Below, in pieces: positions 1-64,000 of a stretch of DNA of 64,000 bases; positions within the stretch are counted from its first letter, which is position 1; each line of letters starts with the position of its first letter. A model generated the notes under the pieces. It had not been told where the DNA came from. It saw only the letters and a list, made by a program, of their open reading frames with translations, and searched no databases. The translations under genes and the position numbers were made by a program. Source of the stretch: Solen grandis (Eukaryota > Mollusca > Bivalvia > Adapedonta > Solenidae); assembly GCA_021229015.1 (NCBI GenBank), contig CM037790.1:55896361-55960360 (forward strand), given 5' to 3'.

Positions 1-107
1 TAAAACAAGAATGGTTGAATGTGTTCCTACTATATTCAAAGTTTTAGCAGTTAGCAGTGTTGGTATTATTCGACTCTTTATTCGTTTCCAAAATATGGTA
101 GTTTCGT

Positions 108-273
108 TTTTTTTTGTTGGGTTTAACACCTTCCAATAGTTTGTATGTCATTTGGAGACGATGTCTACTTGAGACAGATATACTATAGTACTGCCACACT
201 GCAGTATCGTACCGTAGACATGTGGCATGTACAAACCCAGTCAAGTTACCCTGACACCGTATCAAACAGTCCT
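108..273 (-). mobile_element. Decayed SINE, GGGTTTAAC-type 3' domain
   Basis: The copy reads on the minus strand. The + strand starts with a T-run and TTGTTGGGTTTAAC, then TCATTTGGAGACGATGTCTACTT and a stretch shared with the copy at 53166-53483 (dACAGATATA, GCAGTATC, TAGACATG). The tRNA-related head is missing, so the copy is 5'-truncated. I see no target duplication. It resembles bivalve RUDI/Meta-type SINEs, an assignment made from memory. Confidence 0.6.
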
Positions 274-405
274 GGGTCGAATTCTACCAACAATTCTTAG
301 CGCTAAGTAATACTTAAATATTTAAGGGAAGATTTCATTATTCTTGTTTCTCTAATAAAAATTACCAAAATATTTCATTTCTTAACAAATACTGTTAGAT
401 AACAT
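274..405. repeat. Interspersed repeat R1, copy 1
   Basis: This stretch (GGGTCGAATTCTACCAACAA, then AGCGCTAA and TCTCTAATAAAA) recurs in the same orientation at 19532-19665 with scattered substitutions. Both copies lie near a copy of the 'CTCGAAAAT' MITE and a SINE fragment. The family is not recognised and no ORF is present. Confidence 0.5.
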
Positions 406-534
406 GGTTCCAATATATGTCAGCTTACTTATGTACTTCAACATTTCTTAAAAAAGGAATGGCGAAAAGCGTTTCTACCTAATTTTAGAATCTAAGTCTT
501 ACTTGTTGGTGGAATTCTGACCTGGCCCAGTGTT

Positions 535-895
535 CTCGAAAATTAAAATGGTACTTAAATATGATTTTCATACTCAAACTAAACGCATAAGTTTCGATAG
601 AGATTCGGGTATGATTCTCAAATTTGAGCCTAAGATCGTACTTAACCCTTTCCCTCATATAGACTCATTTTGACGCACTCAGTAGGTACCAGATAAAGCC
701 TGATCTGCAGAAAACCACAGTTAAACCTTACCAAATTTATTTACAAAATCCTCATTTCCAGACCACTGAGGAGCAGCGAACAGCATAAAACCTGATCAGC
801 CTGCGAGTAACTCGCAGGCTGATCTGGTTTTATGCTGTTCGCATAGGTCTTTTCAGGGTGTCCTCTATGAGGGAAAGGGTTAAGTATTTTCGAGA
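535..895. mobile_element. Hairpin MITE 'A' (CTCGAAAAT ends), interrupted
   Basis: The ends are inverted: CTCGAAAAT at the left and ATTTTCGAG at the right (about 886-894). The body (TATGATTTTCATACTCA, then AAGTTTCGATAGAGATT) is shared with 19011-19294. A second MITE (646-879) has inserted at the TTAA close to the right end, while the left-end TTAA (555-558) is intact. Non-coding, non-autonomous element; superfamily unknown. Confidence 0.6.
642..883. mobile_element. piggyBac-type MITE copy 1 (TTAA duplication)
   Basis: Flanked by TTAA at 642-645 and 880-883. The termini are inverted, CCCTTTCCCTCATA on the left and TATGAGGGAAAGGG on the right. The interior holds a long near-perfect hairpin (about 776-843): GCGAACAGCATAAAACC pairs with its complement across GCGAGTAACTCGC. 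TTAA duplication and CCC-starting TIRs are the hallmark of the piggyBac superfamily. It has no ORF and must be mobilised in trans. Other copies are at 4672, 13474 and 19035. Confidence 0.8.
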
Positions 896-1340
896 GCAGG
901 ACTGCTCTAGTCCCTATATAATATAATGGACAGACCTTCAGCTTGACCTTCAGAATCTTACTGCAGGACAGTTTATATCCATGAGAAATTGGGGCATGGA
1001 ATCTTGAAGATTTGTATAATTCTTTATCAACCCTCCACCTCAAGTATACGTGGCAATCTGAGCAGAAATCCCAGCTATTTGATTATGGCATCCTCTGTTT
1101 CTCATAATTATGATAAAGTAAATCAGATTCTTCAGGATTTGTACGGCAAGAAAAACTGCATTGTTACATTTGCCCTTAAAGGTTCAGTTATTCAGTGAAG
1201 TTCAATCAATATACATCAAATACTAAAATCGTGCATTAAATATAACATATAACATTTTTGTAGATGTTACAAAACGTAATCTTAACTCCCCCATGTCCAA
1301 CAGTCAACACTTAAAAGACACTGTGGTCCAGTGAACGCAT
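896..1340. other. No feature recognised
   Basis: AT-rich unique sequence. I see no repeat shared with the rest of the window, no coding signature and no RNA gene. Confidence 0.4.
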
Positions 1341-1392
1341 TCATGCATTTCTTGAGTTTGGGTCTAAAGTAAAAACTTTAGAAAATGATGAA

Positions 1393-1836
1393 TTAAGATC
1401 GTCCAATTTTGGAAAGATTTCGTCGCATGGGCACTGGTACAACATAAAAAGTTTCCTTGTCTTGAAGTGTAGCCAAGGACCACACCAAGTACCGTGTGTA
1501 CAAATGATAATACCGGATATAGGGCTCACTCATCCTCAATATGTTTGTTACATTTATTTGTAGAAAATCCTTAAAACATTTGGTACAATGGCCAGGTGAG
1601 CGTGCCATGTGAAACTTTCTTAAGTGTCCCAATACCACCTCGATGGGAAGTATTGAGTTTGCGCCAAAATTTGTAAAAAAAGGAAAGTACTTTAAATAAA
1701 TCCTCCACATCGTCTTTGAATCATAGATTCTCCCATACAAAGGGTCATTCACTTTGAGAGGTTTGCCCACAGGTGCGCGCCCAAGGTTATAAATCTCGCT
1801 CCTCTTCAAGAGGGTCAATAAAAATTTAATTATCAT
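1393..1836 (-). CDS. Hypothetical 147-codon ORF, unrecognised
   Basis: An uninterrupted 147-codon minus-strand frame starts with MIIKFLLTLLKRSEIYNLG and ends LSKIGRS followed by a stop. It is among the longest frames in the window that is not explained by a repeat. It has normal amino-acid complexity and several Cys and Tyr residues, but no motif I recognise. The codon before the ATG is a stop, and an AG precedes the ATG, so it could be a single-exon ORF or an internal exon with an acceptor there. A second frame overlaps its 3' end (1341-1529), which may hint at a frameshifted longer ancestor. It could equally be a chance ORF or an old transposon relic. No promoter or splice donor is convincing. 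Confidence 0.25.
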   Translation of the reverse strand: MIIKFLLTLLKRSEIYNLGRAPVGKPLKVNDPLYGRIYDSKTMWRIYLKYFPFFTNFGANSILPIEVVLGHLRKFHMARSPGHCTKCFKDFLQINVTNILRMSEPYIRYYHLYTRYLVWSLATLQDKETFYVVPVPMRRNLSKIGRS

Positions 1837-2439
1837 CTAATAGTCGCTAATCATTGATTTTCTTCAATAATAAAAACTCTACATAAGTACTTGATAGTAT
1901 CTTGAAGAATTGTTGTTAAAACTGTATGAAAATAAACCGTTCGTTATCAATATCACGTACGCATGCGCAAATCTATTTGCGAAAAGATGCGAAATGCTTT
2001 AATTGATTTTACGTCGGAAACGGAAGGCATAAGATTGAAAAAGACTGGTGAAATAAATATTTTGGCGTAGAATCTATTGTTATATTATAATATAATGGTG
2101 AATTATTTTTGAAGGCGAACATGATATTAAATATAGTCCGGCAATTTCTCTTTCTAATTAATTCCGGCATGGTGGACAACGTGTTCATTGGTATTTATAG
2201 AGATATTTGCAATGGCTTAAGTCACACGAAAGGCTGTCTCCAGACCTAAAATCCAGTTTGAGAGACATTATCAGTATAATAATATAACATGCTGGTAAAT
2301 TAGTTAATACACTTTGTAAATGTTAATACAAGTGTTGATTAAATATATGTTATGAGGTATTTTTTTGTCACCTACCATTTCTTGTTTTTGATGTAATAAC
2401 CATCACCACGTGTTTTAAATTCAATGTTAAGACAATGCT
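1837..2439. other. No feature recognised
   Basis: AT-rich sequence without coding signature. I see no match to other parts of the window. Confidence 0.35.
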
Positions 2440-3139
2440 TCAACTGTTAGATAATATGGTAGTCCCTGTTTTGTAATATGGGGCAGAAGTTTGGGGGTCT
2501 ATAATTTAAAAGAGGTTGATAAACTGCATTTAAGGTTTTGTAAATATGTTCTTGGTGTTAAGATACAAACACAGAACGCCCCTGTTTATGGCGAGCTCGG
2601 GAGGTATCCGTTATCACTTTTTTGTAAGGAACGATCAATTAAGTTTTGGTTTAAGATAAATTATGAGTAATACTAATTTACTTATGTACGAACTGTGAAG
2701 AGTATAGATAAAATTAATAGCGTTGATCTAAGAAAAATGTTAACACGTTTTAAACTTCGCTCATACAGTCTTGAAATTGAAGTCGGAAGATTCCATGGTA
2801 TAAATAGAGAAGACAGAATTTGTAAATGTAAAAACATATTCAGATATCCGTAAAAAATATTTCGGTAATTTAGTTGGCCAACTATTAACAAATTTAATTA
2901 TTTTATGAATAGTGTTAATAAAAATTCCTTGATAAAAACTGGTAAATTTCTTAAGGAAGCTCTGAAAATACGAAAAAATACCCTTGATGGTATTGCTGCT
3001 TAGTCATAAAATTGTATTTGAACATATATGATCTTATAATTATATGTATTATGTCTTTGCCATATTCCGTTTGATTCACAATTTGTAAATGGTCAAAGGC
3101 AATATGTATTGCTAAATTTACCAATAAACTTTGAAACTT
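2440..3139 (+). pseudogene. LINE 3' fragment (ORF2 C-terminus plus 3' UTR), decayed
   Basis: In shifting plus-strand frames the sequence encodes YGAEVWGS, then APVYGELGRYPLSL and RSIKFW. This is the region just after the reverse transcriptase in non-LTR elements of the CR1/Jockey-like group. A more intact relative is on the minus strand at 26656-27505. Stops and frameshifts break the frame throughout. The end, CCAATAAACTTTGAAACTT, resembles the end of another copy near 16125-16146, so the true 3' terminus is probably preserved. The copy is 5'-truncated, as is usual for LINEs. The family name is uncertain. Confidence 0.65.
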
Positions 3140-3176
3140 AGTTTCTATACATGTCTACGATATTTTGTTTATCAGT

Positions 3177-3458
3177 CAACCATATATTTTGGGGCCGCCG
3201 TGGCCGAGCGGTTACAGTCGTGGACTACAAATCTCTCAGCCCCTCACCGCTGTGGGTTTGAATCCTGGTAGGGACTTCGGATTTTTCATGTGAGGAAGCC
3301 TTCCAGCTGGCTTGCGGTAGGTCGATGGTTCTACCCGGGTACTTCTGTGTACTCGGGGTCTTCCTCCACCTGTAATTAGCTGGACGTCGCTATATGATTG
3401 AAATACTATCGCAGCGACGGTAAACCCCAATACAACAACAACAACAACCATATATTTT
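3177..3458 (+). mobile_element. Full-length tRNA-Ser-like SINE with target duplication
   Basis: The body is 3191-3444. The head reads GCCGCCGTGGCCGAGCGGTTA (A box) with GTGGGTTTGAATCC (B box), like tRNA-Ser/Leu with a long variable arm. A middle segment follows (CTTCCTCCACCTGTAATTAG), then a 3' domain with TATATGATTGAAATACTATC and GACGGTAAACCCC, and a (CAA)n tail. CAACCATATATTTT stands at 3177-3190 and again at 3445-3458; CAAC overlaps the tail, so CATATATTTT is the unambiguous duplication. This shows LINE-mediated retroposition. Related copies: 44129, 56168 (minus, full-length) and several decayed ones. Confidence 0.9.
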
Positions 3459-3559
3459 ATTTTAAATTGAGCTTTGAAAGCAATAAACAGTTCTTATTAA
3501 TAAGATAAAATTTAATTAATATCACAATAAACTCACGTAAAATATCAATTATGTCTTTT

Positions 3560-3800
3560 TCCCTTTGAAACTATGTTTTATGAAATGATATCCTTTATAT
3601 ATTTTTCACACCTGATTATAAGTGCAACGTCTCACAGACAATATGAGACCATGTGTACTTCAGACAGATCTATTAATGCCACACTGAAGTATCACGCCTT
3701 AGACATAAGGCATAATACCATATTCTGTTGCGTTATCCTGACACCGGGCGATTCAGTCCTGAAAACAAGTACAAAAAAAGTGATCCAGTGGCATTATGCA
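3560..3800 (-). mobile_element. Decayed GGGTTTAAC-type SINE
   Basis: The plus strand shows CAGACAGATCTATTAATGCC, CTGAAGTATCACGCC, TAGACATAAGGCATAATACC and TATCCTGACACCGGG. These align with the middle of the minus-strand SINE at 53166-53483. Both the 3' domain and the head are badly diverged. Confidence 0.5.
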
Positions 3801-3810
3801 TAGACTACGA

Positions 3811-3885
3811 AATGCGCCAAGTTCTGGTTCAACCCCGGATCCGTCGAGAAGGATTGCTGTACCAAACGACGTGTAAATGTAATTT
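3811..3885 (+). mobile_element. SINE fragment (GGTTCAACCC-type)
   Basis: GTTCTGGTTCAACCCCGGAT and CGTCGAGAAGGATT align with the reverse complement of 22010-22198. It is a short piece with no visible ends. Confidence 0.35.
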
Positions 3886-3889
3886 GGTT

Positions 3890-4667
3890 GCATATAATTG
3901 TATTAATACAATTAATATTTGTATAATATTTGTATACTCAATTACGCCTTGATGTACCATAGAAAGCCAGAACAAACTTCATTCGATGTATACATGATTA
4001 TCACCCCAGGGGACATTATTGATTCTCTTTTGTGCGGAAATGAAATAGTGAATAAATCTCATTACCAAAATAAGGATTTAAATTAATTTAGATTCAGCAT
4101 TTCTTGTCAAACTTCTAAACTGCGTAAGTACCATAGTATAATGGGTGGGGTATTATAATAAATTTGTCGACCGAGTTAATGGAAACAAAACGTGTGTTGT
4201 TATAGAAATAAGGTAACAAATTTCTGGGTTACAATCGACTTGGTGAGGATATTTACTCGTTTTACTGTATGAATGATTTCTAAATTTACAAGATATATTT
4301 GATTGATATCTTTAAATAGTTTCTTCCTAACAGATGTTCCTTAATATTACTTCTTAATGAAATATTTCTATGTCGTGTGGCAGGAACGAATAAAGTGCGT
4401 TAATGACAGACTCGTATCACGCTAGTTCGTGCGCAACCAACCTGCTTTGGTCATACGGTAATATATGTTCATCTTACAAAGGTATTAAATGGCTAGTAAG
4501 GTAGACAAACCGAGAAATAGCATGTGTTTTACATTTCTTAAAGCTTTAGTCTTTAATTTTATAAATATGTTGTATGCAAGGTGGGTACGTTCGCGATTAT
4601 TGCTTTTTAATTCGCCCCCTGTGTCCGTCGTACATGATCATTTATAAAATCCTACTTTACACGTTAT
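3890..4667. other. No feature recognised
   Basis: AT-rich unique sequence. I see nothing I can support. Confidence 0.35.
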
Positions 4668-4909
4668 TTAACCTTTTCCCTCATATAGACTCATTTTGAC
4701 GCACTCAATAGGTACCACATAAAGCCTGATCTGCAGAAAGCCAAACTGAAACCTTACCAAATTTAATTATAAAGTCCTCATTTCCAGACCACTGAGGAGC
4801 AGCGAACAGCATAAAACCTGATCAGCCTGCGAGTTACTCGCAGGCTGATCTGGTTTTATGCTGTTCGCATAGGTCTTTTCAGGGTATCCTCTATGAGGGA
4901 AAGGGTTAA
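4668..4909. mobile_element. piggyBac-type MITE copy 2
   Basis: TTAA lies at 4668-4671 and 4906-4909. The body (4672-4905) is almost identical to the copy at 646-879, including the long central hairpin with GCGAGTTACTCGC at its tip. The left TIR has one change (CCTTTTCCC). Confidence 0.8.
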
Positions 4910-5861
4910 GGTATTTCACATAGCATACGAGGCGTACATTTACTTCACCAATCGTATCAACTCGGTAATCCCCGGCCTAACCCGTTAGATATTTTGAAGA
5001 AATGGGCGAGGTGTTCCGAATGTTACTTCACAGGCTGTATGACACTACACTTGCGTTTCTCAACATTTCGCAACATTTCGCTTTCTCAATGCATACGATT
5101 ATATGATCAATCAATTAATAACATGTTTGATTATGTGTATGAATATATGTATCAGGCAATATTTATACTTTTTTTAAGTTATTGAGTTTATTAATATGGT
5201 TTGTGCTCTTGAATATATTAAATGTATATGTGGGAAAGACGAAACATTGTGATAGTTAAAGTCAAGTTAAATTTCTGGACATGAGAGCCTAAATATTCGA
5301 ATGAATTATGTCATTACTTAAAAAAATTACTATGCATATCTCATCAACCAATTATACAATATTATGTGGATGTTTCTAACAATTTCATATCTTAAGGATC
5401 AATTAGGATGCTATGATCAGTTTGATGTTTTTATTTAGGAATTATTTGGGTATACCGTATACTGCAAAAAGGTTTTGCACAAATCCATTTTAAAAATATT
5501 CGATGTTGAGGGATTTCGGTCTACAGCTAGGAATGATTTTCTTCATTTTACTTCTCTTGAGAAATCCTGGTAAAATGTTGCGTTTCACCGAAAATAGTAA
5601 TACCACACAAGAGTACATAGAGTAAAAGAGCGATGTTTCTCGAACACCGTGCCTAGTCGGTGTATCATGTCAGTCCCGTTTTGGGCTATATTGTTTTACA
5701 CTTTTGTATGATGATATTTTCGGGCCCCGAACCTCGCGTTTCTTCGAGCACTCCATTATCCCGTAACTTTTCGGTTTATAACAATTCTACCTTACATTTG
5801 GAGAAAAAAAGTTCCTGTTTACTGTTCACTTAGTCTGATGTTTCAAGGAGACATTCCTTCG
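4910..5861. other. No feature recognised
   Basis: Unique AT-rich sequence. Short ORFs only, none with a recognisable motif. Confidence 0.35.
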
Positions 5862-5958
5862 ATTTTTTTTTTTTTTTTTAAATTTTTTTTTTGTCGTCTC
5901 CAAATGACTAAAGTACTGTTGTTGGGACGTTAAACCCAATAAACAAATATCCTTCGAT
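5862..5958 (+). mobile_element. SINE 3' tail, 5'-truncated
   Basis: After a poly-T stretch (5862-5892) the sequence GTCGTCTCCAAATGACTAAA, GGGACGTTAAACCCAATAAA and CAAATAT is the 3' domain of the GGGTTTAAC-type SINE on the plus strand. Only about 60 bp of element remain. Confidence 0.6.
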
Positions 5959-6128
5959 TTTATACAACAATTGCCGAATCTGCGAACCTGTTTATTACAG
6001 TTTCAATATAGGGGTTTGTAATGCAAATTAATTATTAATTAGATAATGCTGCAGTCACAATTATTGCTTACTGTAACCATGAAAAAAGACATCCGAAATA
6101 TCCAAATATTTATAGAGAGATTAATATC

Positions 6129-6158
6129 TCTCTCTCTCTGTCTGTCCGTCTCTCTCTA
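6129..6158. repeat. (CT)n-rich microsatellite
   Basis: TCTCTCTCTCTCTG followed by TCTGTCCGTCTCTCTCT. Imperfect short tandem repeat. Confidence 0.8.
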
Positions 6159-8043
6159 AAGAGGTTAATTACAGTGTTACATTAGATCTGCGGGATCAAA
6201 TACTTGCATCTGAACCACCGGACGTCGTTGGCAGAAAAATAAATGCCATTTCACCAGATGAGGGTCCAAATAAATATAATAACCTCCATTGTCCTTTTTT
6301 TGGCCCCCAAATGGTTGCGTTAGTGTTTCGATCAACTTTCCCACACTCCGAACCGGATATTGTATGTCTAATGGGACAAACTTGTTTTTAAGATCGGTTT
6401 TCCGCTACTTTTGTGCAAGCAAAAGACATATCCAGTCCATTATACGCGACGATGATTACTATCGTGTACCTTTTATTCGTGGCGTGCGACCGACCGAGCC
6501 CTTTCTCCAAACGGATCGATCGTTATCTAGTATTAAAATATAAAATATCAAAAACTATGTACACCTGCGTGAAATTCCACATCCTTTCTCATCTCCAATT
6601 CAGCCAATGGATTTAAACTACTCAGGCCATTTTGACAGTTTAAATCTCTGTCAACTAATCGGCTGAGCTTAAAGCCAGGTAAGATTAATTTGCATATGTC
6701 AATCTTCTGAAATTGACATAGAGCACGTGGCATATTTGTAGGAAAAATCTATGGGAAAACTCCGCCCACTTTTTTCGTTTAAAAGGTAGGGTAAATACCT
6801 AGATTACTCTGTAAACATTTACCGAGATAAAACGGTGATTTGACAATGGAGCTGTGTCGAATTTTGGGCAATGACGACCATCGCTTCTCTGTCGCTATGT
6901 AAAACACATTGTCGTGTCGCGTGGGAAAATTCCTCAAGTGGTAAGAGAAATGATTTGCAATTCACCTCGTTTACGCCTGTATGGGGCAATTATTTACCGC
7001 TAAAATAGGTTTGTATAAGGGACTAGGCACTATCGGGGTTTTTCTTTATAGATTAAAACTCGTAATACTGAGTCATCTTAGAATGATGTCCTCGCGAAAG
7101 TTTCACTCAATACGTTTTCTGCTTGTTTTATTTGGCAGTCATTTCAAATGTGACACCATAAACCCCGCGTTTCACTTTTTAAGGCATTACAACGCTGATA
7201 AACACGTGTTTGAAGATGTTTTATACAAAAAAATGCTAATGTAAGACCCTGCTGAACAAAAACCGTAGCTGTGTTTTTATGCAACACGTTTTTTATAATG
7301 TAGTCCTCAGCGGTGAAGTGCAGTAACGTATGATTTTTCCTCTATCATGCAATGCAGTTCTGTCATAACATCGACGATTGGCAGTGAAATGATGTATTTT
7401 TTATATAATTAATCTGTCATAAAAAAGATTGATGCGTACATCAGCAGTTTATCTTGAAAACACGATTCGTTTCATGTTGGGAATGAAAACGTTTAACAAG
7501 TCGACCATTGTACGATACGCGTGACGATACAGGGATTAATTGTTGTTAAGTATAATAAGTTTTTATTAACAGCTCGTTGAAATACTGGCAAAGATATAAA
7601 AATGCAAAATAGATGGGAGAAAATTGACCTGTGTAAAACTTTAGTGATTTTAATTTTTTTTTTTTACTTAAATGAATGGGCTTTTTATATTGCTTTTTTT
7701 TTTTAAATTGCATTTCCTATTCCACCTGTTATTCGACATTTTAGCTAAGCTTTGGAAGATATTTGAAATTGATTTATAAATATGATGCACATTTTTAAAC
7801 GTGTTTTATTCTTTATTCACCAATACATTTAATAATTATGATAACAATTGCAGGTACATTGAAAATGAACCAAGTATAGCTTGTCTTCCTGTTTAACACC
7901 TAATATATGTAGGGGCTTATATACTTTATATAGAGTAAGTCATCATTTCTAAAAGGGTTTTTGTATCTTTATAAAGCATTACACCAGTATTTACTCTACG
8001 CTTTTTGATTGATTACCCAGAAATAGCAGTGAATTATATCCTG
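6159..8043. other. No gene or repeat recognised
   Basis: Nearly 1.9 kb without a supported gene. The part around 6700-7040 is less AT-rich and of higher complexity (CTCCGCCCACTTTTTTCG, then TGACAATGGAGC) and could hold regulatory sequence, but nothing here decides it. Confidence 0.3.
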
Positions 8044-8140
8044 ATAATTTCACTGTTTTGAACAGTGTAATGATAAGGAAAACAGTGAAATTATCGGGAA
8101 AACAGTGAAATTATCGGGAAAACAGTGAAATTATCAGAAT
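8044..8140. repeat. Short inverted plus tandem repeat (CAGTGAAATTATC)
   Basis: TGATAATTTCACTGTTTT is followed by three head-to-tail units of AACAGTGAAATTATCGGGAA, which are its reverse complement. The result is a hairpin with a multiplied right arm. Probably a MITE remnant. Confidence 0.6.
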
Positions 8141-8491
8141 AGAACAGATCATACAGTTTATTCTTGAATTAAGCATTACAAGCTTATCGTCATACACAGT
8201 AAAACATAGTACAAAAAACACATGACATGCAATAAACGTAGATGTGAAATATACTATACAGTATCAATCAGCCATCTGAAATAAAGATATTTACTTAGAC
8301 TATAAATTAGTGAGAATGTTGAACCCGACTCTACGTTATAAACTGATCGGAGCGCCAAATGTGCCGTGTTTTACGCAAGAAATGAAGTCATAAATAACGT
8401 CACACACGCGAGGTAATCCCATGAATTTTGACGTCTCTTGTGAATAACATAGCTTATTTCTGGCCATTAAAGCATTAAATAAAATGAAAAT

Positions 8492-8617
8492 TTGTTTGTT
8501 TTGGTGAAAGATCGATGTATAATTTCAGTCGTGAACATAAGATGATGCATTTTCATATCACTTTTTATGTTCACTCAGTGAAATTATTAATCGATCTTAC
8601 ACCAAAACAAACAAGTA
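8492..8617. repeat. Imperfect inverted repeat / hairpin MITE candidate
   Basis: TTGTTTGTTTTGGTGAAAGA at the left pairs with the complement of TCTTACACCAAAACAAACAA at the right. The arms are about 36-45 bp and include TCGATGTATAATTTCA against TGAAATTATTAATCGA and GTGAACATA against TATGTTCAC. No coding capacity. Confidence 0.6.
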
Positions 8618-8924
8618 TCCTTTACATTATATATAGGTACATGCATGTATAATATTAATTGAATCATGAAATCAGCATGAAAAGGATGCAAAGGTACACA
8701 TAGCTAAAATTTAATCAAAGTACATTTTCAAAGTTTATCCATCCGTTACAATAGTCGAGATCAAAACTAGTGACCTATTTAGGCCTATTGATTAAGCAGA
8801 TTTCTTCATATTCATATAGATTTTATCAAAATGAATACATTTAAATCATTAATGTTCAAACGTTTGATTCTGATATAATTCACATTAAATACTTGTAGTT
8901 TAAACTACTTTATTTTACGTCGAC

Positions 8925-9075
8925 TGGGTAACAAGTCTTACAACTTTAATACTGATTTAATCCCGTACGACGATACCTGGGTTGGATCACAGTAACTGGA
9001 GCCTGGGTGGGGTGGGGGTCGGGTCGGGGTTTGAACCCATAACTTTCAGATTATTAACATATATGATATCTACTT
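8925..9075 (-). mobile_element. Decayed tRNA-headed SINE (GGTTTGAACCC)
   Basis: CGACGATACCTGGGTTGGAT and GGGGTTTGAACCCATAACTT align with the minus-strand SINE at 22010-22198 (CTCGACGGTTCCTGGGTTGA and TTCAAACCCATAAACTT). A G-rich expansion lies between them at 8998-9030. Confidence 0.45.
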
Positions 9076-9347
9076 TGCATTGCAGGTAATATAGAATGGA
9101 ACGGAAAAAGAATCTGACACTTACAACCTTACCTAATTTTTAGGAAAAAAAATTGTTTCTCTAATAAATATGTCAAAATCTACCATTTCTTTAAAAAAAT
9201 AAATTAAGGATTCTATATCAACATCGAATTTCTACCCTCACTGAGAATGGGAAGGGAAATAACTCTTACTCAACACTAGAACATTAAGGAGAGTTACTGT
9301 TTTGAACAATTTATATATACGATACTTTGCGTGCTTATTAATATGTC

Positions 9348-9419
9348 TCCGATGTGGTCTAGTGGTTAGGATTCCTGGTTTTCACCCAGGCGGCCCGGGT
9401 TCGATTCCCGGCATCGGAA
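9348..9419 (+). tRNA. tRNA-Glu (anticodon UUC)
   Basis: A 72-nt cloverleaf. Acceptor arm TCCGATG pairs with CATCGGA, discriminator A at 9419. The D-arm contains GGTCTAGTGGTTAGGAT (A box). The anticodon arm is CCTGGTTTTCACCCAGG with anticodon TTC. The T-arm CCCGGGTTCGATTCCCGG holds a perfect B box. No intron. The D, anticodon and T arms match the usual animal tRNA-Glu. It decodes GAA and GAG during cytoplasmic translation. Transcription is by RNA polymerase III from the internal boxes, and a T-run follows at once. It is a lone copy with no tRNA cluster around it, and it has no SINE-like tail, which argues that it is a real gene. Confidence 0.95.
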
Positions 9420-9423
9420 CATA

Positions 9424-9433
9424 TTTTTTTTTT
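9424..9433 (+). terminator. Pol III terminator of tRNA-Glu
   Basis: Ten consecutive T on the coding strand begin five bases after the discriminator. This is the standard termination signal for RNA polymerase III. Confidence 0.85.
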
Positions 9434-10429
9434 CGATTTATTTTTCACCTAGTTGTAAATAAAAAAAATATATATGTATACTTAAAGAGTTGAACATTAA
9501 TTATTATAAAGAAAATATATTGATTTTTGGAAAAGGGTTTAGGCTGATGTGTTGAGTAATTTTCATTGGTTGAAAGTACACCCACTGAACAATAAACGAA
9601 AAAAATATTATTACAGAATATAAGAGAGAGAGAGAGATGAGTTGTTTGATCTGACATATTTCAACAACCATTAAAATATACGAATAAACCAAGTGAATAA
9701 ATAAAAAATAAACATAATAGATAGAAAACACATAATCATAAACGGTTGTTCCTTGACCATGTTGACCGGACAAGACTTGGTCCAGCAGGGGTCAGACTTA
9801 CGTCACGACCTCTGACCGATACCAGATGGTGGACCAAGTCAAACCACAGTGGACACTGCCGGACACTGGTCGGAATCATAAGGTGTAAAATTAAGGAGAG
9901 GATAATTAAATTTTATCATCGTTACTAACATCAGAGCAGCGAAGCGGGCTAACGAGAAACGGATGGGAATTACATCAGAGCAACAGGTCAATGGCTGGGT
10001 CTGCACCCTGCTGGACTGACTGACCCTTTATATTGAGGAACGAACTCTGAAGTAATTAGCAACCGAAGTTCAGATGGATAAATGCACGACAGAAAAAAAT
10101 TGGATCAAATTAGCTCTTTCTTGTCAAATAGTTTTTGATTACATCAAAGTGATAAATCAGACGGCAGTGATTTTTTTTACCTATGCATCATCATCATAGT
10201 TTCAATGGTTTCGATGGTTTTTTTTTTTTTTTTTTAAAAAAATTGAAGTAGTGGTGTGTTCTTTCCGTATTGGGACCCATAATTGTTTAACCTGGAAGGC
10301 TGAGAAAATTGTAAAAAAAATCTTTGAATTCATAAAAGAAAACCATCAATAAGCTCTAGAATGATTTCATTTAATTCCTTTCCGTAGTAATAAGGGGATG
10401 GAACTCAAGACTAGCTTTGGACCCGCGAA
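9434..10429. other. No gene; simple repeats only
   Basis: Holds a (GA)n stretch near 9625-9637 and a T-run at 10217-10235. A less AT-rich stretch (9755-9870) has several direct echoes of GGACAC and GACCGG. I see no gene. Confidence 0.3.
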
Positions 10430-10500
10430 GCATACACGGCCATTGTTTGTGGCCCGGCGGTTGTCGATTCGAATCCGTTGGTATGTTATGTGTGGAGAGA
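10430..10500 (+). repeat. Possible decayed tRNA-related SINE head
   Basis: TTGTCGATTCGAATCCGTTG looks like a B box with T-arm (GATTCGAATCC). There is no convincing A box or cloverleaf, so it is at most an old SINE head. Confidence 0.25.
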
Positions 10501-10800
10501 CTATCTCATGATCTGGTATGTGGATAGATGTGGTTCATCAAAATAGCTAGTAGATGTAGTATACCGGAAGTTATGATAAATTGTTTCCATATCGACGTAA
10601 AACAACAATCCTGGCGGGGCAATACACGTCCAAGACTTGCCGAAACCTAATGTAGTGTAATGAGAAAAAGGAATCATTAATGGAGACAGCGTTTAAATTG
10701 TTAAATAAACGTTCGTCAACCATTTTGAAAGAAATTTAATTTTAAAACTAAGCATGAAAATTAAGAATTATCATCTTCCATGTAACCATACCAACGTAGT

Positions 10801-10824
10801 TTTGTTGTTGTTGTTGTTGTTGTT
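10801..10824. repeat. (TTG)n microsatellite
   Basis: Eight to nine head-to-tail TTG units, possibly a relic of a minus-strand SINE (CAA)n tail. Confidence 0.8.
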
Positions 10825-11099
10825 ACATCAACAATTTATATTCTCTAATGAAGATAAAATCTTCAACCAATTTCATTTCATTGTGAAATAATTTGCATGT
10901 TTGGATAAAGAAAAATAAAATAACAATAACATGATTTATAGCAAATACTATAAAAAAATATAAAAAATAAAAAAAGAAGACAGACGGAGAGACAGAGAAA
11001 AGATGTGAAGAACAATAATCTTTAAGAGACAACGGCCTGGTGTTTAAAATTTTGGTTGACAGAAACCAAAGTAATGAAGTCTGTTGACGTATTTAAAAG

Positions 11100-11530
11100 A
11101 TGAAATCCCTTGACATAGCATTCATTCCCCGAAAGCTATTTCCAAATTGGCTCTCCCGTTTCCAGTGATCGGACTATTTGGTCAAGCGCAAATATTGGCT
11201 GCCACTTGACCTAATATTAGTACAGAACACAAAACGTCTCTCCGCGCCCTCATGGCAGGAGATTATTTCGCGTGATTAGACGTTTTCATGACTCCGAACG
11301 CGAAAGTGCTGGGAACGTGCAAAAGAATGCACACCCGTCGATTTTTGGCGCACATTCCTAATTTTATTACAAGTTGTAGCCAAGCAGTAATAGTGGGCGT
11401 TTGCATAACGTTAAGCGGATTATAGGTTGGTCACCGGCCCGCCTGATCATGCGGCAAATGTACTGTGAATGTCAAATCGATACTTGTACCATTGGGGCCC
11501 CAATGGCCGGCTTCCTGACAGGGCCCATCT
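11100..11530. other. High-complexity block, candidate regulatory sequence
   Basis: This block is GC-richer than its surroundings, free of repeats shared in the window and without ORFs. It contains ATTATTTCGCGTGATTAGA, AATTTTATTACAAG, and the palindrome ATTGGGGCCCCAAT. Such islands in animal intergenic DNA are often conserved enhancers, but conservation cannot be judged from one sequence. Confidence 0.2.
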
Positions 11531-11768
11531 TGTCACAAAAGTTTGAAAAATGCAAAAAGCTAATATTGTAATTTAAATGTTAATTTGAAACGTTTATTTT
11601 ATGGATATGCTGAACTGTAATGAAATTTTAATATATTCAGTGTCTCCACCAATCAGAATGGTTCTTTGGGTGAATTAAATGTTTAGCACAAATGAACCTA
11701 AAGCATTCGTATCTGGCTTTGTAATGAATATGTGTTTGAAATAAACTCCACTTGGATTTACCTACGCC

Positions 11769-12033
11769 TCGACATTATTTCAGTCATATAGCGACGTCCA
11801 GCTTATTACAGGTGGAGGAAGACCACGAATGCACGGATGTATCCGGGTAGAACCATCGACCTACCGAAAGCCAACTCCACTTGGAGGTCACCGTTGCCAT
11901 GACAGCAGTCCAGTCGCAAAGCGCCGTCCAGCTTAATACAGGTGGTAGGTGCACCTACAGGACCTGAAACCACAGCCGAAGGGGGGCTTAGTGATAACAC
12001 GTCTGCGTCTATAACCATTCAGCCACGGAGGCC
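11769..12033 (-). mobile_element. Decayed tRNA-Ser-like SINE
   Basis: CAGTCATATAGCGACGTCCA, CAGGTGGAGGAAGACC and ACCATCGACCTACCG match the minus-strand copies at 44129 and 56168. The head end (CATTCAGCCACGGAGGCCC) is diverged. CGCCGTCCAGCTTAATACAG at about 11919 repeats an earlier part, so the copy is internally rearranged. Confidence 0.6.
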
Positions 12034-12249
12034 CATCCACTATCATTTCAGCTGTGGTGTTAAGATTCTTAGCAATACTTAAAAAAATCTTGGCTGTTTG
12101 AAATCTAACATATGTTGTAAACTTATTAAATAATTTTAAAATTATATGAAAATTAAAACATTTGAAATACGTTAAAGTTATTAAAGATCGAAGTTTATTG
12201 AGAATGAAATTGTAACAACGAAATTGTACAATGCACAACATAATTTCGT

Positions 12250-13284
12250 TAATTCGTTGACAGACACGTGACCATTAAGTACCCCCTTCTGGTCTGCCAC
12301 AAATTAGTCTTAATGTCTTTTCAAAATACCTTCTATTTGTAGGAGGCTTAATAATGAGTTCCTCCTGGTATTTGACCGGAGATCCTCGACTGTCTGTCAG
12401 CTACATGGGGGCCAAGCCCCTATCGTCGGGGATTTGTGAAAGACGGCGGCTTGCGAGTTACATAATGATTGTATTCCCTTTTCATACGTGGACAAATAGT
12501 GTTACGTGGTTTTGATACTGACACCCGGTAACCGGACAGTCCTGTGCCGTAACACAACCCGACTTACCGGAAACCAATAGACTGAACGGGGATGACAAGT
12601 ATTCATGGATGCATAGATTGTATAGTGAGGGCAGGGAACCGGGCATGCAAATCAATGGCGTAATCGAATTATTTTCAGTGGACCCTATATCCCAAGTTTC
12701 ATCATAGCGAGGGATTAACCACGCAGAGGGTGGTCAGTTTTTGCCATGGAAGCGGTCAGTCTGTCATCCCGGATAACCAAATGGCCATTGAGTTGTCCGA
12801 ACAACGTTTCTGTCACATTAGAATGTGCACATGCGCAGTTCGATAATTAGAGGTACTTCGAGTATTTTAGCTTTCTGACACCGTTGCTGACGGATGATGA
12901 ATTAAAATTCTCGCTAGATCAAAAGTCATACAAAACAGAAGTCTGTACATAATTCATTTTAAAGGGAAAAACATCTTTTTTTTATTGACATCTTACAAAT
13001 ACAAACTCATGAATTTAAAGAAAAACCGCCACTTGCTTTTTACAAACATACCGTAAACATGCCACTGGTAAATAACAGCAATATTTGTCATTATTGGATA
13101 CAATAATACGCTGTATATTTTTAGGTTATTTTTTGTACAGAAAAATAAGCCAATGCACAATTTTTACGCCTAATCATTTCTAATGTGAATTTCTATGAAA
13201 GAATTGCTGAAATGTCGAATATTAAAAAATAGGGTGTTTTTCTCATTTCCCCATTTACTGAGATATGTACACGTATGTTATGGC
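12250..13284. other. Unique block, no gene recognised
   Basis: 12250-12900 is complex and moderately GC-rich (for example ACACCCGGTAACCGGACAGT and AGCGAGGGATTAACCACG). No ORF or repeat match. The rest is AT-rich. Regulatory function is possible but unsupported. Confidence 0.25.
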
Positions 13285-13323
13285 CTTTTTTTTTTTTTTT
13301 TTTTTTGTTGTTGTTGTTGTTGT
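13285..13323. repeat. Poly-T / (GTT)n stretch
   Basis: A T-run of about 20 followed by GTTGTTGTTGTTGTTGTG. Could be the reversed tail of a lost retroposon. Confidence 0.7.
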
Positions 13324-13469
13324 GCCTCCGCATAAGATGTAAATTTTACCACATGTCGCACCCTTTGACAATTTGTCATGTATGATGATGGACAACATTA
13401 GTCCTGGTTTGTATTCAATATTGTTAATATTGTGCATATGTTGGTTTCTTTTTAAGAACAATCCGTTTG

Positions 13470-13695
13470 TTAACCCTTTCCCTCATATAGACTCATTTTG
13501 ACGCACTCAGTAGGTACCACATAAAGCCTGATCTGCAGAAAACCACAGTTAAACCTTACCAAATTTAATTATAAAGTCTTCATTTCCAGACCACTGAGGA
13601 GCAGCGAACAGCATAAAACCTGATCAGCCTGCGAGTTGGTTTTATGCTGTTCGCATAGGTCTTTTCATGGTTTCCTCTATGAGGGAAAGGGTTAA
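13470..13695. mobile_element. piggyBac-type MITE copy 3 (internal deletion)
   Basis: TTAA at 13470-13473 and 13692-13695; body 13474-13691. Same TIRs and left half as the other copies. About 16 bp are missing at the tip of the central hairpin (GCCTGCGAGTTGGTTTTATG), so the hairpin arms are now unequal. Confidence 0.8.
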
Positions 13696-13829
13696 GATGT
13701 TATGATAGGCTAGAAACTTTTTAAAACTATCCTCTAGTTTGATAATTAAACTGCACTTAATTCATGAATTTCACTGCAGTATTCTTTTTACATCATGTAG
13801 TACTTTACATTAAACTAAAATGAATTGTT

Positions 13830-13945
13830 GTCGTATTTAAGTATTTCATGCAAAACCATTGTTCACGTTTTTTTATTGTGATGTGAATATAAACGATGTA
13901 CGTATGTACAAGTTTAAATAAAGTATATGTTCTGTTCTGTTCTAA
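13830..13945 (+). mobile_element. LINE-like 3' tail with (TGTTC)n
   Basis: AAGTTTAAATAAAGTATATG runs into TTCTGTTCTGTTCT. The mirror image (GAACAGAACAGAACATATC) is at 25541-25562 on the minus strand. A short tandem tail like this is typical of CR1/RTE-like LINE 3' ends. Confidence 0.45.
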
Positions 13946-14319
13946 GAATGGCTATAGATTGATTAGCTCACATGCAAGATGAAAGCATTCAGAAGTTGGA
14001 CCCCGGCTGTTACTTGTGACTGGCAAAGTAAGTTTTTTTTATTTTAAAAACACCACTTCTTAGATTAGAAACTATGATAAATATTTGTTTTTGCGTTGTC
14101 TACTTTGTCGATGTTGGGGTGGGTACTGCTTACATCATCAGCCTTTTGCTATTTTTCAAAAACAGTTTTTTCCTTATTTCAGACTTTTCGTGAGACCGTA
14201 AGTTATAACAATGGACCCTTTAACAATGGACCCTTGAGACCCTTTCTCAGTTTTGTGCAACCCTTTTTCATATCTATTTATAAATTGTTTACTGAAATCA
14301 TCAATGTACTTTTATAGGA

Positions 14320-14741
14320 AATCTGAATTATTATATCGTGTTTAATTTCGCAAAATGAAACGCTTGTCACACGAAATGATGAGAATGCGCTTCATCATGT
14401 TACCCGTGTGTCATTAACTGTTCCTCTCCCAAATTAATCCGACCTTTGTGTTAATAACGCACTCAGCAGCATAATTAGTATCGCTTACAGAGCACACCGC
14501 GGTTTATCTTCGATTAATTTTATGCAATATTCATGAGGGTGAGTAGTGAACTCTTTCTGTATCAGTGATTCACAATTAAACGCACCGTGTGAAAATTTTA
14601 CAAAAGATCAGCATCTTCACGACATTTAATGTGCGAAACCCGGAATGACATAGAGAAACGTGAAAAGCACACCGCCGTGTAATTAAACCTCAAACGTTTC
14701 ACTGAACAGAATTTATTACACTACGAAGGCATGAATTTTCA
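14320..14741. other. High-complexity block, candidate regulatory sequence
   Basis: No repeat match and no ORF. It has several homeodomain-type cores (CATAATTAGTATCG, TCGATTAATTTTATG, GTGTAATTAAACC). Conservation is untested, and a functional role is inference only. Confidence 0.2.
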
Positions 14742-16019
14742 CCATAAAAGCGAGTTCTCAAACACTGTTCAAGAATTATATACAATCTTGAGACAGCCCT
14801 TAAGATATATACTTAAATTGTATCAAAGTTACGCAATACCATTCACCCTTCACGAAAGTGTCTCTTTTATCGCCCAGATAACACGTTGCAGTATATAATT
14901 CTCACTTGTTCCGTCGCAACAAGGTCGTCAAGACACTTAGCTGACGTAACATCTCTAAATAGTCACTAGTTAAAGTCCCCCTCCCCCTCAAGGGTCCTGT
15001 CTCCCCCTCTAATTTGTGAGCAATGTGTGAATTTCGATGGTATAATATAAGGGGCGGAACTTTCCACTTCTTACTAGTACACATGTATCCTTTTCACCAT
15101 TTACCCCCGTGTTCTCAGTGAAGCCTATTTCAATAAAGTATTGCTAACAAGTGACGTTATGCAACATTATAAATAATATACTGTTGTATTTAAATAGCTT
15201 TAGTTCACGATTCAAGAGATGCAGTTGACGACAACGTTAATACAATGCATAAATCAGAAAGAAACTTGAACTTGTTTACTAAAATAACTAATTTACAAAT
15301 TACTTCCATGGACATTCCGTAGGTCTCCGTTTACGAATCACGAATGCATATAAAATGATCACGAAATTCATTTTTTTTTCCGAATATAGTCTGTCTTCGG
15401 GTATACTCGCAAAAGCAAACTGCATATAATGAGAGTATTTTGACATCCATCCAAAATAATAAATTACATAATTTGATCAACATTTTCAATGTGTTTAACT
15501 GTTATTTTACAGCAGATATCTGCACATTATGTACCATTTGTTTTAGTCTACGATATGTCAATGTTATTTTATATTTTCTGTTTCATGAAAATTGAATCAT
15601 TATGAAATATAATGGGCCTTTAAGGCAAAATTGAAACAGGGTGTAGATCTAGATATGTATGTGGAAGCCAACGTGTATAACAAAAAAGGTGAGTAATGGC
15701 ATATCCAACTGAAAACTTCGTTCAGTTTAGATATGCCATATTATTAAGATCCAGAATGAAACTATGATTAAAAAAAATTTCAGGCTATATAGTTCCACGT
15801 GTTAAGGATATCATAATATAATGATAGAGCGGGGAAATTTGAAGGAAAACTATAAAAATCCCCATGCTGTTATTGTATGTTCGATTTTATTCTATTCTGG
15901 ATTAGAATGGTCATGTTTTTTTATATCATAGCAAAAATACAGTGTATGGTTTACATCAAGTGCAATGTAAAAAATAATTTTGCAACGGTTATGCAAAAAC
16001 TTAACTGTTTCCGGTTTGT
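14742..16019. other. No feature recognised
   Basis: AT-rich unique sequence without a gene. I see nothing beyond short homopolymers. Confidence 0.3.
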
Positions 16020-16147
16020 TTTTATATTCACTTTGTAATGTAATTTTTTTTTATAATTTGTAGTGTGTGTGTGTACTGTCCTTGTCATTAGTTCTTTTGT
16101 AAGGGCCAATTGCAACATATGCCGAAATGTCAATAAACTTTGAACTT
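16020..16147 (+). mobile_element. LINE-like 3' end fragment
   Basis: GCAACATATGCCGAAATGTC and AATAAACTTTGAACTTTG resemble the end of the LINE copy near 3098-3139 (CAATATGTATTGCTAAATTT and AATAAACTTTGAAAC). A short (GT)n lies at 16062-16074. Confidence 0.4.
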
Positions 16148-16249
16148 TGTATTACAAGTGTTTGTTAACTGATATGCCACATTCAACAAAGCAATTAGCA
16201 AAAATAACCAGTTGGTGTTGAGTTATAAACTGATCGAACTAGCCTACAA

Positions 16250-16790
16250 CTAAGTAACAGCTGATTGGTGGTTTATCACAAATTACCATCTCAGTCTCGT
16301 GAAGTCCGTTTCAAATTAATTCTCATTTACGGAAGAGAGCAAGTGATAGGATCAAAGTCATTCCGAATATCCCGGCACTAATGTGGTAACCGTATTGGCG
16401 CTAAATGCCACGCGGTTATGTGAGATATTTCCGAAATTATTTACGGAAAATTAAGACTACATTTCTTCCTTTTCAACCTTTCTTGAGTAGCATACTAGTA
16501 TCGTGTGATGTAGGGGGTATTTAATCTGATTGTACATGGTTTTCATTTTCTTAACAGAAGAATTGACGGGATCATTTTTCACTCTCGTGAGAGGGCGCGG
16601 CAGTCGCCATCAAGAGTATCAAAATGCACTTTACTTCCGGTATCGTCTGCTACAGAATGCCGACTATTACGAAAATTGATTTATGTGACTCTGTGGCATG
16701 AACATGTTCATTTCTCCATTAATGAACATCAGATGAGACAATTGCCCGAACCACTGGACAGGGGTTGGACTGTCGGATGGTCTGCTCAAA
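16250..16790. other. High-complexity block, candidate regulatory sequence
   Basis: Non-repetitive and moderately GC-rich (GGTAACCGTATTGGCGC, TCTCGTGAGAGGGCGCGG). No ORF. Reported as a stretch for conservation testing, not as a demonstrated element. Confidence 0.2.
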
Positions 16791-16927
16791 CTTTTCTCAA
16801 TCACTTAATAATTCATTTTGTATACATGAAATGAATGGGCCAGCAATGATAAGTCTGAATTCGTATCATAACATTTTTTCAGACACATTGAGACTGTGAA
16901 GTGTGTTCAGCAAGACAAATAAAAATG

Positions 16928-16928
<1 letters not shown>

Positions 16929-16961
<33 letters not shown>
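16929..16961. repeat. (GA)n microsatellite
   Basis: About 16 uninterrupted GA units. Confidence 0.9.
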
Positions 16962-16964
<3 letters not shown>

Positions 16965-17403
16965 AAATAAAGACTTGATCACTAGGAATGAAATTTTAGC
17001 CATTCAACAAAATAGACCTATAGCAGGATTCAGACGCATCAAAACTGTGTGGTAGAACAGAAAATAACTTCATTTACACATAAAAAACTATCTACATAAC
17101 TTAATTAACAAATAAGCAGACCTATCTATTATTACATTAAATGTTATTCATATACACTCTTATGCAATATAAAATACAGAAATCAACGCATGCTTAAAGT
17201 ACAATTCTTAATCCTGGTGCATGGTTTATAAACAAGCTAAAATTGTAATAACCTTTATATTATTAGAGTTTTAAAGTTCGGTGAATCTTGTCATATTTGA
17301 AATAATGTAATCGTAATCTTTTAAGTATCGTTCGTTTCGTTGACAAATTAAAATAATATAATATTCATCTACTGATAGTTATGTTCAGCAAGACAATAAA
17401 TAT

Positions 17404-17408
<5 letters not shown>

Positions 17409-17434
<26 letters not shown>

Positions 17435-17445
17435 GAAGAGAGGGA
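17409..17445. repeat. (GA)n microsatellite
   Basis: About 13 GA units, then GGAAGAGAGGGAG. The context of this and the previous locus is similar (TTCAGCAAGACAA...AAGAGAGAG), so they may descend from one mobile element. Confidence 0.85.
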
Positions 17446-17904
17446 GTTACACTTGAGAACCAGGAAAAAAACTTAGCCATAGTTACATTTTATCTCCATT
17501 TAATTACATGTACTATAAATAGTCATATCAATTCGAAACAATAATGTGGCGCATTGTTATCACAAACTTTATCAATTGCTCAAGACAGAAAATATACTAA
17601 ATGAATGAAGTAACTCCATTGCCTACACATTTCAAAAAACTTCTAAAATTGAGGTACCGTAAATCTCAACTTAAAAATCTCAAATTGAGATAAATCCCAA
17701 ATTTTGAATCACCACAAATGTGGATATTAGATGAAAAAATTGGATCGCATTTCTTAATCAGTATGATCATTATAGCATGTATGTCAAATGTTCAGTTTTT
17801 AGACAATATATAAGGAAATTATTGGAGTGAAAAAAAGGAGATGTTTAAAAAGTGTTCAACTTGTGATGTGGGCAGGTCACAAACGTCCAGTCTAAGGAAT
17901 AGGA

Positions 17905-17955
17905 TCAATCAATTAATCAATCAATCAATCATTCAATCAATCAATCAATCAATCT
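17905..17955. repeat. (CAAT)n microsatellite
   Basis: Imperfect tandem CAAT/TCAA units with two interruptions (AATTAATC, ATTCAATC). Confidence 0.85.
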
Positions 17956-18229
17956 TTACTTCCGTCTGGATAGGAGATATGAAAAACAAAAAGCTGTTAA
18001 CATACGTATTTATATTATTGATGAGCAGGGCAATACAAATAATTTATTAAAATAAACACTAAGCATTTCTAAACACATATTTCAATAAGTTTAAATGAAA
18101 AGAATAAAAAAGAGTTCACTGACAAAGAGCGGACAAGATTATTGTAAGTAATGATTGAACACAGAACAGAGGAATGAAAACTTGTATGGTTGTAATGGAC
18201 AGAGCGAGGAAATTAAAAATTGACGAAAA

Positions 18230-18790
18230 CAGGCGTCGAACAGTCAGTGATTGGAGCCGGTGGCCGGCATCCCCGACTATCACGTCACGTCTCCTCGCCG
18301 GTATAAATCAGTCGGCATCAATATGATCTGGTAATTATCTATTTCCTTGTTACCGTGAAGTTTTAATTGCCGCCGTGACTCGAACGTGATTGATCATAAT
18401 CACTACGTATCATAACGTTTTTAATGCACGTCAGTTTTACCGGAGCGCAATTAAAAATCAGCAGACAATAGTTGAATTAACCTCTGGGCAAATATGACGT
18501 GCACTCTACAGAAAATGCCTCACAGAGGCGTGAGGCTGACTCGGTTCAGGAAATAAATTCACACAATTGCAGCGTCATGCGCTCGTGCGCGCTCGTGCCC
18601 GGCGGGAAATTTATTGCGATTTATTAAGAGTTGTAAATAAATTCGATCCAGGCACATAAATCTATCACTCCCACTGTGTCTGACGGACTGTCCCATCTGC
18701 AAGATAACGTCGCCCGGTCTCCGTGACCTTGACATTCCGGAGATACCGTTCAGCGACAGTCTTCCTTAAAATGCGCTAGTTAATGCATAT
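18230..18790. other. High-complexity block, best enhancer-like candidate
   Basis: No repeat or ORF. GC-richer than its surroundings, with dense AT-core sites of homeodomain type: AAGTTTTAATTGCCGCC, GTGATTGATCATAATCAC, and AATTTATTGCGATTTATTA with TTGTAAATAAATTC. CAAATATGACGTGCAC and CGTCACGTC resemble CRE-like cores. The close packing of such sites looks like a developmental enhancer. This is inference only; cross-species alignment is the test. Confidence 0.3.
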
Positions 18791-18939
18791 TGTCAATAGA
18801 TTTGGAAAGACGTGTGCATGCATGGGCCTTATTTTTATGTTTATTGATTATATTCAAGTATAGTTTAATATTTATACTTCAAAGAAATATTTGAAACCAT
18901 TGATATCAAATTATTCCATCAGTAAAAGAAAAACACATT

Positions 18940-19000
18940 TTCAGTCATTCAGTCTACTTGAGATAGATATAGTGCTGCCACACGCCGTAAAGTTTAGGCA
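18940..19000 (-). mobile_element. SINE fragment
   Basis: CAGTCATTCAGTCTACTTGA, GATAGATATAGTGCTGCCAC and ACGCCGTA match the 3' domain and middle of the minus-strand SINE at 53166-53483. Confidence 0.5.
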
Positions 19001-19010
19001 AACCTATATT

Positions 19011-19294
19011 CTCGAAAATAAAAAGGATACTTAACCCTTTCCCTCATATAGACTCATTTTGACGCACTCAATAGGTACCACATAAAGCCTGATCTGCAGA
19101 AAACCACAGGCAACTACTCGCAGGCTGATCTGGTTTTATGCTGTTCGCATAGGTCTTTTCATGGTATCCTCTATGAGGGAAAGGGTTAAGTATGATTTTC
19201 ATACTCAGAGTCAAATTAAGCCCATAAGTTTCAATAGAGATTTGAGTATGATACTTAATTTTGAGTCTGTAGTCGTACTTAAGTATTTTCGAGA
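19011..19294. mobile_element. Hairpin MITE 'A' copy 2, interrupted at its other end
   Basis: Left end CTCGAAAATA, right end GTATTTTCGAG. Shares TATGATTTTCATACTCA and AAGTTTCAATAGAGATTTG with 535-895. Here a piggyBac-type MITE sits in the left TTAA, while the right TTAA (19279-19282) is intact. This is the reverse of copy 1. Confidence 0.65.
19031..19189. mobile_element. piggyBac-type MITE copy 4 (short)
   Basis: TTAA at 19031-19034 and 19186-19189; body 19035-19185. Both TIRs are intact. About 80 bp of the interior, including the left hairpin arm, have been lost after AAAACCACAGG. Confidence 0.8.
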
Positions 19295-19531
19295 ATTTAG
19301 CGTCTGATGGCCCCCTCATATGATGAGAACCAAGCAAACTTATCGTGTTTCAAGTTAACGTTATGAAATGGTCCGTCGTATAACTTAACCCTTGACCCCA
19401 TTAATATTAATGTACACAGTCATGACTTGATAAATATTAATTTACTGAACTTTAAATGGCAAATAAAACAACGGATTTTCTTTGCCATGCAGACTGTGTA
19501 GAATCTGAGTGAGCAAACAGAGGAGACCCCG

Positions 19532-19665
19532 GGTCGAATTCCACCAACAATTCTTAGCGCTAATTAATACTAAAATACTAAAGGGAGAATTTCATCATTC
19601 TGGTTTTTCTAATAAAAGTACCTATCTATTTAATTTCTTAACAAATATTTATAGTTAATTATCTT
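19532..19665. repeat. Interspersed repeat R1, copy 2
   Basis: GGGTCGAATTCCACCAACAA with AGCGCTAATTAATACT and TTTTCTAATAAAAG matches 274-405 in the same orientation. Confidence 0.5.
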
Positions 19666-20934
19666 TAATTTAATTAAACTCTAAATTAATTCCAAATTCC
19701 TCTCACTGACTCTAAGTATATATACAACATATACTTAGTAGCGCGATGAACAAGGGCCAGGGTTGTTGTGGGTTTTGTCGTGGGCCCATCGTTAGATTAG
19801 ACAAAAAAAGTTCTTTTCTGCACTAGACACTAGTTCATCAATTAAAATAATTCAATCTCTATTCATTTCACTGCATTTACTACTAATTTGTTTTCATTGA
19901 ATGCTGTAATTATCAGTTGGACACATTTCTGTTATTATTATGAGTTTTGTTTTTGTTTTTTTCAATTCAAATGTGTAAGACCACGTGACCTTCAGCCAGT
20001 TACTGAGCCGATAAGCCAAGGACCCACTTCGTCTGCGTTTCACTGAACATTTAAAATTGAGTTTTCTCAACTCACAAATTTCACATTATGTATCACCAAA
20101 ATAAACTTTTCTGATCATCTTCATTAAGAGCATGCTAATGATAGCGAGTAGGAAAATTTCCATTCTCTATAATAACAAGTATTTTCCTGAACTCAGGCAT
20201 TTAATGATGTTTGAGTTCAGGAAATTGTCTATTTTAGATGTTTCGTGAAACGCATTTTGGCACTGTAATAATTGTTGTCGTTGATGTGTTGTTGTTGGTG
20301 TTGGTGGTAAATGCATGGACCATAATGCCATTGATGCGTTTTACAAAACATCTCAACCCAAGACTTCCCAAAACACCGAAGTTCTGAACCTAAGTATGAT
20401 GATAATAATATGTTTGCAAAATGTTATTCTTTAAGCCAATGAAAGATCTTTGAATGGCTGAAATAAATTTGAAATGTTTCTGCAATCCAGGTAATCATTT
20501 GCAATATATTTATAACGGAAACCTTGCAGTATTGCCAAATTGATTCCTTAAACCTGCGGATTATGTTACACGTTTCCTGTTTCAGTAGTAAAATTTGTAG
20601 TGAAATGAGAGGGATGGAAAGAAAAAGAACGAAAGAAAGCAAGACAGAGTGACCAGTTGGGGCTGTTTAGGACAGATAAAAGATGACGTCGGTATCCCAT
20701 CAATCTCCATCCAAGACGCCTGCTATGGTTTACATTTTGGTGTAAGACACAATGAAAATGATATAAAGATGTTTGTTTCGAACGATAGAAAAGGATAAAA
20801 AACAAGTTTAATAATTTGTATCATTTTAAATTTTATTTTTCTTCTTTGAGAATTGTGCATTTAACAACAATCGTGGTAACAAAAATATACAATCTATAAA
20901 CATACAAAACGGTAACAAATAACTTTTTAAGGCA
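19666..20934. other. No feature recognised
   Basis: AT-rich unique sequence with short TTG/GTT stretches (20281-20310). No supported gene. Confidence 0.3.
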
Positions 20935-20964
20935 CTACAGTTTGGTACATAAGGTGAGAAATAA

Positions 20965-21006
20965 ATGGCGGATGCGAACAGTGGACCTCAACAACGTGGC
21001 ATTGTG
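20965..21006 (+). CDS. Possible short first coding exon (very tentative)
   Basis: ATG at 20965 lies in AAATGGCGGATGCG, close to the YY1-type site that often overlaps animal start codons. It opens a 14-residue frame, MADANSGPQQRGIV, that ends at TAG (21007). The composition looks like a typical housekeeping N-terminus, and GCATGCGCA (NRF1-like half site) is about 100 bp downstream. No good splice donor follows (GCATTGTGTAG is poor). The assembly gap at 21277 removes nearby context. Confidence 0.15.
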
Positions 21007-21276
21007 TAGTGTTTTATGTCTATTTTCTAATTTACACAACCAATTAGTCCGTTTTTTTGAGCATGCGCACTTCAGACAGAAAAAAATTATCAAAATAATA
21101 TTTACGAAACACGTTTTACAGATAAACAAATTTGCAATTATATCACCACATATGATAAAGAGCACTTAGGGTAGCGTGGACCAAATCACGTGAGACTGTA
21201 TTCATTTCAGCACATAGTCCGTTTATGGATATCAATCGTGACATAATAATCCACATTAATTGCACTTCAGAACATG

Positions 21277-21376
21277 NNNNNNNNNNNNNNNNNNNNNNNN
21301 NNNNNNNNNNNNNNNNNNNNNNNNNNNNNNNNNNNNNNNNNNNNNNNNNNNNNNNNNNNNNNNNNNNNNNNNNNNN
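21277..21376. other. Assembly gap of 100 N
   Basis: One hundred undetermined bases, a conventional scaffold gap size. It lies beside a (CT)n microsatellite, a common cause of assembly breaks. Frames translated across it are meaningless. Confidence 0.99.
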
Positions 21377-21396
21377 AAGATATAACTATAAATCTC

Positions 21397-21402
21397 TCTC
21401 TC

Positions 21403-21436
<34 letters not shown>
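21397..21436. repeat. (CT)n microsatellite
   Basis: CTCTCTCTCC followed by about 15 CT units directly after the gap. Confidence 0.9.
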
Positions 21437-21438
<2 letters not shown>

Positions 21439-22009
21439 ACCTTGATATCTATTCAGACCTAATGAGGCATATTTACTTTCGTTTCGTCACCTTTTTATAC
21501 AATCAAGACGACCTTTAAATAAATGTCATGCACTGAGAATGATCAAAATATGTTATCTCATCTGATTTTACTATGGACTACCGTATTTTATGTAAAAGAA
21601 ATGTTTTCACGTGTGCTTAATAAATATATTTTAGATAGACAAATAAATAAAAAGAATGTGTATTTTTTCAAAGGAGGGCATGGGCGGGGCTTCTCTAGAT
21701 CGATCACTTATTTGATTTCTTTTAAAAAGAAAATTCAAATGTGATTAGTTACGAAGGGTAATTCGCACCATTTTTTCACTAAAAACCTGTTTGATGGGTA
21801 CATGAATTATAGTGTTATACTATTAGAGAAGAGGGGTGGGGGGGGGGGGGGGGTGGGTGGTGGAGAGGTCTGTATCCGAATGTCTTTAATCCCAGACTTT
21901 AAACTAAGAAGCCCCTCACCGCTCTGAGTTCGATTTCCGGTCTTTTTCTTCTTCTTTTTCTGGGGTTTTCTCCTGTTACTAATATCCAGAAATTAAGATT
22001 AAGTTTATA
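21437..22009. other. No gene; G-run
   Basis: Contains a run of about 16 G at 21838-21853 and a pyrimidine-rich TTCTTCTTCTTTTTCTGG near 21944. GCCCCTCACCGCT at 21912 echoes the tRNA-Ser-like SINE head and may be a scrap of it. Confidence 0.35.
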
Positions 22010-22198
22010 CTTATTTATTTTAAGTCGATTGGGAAAACAATTTATTACAGCTTATACTAATCCCTCTCGACGGTTCCTGGGTTGAACCAGTACTTAGCTC
22101 CTGGAAAAGTCATGAAATTTCCTTGCCTCTCAATGGAGTTCAAACCCATAAACTTCGGATCCGCAGTCTGATATGTAACCACTTGACCACGGCGTCCT
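22010..22198 (-). mobile_element. tRNA-headed SINE, third family
   Basis: On the minus strand the head reads GACGCCGTGGTCAAGTGGTTA with TATGGGTTTGAACTCC (A and B boxes), then GGTTCAACCCAGGAACCGTC and a tail reaching CCCAATCGACTTA. Related pieces are at 8925-9075 and 3811-3885. The body differs from the other two SINE families in the window. Confidence 0.6.
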
Positions 22199-22329
22199 TT
22201 AAGAAAATTAGAAATTCGCCTACGTACGTTTCCATACCACGTGGGAGTAAGAATGACACATTATGCATTATTGTTAACATCAATATTGAAATGCCTTTTT
22301 ATGTCCTGCATCGATAGATCGGGGGCAAC

Positions 22330-22520
22330 TTTTTTCTTTTGTCTGTCTATTTGTTTGTTTGTCTTATTGTCTGTATGTCTTTTTGTCACAAAACTTTAAC
22401 CTCGACTGTAACACGAAAGTCCTTCCACCTACAGCCTCCAAACTTCACAGGCGCATGCACCTTAATGAGCTCAATCAGGTGACATTGGCCTTCAAATGAC
22501 CTTGACCCCCAAGGTCTAAG
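22330..22520. repeat. Fragment of a bivalve-type interspersed repeat
   Basis: GTCTGTCTATTTGTTTGTTT, CACAAAACTTTAACCTCG and CAAATGACCTTGACCCCCAA resemble the class with repeated CCTTGACCT boxes seen at 23816-24682. Ends are not clear. Confidence 0.35.
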
Positions 22521-22545
22521 GGGGCATTCGAATGTAGCTTATTGT

Positions 22546-22646
22546 TATTGCTTGAGTTGTACCAGTACGACTTTGGTATGTCTTAGCCGGGAATAGAACC
22601 TAGGATCCCCAGGTCGGAAACTTTAACCACTCGGCTACCGGGGATA
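22546..22646 (-). mobile_element. Head of GGGTTTAAC-type SINE
   Basis: On the minus strand, CCCCGGTAGCCGAGTGGTTA (A box) and CTAGGTTCTATTCCCGG (B box) are followed by GACATACCAAAGTCGTA. The last stretch matches the corresponding position of the copy at 53166-53483. Only the 5' third is present. Confidence 0.6.
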
Positions 22647-22851
22647 GTACATAATTTAGTATTATGCTGTACAAACGGTAAAGTCATTATGGAAAGATCT
22701 CTCCATCAATACTCTATATCCCAAATTCTAAGTTCCATCTCCTAACTTCGAAATCACAACTTCCAGCTTCCAACCTCTATGTTCGAACATATAAGATCTA
22801 ATGGCAAAGTTATTTATTTAAACCTTAAATTTCACAACATTGTTATGTCGC

Positions 22852-23050
22852 AATTTATAGTCGTTGCGATAGTATTTTAGTCATGTAGATAATTAAGACC
22901 CATAATGCACAAAGGCATCCGAGTAGAAATATCAACCTACGGCAAGCCCAACTGTGTATGAAAAATCCGAATTCTGTTGGGACTCGAACTTACAGCGGTG
23001 AGGGATTTGGTGATTGAATCAGCGAATTTACCCTCTTAGCCACGCTTAGA
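22852..23050 (-). mobile_element. Decayed tRNA-Ser-like SINE
   Basis: TCGTTGCGATAGTATTTTAG, AAGGCATCCGAGTAGAAAT, AAAAATCCGAATTCTGTTGG and ACTCGAACTTACAGCGGTGA match the minus-strand copies at 44129 and 56168, diverged. Confidence 0.65.
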
Positions 23051-23134
23051 AGTTTCCGGCTTAACTTAAATCTATTGCACTGAAGCCGGGACACAATATT
23101 CATATTACCCTATTCTCTGTAATTCAAATGTTTC

Positions 23135-23262
23135 TTGATTCTACCCGGATGCCTCCGTGCATTCGGCGTCTTCCTCCACCTGTAATTAGCTGGACGTTGC
23201 TATATGACTGAAATACTGTCGAAGCGACGGTAAACTCAAATAGTCAAGTCATGTCAAGTCAA
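23135..23262 (+). mobile_element. 5'-truncated tRNA-Ser-like SINE
   Basis: GATTCTACCCGGATGCCT, CGTCTTCCTCCACCTGTAAT, TATATGACTGAAATACTGTC and GCGACGGTAAACTCAAAT are the 3' half of the family in plus orientation. The tail is CAAGTCATGTCAAGTCAA. It lies about 85 bp from an opposite-strand copy. Confidence 0.65.
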
Positions 23263-23815
23263 ATGTTTCTCGATTGAGTGGCAGGCGGGAAAATAAGCTT
23301 TGAAACATCGTAATGGGCGATTACATTATATGCAGATAATTAGAATGGTTTCATTTTACATCAGCATCCGTGTTTTTATTTTAAATCGATAGTAGAGAAA
23401 CGTCTCCCCTTGACTGTAAGTTTTACAATTCTATAATTATCATTTACTATTTGGACATCAACAAGTGAGGATGAATGGCAACAAGTTTGAAATACTGTTT
23501 AATTCCAATCTGATCAAGATCTTTCAACGTAAATATTTTTAACGAGGAAATATACTTATGTTATTCAGCAAACCATAGATAGTACGATGCGATTGCTGTC
23601 TTTTCCTACAGTTTCTTAATTATTCAAGTGAACATAAAAGAATTGTCTTAAATTGGTAAAACTCTGGGTCGCTGAACCAGGGGTTGTGGGTTCGAATCCT
23701 ATTGGAGCCGAGATTCGTGTCCGTACCTTTCACAACGTCTGATTGCTAAGATTATGATAGAAGAAGGAAACAGAATAAACAAGACTTTGTCCGTATAGAA
23801 AAATATACTGTCAGG

Positions 23816-24682
23816 AGTCCCCACTGGTAAAAAAGCATAAAGAATTTGTGCCAGATGGAAACAAAAAATAATTGAAATGGTTATGATCTTCGAACTGCAC
23901 TGACCTTTCAAGCGTGCATATGGTCGATGCACGCGACACACCTTTGTGTTATGGCAAACACTTCTGTAAAGATTCATTAAAATCCAAACATAGATATAGA
24001 AGATATAGAACGCACTTGAAAATGAAGCCTTTGAATACTAAAGACGATATCTAACAATTCTTGTGACCTTGACCTTTAAGCACGCATATTGCAAAAACAT
24101 ATCTTCATGTAATGATAAACAAATTTGTAAAGTTCAATGAAAAAAATCAATCCAAAGATATGAAAGTAATAGAACGGACACATCGATGTAGCCTATAAAT
24201 ACCAAAGAGAATTTCTTTTAAATGACCTTTTTGACCTTGACCTCTGAAGAATGCCTATAGTTGATGCGCGCGGCACATCGCGACAAACACGTCTGTAAAG
24301 CTTTATGAAAATCCATCAATATATATATTCATTTGAATTTTAGAGCGGACACAAAGATGTAAGCTATCAATATCGAGCTATCAATATCGAAAGGATTTTT
24401 GTAAAGATTCATGAAAATCAATCCATCAATATGGAAGTAATAGAGCGGACTATGAACATCAAAGACATTTTCTAACAACTCCAGTGACCTTAACCTTTCA
24501 ATGGTGGAAATGGTTGATGCATGTGACACATTCTTGTGTTATGAGGAATACTTCTGTGAGGTTTTATTGAAATACATCCATAAATGTCCAAGTTATGGTT
24601 TGGACACGAAAGCAGGACGAGCTAACGGACGGAAGGACGCGCGCAGATCTATAGTCCCCAACCGGTTTCACTGGTGGGGACT
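23816..24682. mobile_element. Non-autonomous TIR element with internal tandem array
   Basis: The termini are inverted: AGTCCCCACTGGTAAA at the left, TTTCACTGGTGGGGACT at the right. Inside are about four to five degenerate units of roughly 165 bp marked by CTGTAAAG, ATCCATCAATAT, AGAGCGGACA and GTGACCTTGACCTTT. No transposase frame is present. I see no clear target duplication. This arrangement, TIRs around degenerate tandem units, is common in bivalve genomes (from memory). Confidence 0.6.
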
Positions 24683-25275
24683 GAATACGGATGTATTTTG
24701 GTGAAGAAGCATGATAGACAATATGAGAATTACTTGAAAGGAGAGAAAGATTGAGAGAGAGAGAAGTGTGAAAGACAAGGGGAAAGAAAAAGTAACATGA
24801 TTAGCCTGGATTTTACTGTCTGTGTATGATCACAATTGCAATATCATTTTGGCCGAAAAGAAAAATACAAAACTGCAGTTCAGACAAACGGTTGAATAGA
24901 ACCGAGTTTTTACGTCATCTAAAAGGCGGGATTTGTTGAACCTTATATGTCACGGAACGTATATGCCACACAATTGATTGTATTCGGTCGAAAATGTCAC
25001 GCACATGAAACGAATATGTCACATAATATGTGATGTATACGTTTGACTTTAATTTTATAGGAACATCAAAACGGATATCTCATATGCAGAAATGGGTGTA
25101 GAAAAAATGAAATTTTCAACGAATATATCACATAATTTTGAAGAAAAAAAACAAAAACGTTTTACAACAGTCATATATTTATCATCATATATTTAATGTA
25201 TTTCTAATTATTATCTTTCTATTTATTAATTGTACGAAAATGATTATGAATAAGAGTTAGAATGTGTGAGCGTGT
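24683..25275. other. No feature recognised
   Basis: AT-rich, with a short purine-rich stretch (24741-24790). ATATGTCACA is repeated several times at 24945-25030 (TATGTCACGGA, ATATGCCACACA, TATGTCACATAATATG) without a clear period. Confidence 0.3.
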
Positions 25276-25480
25276 CTTCGAGTCCGAGCAGGTAAAGTCG
25301 CTGAGCTAATATCGCTCAGCTCTTCGTCATTATAGGTTCGAATCCCGGTACGTCCGTTCGAGTTTTTCAATTGAGGAAGCCTTCAAGCTGGCTTATGGTA
25401 GGGCGAGGGTTCCACCAGGATGCAATTCTCTACCTGTAAGTAGATGAATGTCGCTTTAAAACTGAAATACCGCCATTACT
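25276..25480 (+). mobile_element. Decayed tRNA-Ser-like SINE
   Basis: TATAGGTTCGAATCCCGGTA (B box), GAGGAAGCCTTCAAGCTGGC and CTGAAATACCG follow the plus-strand layout of 3191-3444. The A-box region is poorly kept. Confidence 0.6.
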
Positions 25481-25539
25481 GTGCTGTTATCTGGATAACT
25501 GCATGGTCCGCCATTACTGTGCGGGTATCTGGATAACTT
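25468..25539. repeat. 38-bp tandem duplication
   Basis: CCGCCATTACTGTGC with TATCTGGATAACT occurs twice head to tail. Confidence 0.7.
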
Positions 25540-25540
25540 G

Positions 25541-25660
25541 AACAGAACAGAACAGAACATATCTTTTATTTTCCCAGGTACATATGGTACAACATGGGTA
25601 TAAAACATACAAACATTTACATAATACATATGAATTTTCCGGTCATTGTAGATTTTATCA
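25541..25660 (-). mobile_element. LINE-like 3' tail with (GAACA)n
   Basis: AACAGAACAGAACAGAACAT followed by ATCTTTTATTTTCCC is the mirror image of the tail at 13830-13945. The 5' part has not been recognised. Confidence 0.45.
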
Positions 25661-26032
25661 GGAACAGTGGAGGGGGGGGGGAGGGGGGGCAACATCTTTT
25701 TTTATGGGTGCATAATGAACAAATGATTAATGTAGGCTTCTAAAATATGCAATTATATAGGTAAATATACACATATAAGCCCAAAAATACACACAGAGAT
25801 ACATGTATATGAATATAAAGCAGATTCATTAACTGAATTGGATATTTCATTTACAGTGCGTAATATTACTTAATGATATATATAAATATATATATATTCC
25901 TTTTAAATAGTCATAGTCACTTCAATGGTCATACCATGGTCATACCCAATCAAACAAGATAGTAGGAAAAAATGAATAACTAAATAAATAACACAAGAAA
26001 CTAATAAACCTGTGTGTTAGTGGGGCTATGGG

Positions 26033-26067
<35 letters not shown>

Positions 26068-26640
26068 TGAGAGATGTGGCATTAAATGTTTTCTTGACTA
26101 ACCAAGAAGATGCTTATGATTACACGAGGGGGCCATCAGGAACAAGTTTAAGAAGCGGTTACATGATCAAAGAGAGAGAGGGGGGAGGATGTTTGTTACT
26201 TATATCAATACTGCCATAAATAAAGGCGATGTCCGAAAACATTTCCGAAAATTTACAATAGAGCGATTGTATTCTACAAAAGCCGGTATTTAAATAAACA
26301 AACTTAACCGCTTTACGCTATTTTTAGAACCTTGCATGAAATAGACATGAAAATCGCACAACAGTGAATAACTTGCGTTAAACGCATTTATAAACGTGTT
26401 TATTTGGAAGAAGACGGGTAAAGGTAAGTGACTTTTTGCACTTCCAATGTATATACCCAAGAGAAAATGGCAATGTTTAAGATACACAATGTATTTAAAG
26501 TATATTAACAGTAACTGTAGCGTTTATATAAGATAAATATGATCGAAGTTGCTATATTATGCTTCCAGATAGTAAGTCAAACGCTTTATATTGAGGGAAC
26601 GTGAATATCAACAAAGAACAGCATGATCGAAGAGGTATTG
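25661..26640. other. No gene; (GA)n microsatellite
   Basis: G-run at 25671-25688, ATATATAAATATATATATA near 25877-25896 and (GA)n at 26037-26064. Otherwise unique AT-rich sequence. Confidence 0.35.
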
Positions 26641-26655
26641 GCATTTAACGTAGTT

Positions 26656-27505
26656 CTATGTAAATTTATTAAAAATGATTGAGGCGAACTTACTGATATT
26701 TTCCATAACAATAACCGACTTTGATTGCATCAGGGTTCTGAATGTAATATGATAACTTGGGATATTGATGGTTTTAGGATCAAGGAATGTCTGTCTGTCC
26801 CTTTTGAAATATTCACAGGTTAATAGATAATGGTCTTCAGTACCGACCAGGCCCTTGTCGCACAAAGTGCACAATCTATTTTCAAACAGTTTGACGTCAT
26901 ATCTACTAGTCTCAACAGGAAGTGCATGGTTTGCTGTTCTTAATTTAAAGAGGTTAATATAATATTTCTCCTCCAGTTGAATGAAATAGTTTTCAAAATG
27001 TACAGTTTCTTTAAAATTTGAATAAATAATTCCCTTGTTAGAAGTTTGGAGCTTTGCGTGCCAATCCTGTTTAAATTTATCTATCAGAATTCGTTTTTAT
27101 TTCTTTATGTAAGTACTTATTGTTTATTTGAAATTGATTTTCCTAGAGGTCAGGGCGCCCGACAGATATTAAAATGTTTTTAATCTTTTCTATCCACTTA
27201 AACTTACATTCTTTTTGGTTTATCATGTACTTATAAATTTGTAAGCTTATTTTTTGTTCTTTTCCAAGTAATAAACTGTCCCAGAACGCTATCATACGAC
27301 TTTCCACTTCTACAGAAATGGGGTATCTACCTAGTTCTCCATACAAAAAAGAAATCTGTGTTGACTGTTTTGCTTTCATTATTCTTCTAAGAAATTTATT
27401 ATGGACTTTTTCTAATAGGTCTATATTTTCGAATCCAAATATTTCACTGCCATAAGTTAAGATTGGGAGAACTGTATGATCAAATAATTTAAGTATTAAC
27501 TGCAC
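26656..27505 (-). pseudogene. LINE ORF2 C-terminal region, mildly broken
   Basis: A 120-codon frame (27143-27505) contains VLPILTYGSEIFGFEN, NKFLRRIMK and YGELGRYPISVEVE. This is the segment that follows the reverse-transcriptase core in CR1/Jockey-like LINEs. After a stop at 27143 another frame continues with a Cys-rich end (CTLCDKGL, then EDHYLLTCEYF; 26656-26874), the CxxC...HxxxxC motif found at the C-terminus of this LINE group. The two frames are separated by only a few disruptions, so this is the best-kept LINE piece here. Reverse-transcriptase and endonuclease parts are absent. Related decayed copies are at 2440-3139 and about 37650-38020. Confidence 0.75.
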
Positions 27506-28830
27506 GGTTTGTCATCAGGTATTGCATCGGCGTGGAAACTCCGCCGACGAAAAAGTGTGCGGTATCGAGTAACATGAGTACTTTCCTACAGAAAACTACT
27601 CAGGCCGTGTTACAATCAGTGAGAAACTGTGTTACGGTATCAAAATGTTTTCGAGTTATTATAAACAGTATTTTGTTATGTGTAAAGTAACATCTGATTC
27701 ATCTTCTTTTTTTTTCAGAAACGTGCGAGTTGGATATAACGTGTTTCTTAATTTTAAATTATTGAAAATACTGAAAATTGGTCTTCCTGTTAAGTGAACT
27801 GGCAAAATCACAAACTACTCGTATATTGCCATAAAAATGATGAAACATTTACTGCAGAAGTAATTCACACACATGCAACATTCATACATTCATAAATAAT
27901 TACCAGTACTATAAGTTATTTTTAAAGAGTGCCGCTGTAACGTACATAAATTATATATATTATGGCTACACCATTCCTATAAAAGACACACCTTAGGATA
28001 AGTAGGTAATTATCGATCTGCTTTACAGTATCTTGATTTTATAACAGAGGCAAAATACATTTACTTTTCTCCTGCGGGTGTGTAGGGGTACATATTTGAT
28101 TAATGTTTCAGAGTGGCGAATTTTGAAATAAATAATTTAAACTATAGTAAGTTTTCATACCTAAGACAAGTTTACACTTAAGCTTGAAACTTATACATTG
28201 CCTCACAGGCTCACGGGTTTTTTTTATGCAAATGCATTCACGCACGAAACTTTATGTTCTACTTCTATATAACGAAGCTTAAGAGCGTAAATTAAGTGTG
28301 TGTGTGTGTGTGTCCCCATATATAAGTAATTTATTACGAATCTATCTCTGCATTGTGCATCTTGAAGGAAGTAGAAAATTACCATAAAATGTTCAATGAA
28401 TTAATAAGAATATTACTTTTCATACGTAAAACGTGTTAAATTTGATCTGCATGCGTGTATGTATGTTTATTATATGAATTGTATTTTAATCTGCAAAGAC
28501 GTGAGTGCGTATGTGCAATCTGGCTATAGACGGTCGCTGTGTCTATGAAATTAATGAAAACTTAGCTTTTGTTAAAAATCAAAGACTAAGCGACTGTTTT
28601 ATGACTGCTACCCAGGAACGATTTTTTTTTTAAATTTGAATTCCTATTTAACTAAAAATAATACAATAAAAGAGGTGTCATGCCCCAATCATATATATGC
28701 TGCTGCCAATCGTAGTCTGATTACAAAATGAGAGTGACTGTGACTTCGACCAATGACCCCAAATCAGTAGGGGTCAGCTATTTGTGATGACCAACCTTTT
28801 TACCCTTCCTACCACGTAAGATGGTACCAC
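27506..28830. other. No gene; (GT)n microsatellite
   Basis: (GT)n at 28296-28313. The rest is unique, AT-rich sequence without coding signature. Confidence 0.3.
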
Positions 28831-29084
28831 CGGCCGCAACATACCCAAGTCTTATAAATGTTACTGGTATAGCTCCCTTGCTTGGCGCTCTGTATATAAG
28901 GGTAGTACTTCAAAACTGATTGACCCGGTGTCAGAATTATGTAACTGGGTATGGTATCATGCCATATGTCTACGGCGTGATACTGCAGTGTGGCAGCACT
29001 ATATCTGTCTCAACTAGACATAGTGTCCAAATGACTGATATACTGTCGGTGGGACGTTAAACCCAATAAACAAACAAACAAACA
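28831..29084 (+). mobile_element. GGGTTTAAC-type SINE, head missing
   Basis: From CGCAACATACCCAAGTC through CCCTTGCTTGGCGCTCTG, CATATGTCTACGGCGTGATA, GTGGCAGCACTATATCTGTC and TCGGTGGGACGTTAAACCC to the tail CAAACAAACAAAC. It is the reverse complement of 53166-53483 minus its tRNA head. A 5' truncation is typical of retroposition. Confidence 0.8.
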
Positions 29085-29739
29085 TATGATGGCTATATAA
29101 AATATTCTCTCTATATGAATCGGAAAAAAGGTTTTTATGTTAAAACCATGACCTTTGATTTTCCGACCTTAAAATAAACGAGGGTCATCTACATGTGCTG
29201 CCAATTTGAGGACACTGGTTCAAATTGGGTCAAACGGGCCGACAGACATGTGCAAAGCAATATACCCCGGTTCTTCGAAGAGGGGATGGGGAGGGGGCGT
29301 AATGAGTTCATCGTTTATATATACAAACACGCAGGCACGAGATATTTATTCAGGATGCAGTAGCCATGTAGTAATAAGACTGTCCTTCCGTCTCTGCATC
29401 CGCGCAGTCGAAGAGCCCAATTTATGCTAATTAATTATCATTCGAAAAGAGTCACCCGTGTATCTGTATTCAAGATAGCTCTATGTGGACTGTCTTTCTG
29501 GAATGAGTTTATCAAACATGTTTTTTGTAGTTTTATTTTTCTTCACCTGTTAACTCATAGCTTGTGGTATATGTCCGTCAAAGTTGGGTGAATATATTAA
29601 CTGAAGCGTTATATTAAATCGGGTTACAGTTTCTGAAATTCGTGCAATCTAAAGTGTCTGTCACACCTAGCCGATATGGCTCGCCGAGTGCAAATTAGTA
29701 TTATAATAGGTACTGCACAACTGTATCACTTTTGTAGAT

Positions 29740-29850
29740 CGTCAGGACATCGTCACACACCATTCAATCGGAAAATGAGTCGACGACAACATTCACTGAC
29801 TCTACATACATGTAGCGCAAGACGCAGTGGATATACAATGTGCGTATTTT
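29740..29850. repeat. Repeat R2 copy 1 (inverted partner at 33475)
   Basis: CATTCAATCGGAAAATGAG, GACGACAACA, ATACATGTAGC and ATATACAATG occur in the same order on the opposite strand at 33475-33585. The two copies flank the foldback element on either side. No ORF. Confidence 0.6.
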
Positions 29851-30089
29851 TTTCTAACCAATTTAGCTAAATTTAAGTTAACACTTTTAAAATAAAAAAA
29901 CGTGTCCTGCTGAAAATCTATTGACCCTGCAAACGCTTTGCATACCGTGAATTTTAATAAAAAGTTACCAAAGGTTCAGACAGAATGAGCCATTTGTGTA
30001 GTGTAACACTGTGAGCCCTGGGACTTAAGTATAACGAAGATAGGTTTAGCCAACTAGTAACTTTATTATATATACCATCGACAGGTTAA

Positions 30090-30098
30090 TAGTTAACC
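30090..30098. repeat. 9-bp target-site duplication, left
   Basis: TAGTTAACC directly before the element terminus AGGTGTGTGAAG. Exact match to 32805-32813. Confidence 0.9.
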
Positions 30099-30757
30099 AG
30101 GTGTGTGAAGTTAGCGCGTAGATCGTAGATCGTAAATCAACACTATAACTAATTTTCTTTGTCGACCTGGGTCGTAGATCGTAGCTCAACCACTCAAATA
30201 AACCAAAATAAATGGTTGAGCTGGGTCGTAGATCGTAGCTCGACCATTCAAATAAACCAAAATAAATGGTTGAGCTGGATCGTAGATCGTAGCTCAACCA
30301 TTGAAAAAGTTCGCGGAATGGTTGAGCTGGGTCGTAGATCGTAGCTCGACCATTGAAAACTTTCATAGAATGGTTGAGCTGGGTCGTAGATCGTAGCCAA
30401 CCATTCAAAAAAAACATTATATATGGTTGAGCTGGTCGTAGATCGTAGCTCAACCATTGAAAACTTCAAGAATGGTTGAGCTGGGTCGTAGATCGTAGCT
30501 CGACCATTGAAAACTTTCATAGAATGGTTGAGCTGGATCGTAGATCGTAGCTCAACCATTGAAAAAGTTCACGGAATGGTTGAGCTGGGTCGTAGATCGA
30601 AGCTCGACCATTGAAATAAACCAAAATAAATGGTTGAGCTGGGTCGTAGATCGTAGCTCAACCATTAAAAAAGCTCGCGGAATGGTTGAGCTGGGTCGTA
30701 GATCGTAGCTCGACCATTGAAAACTTTCATAGAATGGTTGAGCTGGGTCGTAGATCG
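30099..30757. repeat. Left inverted arm, ~11 palindromic modules
   Basis: After a unique ~70-bp terminus, ~52-57-bp modules follow. Each has a 34-bp hairpin, TGGTTGAGCT, a loop of GGGTCGTAGATCGT or a close variant, then AGCTCAACCA. Spacers between hairpins are of few types: AAATAAACCAAAATAA, GAAAAAGTTCGCGG, GAAAACTTTCATAG and one CAAAAAAAACATTATAT. The arm ends abruptly inside a module at TAGATCG. Confidence 0.9.
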
Positions 30758-31687
30758 AAACTTTACCGACGAATGAGATATTCCCGACAAGTACAAAGAT
30801 TTTCGAAGGAAACTCCTTTCCCGACGAAAGCATTTTTTTCCGACAAATGCAATTTTCCCGACGAGTACAATAATCACGACGAAGATAAAAATATTTACAA
30901 AATACAATTTTCACAACTAATACTAAATTTCCGACATATAATTTTTCCCGACGAACAGAAAATTTCCCGACGGAAACTTTTCCGACGAATGATATATTCC
31001 CGACAAGTACAAAGATTTTCGAAAGAAACTCTTTTCCCGACGAAGCATTTTTTCCGACAAATGCAATTTTCCCGACAAAACCCGACAAAATACAATTTTC
31101 ACAACTAATAATAAATTCCCGACATATAATTTTTCCCGACGAACAGAAAATTTCCCGACGGAAACTTTTCCGACGAATGAGATATTCCCGACAAGTACAA
31201 AGATTTTCGAAGGAAACTCTTTTCCCGACGAAAGCATTTTTTTCCGACAAATGCAATTTTCCCGACGAGTACAACAATCCCGACGAAGATAAAAATATTA
31301 ACAAAATACAATTTTCCCAACTTATACTAAATTCCCGACATATAATTTTTCCCGACGAACAGAAAATTTCCCGACGGAAACTTTTCCGACGAATGAGATA
31401 TTCCCGACAAGTACAAAGATTTTCGAAGGAAACTCTTTTCCCGACGAAAGCATTTTTTTCCGACAAATGCAATTTTCCCGACGAGTACAATAATCCCGAC
31501 GAAGATTAAATATTAACAAAATGCAATTTTCACAACTTATACTAAATTCCCGACATATAATTTTTCCCGACGAACAGAAAATTTCCCGACGGAAACTTTT
31601 CCGACGAATGAGATATTACCGACAAGTACAAAGATTTTGGACGGAAACTCTTTTCCCGACGAAAGCATTTTTTTTCCGACAAATGAA
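30758..31687. repeat. Core: 216-bp tandem repeat array
   Basis: Units begin with GAATGAGATATTCCCGACAA at 30771, 30987 (one base missing), 31175, 31391 and 31606, giving spacings of 216, 188, 216 and 215 bp. One unit has a 28-bp deletion and the last is partial. Within each unit the motif TTCCCGACGAA or a variant recurs many times. 216 is a multiple of three and stops are rare, so long frames open by chance on both strands; they are not genes. Confidence 0.9.
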
Positions 31688-32804
31688 TTCCGTGAACTTT
31701 TTCAATGGTTGAGCTACGATCTACGATCCAGCTCAACCATTTATAATGGTTTATTTGAATGGTTGAGCTACGATCTACGACCCAGCTCAACCATTTATTT
31801 TGGTTTATTTGAATTGTTGAGCTACGATCTACGACCCAGCTCGACCATTCTATGAACATTTTCAATGGTCGAGCTACGATCTATGACCCAGCTCGACCAT
31901 TCTATGAACAATTTCAATGGTCGAGCTACGATCTACGACCCAGCTCAACCATTTATTTTGGTTTATTTGAATGGTCGAGCTACTATCTACGACCCAGCTC
32001 AACCATTCTATAAAAGTTTTCAATGGTCGAGCTACGATCTACGACCAGCTCAACCATTTATAATGGTTTATTTGAATGGTTGAGCTACGATCTACGACCC
32101 AGCTCAACCATTCTATGAAAGTTTTCAATGGTCGAGCTACGATCTACGACCAAGCTCAACCATTCCGCGAACTTTTTCAATGGTTGAGCTACGATCTACG
32201 ATCCAGCTCAACCATTTATTTTGGTTTATTTGAATGGCTGAGCTACGATCTACGACCCAGCTCAACCATTTATTTTGGTTTATTCCAATGGTCGAGCTAC
32301 GATCTACGATCCAGCTCAACCATTCCATCAACATTTTCAATGGTTGAGCTACGATCTACGACCCAGCTCAACCATTCTATGAAAGTTTTCAATGGTCGAG
32401 CTACGATCTACGATCCAGCTCAACCATTCCGCGAACTTTTTCAATGGTTGAGCTACGATCTACGATCCAGCTCAACCATTTATAATGGTTTATTTGAATG
32501 GTTGAGCTACGATCTACGACCCAGCTCAACCATTCTATGAAAGTTTTCAATGGTCGAGCTACGATCTACGACCCAGCTCAACCATTCCGCGAACTTTTTC
32601 AATGGTTGAGCTACGATCTACGATCCAGCTCAACCATTTATTTTGGTTTATTTGAATGGTTGAACTTCGATCTACGACCCAGCTCAACCATTTATTTTGG
32701 TTTATTTGAATGGTTGAGCTACGATCTACGACCCAGGTCGACAAAGAAAATTAGTTATAGTGTTGATTTACGATCTACGATCTACGCGCTAACTTCACAC
32801 ACCT
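31688..32804. repeat. Right inverted arm, ~20 palindromic modules
   Basis: Modules are the reverse complement of the left arm's: TGGTTGAGCT, loop ACGATCTACGACCC, AGCTCAACCA, about 53 bp apart. The spacer types are the same, mirrored. Counted from the outer end, spacer order matches the left arm for at least five modules. The arm is about 460 bp longer than the left, so units were gained here or lost on the left. Confidence 0.9.
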
Positions 32805-32813
32805 TAGTTAACC
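32805..32813. repeat. 9-bp target-site duplication, right
   Basis: TAGTTAACC directly after the terminus CTTCACACACCT. Exact match to 30090-30098. Confidence 0.9.
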
Positions 32814-33474
32814 CAGTCTTTACAAATGGCGTACATGGCTAACTAGCCCAGACTAGCCCCCTCTCTCTCTGTTCTGCTTATATACTCTCACTCCCTTCTC
32901 TCTTGCATCATAACCTGTCATTCGTGTCTGGTATTTGTACTGGTAGACAGCTTATACTTGGTGTCACTGGTGTCATTATGCAATCGTGTTCATGTATGTT
33001 CATGTAATAGTGTATTTGACCTTTCCCCCCTGATTACACGACATTTGGCGAATCAGTCACAAAAAAACAACGTTTTCTGGTCAAAATATATTATATCGAG
33101 CAATGCATCATTAACTTTGATTTCTGTCTCTTACTAGTATTCATCCAAACTACGGTTTCCCAAGAGCTTTTCTTGCAGAGATATAAGGTGTTAAAACTGG
33201 AAGGATAACAACAGTGGGTAGCGATTCAAGGATAACGACGACAATCAAATAGGTAGCATGAATAACGTCGACAACAGTCGAACCATTGCGACAAATCGTG
33301 CCATTCATCTCATAAAATTGTATTATACAGACAAAGGAGATTTCGAAATCTTGGTAATTATATGCCTATACATATATTTAATATATTTTTAGTTCCCTGA
33401 CCGAAAAAGGGGATATTTGAGTAGCTCATTTGCTTAGTGCTCAGCACATATAAAGACACTATATAAACCGGACA
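32814..33474. other. No feature recognised
   Basis: Unique sequence with a pyrimidine-rich stretch (32858-32905). No coding signature. Confidence 0.35.
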
Positions 33475-33585
33475 AATACTCGCATTGTATATCTATTGCG
33501 TATCGTGCTACATGTATATAGTGCGACTGTTGTCGTCAACTCCATTTGATGTCTCATTTTCCGATTGAACGGTGTTGTCAGATAG
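33475..33585. repeat. Repeat R2 copy 2, inverted
   Basis: CATTGTATAT, CTACATGTATATAG, TGTTGTCGTCAACTCC, CTCATTTTCCGATTGAACGG form the reverse complement of 29740-29850, with one ~10-bp length difference. Confidence 0.6.
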
Positions 33586-33589
33586 GCAA

Positions 33590-33618
33590 ACAATAAATAA
33601 ATAAATAAATAAATAAAT
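33590..33618. repeat. (AAAT)n microsatellite
   Basis: Seven AAAT-type units. Confidence 0.9.
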
Positions 33619-35487
33619 GTTTAAAAGAGACACTCTCATGTTTCGTGCTTTTATTAGTGTGTAATATTGCCACGTGACTCAAATGTATATGTTTGAGGTA
33701 CAATTTGTCAAATATGTTTTAAAATCAACCTTGAACATTTGATGAAAACAAGCAAATGCACTGGAGAAGATAGCCATTACTTGAATGTCCAACCTTTCAT
33801 ACTAAAATGTATCTAGAGTTATGAGTTGTTGTTTTGTTTTTCAGACTATCAAAGGTTTGAAAGGTTACTTGTAAAATATCACATTATTTTCTTAGATAAA
33901 TACATCTTTCAGACAAAGTTAATTCGATCATTTATTTAAAGACATGCAAAAACGCATGATCATGCATTCAAGTAAGAATACTTGTATCTAATTCTAAAAC
34001 TTCATTTACAGAACATATGCATTAACACATCTGTCGGAGTGCGCGTGCACGCGCTCATGTGGTGTAGAATATATATATATATTATTTTTTTTTTTAGCAT
34101 TGTGTATATGGAAAAAAGTTGATGACTTAGCCGAAAAATGGTCGAAATTCAACGTTCTTCACATTTTTGCAACTACGTGGACATAAATTATATGGATAAA
34201 AATAAATGAAGAGAGAGAAAAAGAAAAATATGTGAGCAAAATATTTAAACAACACACATACTTGCATTTTTTTTTATTTCAATCGACAATTTTTACATCA
34301 CACAGGAACTGAATGGAAGATATTTGGCTTTTATGCCATGTGTTTCAAGAAAAATATTACGGAAAATATCGTGTTAGAATCGAAATGATCAATGTCTATT
34401 TGTGTGTTGTGTTTCTTTACCACAGGTTTCTCGATTTCGTGGTGATGATTTGCTCTCGCGATAAACGGTAAATACCCTAAGTTTTTGACACTCTAAGTTT
34501 TGGGACACCCTTGATTTTTGAGAATGTTTGGTGCCTCTAGATTTTGGGATATTTTAATTCTCATAATCTTTTACTGACTTTAACAATGGGACACCAGTGT
34601 TTGTCGCATGTAAACACAACATGGTGTCTCAGTGAACGGCAGGGGTCGAAGGGGTGTGTACTGTACATTTGCGGACGTGTCATAAATTGGCAATCAAGGA
34701 CAAGCAATGATGCAAAGGTGCGTTTTACAGCTGGCGAACTGTGTTTCCTCAATTAGCAAATCAGATCTCTGAATAAACTAATAAGCTAGATAGTAAGCAT
34801 TGAATAAATGACAAGACAGGTAAATTTTGTAAATAGCTAGAAAGATAATCAAAGCACTGAGAGCACTGTCATCAAAAGCGAAAGTTAAAATGTGTGAATT
34901 ATAAAGTCAATCCCTTTAATTTATTTTTGAGGTATGCATGTAAAATATCAGGGAAGTTAAACCTTATTAAAACAGCAGGTAAGATAGATTATTTTATTTA
35001 TTGGTCTCTGTCAAATTAAACAAAAGCGGATAAGGAATAGTGCTTATTAGTATTGATCCTCTCAATACCTTTAATACTTCATGTATTTGCTGCACACAGA
35101 AATAATTTTAATAGAAACGCAGGAAAATGGGACAAGATAAAGTTATTGTTCTTCGTCACTTCACTTCCTTCCCATGTGTAAAGAATGATATCCATGCCTT
35201 CAATAGTTTTTAAAATATGTTCTAGAAAAAACATTATTTCACCATACAAGTAAGTAATAGAGATGAAGCAAGGTAAAGTTATTGTTCTTGGTAAGTAAAG
35301 TTTGACCAAAGTATAAACTCAATCCCTTAAATACTTTCTGACATACAGATGCGACTAGAGACACTACAGTCATTTGAGACTCTAACAAGAAAAGATTAAA
35401 AACAAAATGTTTCAATTGACGGTTTACATTAAACATACTGTCACTCTCATTTCTACTGTTTTGACCTTATAACCATCCCCGTGTATG
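33619..35487. other. No gene; faint tandem echo
   Basis: Mostly unique, AT-rich sequence. In 35120-35310 the phrase TAAAGTTATTGTTCTT appears twice about 145 bp apart (35137 and 35274), with related flanks, so an old tandem element is likely. I see no gene. Confidence 0.3.
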
Positions 35488-35488
35488 C

Positions 35489-35578
35489 GCAGGACCCTCA
35501 TATTAGAAAAATCGACCTCTCTATAAATAATTTATATATAGAGAGATCGATTTTTTTTTACTGAATATCAGGGTCCTG
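35489..35578. mobile_element. Small hairpin MITE (~90 bp)
   Basis: CAGGACCCTCATATT at the left pairs with AATATCAGGGTCCTG at the right. Inside, AAATCGACCTCTCTATA pairs with TATAGAGAGATCGATTT. Nearly the entire element folds on itself around ATAATTTATA. No obvious target duplication. Confidence 0.65.
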
Positions 35579-35710
35579 TGGTCTATGACTTAAATCAAAA
35601 GGTTAACAAACGCAAAAAAATTGGAAGCATGAAAAATAGAATTTAGAATTCTAAATATTTAACCCAAGAATGTAAAAAATAAGAATTACAAAAAATATAA
35701 ATAAAGGTCT

Positions 35711-35795
35711 CAGCTGGACTAGAACTCACGACCCCTTGCAAGAACAAAATAATGAACGACGCTCTTACCGATTGAGCTTATTCCGCAACCGTAAA
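35711..35795 (-). repeat. tRNA-like sequence (pseudo-tRNA or SINE head)
   Basis: On the minus strand, GCGGAATAAGCTCAATCGGT with AAGAGCG gives an A box and GTGAGTTCTAGTCC a near B box. The acceptor ends do not pair well, and the stretch between the boxes (TTCATTATTTTGTTCTTGC) does not form a standard anticodon arm. It is a tRNA-derived retroposon head or a dead tRNA. Confidence 0.4.
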
Positions 35796-37304
35796 TTCGT
35801 GCTGCAAAAAAAGGTTATTTAAAAGTATTTTCATGAATGACACTGCGGATGAACAGTGAATTATAAACTTGCTTCTTTTAAAGTTTTATTTGCACAGAAA
35901 TTGTGATTATACCCAATGCTTTCAAAATCCTGCAATATATCCAACTTTTATGAAAAACTGCAATATTGACTTCTACAAGTGGTACTATTTTTCAACGTGA
36001 ATGTATGGATAAGTGGCGGTAATGTGATTGTAAGTAGAAAATCCACTGTTTGACTTTAGAAGCTTTCGTTTCTAAAAACCATAAATTAGTAAAATATATA
36101 ATTATATGTAAATTACGTTAAAATAGCAATTATTGTTTGATCTTTAGATCCCGGTAAAATACATTATTCCAACTGCGTCAATTTAGCTGTAAATATATGA
36201 CCGATCAAATAATAACACAAATACATATTTTATATTATTGATATATTATAATATATATTTGATCATATATTAATAAAATCAATAGGTAAGTATATGTTGC
36301 TTATCAATGTACGTTGAAACATCAACAATGTTCCTTATGAAAAACTCGGCGTGACCCTTTCGAAAAAAAAACAAACAAAAAAACAAACTCTAAGTATTTG
36401 GACGATTTTTTTGTATCTGTCCTCAAACAAAGAGTGATTACGGTGATATTCTTCACTTAAATTTAGAACCAGTGGTTAAATATATAGAGATTGATTATTT
36501 CTTAATCAAACCGGTATTTACCAGCAATAAATTTCGCTCTAAAATCAAAGCAATGATAGCGGTGAAGAAAAAAAAACAAAAACAAAACAAAAAAAAAAAA
36601 CAAACGAAAAAAAACAGGGTTTCAAATGCAAGAGGTCGCATTTATTTTGCCCATCAAAATAAATTGAATAAATGAGGATCAAGTTTTTAAACGATGCAAA
36701 ACGTTGTTATGCATATCTGTATTTCCTCCAATATCGGAGAACATTAACAGGTACATGTATAACTGTGAAGTAATCATCATTCACATATTATAAAACAGTG
36801 ACAATTGCGACATTCATTCACATCAAATATATACATTTAAGACAACAAAAGACAAATTTGTCCAGTGGTAAGTAACCAACCTACCCCCTCCGCCCCTAAA
36901 AATATGCGAAAAGAAAAGACAGAAAATTAAATTTTGAAACCTTCTCCGAAACGAAACGAAGGAGTTAATAAATACCGATTGTTGTTTATGTGCTGATAAT
37001 GACCTGACACTGATAACTTGGCTTGACATGCAAATCAACATATAATGTACAAGGACACGACAAAACAAACGAAGCATACTATACACAAAGCCATAGGTAA
37101 ATATCTGTGATAATCACATTAATGAATTACAATATAGAAAACAAAACTTGGGACTATTTCTCCGCGTAGTAAAATAGGAGAAATTAGGATTATTAAAAAA
37201 GTCGGGTAAAATTGTCCGATGTAGAAATGATTTCGTCCGACGAATGTTACCATATGGCAGAGTTTCAAACAACCCTAATCAACAAGTCCTTAAGGAAATT
37301 CATC
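35796..37304. other. No gene recognised
   Basis: AT-rich. A-rich stretch (36565-36620) and unique sequence. Short frames only. Confidence 0.3.
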
Positions 37305-37470
37305 CATCATTACATTGTGATCGCGGTGTAGGAATTCTACAGTAAATGCAAGCATTTGTAGTCTTTGATTAAAAGCGCTTAATACTCCATGTCAACGGGT
37401 GCTTGCATCTGCACTTCAGTCTTTTTAAGCTCTTGAAGGATCATGATTATAATTCAATGATGGATGGATT
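37305..37470. mobile_element. MITE 'B' copy 1 (TCATCCATCATT ends)
   Basis: TTCATCCATCATTACATTGTGATC at the left (kept to its first part) is inverted relative to GATCATGATTATAATTCAAT and GATGGATGGAT at the right. GTGCTTGCATC in the middle pairs with an upstream ATGCAAGCA. 44440-44615 is a second, diverged copy with the same right half. Confidence 0.6.
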
Positions 37471-37649
37471 AGACCAATGCGGTGTCTAATTAACTCACTG
37501 TTATTTCACAGAAGAGTAATTTCATAACAATTTAAAACCCGTAAGTACTTTTCGCGAATGGATTATTGTTTCACGTCATCTATGTGTCCCTGTTTTTCTC
37601 ATGCATTTCTTGAAAACAAACATACTGTTATTAAATATTAACATAAATT

Positions 37650-38020
37650 TCACGCTTCGAACACACCTTACTTCTTGCACATACCTATGGCTCCGAGGTA
37701 TTGGGCTTCGAAAATCTACAACTGCTCGAGAAGGTCCACATATACACGAAATTCAACTTCTAATAACTTTCAAATTGGTGATCTGGGCCCATATTCTTTC
37801 TCTATCGTTGCTGTCCTTCTGGGTACGTCTCCTGAATTGAGAGGCAAACACAATTACTTCACATGAATTTATATTCTAATAAATGAATAACTGCATAGAA
37901 ATTGTACTGAATTCTATACATTTAGGTAGACCTGACCTTAGGGAAATCCTTCATTTAATAAACATTCAGCCTTTGCATAAACATAGAAAACAAAATCTTA
38001 TTGATCGATTCAATTATCGC
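37650..38020 (+). pseudogene. LINE ORF2 remnant, heavily decayed
   Basis: TYGSEVLGFENLQLLEKVH can be read on the plus strand near 37687-37740. It matches the LINE at 27143-27505 (TYGSEIFGFEN, LLEKVH). Farther on, LGRPDL near 37920 matches the end of that same frame. Many stops and deletions separate the two. Confidence 0.55.
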
Positions 38021-39679
38021 AGGGTGAACTCTTTTGCCTTTGGGTATCTCTGTGTTTATTTATGTCCGTTTTTTTGTCCTCCGTGTTTGTTTTGTCCGGT
38101 CTATCGTCTTGCATTTGCTTTAAGTTTAGGATATGCTTTCATACCTGCATACTCACCCACAATATATCATAACATCTTAATTTCAACCAGTCAGTTCATT
38201 CGTTTCTAAAATGTTAGGGATCTCTGCACGCGGAAACTACCTGTACCTGCACACTTCAATCTATAAATAGAGACTGTGACGTAACTAGTTTGCACTAGCG
38301 TAGGATTCACCCAAAAACTGCGAAATGTGCTTCCGCGCAAATAAATATGAATAAAGGAAAACACAATGAGCATGCCTATATACTACTAAATGTGCTTTTA
38401 TCACTGTTGACACATTATACTATGATTTTAACACGTCTATTGCATATCAAGCAAATCCACGTAAACAAGAATAACTATTCTTTTATATTCACTTTCAAAT
38501 AATATTTTGGAAAACGATGTGTTATCTTATTTTTTTAAATACAAAGCAAACAATAATTTTCATTGGAATAATACATTGATAACTTTTAAATCATTTTATT
38601 TACGTTACTTATTCATTTCAATGCAATTTTCAGCGTAAAAGAGCAATGATTTACCCATGGTTCTTTGCGCGCTTTCACACGGGTCATTCCGATCGGTGTT
38701 GCTACATTGATGCACACTTTGTTGGGCTTATATGCCGATAGCTATGGTAAGTTGATCCATTTGTATATACGTATAAATTGATTGCTTTAATTTTTATTTC
38801 ATATAATAATACCAGCTGTATGACCCTTTCGTTTATCCTAAGTTAGGCACTTTGTTGAAGGTTATATAGAGTGAGCCATAGAGACTGTTTGTTTTCGTTT
38901 GACCTCATACAAGTTCATTGCGTTTCACTGGTCTAATCGCGGTGACCTGGTGACCCTCTTCATCTCTATATAGGGTCAGTAGAAATCCATGTATAGTTAG
39001 TGGAAACAAACTGACGTTTAAAATGAAGAAAAATACAAATAAATCTACATGACTTGAAAAATATTCGATAAAATAAGTAAAGCTAGGGATACGCCCACTA
39101 TAATCAAGACTGGTCCCATGAATTTGCGTGTAGGGTCAGTACTAAACCTATAAATACAACAGATTCTTCATATGCGTCTATCCCTTTTACTGCTATTCGA
39201 CGGCTAAACACTGGAGCCCAGTATAGGTTTGGGGCATTTCATGGTTTGGAAGCGAATTTTTCGGGTAAGATCGGCTGCGAGATCCCCTGGCGGAAGAGAT
39301 ATAAGACCACGGGCGTTACAAGTAGTTCCTCAGAAATCAAAGAACGACTATTGTTATTGGCGAAATGTTTAGATTTTATTTGGAAACTTAAAATGTCTCT
39401 CTGTTGTGCAATGCCATGGCTTGATGAACAGTTTTTGTTCGGTTAATTCAGTGTTTAAACTTGTTAGGCTTCCGGAAGTTGATTTGTAGCTATTTCTCTC
39501 GTTGTATGCATTGTAATATCACCTTTCATCTACAACATTCCTTAATTGACATTTTCATTATTTGACTTTTTTTTTAAATAAAGAATTTTGCATACTTTGT
39601 TTATTGATTTTAACTGAAAATACTTAATGTTTATTAATTATAAACTTTTCCACTTTGATTTATATATATTGGCATCATC
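38021..39679. other. No gene recognised
   Basis: Unique, AT-rich. The part at 39170-39450 is more complex (GAGATCCCCTGGCGGAAGAG) and has a 66-codon frame, but no motif I recognise. Confidence 0.3.
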
Positions 39680-41652
39680 TTTTTAGCTCACCTGAGCTCT
39701 TGTGCTCATGGTAAGCTTTTGTGACCGCCTTTTGTCCGTCGTCCGCCGTCAACAATTGCTTAAGAGCACTCTTGAGGCAACAGTTTTGGCCCAATCTTCA
39801 TGAAACTTGGTCAGGATATTTGTCTACATGATATCTCAGATGAGTTCGAAATTGGGTCATGTGTGGTCAAAAACTAGGTCACCAGGTCAAATCTTAGAAA
39901 AAACCATTGTGAACACTCTAGAGGCCACAGTTTTAGCACAATCTTCATTAGATTTGGTCAGGATGTTTGTCTATATAATATTTTGGATGAGTTCAAAAAT
40001 GGGTCATGTTGGATCGAAAACTAGGTCACCAGATCAAATCTTAGAAAAACCTTGTGAACATTCTAGAGGCCACAGAATTTAGCCCAATCTTCATTAAAGT
40101 TGGGTAGGATGTTTGTCTACATGTTATCTTGGATGAGTTCGAGAATGGGTCACGTGGGGTCAAAAACTAGGTCGCCAGGTCAAATCTTAGAAAAACCTTG
40201 TGAACACTCTAGAGGTCATTCTCCAAATGACTGAAATAATGTCGGTGGGACGTTAAACCCATCAAGCAAACAACCAAACAAACTCTAGAGGTCATATTTT
40301 CAGCCTAATCTTCATAAAATTTGGTCACGGTGTTTGTCTGCATTATATTTCGGATGAGTGCAAAAATGGGTCATGTGGGATCAAAAACTAGGTCACCAGG
40401 TCAATCATTAAAAAAACCTTGTGAACATGCTCCAGGCTACATTTTTTGCCTTATCTTCATTAGATTTGGTCAGAATGTTTGTCTACATGATATTTTGGAT
40501 GAGTTCAAAAATAGGTCACGTGGGGTCTTATGCTAGGTCACCAGGTCAAATCTTAGAAAAACAGCAACATTGTGAACACTCTAGTGGCCACAGTTTTAGC
40601 CAAATCTTCATTAAAGTTGGTTAGGATGTTTGTCTACATGATATTTTGGATGAGTTCGAAAAAGGGTCACGTGGGGTCGAAAACTAGGTCACCATATATC
40701 AAATCTTAGAAAAACATTGTGAACACTCTAGAGGCCACAGTTTTAGCTCAATCTTCGTAAAGTTTACTCAGGATGTTTATCTACATTATATTTCGAATGA
40801 ATTCAAAAATGGGTCATGTGGGGTCACCAGGTCAAATAGTAATAAAAAAACTTGTGAACAAGCTAGAGGCCACATCTTTTTTCCAATCTTTATGAAACTT
40901 TGTCAGGAGTTTTGTCTTATGCTATGTCGGATGAGTTTGAAAATGGCTCACGTTGGGTCAAAAACTAGGTTACTAGGTCAAATCTTATAAAATTTTAGAA
41001 AAACCTTGTGAACACTCTAGCCTTAACTTCATAAAATTTGGTCAAGGTGTTTGTCTACATGATATTTCGGATGAGTTCAAAATTGGGTCATGTGGGGTAA
41101 AAACTAGTTCACCAGGTCAAACATTAAAAAAACATTGAGAACATGCTTGAGGCAACAGTTTTGGCCCAATCTTCATGAAAATTGGTCGGGATGTTTGTCT
41201 ACTTGATATCTTGGATGAGTTCGAAATCGGGTCTTGTGGGGTCAAAAACTAGGTCACCAGGTCAAATCTTACAAAAACCTTGTAAACCCTCTAAAGGCCA
41301 CAATTTTAGCCAAACCTTAATGTTACTTGGTTATGATGTTTATCTATATTATATTTCGAATGAGTTCAAAACTGGGCCACATAGGGTCAAAAAGTAGGTC
41401 ACAATGGTAAATTTTAGAACAATCTTGTGAACACTCTAGAGGCCTACATTTTTGTCCCAGTTTTCATTAATCTTGATAAGAATGATGAATGCATGAATTC
41501 CCAGTTGAGTGCAAATTTAGGTTGTATCAAAATCTAGGTCACTTAGTCAAATGCTAGAAAAGCACTTCAGATGCCACATTTTTATTATCATGCCTAACAC
41601 AGCAATCTCACTCAGGTGAGCGACACAGGGCCATATTGGCCCTCTTTTTTTA
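39680..41652. mobile_element. TTAGCTCACCTGAG element with ~145-bp tandem array
   Basis: Begins TTTTTAGCTCACCTGAGC. Near the right end CTCAGGTGAGCGACACAGGG is inverted relative to the left, followed by the palindrome AGGGCCATATTGGCCCT. Between them are about 12 degenerate units of ~145 bp, with landmarks CACAGTTTTAGCCCAATCTT, GGATGTTTGTCTACATGAT, TGGGTCATGTGGGGTCAAAA, ACTAGGTCACCAGGTC and CTTGTGAACACTCTAGAGGC. There is no transposase. A SINE tail has inserted at 40220. This type is very frequent in bivalves (from memory). Confidence 0.75.
40206..40295 (+). mobile_element. 62-bp SINE tail insertion with 14-bp duplication
   Basis: TCTCCAAATGACTGAAATAA through TCGGTGGGACGTTAAACCC and CAAACAACCAAACAA (40220-40281) is the extreme 3' end of the GGGTTTAAC-type SINE. 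ACTCTAGAGGTCAT stands exactly at 40206-40219 and 40282-40295. This is a clean 5'-truncated retroposition event. Confidence 0.85.
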
Positions 41653-43260
41653 ACAGGTCGTCAAATGGAACATATTGTTTTACAGGAAAGAATCTCAGGT
41701 AGATTAGCTATAACGTTTAGTTTTAAGTTAGTTATTTGTATCTTGGTGTTACCTGCAGTAAATTGACAAGTCTAGACTTGAAATCACTTTACCCTCTTAT
41801 TATGCCATGGTCTCATTTAAGTCCACACCAGGTTACGATTAGTTTCGGTCGCCTGTTGACCTGCGGGTGATTTTTTAACATCGTACGGAAGCCAAACTCA
41901 TTTTAACTTGCGTTTAACATCAGTCCCTCCGTCGTGCACCTGGATGGCATCGGAAAATGTCCCGCCGATGTTCGTCCGTCCATCTTCAAAATCGGCCGTG
42001 CATTCGACCAAGATTACTCGTCTGTGTACCAGCCCGATTGCCGGGCAGGCATCGGTCGGACACATGGTAGAAATCTGACAGATGTTAGCCGGCCTTTTCG
42101 GTTCCCTGACGACCTTCCAAAGCCTGAACAGAATGGAAAGACATCGGTATGAGCCTTGCAGATTACTAAACGATCATCTTCAAGTTAAAGGTGTAAGCAC
42201 AGACTCTGTCTTTCAACCTTCTTTCGGGAAAATAATCTTTTTTCGAATGAAACAATGTGTTATCATTTGACTTAAAAGGCACTTAAGATGCATACTAAGA
42301 CCAAGCCTCGAAATTAGAACACATGTTGGTCATTTTCTGAAAGATGCATATCTATATGCGCAACACCAAAACCCTAAACGATCGGACAGCTAGAGCATTA
42401 TCGTAGAGGCATCGACGGGACGTCTTGCGATTGCCAGCACGACAGTTGCCGATGAAACGTAAAAAATCGTCCGATTATCCCCCGGACACCGCAATTATGC
42501 CGTAAGGGATGCGGTCGGTCTATATTTAAAACGTTTGTCACGATATGTAAGTACCGGCCGATGACCAGATACCGGAGACCTGGCGTCGATTTATATGTTA
42601 CCATAGCATAGCGTGCGTGACCAGGAATCGGATTCATGATGTATTTGTGAAACGTCACATATATTTGTATATCAAATGATATGACATATTTTTTGTAACC
42701 CTCCAGCTTCTGAAATCAGCTTCTTATTGCTTTCCCCTTTAAATACGCATAGTTTGAGTTATTTGACGGAAAAATAATCGATATTGATGTACTTTTCTTA
42801 AATGTTTATTTGGGGGTACAGTTGTCGCCCGTCCAGAAACGATGTTGTTGTTTTTGTGTGTGTGTGTTTTGTTTTTTCGAGTTCCCCGGTTCCTCCAACA
42901 GTTATGGCCATACATACACGCCGCCATCAGAGAAATCGAGAGTGATTAATATAAGTTGTGAGAACTTGTTTCGTAATCGATGTAGATCTAAAATAAACTT
43001 AGTTTAAACTTAAATGTTTATTGTTTATTTCAGATGCGATTTTCACTTTTTTGTTCAAAATGATACATCTCCAATAATACATAAATAGAAAAAAACTGCA
43101 ATACAAATTTCGATTGCAGCAAATGGTATCGGCAATGAATACCGATATTGGGAAATACCGATACTGGGAGCGGCTGGTACTGCAGCATTGTATTCCGAAT
43201 ACATATAGTGTGAGAATCATTTGTAAGTGACATTAGGTCACTCAACAGCATTTTAGGAGT
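41653..43260. other. No gene recognised
   Basis: 41930-42160 and 42390-42660 are GC-richer than their surroundings and contain frames of 72 and 86 codons without known motifs. A short (GT)n is near 42857. At 43137-43172, ATACCGATATTGGGA and ATACCGATACTGGGA form a direct repeat, with GGTATCGG opposite. Confidence 0.3.
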
Positions 43261-43297
43261 TAAGAACCGGCCGGATCTGACAATTTGTAATTTTTAG

Positions 43298-43480
43298 CTT
43301 TGTAAGTGCTGGAAACTGAAAGATTATTCATATTACTTATCAAGGAGTTGTTTTGTGAATACACCCACAGATATTGAGGCTGTTAATTTTGAGGAATTAC
43401 TGATTACTTTGCCCAAAACATATGGAGCGTTACTGGAATTGGTTATTGAAAATGCAAAAGTGATAAATCATAAAGTGTAG
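43298..43480 (+). CDS. Candidate host coding exon (60 codons plus stop)
   Basis: The segment follows a good 3' splice site (TTGTAATTTTTAG) and is open from 43298 to a TAG at 43478-43480. That TAG is directly followed by GTAAGT, a strong donor. The translation has natural-looking composition and includes VNTPTDIEAVNFEELL and LPKTYGALLELVIENAK, suggesting an amphipathic helical stretch. I do not recognise the family. The stop codon lying exactly at the donor is odd: this may be a terminal coding exon with an intron in the 3' UTR, or a dead exon. No similar sequence is elsewhere in the window. Confidence 0.35.
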   Translation, partial: LCKCWKLKDYSYYLSRSCFVNTPTDIEAVNFEELLITLPKTYGALLELVIENAKVINHKV

Positions 43481-44118
43481 GTAAGTTTCATATTTGTCTT
43501 TCACAAATGTGCTCAATTACTTTTTTTTCTTGTTTTGTTATACTGAAAACTAATCAGTTCACATACACTTCTTTTCAGTCATCATCATCTTCGCTATTAT
43601 GATTATCATTTCATTATTATTATTATTATAGAAAAAATGCTTTAACTATTGCTTAATACACTTTTTGTTTGGGAAATTTCTCATGATTAACCACGCATTT
43701 TATTTCATAATAACTAAATAAATACAGCTCTTTTCTTTTGACAAATTACACTTCAAATCGTTATCAATCTTTTGAAGAAAAAAAAAACAGTCATCTACTT
43801 ACCAGTAACTTAGGAAATAACTTACCGGTACATAAACAAGAATCTTTGATGCGTTAAAAATCATATTATACATAATTCTTTGTAAGATTACATCTTCGTC
43901 GGCGTTACACGCCCTCTTTTTTATGGGCGAAGGCAACAAAAAGATCATTCCAACAAGTAGCCAATATGAGAAAAAAATATTAATGATTGTCTTAGCATTA
44001 TAAAATCGGTGACACTTTTTTTTATTATTATTTACAATTCATACAAATCCCAGATCAAAATTGATATAGCCTTAAACACAGCTTATTTCTTTTAGTATCA
44101 AACTAAGTTCCGGAGCCG

Positions 44119-44390
44119 CCAGACATGTTGTTGTTGTTGTATTGGGGTTTACCGTCGCTGCGATAGTATTTCAATCATATAGCGACGTCCAGCTAATTAC
44201 AGGTGGAGGAAGACCCCGAGTACACAGAGGTACCCGGGTAGAACCACCGACCTACTGCAAGCCAGCTGGAAGGCTTTCTCACATGAACAATCCGAAGTCC
44301 CTACCGGGATTCGAACCCACAGCGGTGAGGGGCTGAGAGATTTGTAGTCCACGACTGTAACCGCTCGGCCACGGCGGCCCCCAGACATGT
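44119..44390 (-). mobile_element. Full-length tRNA-Ser-like SINE with target duplication
   Basis: Body 44129-44380. The tail (TTG)n is at the left; the head ends CGGCCACGGCGGCCCC at the right. CCAGACATGT is at 44119-44128 and again at 44381-44390 (boundary ambiguous by one base). It is nearly identical to 3191-3444 and 56168-56425, so the family was recently active. Confidence 0.9.
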
Positions 44391-44439
44391 GCATTCGTGG
44401 TGATATAACAATGAATCTTATCACTTTAACATGCATCTT

Positions 44440-44615
44440 AAAAATCATTAAATTGTGATCATGGTCCATCAAGTGATCATGCGCGTTTTATAGCAAATGC
44501 AAGACTTAACATACGCTGAGCTAAATATTCATTAACTCCAAGTCAGTGGATGCTTGCATCAGCTCTGAAGGCTTTTAAAGCACTCGAAGGATCATGATTA
44601 TAATTCAACGGTGGA
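44440..44615. mobile_element. MITE 'B' copy 2
   Basis: ATTGTGATCATGGTCCATCA on the left and GAAGGATCATGATTATAATT with GGTGGATGGAT on the right. GGATGCTTGCATC lies in the middle, as in 37305-37470. Confidence 0.55.
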
Positions 44616-45488
44616 TGGATAACCTTTAGACACATAAAAATAAAGTTATCATTCACATGTCAAAAATGTCCGTATTTACTTGTGCAACATCCATATTGTA
44701 TACAAAGAAGAGTCAATTCGGCACTGCATTTGCTGAAAGTTCCTATTGATCTTTCTATCTTTAAAAGGTAAAAAGGCAAATGAGTAATACTTTATCTAGA
44801 CATCTCACAAATACCCATTAGTCTAGATAAAATCTCAATAAATGATCACTTTAATGTTGACCTAGTCACCGTGACGACCTGTATCGAAATCCCGAACAGT
44901 TAAACCTTCTGACTTGTTATGATTGTTGTTATGCATATATTTCCGTATATATGAAGTGTATTGATGTAAATGTGTTATTGGATTAGAAAGGTCTGGGTTT
45001 AATTATAATATATTTATGTTATTGCAAATATTGAATACGCATGAAATGAAAGTATAGCAATTTGTAAAACTAAACTCTCTGATCAGCCCTCGTCCTGCAA
45101 GACCCACAGCGCTTACGAGAAACATAACGTTATATAACCAGTCACCTCTTTCGAGATACATATGATATATAACCAATTCTCCTCTTGCAATACAAATACT
45201 TATCCTGTTGAATAATATAATTTTCCTACATAAAATGCAATATTGTATAATTATGGAATTATTTGGTTCATTACTTTAAATTAGTCATATTTTTATTATA
45301 TTATAGTAATTATACTTAATTATATGTAAGAACATAACATTATGATAAACTATGTCCGCCCGTTCAAATATTTGTATCAATTATAATGATCAGGGGTCAT
45401 TTTGGCTATTTCATTGCATTAAATACGCATTTTAAATGAAAAATACACTCTTTTCTTCTAACACATTTCCTTCAAGAAACATTGCTCT
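44616..45488. other. No gene; small palindrome
   Basis: TTTATCTAGAC and GTCTAGATAAA (44790-44834) form an 11-bp stem. The minisatellite motif of the next block fades in from about 45080 (CTCTTTCGAGATACATA). No gene. Confidence 0.35.
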
Positions 45489-46215
45489 CTCTTGCGAAAC
45501 ACATAACACTATATAACCTGAATAGCTCTTGCCAACAAATAACCCCCTTTTGCGAGACAAATAACACCATTAAACCTACCCGGCTCTTGCGAGACACATA
45601 ACACCATAAAACCTACCCGGCTTTTGCGAGACAAATAACACCATTAAACCTACCCGGCTCTTGCGAGACACATAACACCATAAAACCGACCCGGCTCTTG
45701 CGAGACACATAACACGATAAAACCAACCCAGCCCTTGCAAGATACATTACACAATAAAACCAGCCCAGCTCTTGCGACATACATAACACCAAATAACTGC
45801 TGAGTTCTTGCGCGACAGATAACACCATAAAACCAACCCAGCTCTTGCGAGATACATAACACCATAAAACCAACCCATCTCTTGCGAGATACATAACACC
45901 ATAAAACCAACCCCCCAGCTCTTGCGAGATACATAACACCATAAAACCGACTCAGCTCTTAAATGCCATATTACTAACAAACCTTTTGCGAGACACAACA
46001 CCAAAAAACAATTTAACTACCAACTCTTACGAGATACAACGCCATAGTAACAGCCCACCTCTTGCGAAGCAAATAACGCAATATTCAGCCGACCCCTTGC
46101 GAGTTTCATATTGCTTTATACCAGCCTATTTCTTACGAAATTGACAAACACATAACACCTTTCTGAACTTTAACAAAAAATTTTGCGAGACACACAACCA
46201 GCCTACCTCGTGCTA
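45489..46215. repeat. ~38-40-bp minisatellite (CTCTTGCGAGA)
   Basis: About 17-18 units of roughly CTCTTGCGAGACACATAACA with CCATAAAACC and AACCCAG. The centre (45590-45960) is most regular; the edges are degenerate. Frames of up to 109 codons open on the minus strand because of the repeat; they are not genes. Confidence 0.85.
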
Positions 46216-46260
46216 GACACGTGGCATTATGCAAACAGCCAACCTATAACGAGAAACCTA

Positions 46261-46263
<3 letters not shown>

Positions 46264-46333
<70 letters not shown>
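46264..46333. repeat. (AC)n then (AT)n microsatellite
   Basis: About 24 AC units followed by AT units up to the TRIM's left LTR. A matching (AT)n resumes after the right LTR (46735-46778), so the element probably inserted in a compound microsatellite. Confidence 0.9.
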
Positions 46334-46343
<10 letters not shown>

Positions 46344-46478
46344 AGAGGTATAAAATGGCACTTGTACTATCTTGCCATAGAGCTAGCTTTTGTGGCGACG
46401 TGGTAGAGTGTCCGATTTGCATACCAAGGGTCCCGAGTTCGATACCAGCTCGGGGCAGTAGGATTTTACTTGGTTACA
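46334..46478 (+). repeat. Left LTR with embedded tRNA-Ala-like segment
   Basis: Contains TATAAAA (46349-46355). A tRNA-like stretch follows: A box TGGCGACGTGG (46393-46403), GATTTGCATAC in the anticodon position (TGC, alanine-like), and a perfect B box GTTCGATAC (46437-46445). The T-arm stem is CCCGAG/CTCGGG. TTTT at 46464-46467 could end a Pol III transcript. The first two bases are TA instead of TG, probably a change inside the AT microsatellite. Confidence 0.75.
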
Positions 46479-46480
46479 TT

Positions 46481-46493
46481 TGGCGCCCAACGT
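46481..46493 (+). promoter_or_regulatory. Primer-binding site for tRNA-Lys
   Basis: TGGCGCCCAACGT is complementary to CCA plus ten further 3' bases of animal tRNA-Lys(CUU), two bases after the left LTR. Confidence 0.8.
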
Positions 46494-46578
46494 AAATAAC
46501 CCACCGTTGTAGAAGGGATGGCACCCTTAGAAAGTCCCACAGACGTTCAAACTCCAGGAATCTGAGGACAGATTCTTG

Positions 46579-46589
46579 AAAGGAGGGGG
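46579..46589 (+). promoter_or_regulatory. Polypurine tract
   Basis: AAAGGAGGGGG immediately before the TG of the right LTR. It would prime plus-strand DNA synthesis. Confidence 0.75.
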
Positions 46590-46733
46590 TGTATGTAGTA
46601 GAGGTATAAAATGGCACTTGTACTATCTTGCCATAGAGCTAGCTTTTGTGGCGACGTGGTAGAGTGTCCGATTTGCATACCAAGGGTCCCGAGTTCGATA
46701 CCAGCTCGGGGCAGTAGGATTTTACTTGGTTAC

Positions 46734-46734
<1 letters not shown>
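46590..46734 (+). repeat. Right LTR
   Basis: Starts TGTATGTAGTAG and ends GGTTACA. Identical to the left LTR except at position 2. Its A box is at 46649-46659 and its B box at 46693-46701. Confidence 0.75.

Positions 46735-46779
<45 letters not shown>
46735..46779. repeat. (AT)n microsatellite
   Basis: TA units with one ATACAT interruption directly after the right LTR. Confidence 0.9.
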
Positions 46780-46782
<3 letters not shown>

Positions 46783-47517
46783 ACAGGTTATATTTTTTTG
46801 TCTCCTGTCCTAGTCTTCTAGCGCTTTGATTAACACTGATCTAGTTACCATATTATCATATAACTTAAAAAAATGTTATCTCTCAGACATATTGTGTCAC
46901 CTTTAACCTATGCCTATCAATATATGTGACAAACTTTAATGTTGTTAAATGATGCCTGTCAGTGTGATGTTGCAGTTAATACAACTGTAATACATCCGGC
47001 TTGATTCTGTCAGAAAAACGTGACGTAACACCACATTGGCAGTATTTTCTGTGTCATACACCGATTTTATTGCCACGATTCCCTTCCAAATCTAAGCTCT
47101 GTTAATTAAAAGAGGATGTAAGGTACAGCTCGGCTCTTGCTGTTTATAGCCAAATTCCATTATATAAAATGGACTGCTCAACAGAATCCCGTTATATTGC
47201 TTTGTGACATTCACTAATCTACAAATCTTATTTGAATAGTTTTCTAACAATCAAAATACCAATGAACTCATCTATACATTATTTGTCAGTGCGATCAACA
47301 AACTAGACCGCGATTCATAATATCAAAACGTACATGTAATTTTTTAAAAAGAAAATACATGTAGCTAAATTGTATGACACGATTTTACTCTCAAATTAGA
47401 TGACACATGCCTGACGCTAAAATGGCGCAACGATAAAAAATTTACGGACCTCATCTCAGTCTAAGTCGTAATCTAGTCGTAATTTTCGTTAACTTGAATT
47501 CTGTATATCATAATATA
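46780..47517. other. No feature recognised
   Basis: Unique AT-rich sequence. No gene. Confidence 0.3.
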
Positions 47518-47693
47518 CAGTTGAACCTGCAACAGTGGTCACCTGTTTTAAGCGGACAATCTGTAATTAGCCGTCAGTTTTGATACTACCAAATTGATAT
47601 TTTGTTAACCTTCATTTAGCGGCCACCTCCGTTAAACGTTTATTTTCTCTTGTTCTTTGACTGACCGCCTAAGACAGGTTTGACTGTTTATGA
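47518..47693. mobile_element. MITE 'C' copy 1 (CAGTTGAACCTG ends)
   Basis: ACAGTTGAACCTGCAACAGT at the left is an imperfect inverse of AGACAGGTTTGACTGT at the right (arms ~25 bp). GTCAGTTTTGATACTACC and AGCGGCCACCTC lie inside. 60892-61075 is the same element in opposite orientation (GTCAAACCTGTCTTAAGCGG). Confidence 0.6.
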
Positions 47694-48779
47694 ATTTATT
47701 ATTTCCACCGACAGCTAATAAAAGACTACAATAAGTGAGTTTACAAATGTCTGTATCCCATCTGTGAAAAATGAGATTTGTATACTTTTAACACTTTGGA
47801 TACATTTGACATATTCGTTGTATCATCATTACATATCAAATGCAAATGAGTCTAAACGCAAAGAACGTTTACACGAGGGAAAAACGCGCTGCTAGTTCAC
47901 GTGTGATAATGGTAATATTATAAAGGGCAGACTATCATAATTTTAGGTCACTATTTTGAACTTTTGAAATGGTCACGAATCCTATTTCTTTGAGTTTACA
48001 TTTATGGAAGAAAACTCAAGAGAGAGAGAGAGATAGAGATGAATACGTTCACATGTATGTTTATATATATATATGTTGTTGAATATTCATCAAAAGCTGA
48101 AGAAATGTGATATCCTGATTCACAGACTGATCAGAAGCCGACAAGTTACATATTAAAATCAAGCACATATGTTTAAGATCCTAGAACAGCAATCTGAGTA
48201 CTCTTTGATTTGACATGGATTACTCAAAGCCGCATTTTTGTGGATACCAATTTGCTAGAATGAGACTCTCCATGCCCACCAGTATAGCGGATACAGGTAT
48301 AGAGATGGAACTTTTTGATTTTACTTACTCTGTCAGTTTGTACTGATTTTGTTGAGCTGATTTATAGGTGCTGACAAACGGTTGAACAGAAATTTTAGTG
48401 TTTACTAAGCTTTGTGAATTTTCAATGTTGTTATATTGTATTTTTCACAAAGAATGATAGCAATTTTATGTTTTATCATTTTGTATACTATATTTTTAAG
48501 ATTATGCCTGTCTATTATGCTATAAATGTCAGATATGGGTGAACATGTTCTTATTATTTCAGAGGTTCTGAAAGGAACGGAAAAAAAGAAAGAAAAAAGA
48601 TTTTCAAATACACGGAGGAATATAAAAAATGGCAAGTGATGGAAATAAAAAAATAAAAATAATAGTGGCCGTGACCATAAGTGATCTGTGCAGAGTAAAG
48701 ACTCAGGAAAATCGTTGAGAATCCAATGGCAAATATGTAAGAAAATTGCTAAAAACTTGTGGAGTTTGATTATCAAATG
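47694..48779. other. No gene recognised
   Basis: Unique sequence with a short (GA)n (48020-48040). The Gypsy relic loses recognisable coding similarity at about 48780; anything further 3' of it is too diverged to call. No LTR is visible. Confidence 0.3.
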
Positions 48780-48896
48780 ACATTTATTAAAATCTGGTGC
48801 TAATAGAACTGGTGCGCTTTTGAGTATGGCTTTTAACTTGTCAAATGCTATTTGACAGTCATGATTCCAAACAAAGGCTTTATCTTTTTTAAGCAA
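48780..48896 (-). pseudogene. RT-RNase H connection fragment
   Basis: LLKKDKAFVWNHDCQIAFD and SAPVLLAPDF form the well-known connection region (FxWxxxCxxAFxxLK...SAPVL). The similarity stops here, and the RNase H catalytic residues are not found. The rest of the 163-codon frame (to 48405) is unrelated. Confidence 0.75.
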
Positions 48897-49139
48897 ATCA
48901 AAGGCTCAGAAATTTCTGAAAAGTTCTTACAGAATTTTATGTAATATCCAGCCATACCAAGAAATCGCATCAGCTGTCTTTTACATAAAAAGTATTGAAA
49001 ATTCTGAAATTGATTCAACTTTTGCATTCACAGGTATAACTTGACCCTGTCCCACAACATGTCCTAAAATTAATGATGCATGACAAATTTCACTTTTAGC
49101 CAAGTTATTGGTCAACTTTGCATCACTTAATCTGTTGAA

Positions 49140-49760
49140 GAATTCTCTGATGATCCTCAGATGTTCCTCAAAGGTGTCGGAATAGATGATGACATCATCG
49201 ATGTAAGCATCACAACCGTCTAGGCAGGATATAACACTATTGATGAGCCGATGAAAGGTGGCCGGTGGTTTTTCATACCAAAGGGCATTACTTTGTACTG
49301 ATACAGCCCATCTGGTGTAACAAATGCTGACAGTTCTTTGGCACGATCTGTAAGTGCGACCTGCCAGAATCCTTTCAATAAGTCAAACTTTGGGACATAT
49401 CTGGCTTTTTCAACTTTATCGATGCAGTCGTCAATTCTGGGTATTGGGTTTGAGTCTGTTTTAGTGATAGCACTGAATTTACGGAAATCAGTGCACATCC
49501 GATACATGTCATCTGGTTTTGGTACAAGAATACATGGGGAACTGTACTTACTTTGACTTGGTTCGATGAAGTCATTTTCAAGAAGGTACTTAACTTAATT
49601 TTGTTTCGCCGGATTCATTCTGTATGGATGTTGTTTGACTGATCCATCACTTTCGACAATTTCATCATGATATATTTTATCAGTCCGTGTTGGAATATCC
49701 GAAAACAAATGTTCATATTCTAAAACAAGTTCTTTGAGTTGTGTCTGTTGTAATGACTCC
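49140..49760 (-). pseudogene. Reverse transcriptase, Ty3/Gypsy type
   Basis: The frame at 49220-49507 begins MYRMCTDFRKF and includes PIPRIDD, KFDLLKGFWQVAL (palm motif A with catalytic Asp) and QYKVMPFGMKN. The YIDD box is intact at 49194-49205, in another frame. The N-terminal thumb/linker (EYEHLFSDIP) can be read at about 49700-49740 after an in-frame stop. Length and motif spacing are normal for the family. It copies element RNA into cDNA. Frameshifts and stops make it non-functional here. Confidence 0.85.
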
Positions 49761-49989
49761 AGATGAATTAATTTCTTGTCGATGTTCCTAAAAAGTCAAA
49801 GTTATTTAATTTAAGCGGACAAGGATCAACATTAACATCACAAGTCATAAGGTTATCTGGTTCAAGTGGGACAGGTTTAATAAATGATACAGGTTTAACA
49901 ATATTTTTGTTATATCTATCAATGTATTTTTTTTTCAACAATTAACATGGCACATTTATTTTTGTTTTCGTCTCCCGGGAGTAAGAATG

Positions 49990-50962
49990 ATATAATTAAG
50001 ATCACTGATTTTCTTATCAGTTAGATATGGACCAAAATATCTGACTTGTAATGGTTTGCCAGGAATTGGCAACAAGGCTAGAACCTGATCAGCTAGAAAT
50101 TTCTGTTTTGAGTTTTAATGTCATATCTCTGCTTCATTTTGTCTTGAGGAAGATGAAGATAAGATCTTGACATTTCGCAAGCTTTTGACAATCTATCACG
50201 AAAGTCAGAGACATATTGCAGTAAATTCAAAGATGATGAGTTATCATCGGATAAGAATTTGTCTTTCAGCATTTTTAATAGTCCACGTACAGTGTGACAA
50301 ACACAAGTTCAAATGGACTCTTGAACAGACTCTTTAACAGCAAACAGGAGCAAAGGGATACCTTAATCCCAGTTCTTCCCCGTGTCAACACAGTATGTCC
50401 TAATCATGTTGATGAAATCTTTCTAAAGCACCTTGACTTTCAAGGTGATAAGCAAAAAACCTATATTGATGAATACCTAATTCATGCATGACTTGTTGAA
50501 ATATGCCACACATGAAATTTGAGCCTTGATCAGACTGAACTGATTTAGAAAGACCAACAAAGTGAAAAACTTCACAAGGGCTTTAACAATGGTCTAGTAC
50601 TTTATATTTCGCAAAGATACCGCTTCGGGAAAACGACTCGATGCATGTAAAGATACCCTGATTTTGTTTTGGGCAGAGGTCCAACACAGTCAATGAGAAC
50701 TCTACTAAACGGTTCCTCAAATGCAGGAATAGAATGTAACTCTGCTTTGGGAATTGTTTGATTTGGTTTACCCACCATTTGACATGTATGACAAGTTACA
50801 GTAACGAGACACATCTGATTTTATATCAGGCCAGAGGAAGTGATTCAAGATTTTGTTATAAGTCTTGTTTATACCTAAGTGACCTGACATGGGTGTTTCA
50901 TGAGTCAGACTAAGTATTTCCTCGCGATATTGCTTTGGAACTACAATCTGATGGTTAACCAT
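49990..50962 (-). pseudogene. Integrase: HHCC, D35E core and GPY/F module
   Basis: The zinc-binding part keeps two histidines (HETPMSGH, codons 21-28 of the frame at 50768-50962). CHTCQMVGKPN (50602-50814 frame) supplies the cysteines after a frameshift. The catalytic core shows VLIDCVGPLP (first Asp), SDQGSNF (second Asp, 50529-50531) and GALERFH (Glu, 50421-50423). Exactly 35 residues lie between the last two, as in D,D35E integrases. FGPY at 50025-50036 marks the GPY/F C-terminal module of Ty3/Gypsy integrases. Several stops, frameshifts and a small deletion interrupt it. It inserts element cDNA into the nuclear genome. Confidence 0.8.
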
Positions 50963-51289
50963 CCATTCATCATCCTTGGCTGAAACAGCAGGTGGCCTCC
51001 ATTTTTCTTATAAGGACACCGTCTCGTTCTCAGGTAAAACCTTTTCGAAGCATGAAATATCAGGGTCATTATTTTGATCCTGAATAAGTTGTGACCTTGA
51101 CTTTAAGTCATGACTTTGCAATTTTGAAACATGGTCATCTAAAGACAATGTTGACGCATTAGATGCGATGTACTCACATGATTCAAAAATGGGCTATTTG
51201 CCTCATTATAAATCTGACCTATGAAAGTGTCAGCCAAGTCAACATCAAAAGTGACATTTTCGTCACTATTGACGGCTTTATTAACCGTG

Positions 51290-51680
51290 TCACCTAATGG
51301 CTTTTCTTGCCATATCTCGAGTAACTGCACATGAAGGATAAATATCAGGAATTTCCTGCTCAAAAGGATCAGGTTTACTGTGCATAATGGCAGTTACAAG
51401 TGGATTAACCACAACCTTATATCCAGCTAAGTCATTGCCTAGCAACAAATGAATGCCTTTAAATGGTAATAAATATCTAAGACCAACAGACACTGGCCCA
51501 GTAAACAAAGGTGGATGATAAATAAACATTATGGTGGGGTACATTTAAAAATCCGCACTCTACAACCTGAACAAGGACACTTTACCCAGAAGAAGTCTTC
51601 TCAGGAAAAAGCAGGACATCTGTTAAAATAAGGGATTGAGAAGCTCCTGTGTCCCTCAAAATCTTAATAGGGGTAGGTGG
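51290..51680 (-). pseudogene. Retroviral-type aspartic protease
   Basis: The active-site motif DTGAS lies at 51639-51653, preceded by KILR and followed by SLILTD. Some 60 codons downstream, LLLGNDLAG supplies the second conserved motif of retropepsins (usually ILGxD). The enzyme cleaves the Gag-Pol polyprotein. A frameshift and stop at about 51585 separates the two halves. Confidence 0.7.
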
Positions 51681-51749
51681 GCATAAATCACTTTGAAATG
51701 ACACAAAATCATCAGAAATGAATGGCTCATAAACCTCTATAACAGAATC

Positions 51750-52061
51750 CTATCTAGGTTCTGAAACCAAAACATCATGAATAGGCTCTTTTGCCTGAAC
51801 AAGTGAAACAGGTTCAATAACCTTATCAAAAGTGTTACTTTTGACACAAATATGTGGCCTTGATTTTAAAGTGGTAAGACCTGTGGGTTTTACATCATCA
51901 CCAGACTGCTTCCTTTTAAGTTTAAAACAGTCTGAAATAAGATGACCAGTCTTTTTGCAATAATTGCAAACAAGATGAGAAAATGGTTTATTTTCAGAAG
52001 CTGGTTTTGGCTTGTGTAACTTACACTGACTTGAACCGCCAGTAGGTGTAATATGTAACAA
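51750..52061 (-). pseudogene. Gag fragment with CCHC zinc knuckle
   Basis: A 103-codon frame holds CNYCKKTGHLISDC (codons about 32-45; 51927-51968), a perfect CX2CX4HX4C nucleocapsid knuckle that binds the element's RNA. It is followed by a basic stretch (KLKRK). The upstream part of Gag (matrix/capsid) is not recognisable; a broken frame continues to about 52230. Confidence 0.75.
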
Positions 52062-52851
52062 TATATAATAAAATATATTCGATTTCCCATAGAAATTCTG
52101 TACATTTCCTTAGTAATAGATGACAGGACAGTGTACTTAAATCAAAACGGTCCCGTTTTATTGATTGCCATTGACAAAGGTCACTATTATCCTCAGATTT
52201 CTTTTTATAATTATTTTCTTTTTCATGCACATTTTTTAGTACACTTGATCCTTTTCTGTATAACGACTAAAAAGCATGACAGAGCGGAAAGTTAGAACAG
52301 ATAAATGCTCCCCAATAGTAGAATGCATTCCTTTAAAGACACATCATTACCATGCAATTAATGCACACAATATTATATAATGTTAAAGCTAGGAAATCGC
52401 AAACATAAAAAACTTATCTTATTTACTTTAAATATCTTTACTAGTATTTTATAATAAAAATCACACTAACAAATAGAATACTAATATATTACTTATGCAT
52501 TGGAAAACATGTTATATACATAAGTATATTTTGTTGGTTAGTTTATTGGAATAAAGCTTACAAGACGGTCAATATTAAGTTAGAAGTAATAATGAGGGAT
52601 TGTAAAGTACAATAAATTCAGATAACTTCTTTGTAAGTAATTATTTAAAACACAGACATTTTTAAGCTAGCCTGTTTAAACAACGTGGGTTTTCTCCTCC
52701 AGTTTTATCAACACTAGGTGCAGATGTACTTAATGTATCCACGCTGGCCTAATGCTATTTTTGAGCGAACGTCAGTCAGTGTATTTACCCTCCGTCCGTA
52801 ACCGAATTAACCGATATACGGATTTCAATTAGACTTGATACTTTATTCGAT
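52062..52851. other. No feature recognised
   Basis: AT-rich. Expected to hold the lost 5' part of the Gypsy element, but no LTR or primer site is visible. Confidence 0.3.
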
Positions 52852-53085
52852 ATGAATGTTGCGATGTTGCTCTTGCAGTTTGGAATGCTTCATTTTTGTT
52901 ACACAAACGAGAATGTCCATGATATTGATTTGCATGCGTGCAAGATCGTGGCCAACGATTATCAAGTTTTGTGTCATTTTTGGGCACCCGTTAACACCTA
53001 CACTGCTGAATTTATTTCATGCATGAAATACAAGCAAGTGCATGGGTGGTGTAGTACTAAAGAAATTGTATTGTTCGGTAAATGA
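52852..53085 (+). CDS. Possible small secreted Cys-containing protein / first exon
   Basis: A 77-codon frame starts MNVAMLLLQFGMLHFCYTN, a plausible signal peptide (short n-region, hydrophobic core; cut near YT-NE). The remaining ~58 residues hold four Cys (LHACKI, VLCHFW, ISCMKY, GWCSTK), which fits disulfide pairing in a small extracellular domain. Codon composition looks coding (varied third positions, no repeat match). The frame ends GGTAAATGA: GTAAAT there is a possible splice donor, so this may be exon 1 of a longer gene. Upstream 52740-52850 is comparatively GC-rich, as a promoter might be, but there is no TATA box. Family not recognised. A chance ORF is possible. Confidence 0.35.
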   Translation: MNVAMLLLQFGMLHFCYTNENVHDIDLHACKIVANDYQVLCHFWAPVNTYTAEFISCMKYKQVHGWCSTKEIVLFGK

Positions 53086-53165
53086 AATCTAAAGCGAGTC
53101 ATTTACTTCATACTGAAGTGAAATCCCTTTCGACATTTAGTTCATAAAGACATGTATTCAGAATA

Positions 53166-53483
53166 TGTTTGTTTGTTTGTTGGGTTTAACGGCCCTCCGA
53201 CATTATTTCAGTCATTTGAAAACGATGTCTACCTGCGACAGATATAGTGCTCCCACCCTGCAATATCACGCCATAGACATGAGACATGATACCACACCCA
53301 GTCATTTTATCATGACACTGGGCCAACATGTCCTGCAACTACCCTTATATGCTGAGCGCCAAGCAAGGGAACTATAACAGTACCATTTTTTACGACTTTG
53401 GTATGTCGCAGCCGCGGATCGAACCCACAACCTCCCGCTCCCGAGGGCTCCCGCTCCCGAGGCGGACGCTCGGCCACCGGGGA
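53166..53483 (-). mobile_element. Full-length GGGTTTAAC-type SINE
   Basis: On the minus strand the head is TCCCCGGTGGCCGAGCGTCC with GTGGGTTCGATCCGCGG (A and B boxes, Ser/Leu-like). Next come GACATACCAAAGTCGTAAAA and CCCTTGCTTGGCGCTCAGC. The 3' domain is TAGACATCG.../TCATTTGAAAACGATG on the plus strand, with TTGTTGGGTTTAACGGCC at the tail. The tail is (AAAC)n. In the head a 17-bp unit (CTCCCGCTCCCGAGG) is duplicated. It is the reference copy for the fragments in this window and resembles the bivalve RUDI/Meta-domain SINEs. Confidence 0.8.
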
Positions 53484-56160
53484 CGATATAAAAACTTTCC
53501 ATAACGACCTTTATCATTAAAGTTTCCTTAATGAAAAATAAAAGAAAATGTTAATGTGATTCGAGAAATGGAATAAATCATTGGATTCATCGTTAAATTA
53601 ACTACGACTGGTGAATTAGTACATTCGGATTAAATGAAAATATACCATACTATTGTTATAGATACAGGAATAATATTTGTATACCAGGATTATACGTTTA
53701 AGGCAAGGCATGAAAACAAAATTCTCTGCTAGGTTTTATTAGTTAAACCTGTAATGAACTATAATCAATGACACTATACGCATTTGAAAGACTGTATAGT
53801 TCTTGGGAGTAAGTACTCGTACATGTTATTTTAAAATCCTGGAAAGTGTGTTGATACCCAATAACAGTGCATAATTAATATTCTTCACAACCAGACGGAC
53901 AACAACACTCTTAAGTAGACTATTTTACACACTAGAAGTAAATGTCCCAAAAGTAGGAATAGTTATGAAATGTGTCAAAATATGTTCTCAACTTAAGTCA
54001 CTAAAACCGATAGCGTTATTGCAAAATATGTTATTTAAGACACAGTATACGTTTCAAATATCCAAGGCGACGTCTCAAAATAACACTTAAACAAATCGGT
54101 GAAGGTAACAGGCAATAAACATCCACTCTAACACCATAAAAGGACACCTGACAGCTTTATTGGAAACGAGAGGTACTTTAGAAGGCATATTGCCATAATT
54201 AGGTTTAATGGTACGGTTACGTTACATTACCACATTTCAAATACACATACATTCACAGCAAATATTTAAACAATACATTTTTCTTTCATGTTTGTAGGTA
54301 ATACTGTGTTGTTGGTGAGATTTTTGCCTTTTGATGTAATAATGATCCTTGAATCACTTGTTTTTATGTGTGTTAAACTCCATTTATCATCCAGGACAAT
54401 TGTAATGGGTGAGAAAGTGCCGAAATAAGGAGTAGAGTATCGTAACATGTATGATGAAGTATTATTTGTTTAGACTTCATATCGAATAATGTAATTGGAC
54501 GCATTTTCTTAACTTAAAGATTATTTCTATATATATTGAAATAAGTATCTTAGATTTATATGACTTTATTCATGAATTATACATGGGTTATTACAAAAAA
54601 AAGTATAATCATGTACTATAGTATATGAATTATTTATACGTGTGTTTAGGAATTTTTTACCATAACGAATGCATTTGGTATGTCCTTTTCTATCTTATAT
54701 GATAATGCAAAATTTATAAATCTACTCGTTTATAAAGTGTTAAAAATATATCATAGTTTTTCGGGATAAAGCAACATATTTGATTACACTATAGGTTCAT
54801 TATAAAGGGACCAGCCCATTATACTGCTTAGTAGGGAATGTGCGACTAAACAAATAGGGGAAAAAATGTCTAAGATGATAAAAAAACAACAAAAAAAACA
54901 CACACACACACACACGTCAAAAAAGACAGTTTGAGATAGCTTCTGGGGACTTATTGATTATGAACTCATGCTTAATTTTGGACGTCTTTTAAAATGCCTC
55001 TTGGCACTAGTCAATTTATAACACTAATTTTGAACAATTGATTGAGAAACCCAGCAAATGTTGGCCTGGGCAAGACAATAGTGGTCTAATCTAGTCAGGT
55101 GTAGGTTAAGTCATCATTTTAATCTGCCAGGAGTTGAGTTAGCCTTTATAAATGTTTAAGAAGTCGGTGGCGCCATCTTTGTAAGAGCTGAAAAATGAGA
55201 AAATAAAATCTGCAGGAGAAAAGACAAAGAAGAGAATCTCTAGCAATTGCTTCCAATTGATCGCATGGCAGAGGGGAATATAAAAAAATTTAAAAGAGTC
55301 TAAGAAAGACTGGTAAAACTGGATAGAAAACACAGATACGCATAAAACATTAAAGAGACAAATGAAATACAAATAGCGCCCTTTTTTCTTTGATAATCTT
55401 TTCTATACACATCAAATTTGTCCCTTCATTTGTCACTATCTTGTCATCTTGACTCGTAATGTGTTTATGTCGAGACTTTTTATTACAATAAAACTGGTTG
55501 TGTTTCCTTCCTTTGTGACCTTTAACACCTAAACATAAACTACTGAAATCATAATCATCTATATTGGTAACGTTTTATAATTCAATACTATTTGTTCTAA
55601 CAGAAAGTCTATCTTCGTCTCATTTACAAGAACACATGGGGGAATGCCAATCAATCTGTCTAAAACGGAGATACATTTTGAAATATGTCAAACTGAATGT
55701 GACATCTGAAACATTGGATCTTGGTTATGTAACGTATGTTTATGTTAAGTTTAGCATGTAGCCTTCAAGTTAAGGCGGTGCCAATGTGTCATATGAAGAT
55801 TTATAAAGCAAATATTTCTAAATTCTACGGATCTAAATCTACTGTTTTGAAACTGTGTATAAATCAAATGCAATCATGCTAATGATATAGCTAATCTTTA
55901 TCTGTGTCGTGTGGAGTATTTATCACAGTGTCGATTTCATGAGCATATTATATCATGCATAATTTTACACACTTAAACGAGAAATCATTAAAAAAAAACA
56001 GCAAAACACGAATATATATTGGTTATCTCGATTCTTACCCAATATTCTTCTTTATCCAGCCGTAATATTTCATTGAAACGCAAAACATAGGAATCATATA
56101 ACTTCTATTTTCGCTTCTCTCTTAATAGATCTATACAAAAGGGCAGAAGGACATACGTTG
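53484..56160. other. No gene; (CA)n
   Basis: 2.7 kb of AT-rich unique sequence. (CA)n at 54897-54916 behind an A-rich stretch. Frames of 60-77 codons lack recognisable motifs. Confidence 0.3.
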
Positions 56161-56165
56161 TATGT

Positions 56166-56430
56166 ATGTTGTTGTTGTTGTTGTATTGGGGTTTACCGTC
56201 GCTGCGATAGTATTTCAATCATATAGCGGCGTCCAGTTAATTACAGGTGGAGGAAGACCCCGAGTACACAGAGGTACCTGGGTAGAACCATCGACCTACC
56301 GCAAGCCAGCTGGAAGGCTTCCTCACATGAAAAATCCGAAGTCCCTACCGGGATTCAAACCCACAGCGGTGAGAAGCTGAGAGATTTGTAGTCCACGACT
56401 GTAACCGCTCGGCCACGGCGGCCCCCATAC
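56166..56430 (-). mobile_element. Full-length tRNA-Ser-like SINE
   Basis: Body about 56168-56425, with the (TTG)n tail at the left and CGGCCACGGCGGCCCC at the right. Very close to 44129-44380. Flanks CATACGTTGTATG (left) and CATACATGTATG (right) may be an imperfect target duplication. Confidence 0.85.
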
Positions 56431-57554
56431 ATGTATGATCTCACAATAAAATCAACAAATGTTACATAAGTATATATGCCATGGTATTTAAAAGCATAAT
56501 TGAATTTAAATTCTTTTTCTTAGAACATTAGGGAGCTTAAGTTATGTGGCTTCACGTTATATTTATCGACGTCATCAATTACTATTATTTGAAACCGGCT
56601 CAGTTAACGCGACGTTTATTTTTTAAATTACACGTGTATAGATATTGCAATGGTCTGGGTAACATTGGTAAGTCCATCTCTATTGAAATATAAGATTGTA
56701 CTTCATTGGTTTTTATCTTGCTGTCGTGCTTATCAGGAGCCGGATAAAGCCTACCAGATAGATTTATAATTCACGTGGTTAAACATCTCGCGGATCCAGC
56801 CAATTACATCTTTGTTTTTTCCACTCTTCTTCATTTAAGATTTTTCCAGTTTGGTGGATCCAACGGTCTTTCCAGGGAGAGATAGGGTTAGGTGATTCTT
56901 TTCTTCTTCACTCTTAGTATAAAAGCCAAGTCCTAAGGGAGTCATGATCCCCGAACCCCCTCTGGATCCATGCATGAGGAATATAAATCATTTAAACGGA
57001 CTATTTGCATTGTCTACTTTTCCAATGATCTGTTTCAGTCATAATTTAGACACTTATTCCTTGTTGTGAATATTCATTCGTGTTATTTTGAATAATATTT
57101 AACCCGTGTATTGTTTTATTGAATCCTTATCTTTAGATTTAATCTGGTAGTTCTATGGTACACAGTTACCTGCTCAGATCTCTGTCCACAAGGTAGAATG
57201 TGTGTTCTACAAGAACTCATTATTTTACTGGTTCACTGGATATGTTTTTGTAGGATGGAAAAAAATGAAAATGCTCTCTTAATATTTTCCTGATATTTTA
57301 ATATGTACTATTTTAGCTCATTTCGCTAGGCTTGAAAAATTCTGCAAATTTAAAAAGGATTAGTGCAAACACCTTCAATGAAACAAGTAAAACTCTTCCG
57401 ATTTAAAGAAAAAACGCGTCTTATCTCTCAGACGTCCAACTTTAGCAAATAACACAGAATCACCAACAAAGCGTTCAGTGGCAATATGTGTCACGTGACA
57501 ATAACTCCGTCATATAATATATTTTTGTATAGTGTCATGTTGATTGTTGATCTT
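56431..57554. other. No feature recognised
   Basis: Unique sequence; 56740-56990 is somewhat richer in GC. No coding signature. Confidence 0.3.
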
Positions 57555-58120
57555 TTTTTACATGGTGAGCTATTGTGATCGCCGTTTGTCAGGCGTCCGT
57601 CATCCGTGCGTGCGTGCGTCTGGCGTCAACATTTTCCTTTAAACAACATCTCCTCCTAAACCGCTGAATGGAATTTGACTGAATTTCACAGGATTGATCC
57701 TTATGATGCCCTCTATCAAATTGTTCAAATTATTTTGATTGGTTAAAATATTAGGTCACAGGAGCTTAGAAAAGATTTTAAAATGCAATCTTTGAAAATC
57801 TTCTTCTGCAAAACTGCAGGGCCTAGAGCTTAGATATCTGGTGTGTAGCATTGTCTAGTAGACCTCTAGAAACCACAAGGCCTGGAGTTTGAAGATTTGG
57901 CCTTATAGACATCTACCAAGATTGTTCAAATCATGGCACTGGGCCAAATTTGGTCCCGCCCCAGGGGTCACGTGATTTTACATAGGCATATATGGTAAAA
58001 TCTAAAAAAATCTTCTTGTCAGAAACCACAAGGCCTGGAGTTAAGATATTTTGGCGTGTAACATGGCCTTATAGACGTGTATCAAGTTTTCATGACCTTA
58101 TTACTACGGCGTAAGATAAA
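57555..58120 (+). mobile_element. ATGGTGAGCTATTGTGATCG-type interspersed repeat
   Basis: ACATGGTGAGCTATTGTGAT, CGTCCGTCATCCGTGCGTGC and GGCGTCAACATTTTCC begin a class with a start like that of the 39680 element (GTGCTCATGGTAAGCTT, GTCCGTCGTCCGCCGTCAAC). AAACCACAAGGCCTGGAGTT occurs twice (57870 and 58024), so a degenerate ~155-bp tandem unit is present. No ORF. Confidence 0.55.
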
Positions 58121-60891
58121 GCGTTTAAGCTCGTCAAGAAGCTTTTTAGCAATTAAGTACCTTAAATGATGTGAAGTTTGATAAATCGAATACATGGTTT
58201 ATCTGGTGAGAGAAATGCTCGCCAAGACAAGCTTTCTCACTCACCTGATGAACTTTCCCATTTCCTGCACCAACCAAGTACATAAGATATATTCTCTACA
58301 TCTCATGAAATAGGGCGACAAACTGAATAATAAAGTCAGTGACTGCTGCTGAGTCAGCATGAATTTGTGTACTTTACTCTCTTTAACAAAGTGACTGGTG
58401 CAAGGCTCCGTTGATATTCACCGAGATAACGAGATACAGCTAAGCTGGGTGTCATATATGTGTTTTTTTTTATATTACAGACAGAAATGATTCTAATCAA
58501 AGCAATAACTCGGTGAATTCTTGTCTGCCTCCGACGGCTATGTCCAATTATATTAAATTGTTGTGAAAAATCAGCATCATTCAGCAACGCCTGTAACGGT
58601 CATCCTAACCTTTGTGTATGTGATCTTCTTACTCGTTGAAAATGATTCACTATATCATCTTAATCAGACTAGATTTCGTCTTTTGATGTTAAAGGTGATT
58701 TACATAGTAAAATTATGTTTATCCACAGTTTTAGAGCTGTAGATCCATTATTGATGTGATTCTGAGTAAAAGACTGCGTAAAGGCTGCGTAAAACACCAG
58801 AGACATAATTAAAGTGATACGCAGTTTTCCGAAATAACAAGCCTTATCGCAAGCATCGAGATTCAACGAGAGCGTACCTGTCCCACGGGTACCGGACGGG
58901 GAATCTTCCTTAACAACAATTACATTTCAATAACATTTAGTCTACTGATTTTAGCTAAAGTGAGTTTAAATGAAGGAAAGAAGCGGACGCATAATTAGAT
59001 TATTCTATTTTTTTTCTTACTTTAATTACATGCATAATTAAGAGAGGGGGTGGGGGTGGGAGACAGGTAGATGACTAAGCGTAGCATGAGAAAACGTCGA
59101 GATACATGATACCCTTGTGTATATCAGGATGTACCCGTAATATTAGCCGGTTATGGTCTTCTTGTTCTTTTGACTGGTGTGACACAAATCTTCGATGGCA
59201 AACATGTAGAATGATTGCCCTTAATTGCGATCAACCTTGATGATGTCTGTTCATGTCAAAACCAATGGAACAAATAAGTAACTTAACAAAATAACCATTT
59301 CCAAACTATTCCAATTCAAATATCAATTTCAAATTTTCGGAAATACGTATGAAGCTTTGAATTCCAATCTCGTCCGGGACTTGTTGAAGTCCGCGAATTC
59401 CGAAAATAGATATGGGCAAATAATAAGCTGCCTATCTCTGTTTTATATATTTCTTTGAATAAACGTACTCCATTAGGAATGGGCAAATAATCTACATACT
59501 TATTATCAAAAAGATTGGTAAAAGAACGATGGGTCACTCAATAAATTATGTAAGCTTTGAGTAACCTTACCAACATACGACAGATATCGAGATCATAAAT
59601 GGTAGTTGACCTGCTCATATTGAACCATTTTCCAACCTCTCTTATTTATTGCCTCTGATTTCTGAAAACTTTATATACATGCTCAATTTCCTAACTCTAT
59701 TCATAAAGTTCAGATCTCCATATGCATCTACAGGGGATGTTTTCATAAAACAACTCATAGTATATACATATTAAACAAAACTGTAATTCAATCATAATCC
59801 TTGAGTTTATCAATACTTTGTGAATCAAAGCATATATTCCAGATAGTTGCCATCTCAACAAACCATAGTACCGTAAATATAACAAAATCTATCAGTAAGA
59901 ATCGTTAAGAATTCATTATTTGGTATCGTTTTACGTCAAGTCACCAACAATTAAATACTTTAACATAATAGGCGGTTTTTACAAATGCGTAGATACTTAT
60001 TAATGTGAAAATGAATGTTTTTGTGTAAACGGCACGATGCTTTTAAAATCGTTACTTAGAGGTTAATTCCATTTCTGTGCCTATATATTTCTTAAGCTGT
60101 TTCAGTGTTTGCTTTGTGCGCTTAATAAAACAGGGATAGCTGACACAGCGGTTCCAAATAAGTCTGCGACAATAGCCTTTCTTTCATTGTGTAGTGGGTT
60201 ATTCTTGGTCAGCGCCAAGCAAAGCATTAAGTACTGGCAAAGTGGATTAGTCTATTTGTGGGAATTTTCAAATGCAATATCCGTGTTTTTCCTGTAGATC
60301 TTACCTCGTAATAAATACGGGGAAAGCAGCCACTCTGTTGCGACGCGTTTTGTCACATTCAATACATTATCCTAAGAAATAAATTAGAAATTCATGAATA
60401 GAAGAGAGTGCACGGAGTGTATTTAAATATAAGCTATGGTAATAGCTGCACAGTAGTACAAAAATATGAAACTGTTATGCCTCGATCAAGGATCCCGAAC
60501 AAGTACGGGTTAATCCGGCAATGTCCGTAGTAACCCGTAAATAAATCAATCGTGATCATCCGATGGTGTGTGACCCTTAATGATATGTTCTTAACCAGTA
60601 TCGAAACGTACCTAAACCATTCTAAATCGTACTAGTACATAGGGACCGTGTACGGACGACAAAGTAAGGTATGGGTTAATTACAGTTCATTTACGGATTC
60701 ATACGTAAGTAAACGGATAAACCTCATAAAAAACGGGATAATACGGTTCAAAAGTTATTTCCCTCAGGCTGGTTTTATAAAGATACGTTTAAGGACGGGA
60801 AATAGTGGACGAGTATCGCATTCCACTTTCACTATGGCATAAATTGTGTTATGTGCTACCCTAAATTATACATCAGTGACACACAAGTAAA
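58121..60891. other. No gene recognised
   Basis: 2.8 kb, AT-rich. A G-rich stretch at 59045-59062. Frames up to 77 codons are without motifs. GCGCCAAGCAAAGCA at 60212 echoes the SINE middle but is too short to call. Confidence 0.3.
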
Positions 60892-61075
60892 GTCAAACCT
60901 GTCTTAAGCGGTCAGACGAGAAAAAAATTAAAGCGGTTGCTTATCAGAGGTGGTCGCTGTACGAAGGAAAAACATATAACAAAATGTAATTTTAGTGATA
61001 TTAAAACTGGCCGTTAGATGCAGGTTGACTATTTCATACAGGTGGCCGTTAATGCAAGTTGAACTGTTCTTACAA
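60892..61075. mobile_element. MITE 'C' copy 2
   Basis: AGTCAAACCTGTCTTAAGCG at the left. On the right, GTGGCCGTTAATGCAAGTTG and AACTGTTCT are inverted relative to it. Corresponds to 47518-47693 on the opposite strand, diverged. Confidence 0.55.
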
Positions 61076-61403
61076 GCCTAACAGCAGAATTTACGACTTT
61101 CTTGTACCAGGTATCTTTTTTTTATATTATGGAACTTTGTCCGTCAAGTAACTTCATTTGTGGATTTAGCTCTTACGAAATTTCTAGACTTCTCTTTCTT
61201 TGTCCCTTATTTCAGACATTGGTGTCTCATACTGAATTCTTTAAAGCCAGTCTAGGTATTTGCTAGCCATTACAATAGAGAGGAAGACCCAACTGACAGA
61301 CAGCAGTATGTCCGTTATCCCTATCTCTTTTGTTCGAACCAACCATCCGTGAATGTGTGACCGTGGCATTAGAAAGAAAAAGTTTTAGAACAAAGTTGTG
61401 ATT

Positions 61404-61560
61404 GAGTTTACTGTCGTCATGATTTCAGTTATGTAGCAACGTCTTGTTAATTACAAATTTAGAAAGACCCCTTGTGCACAGAATCCCAGGCCTGCTGTAA
61501 GCAAGCTGGAAGGCTGTCTCGCATAAATGTTACGAGTGAACCTGCAGGAATGCGAAAGTG
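61404..61560 (-). mobile_element. Decayed tRNA-Ser-like SINE
   Basis: TTTACTGTCGTCATGATTTC, AGTTATGTAGCAACGTC, AATTACAAATTTAGAAAGAC and AAGCTGGAAGGCTGTCTCGC follow the minus-strand layout of 56168-56425. The head is lost. Confidence 0.6.
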
Positions 61561-61869
61561 ATTGAGTAACGTTAGGACTGGGAGCCCTAATGTTGCGTTA
61601 AGTAAAATGAAACAGTACAGGAGGAAGTCAAATGGCTTGTAATTTGGTACTGTTTTATTGATTTTCCACATCAAAAGGATACTGTGGCTAATATGTCATT
61701 TTACACGGAGGGCCGCACAAAATTCAATAAACGACATCCTTTTACTTGCTATATAGACCTTTTAGATTTAACAATGACATAGTACATGCCAGAGGTAAAG
61801 ACATAGTACAATCCAGAGGTACGAGAACTGATGACCTTCATGTATGGCGTGACATGACTGAAAAATTAG

Positions 61870-62260
61870 TCACCTGTCAGTATTAGGTTTGACCACGTGT
61901 GCACCAGTGAAAGCATGCAACCTGTCATGCTCATTTCACTAAGCGGGGAACTAAGACATGATTTATTAATTGTAAATTGTAATTGTAAATGTAGATGATC
62001 ACATATACTATATAAGATGTAGAATACAGAAATCGGGAGAGAGTCCAGAAGGACTCGAGACGAGAGAGTCCACAGGGACTTTAGGAGGAGAGACTCGAAC
62101 GGAGCTCGACTCGTAAAAGAGAGGTGGACAATTCCCAAGGCTAAGTTTGAATATAGCTTGCCGATTGTTGTATCTCTTTATAAACATAGACAAAACACGC
62201 AAATAAAGTTATCATCATAATGTGGTATTTGGAATTATACATTACACCGTCATTATCAAC
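61870..62260 (+). mobile_element. Possible solo LTR
   Basis: CTATATAAG (near 62008) resembles a TATA box. 25-30 bp on, GAGAGAGTCCAGAAGGACTC and GAGAGTCCACAGGGACT form two small stem-loops. CGCAAATAAAGTTATC (62199) gives a polyadenylation signal. This order (TATA, structured R/U5, AATAAA) is LTR-like. I could not fix TG/CA ends or a 4-6-bp duplication, so the call is tentative. Confidence 0.25.
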
Positions 62261-62639
62261 GCTACGTCACAGCTACTGGCTTTCGTCACACAATATGATT
62301 CATAGTATGTTCCCCCTTATGCATCATTGCAGATGAATCGTTCGAGGTGTACCGTGACACCTTCTATAATGAAATGATGATATTAAGTAAATCGTATAAA
62401 GAGGGTTGTTGTGCTTTTTATTTATGTAAGATATGAAAAGAGAGATGACACACACCATATATGCAGGCATATTTATGTATTGTATGACGTTGGTACGTGA
62501 AAATAAGTGCAGGTATAGATTGCACGCTAGAAGGCATTGGATTTTGATATCCGGTATTAGATTCCCGCTGTAATTAACGCAACATAAAATTGACAGGAAT
62601 TTCGACATCACATAAAAAATAATATACTTAAACAACATT

Positions 62640-62900
62640 GAAAACTCTATTTTGTTGGTTCGGTTAAACATCTTTAGCACGCTGTTATCTGTTTTGTCGG
62701 TTCGGTTATACATCTTATTTAGTGTAAATATGAATTGTGTTGATAATACATTTATGAATAACGATTATGAATAACGAATCTACTGTAAGTATGAATAATA
62801 AACTAATAATCTGTCGTAAATATGAATAATGGCACCTTGAATCTACTGTTAGCGTGAATAATAAACCAGTAAATTGTTGCAAATATGAACTGATAAAAAA
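62640..62900. repeat. Degenerate short tandem repeats (AATATGAATAA)
   Basis: GAATCTACTGTAAGTATGAA and GAATCTACTGTTAGCGTGAA start two ~61-bp units (62777 and 62838). TTTTGTTGGTTCGGTTAAAC and TTTTGTCGGTTCGGTTATAC (62650, 62693) form another pair. Confidence 0.65.
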
Positions 62901-64000
62901 ATAAAGTGAAACTGTGTACATTTATAAACTGTGAACAGAAGTTGTCTCTCAGAAATTGGCGTTGTGATGTCAATGACAAGACTTTGTTGTTGAATATAAA
63001 CTGCCTCAGAACACGCTTCGCTTGGTAAGAGATAATAGGCTGTCAGAAGAAATTCTAAAAGAAATCAACATCAACACGAATATAGCTACGCACAAATGGG
63101 CAGATATCAAATACATGTGATGTGCTTTTATTCGTTTTACGTAACTAATATTTTTGATATTTAATCAAGAATTTCAAAACAAACGGCTCGACAAGGATGA
63201 GTTGTGGGTACGCTAGTTTTAGTTTTAAACCGTAAACTTTAATATTTTGATAACAAAAGAGAGTAGTTAACCAACACTTAATTTTATATCGCTTCTTTAA
63301 CGTAAATCCAATAACGAGGAAGCTTGGAATCAATTGGTAACAGATTCTTATCGATTTCAAAGACGGCTCTGTGCGATATCAGGATATTCTAAATAAAGGA
63401 TTCATAAACGAAACAGGCAGATGGCAGATGAAATGAGCATGATTTCCCTATCCAATTTACGATAGAAAACAATAAAATGATGGAGCCGCAGCCTTGATAA
63501 ACATCGCGTCTTATTTTAGAAAATTCATTTGATATGAAAATATTTCATTTAATCGGTTTGAAAGTCAAAACATGTGCATTATTGCAGTGTTGAATAATAT
63601 TGAGCTACAATGGAATAAGCTGAGAAAACCGAACTGAGGTATCCTATATAGAGATTCCGAGATGATTATTATACCTGTCCACAAAAACTTAGTCGGAATT
63701 AATAAAAGCATTTGTTTATTAAATTATTGATGATAAGAATTTTGAAAGTTGGCAGGTAGTATGTGATTTTTCTTAAAAATATGACAAGAACCTTCCATTT
63801 ATTGTACTGTGACTGCGTATGAAATATCACCAATGCGGTATAATGCACTATTCAAGTTTGTTGTTGTTGTTTGTTGTTATTGTTTTCAGAAATTATTTAA
63901 GCTCCATCTTTCCGATTCATCATTTGTTGCTAGGTTTACTGCTCACAAGCTTTCACACATTAAAAACAATGTTTTTCATTTGTATATACCCGCTCAACAC
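62901..64000. other. No feature recognised
   Basis: AT-rich unique sequence. (TTG)n-like stretch at 63859-63885. No gene visible up to the window end. Confidence 0.3.

What the first reader, a model, noticed from the sequence alone, without database searches (positions are those of the whole stretch)
30090..32813. Foldback transposon with exact ends and a perfect 9-bp target duplication
Seen: 20-bp perfectly inverted termini (AGGTGTGTGAAG...), flanked on both sides by TAGTTAACC. The arms are 659 and 1117 bp and consist of palindromic modules; the core is 930 bp. Known: Drosophila FB elements have inverted arms made of tandem repeats and 9-bp duplications, and Mutator-type transposases make 9-bp duplications. 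Inference: a mollusc foldback family, possibly mobilised by a Mutator-like transposase. The combination of hairpin modules and a 216-bp-period core looks undescribed.
Basis: partly seen in the sequence, partly recalled or inferred. Interest (0 to 1): 0.88.

Follow-up and report, generated by a model that had tools for sequence, protein, structure and literature searches.

The report
Foldback transposon family with repeat-built arms
This is one copy of a jumping-DNA family with hundreds of copies in its host genome; it is of a known kind with repetitive, hairpin-forming ends, and may be a shortened version of a 13-kb element whose mobilising enzyme was not found.

Summary
A 2,706-bp element (30099-32804) is flanked by a perfect 9-bp duplication; it is the only such pair in the window.

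The whole genome shows a family: 741 exact 20-bp ends (control 0) and 932 ends within 3 mismatches of a 30-mer (control 0). Of 22 two-ended copies, picked by exact ends, 18 have a perfect 9-bp duplication, 1 a 10-bp one, 3 imperfect ones. Two empty sites carry one target copy.

A 12,963-bp long form has the same ends, a perfect 9-bp duplication, a dispersed 9-10-kb interior and the same TTCCCGACGAA minisatellite before its right arm. The window copy is probably an internal-deletion derivative; a separate element nested in that copy is not excluded.

Modules fold as hairpins, but 486 modules show almost no compensatory change, and the loop region is conserved best: repeated binding sites are favoured.

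Closest kinds: Mutator-type foldback elements (Tm1, Tetris) and Rehavkus. No transposase appeared in the 7.0 of 13.0 kb sampled; an abundant resident MULE makes 8-bp duplications.

Verdict: real; new member of a known kind.

The parts
30090..30098 (.). Left copy of the 9-bp target-site duplication TAGTTAACC
   Evidence: not part of the repeat
30099..30162 (+). Left terminal domain (64 bp, non-modular): AGGTGTGTGAAGTTAGCGCGTAGATCGTAGATCGTAAATC...; the first 22 bp are identical in all 44 ends of the 22 examined copies (which were picked by an exact 20-bp end)
   Evidence: end counts
30163..30757 (+). Left arm: 12 palindromic ~52-54-bp modules, the last cut by the core (12-bp arm, loop GGGTCGTAGATCGT, inverse 12-bp arm, variable 14-18-bp spacer of about four types, sorted by eye)
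30758..31687 (+). Core: about four units of 216 bp built of TTCCCGACGAA-like subrepeats; a related minisatellite lies before the right arm of the 13-kb long form
31688..32740 (-). Right arm: 20 of the same modules in inverted orientation
32741..32804 (-). Right terminal domain, perfect inverted copy of the left one
32805..32813 (.). Right copy of the target-site duplication TAGTTAACC

Best explanation
A non-autonomous foldback element moved by cut-and-paste. A transposase supplied in trans recognises the terminal ~30-64 bp and probably the repeated TCGTAGATCG sites in the arms, cuts both ends and inserts at a 9-bp staggered break. SHOWN: shared exact ends, 9-bp duplications, empty sites, hundreds of ends, module numbers differing between arms and copies, and a 13-kb form with the same ends, a dispersed interior and a related minisatellite before its right arm. 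INFERRED: the window copy arose from such a long form by loss of the 9-10-kb interior; arm lengths change by slippage or unequal exchange; the transposase belongs to the Mutator superfamily and the layout best fits Rehavkus/foldback elements. Which gene encodes it is not known.
For: 741 exact ends, control 0; 932 ends within 3 mismatches of a 30-mer, control 0. Among the 100 listed ends there are 30 facing pairs under 15 kb (median 1,881.5 bp); of neighbouring ends under 15 kb, 29 face each other, 0 point apart, 5 are tandem. 9-bp duplication perfect in 18 of 22 copies, 10-bp in 1, one mismatch in 2, three mismatches in 1; these are 21 of the 22 facing pairs on C1 plus the window. Empty sites: L070 lacks the copy nested in L071 (93% over 429 bp, one target copy), L005 lacks the insertion of L077 (76% over 156 bp, no gap). 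Module-motif counts per arm range from 2 to 25, apart from L071, which holds a nested copy. Long form C2:62848854-62861816 with duplication TCGTCAGTG. Its left interior piece has 12 other full-length copies at 92-98%, 2 partial (97, 99%), 1 split and 2 diverged (84, 78%) among 40 scored of 315 candidates. A second interior piece lies 4.5-5.8 kb away on the same strand at 7 places. The minisatellite before the right arm matches the window core at 89% over 289 and 96-97% over 186 and 108 bases. L071, an independent copy, keeps 323 bp of the long form's last piece at 92%. Positions 16-31 of the module are 97-100% conserved in 486 modules, and a related string lies in the terminal domain.
Against: No transposase with these ends was found. 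Six frames of the sampled 7.0 kb of the 13.0-kb long form hold no Pfam domain, although the same procedure finds MULE and FLYWCH in two control loci, one of them broken. Only one long form was checked for both ends; one other copy of its interior (C1:104261599) has an exact end 3.8 kb away. Seven of the 12 full-length copies of the left interior piece have no listed match of the second piece (that list scored 40 of 1,896 candidates), three further places have the two pieces 9-20 kb apart, and the interior contains common host repeats. Whether the arm/interior junction is shared by other copies was asked but did not complete. I lowered this confidence from 0.72 to 0.68 on adding the nested-element rival.
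Confidence: 0.68

Rival explanations
1. The 13-kb 'long form' is not a parent: its 9-10-kb interior is a separate dispersed element (or several) that inserted into an ordinary foldback copy.
For: L082 is exactly such a case. Seven of 12 full-length copies of the left interior piece lack a listed match of the second piece; host repeats and no long open frame in the interior.
Against: L071 shares 323 bp of the long form's last piece beside the minisatellite; another interior copy lies 3.8 kb from an exact foldback end; two interior pieces keep their spacing at 7 places, though a nested element would do so too.
Confidence: 0.3
2. The element is mobilised by the abundant resident MULE family (489 aa, FLYWCH plus MULE domains), one end of which begins GGTGTG.
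For: GGTGTG at or next to the tip; the MULE family is abundant and its copies are alike.
Against: That family makes 8-bp duplications: 18 of 21 two-ended copies, 3 none, among 23 loci given to the script (L025 and L026 look like one duplicated site). The foldback family makes 9-bp ones. No further similarity seen in the printed ends; the other end of that family begins GGTTTAG.
Confidence: 0.08
3. The hairpins themselves are the functional feature: single-stranded snap-back or extruded cruciforms are recognised, and the modules are kept for their pairing.
For: Strong folding of the arm, z = -9.3; modules with the palindrome in 22 of 22 copies; 85-99% of cells still pair, partly through G-T at pair 7-32.
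Against: In 486 modules only 4 cells over 12 pairs show a compensatory Watson-Crick double change. Double changes clearly exceed expectation at one pair (18 against 3.4, 1 compensatory) and slightly at two (2 against 0.5, 3 against 1.3, none compensatory); the region from loop to start of the 3' arm is conserved best. The terminal domain does not fold better than shuffles.
Confidence: 0.1
4. A foldback derivative of a non-Mutator superfamily (such as the P-superfamily foldback Galileo; that name is recalled).
For: Foldback structure may arise in different lineages (PMC4079207, section 17 read).
Against: 9-bp duplications are near constant here; [quoted passage not shown] Shorter duplications of P and hAT elements are recalled, from no call.
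Confidence: 0.12
5. Not a transposon but a satellite-like array spread by Helentron-type carriers, as for oyster satellites.
For: Core and arms are tandem repeats, and such carriers are reported in oysters (PMC7492417, search listing and start of abstract only).
Against: Exact inverted ends, target duplications and empty sites.
Confidence: 0.02

Closest known systems
Tm1, Mutator/Foldback family of root-knot nematodes (PMC3169594; abstract and passages seen)
   Same: Composite inverted ends with varying numbers of an internal tandem motif; 9-bp duplications; many non-autonomous short forms.
   Different: Tm1 has a transposase-bearing member (Phantom-like MULE) and asymmetric 7-bp terminal motifs; here the ends are symmetric and no transposase was found.
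Rehavkus (PMC6446971, passages and first part of section 6; PMC10218199, passages)
   Same: 9-bp duplication; long element (9.5 kb in Tribolium); short arrays of a 164-bp tandem repeat in the inverted termini; minisatellite before the 3' inverted repeat.
   Different: Rehavkus has a PHD-finger transposase, not found here; listed hosts are arthropods and annelids; no sequence comparison was possible (Repbase not held).
Tetris of Drosophila virilis (PMC4079207; abstract and section 17)
   Same: Foldback element with tandem repeats in the inverted arms, 8-10-bp duplications, no transposase found, provisionally assigned to Mutator.
   Different: Tetris has ~220-bp arm repeats and three structurally complete copies; here ~52-bp palindromic modules and hundreds of ends.
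Drosophila FB / NOF (recalled; not compared here)
   Different: No sequence or protein comparison was made.

Membership tests
Foldback (FB-like) elements | Long inverted arms made of tandem repeats, varying in repeat number between copies | tested here: met
Foldback (FB-like) elements | Precise insertion with target-site duplication | tested here: met
   18 of 22 perfect 9-bp, 1 of 22 10-bp, 3 of 22 imperfect; two empty sites
Mutator superfamily | Target duplication of 8-11 bp (PMC6446971) | tested here: met
Mutator superfamily | DDE transposase of MULE type in an autonomous member with the same ends | tested here: inconclusive
   None in six frames of 7.0 of 13.0 kb of one long form (positive control); the rest unread
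Rehavkus | 9-bp duplication | tested here: met
Rehavkus | Minisatellite just before the 3' inverted repeat | tested here: met
   Core motifs in 21 of 22 copies; long form
Rehavkus | PHD-finger transposase | tested here: inconclusive
   Not in the sampled part; the genome search for PF00628 did not complete (last try)
Rehavkus | Sequence similarity of termini or transposase to a described Rehavkus | not testable with these tools
   Repbase is not held
Resident 489-aa FLYWCH-MULE family | Same ends and same duplication length | tested here: not met
   Ends GGTGTGGTCTCAC... and GGTTTAGTCTCAC..., 8-bp duplications

The most novel reading that the evidence does not exclude
The ~13-kb long form is the parent of a foldback family driven by a transposase that no current Pfam model recognises: either a Rehavkus lineage in a host group where it has not been reported, or a new relative in which a repeated TCGTAGATCG array acts as a titratable binding platform. 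(Lowered from 0.2 when the nested-element rival was added.)
Probability: 0.17. Interest if true: 0.6.

Novelty: new member of a known kind. Interest (0 to 1): 0.42.

Why it matters
Foldback elements are often known only as short copies without a parent, as for Tetris. Here one genome holds hundreds of copies, variants with other interiors (L070, L071) and a 13-kb form with the same ends, so the route from a long transposon to foldback derivatives may be readable. The layout links the foldback and Rehavkus designs, and the module data bear on two ideas that are easily mixed: hairpin function versus repeated protein-binding sites.

Tried and rejected
Searches without result: the module 24-mer and 18-mer in viral contigs, a 21-mer in genome contigs, blastn against plasmids and phages, relatives of P0004 in viral and genome contigs. 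The protein search with the core (a frame that also covers ~200 bp of the left arm) found only P0001 at the threshold. The 7.8-kb copy L082 was first taken for an autonomous candidate; it is a ~1.24-kb foldback copy with another 6.56-kb element nested in its right end, 6-bp duplication GATCTA. Frames of the long form and of part of the L071 interior gave no Pfam domain. Three tests are missing because the machine did not complete: PHD fingers in the genome, a peptide of the long-form interior, and the arm/interior junction. Literature on this element or a bivalve foldback family: one search found no paper, and none of the titles and abstract starts listed describes it; searches list 8 papers that name Rehavkus. 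Only open-licence papers are held there and Repbase is not.

Full report
1. The observation. The element lies at 30099-32804 (2,706 bp) between two perfect copies of TAGTTAACC. The inverted termini match perfectly for 94 bp, with 4 mismatches in 299 positions, so the reported 20 bp understates them. Arms of 659 and 1117 bp, the core of 930 bp and the 216-bp core period are as reported. A scan for exact 14-bp inverted ends within 8 kb flanked by an exact 7-11-bp direct repeat gives this pair alone in 64 kb.

2. Anatomy. Each end has a 64-bp non-modular terminal domain. Inside it lie ~52-54-bp modules: a 12-bp arm (AATGGTTGAGCT), a loop (GGGTCGTAGATCGT), the inverse arm, then a spacer of 14-18 bp in about four types, sorted by eye; 12 modules left and 20 right. 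Consecutive 12-bp arms alternate in orientation, so an arm can pair with either neighbour. A 292-base stretch of the left arm folds at -61.7 kcal/mol against a mean of -27.2 for shuffles, z = -9.3. The core is a minisatellite of TTCCCGACGAA-like units.

3. The family in its own genome (1.32 Gb, 811 contigs; unnamed). With window bases 30090-30300 as query there were 1,358 first-look candidates and 40 were scored. They give 40 end matches at 98-100%, 24 of them starting exactly at the element's first base, and 23 further partial matches at 78-96% that fall on neighbouring modules. Exact 20-mer ends: 365 forward and 376 reverse, reversed-pattern control 0. 30-mer ends with up to 3 mismatches: 466 and 466, control 0. 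Of the 100 ends listed, 60 form 30 facing pairs below 15 kb and 40 stay unpaired at exact match; neighbouring ends below 15 kb are 29 facing, 0 pointing apart, 5 tandem. Of nine unpaired ends looked at within 1.5 kb, two show a mutated partner (L041 with its 9-bp duplication in place; L063), L054 a weak candidate, and six none in that stretch.

4. Target duplications. I examined 22 two-ended copies: 21 of the 22 facing pairs on C1 (one of them nested in another) and the window; they were chosen for exact 20-bp ends. 18 have a perfect 9-bp duplication, one a perfect 10-bp, two a 9-bp with one mismatch, one a 9-bp with three mismatches. The sites differ, with A+T favoured in the middle (18 sites). 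Two empty sites were found. The copy nested in L071 interrupts sequence that L070 carries uninterrupted (93% over 429 bp, one target copy with small differences). The site of L077 lies in a dispersed repeat that L005 carries uninterrupted (76% over 156 bp, no gap; the target itself differs at 4 of 9 bases). The duplication is therefore a target, not part of the repeat.

5. Length variation. Copies range from 1,159 to 7,937 bp. Module-motif counts differ between the two arms of one element, and 21 of 22 copies hold core motifs; L083 has none. The two longest pairs on C1 contain nested elements. L071 holds another copy of the family with its own duplication. L082 holds a different 6.56-kb element that leaves only the last 33 bp of the right end, with 6-bp duplication GATCTA.

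6. The long form. The pair C2:62848854-62861816 (12,963 bp) is flanked by TCGTCAGTG on both sides. I read 7.0 kb of it in pieces. Module sequence is present up to about 1.8 kb from the left end (the stretch before it is unread). The piece at 62859900-62860900 is the TTCCCGACGAA minisatellite with its approach: 12 motif copies in one orientation, similar to the window core at 89% over 289 and 96-97% over 186 and 108 bases; the four other interior pieces have no motif. The interior is dispersed. Its left piece has 12 other full-length copies at 92-98%, 2 partial ones at 97 and 99%, 1 split one and 2 diverged full-length ones at 84 and 78% (40 of 315 candidates scored). The piece L094 has further long matches (40 of 1,896 scored). 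At seven places both pieces lie on one strand 4.5-5.8 kb apart, against 5.1 kb in this copy; at three more they lie about 9, 12 and 20 kb apart; seven of the 12 full-length copies show no listed match of the second piece (compared by eye). One copy of the second piece (C1:104261599) ends 3.8 kb from an exact foldback end. L071 keeps 323 bp of the long form's last piece at 92%. I read the short copies, including the window's, as internal-deletion derivatives that kept arms and minisatellite. The alternative, a separate element nested in one foldback copy as in L082, is not excluded; the junction search that would decide did not complete.

7. Search for the transposase. The six frames of the five sampled pieces, stops read as X, hold no Pfam domain at E 0.1. 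The same procedure recovers MULE and FLYWCH domains in two control loci. The genome has many MULE copies: 150 scored of 822 candidates. None of the 37 listed on C1 and on C2 up to 45.4 Mb lies within 50 kb of a listed foldback end. The 489-aa family has ends GGTGTGGTCTCAC and GGTTTAGTCTCAC and 8-bp duplications in 18 of 21 two-ended copies among 23 loci given to the script; 3 of 21 have none. A second family can be read as 8 or 9 bp in its one informative copy (L012) and shows none in L015; a third (L089, 469 aa, FLYWCH plus MULE) has a right end GGTGTCTTCCC and no left end found. One end of each shares GGTGT, GGTGTG or GGTGTGT with the foldback tip. The constant 9-bp duplication speaks against the 489-aa family as the driver.

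8. Hairpin or binding site? In 486 ungapped modules (146 distinct) from 22 copies, positions 16-31, most of the loop and the start of the 3' arm, are 97-100% conserved; five positions of the 5' arm fall to 85-89%, loop position 15 to 55% and position 32 of the 3' arm to 64%. Compensatory Watson-Crick double changes number 4 in all. Double changes exceed expectation clearly at one pair (18 against 3.4, of which 1 restores pairing) and slightly at two others, where none does. The common change at position 32 keeps a G-T pair. The set was collected by similarity to a consensus (up to 8 differences), which limits variation. I take the modules to be repeated binding sites whose palindrome is inherited; a function of the hairpin is not excluded.

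9. Relatives elsewhere. Translations of the arm find 13 proteins among 451 candidates, and from one of them 21 among 655, itself included. The six that I printed read, by eye, the same ~53-base module in its three frames; all the proteins found lie in short unnamed contigs (506 to 4,373 bases). Organisms are unknown. Plasmids, phages, viral and prokaryote contigs gave nothing.

10. Comparison. Tm1 of root-knot nematodes has composite inverted repeats with variable tandem motifs and 9-bp duplications and is tied to a Phantom-type MULE transposase (PMC3169594, abstract and passages). Tetris has tandem repeats in foldback arms, 8-10-bp duplications and no known transposase (PMC4079207, abstract and section 17). 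Rehavkus has 9-bp duplications, a PHD-finger transposase and a minisatellite before the 3' inverted repeat, hosts arthropods and annelids (PMC6446971, passages and part of section 6); Rehavkus-1_TC is 9.5 kb long with arrays of a 164-bp repeat in its inverted termini (PMC10218199, passages). The present family works like these. It meets the foldback tests and the duplication tests of Mutator and Rehavkus; the transposase test is open. It is filed as foldback, Mutator-like by inference, Rehavkus-like in layout.

11. Verdict. Real and well bounded; ordinary in kind but rich in material.

Noticed in passing
L082:2229-8788 (inside the foldback copy C1:53041217-53049020): A 6.56-kb element with inverted ends AGTAGTATAGGCATCTC, 6-bp duplication GATCTA, and open frames including one with a P-loop-like stretch (by eye; no Pfam match) and one with a weak C2H2 zinc finger below Pfam's cut-off; it resembles Polinton-like or virus-derived elements (recalled). 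Described only.
   Followed up: partly
window 39767-41453: Two tandem arrays of a ~145-bp unit beginning CACTCTAGAGGCCACA; of a type I recall from mollusc genomes (recall, no call).
   Followed up: no
window 45550-45960: Tandem array of a 37-bp unit, 11 copies.
   Followed up: no
window 48405-48896 (-): Remnant of a retroelement: weak RT_RNaseH_2 match, E 5.6e-5, below Pfam's cut-off.
   Followed up: partly
own genome: Two MULE families with many copies (489 aa and ~470 aa, both with FLYWCH plus MULE domains); dozens of hits have identical scores, which suggests recent expansion. The 489-aa family makes 8-bp duplications.
   Followed up: partly
L063 and L085: Two foldback copies lie in related inverted-repeat sequence with similar targets (AAAATTTTC and GAAATTTTC); possible target preference for palindromic A+T-rich sites.
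   Followed up: no
L094 (C2:62855800-62857300), positions 995-1346: The long-form interior contains a piece of another tandem repeat that forms arrays at many places in the genome (period about 139 bp judged from match spacing).
   Followed up: no
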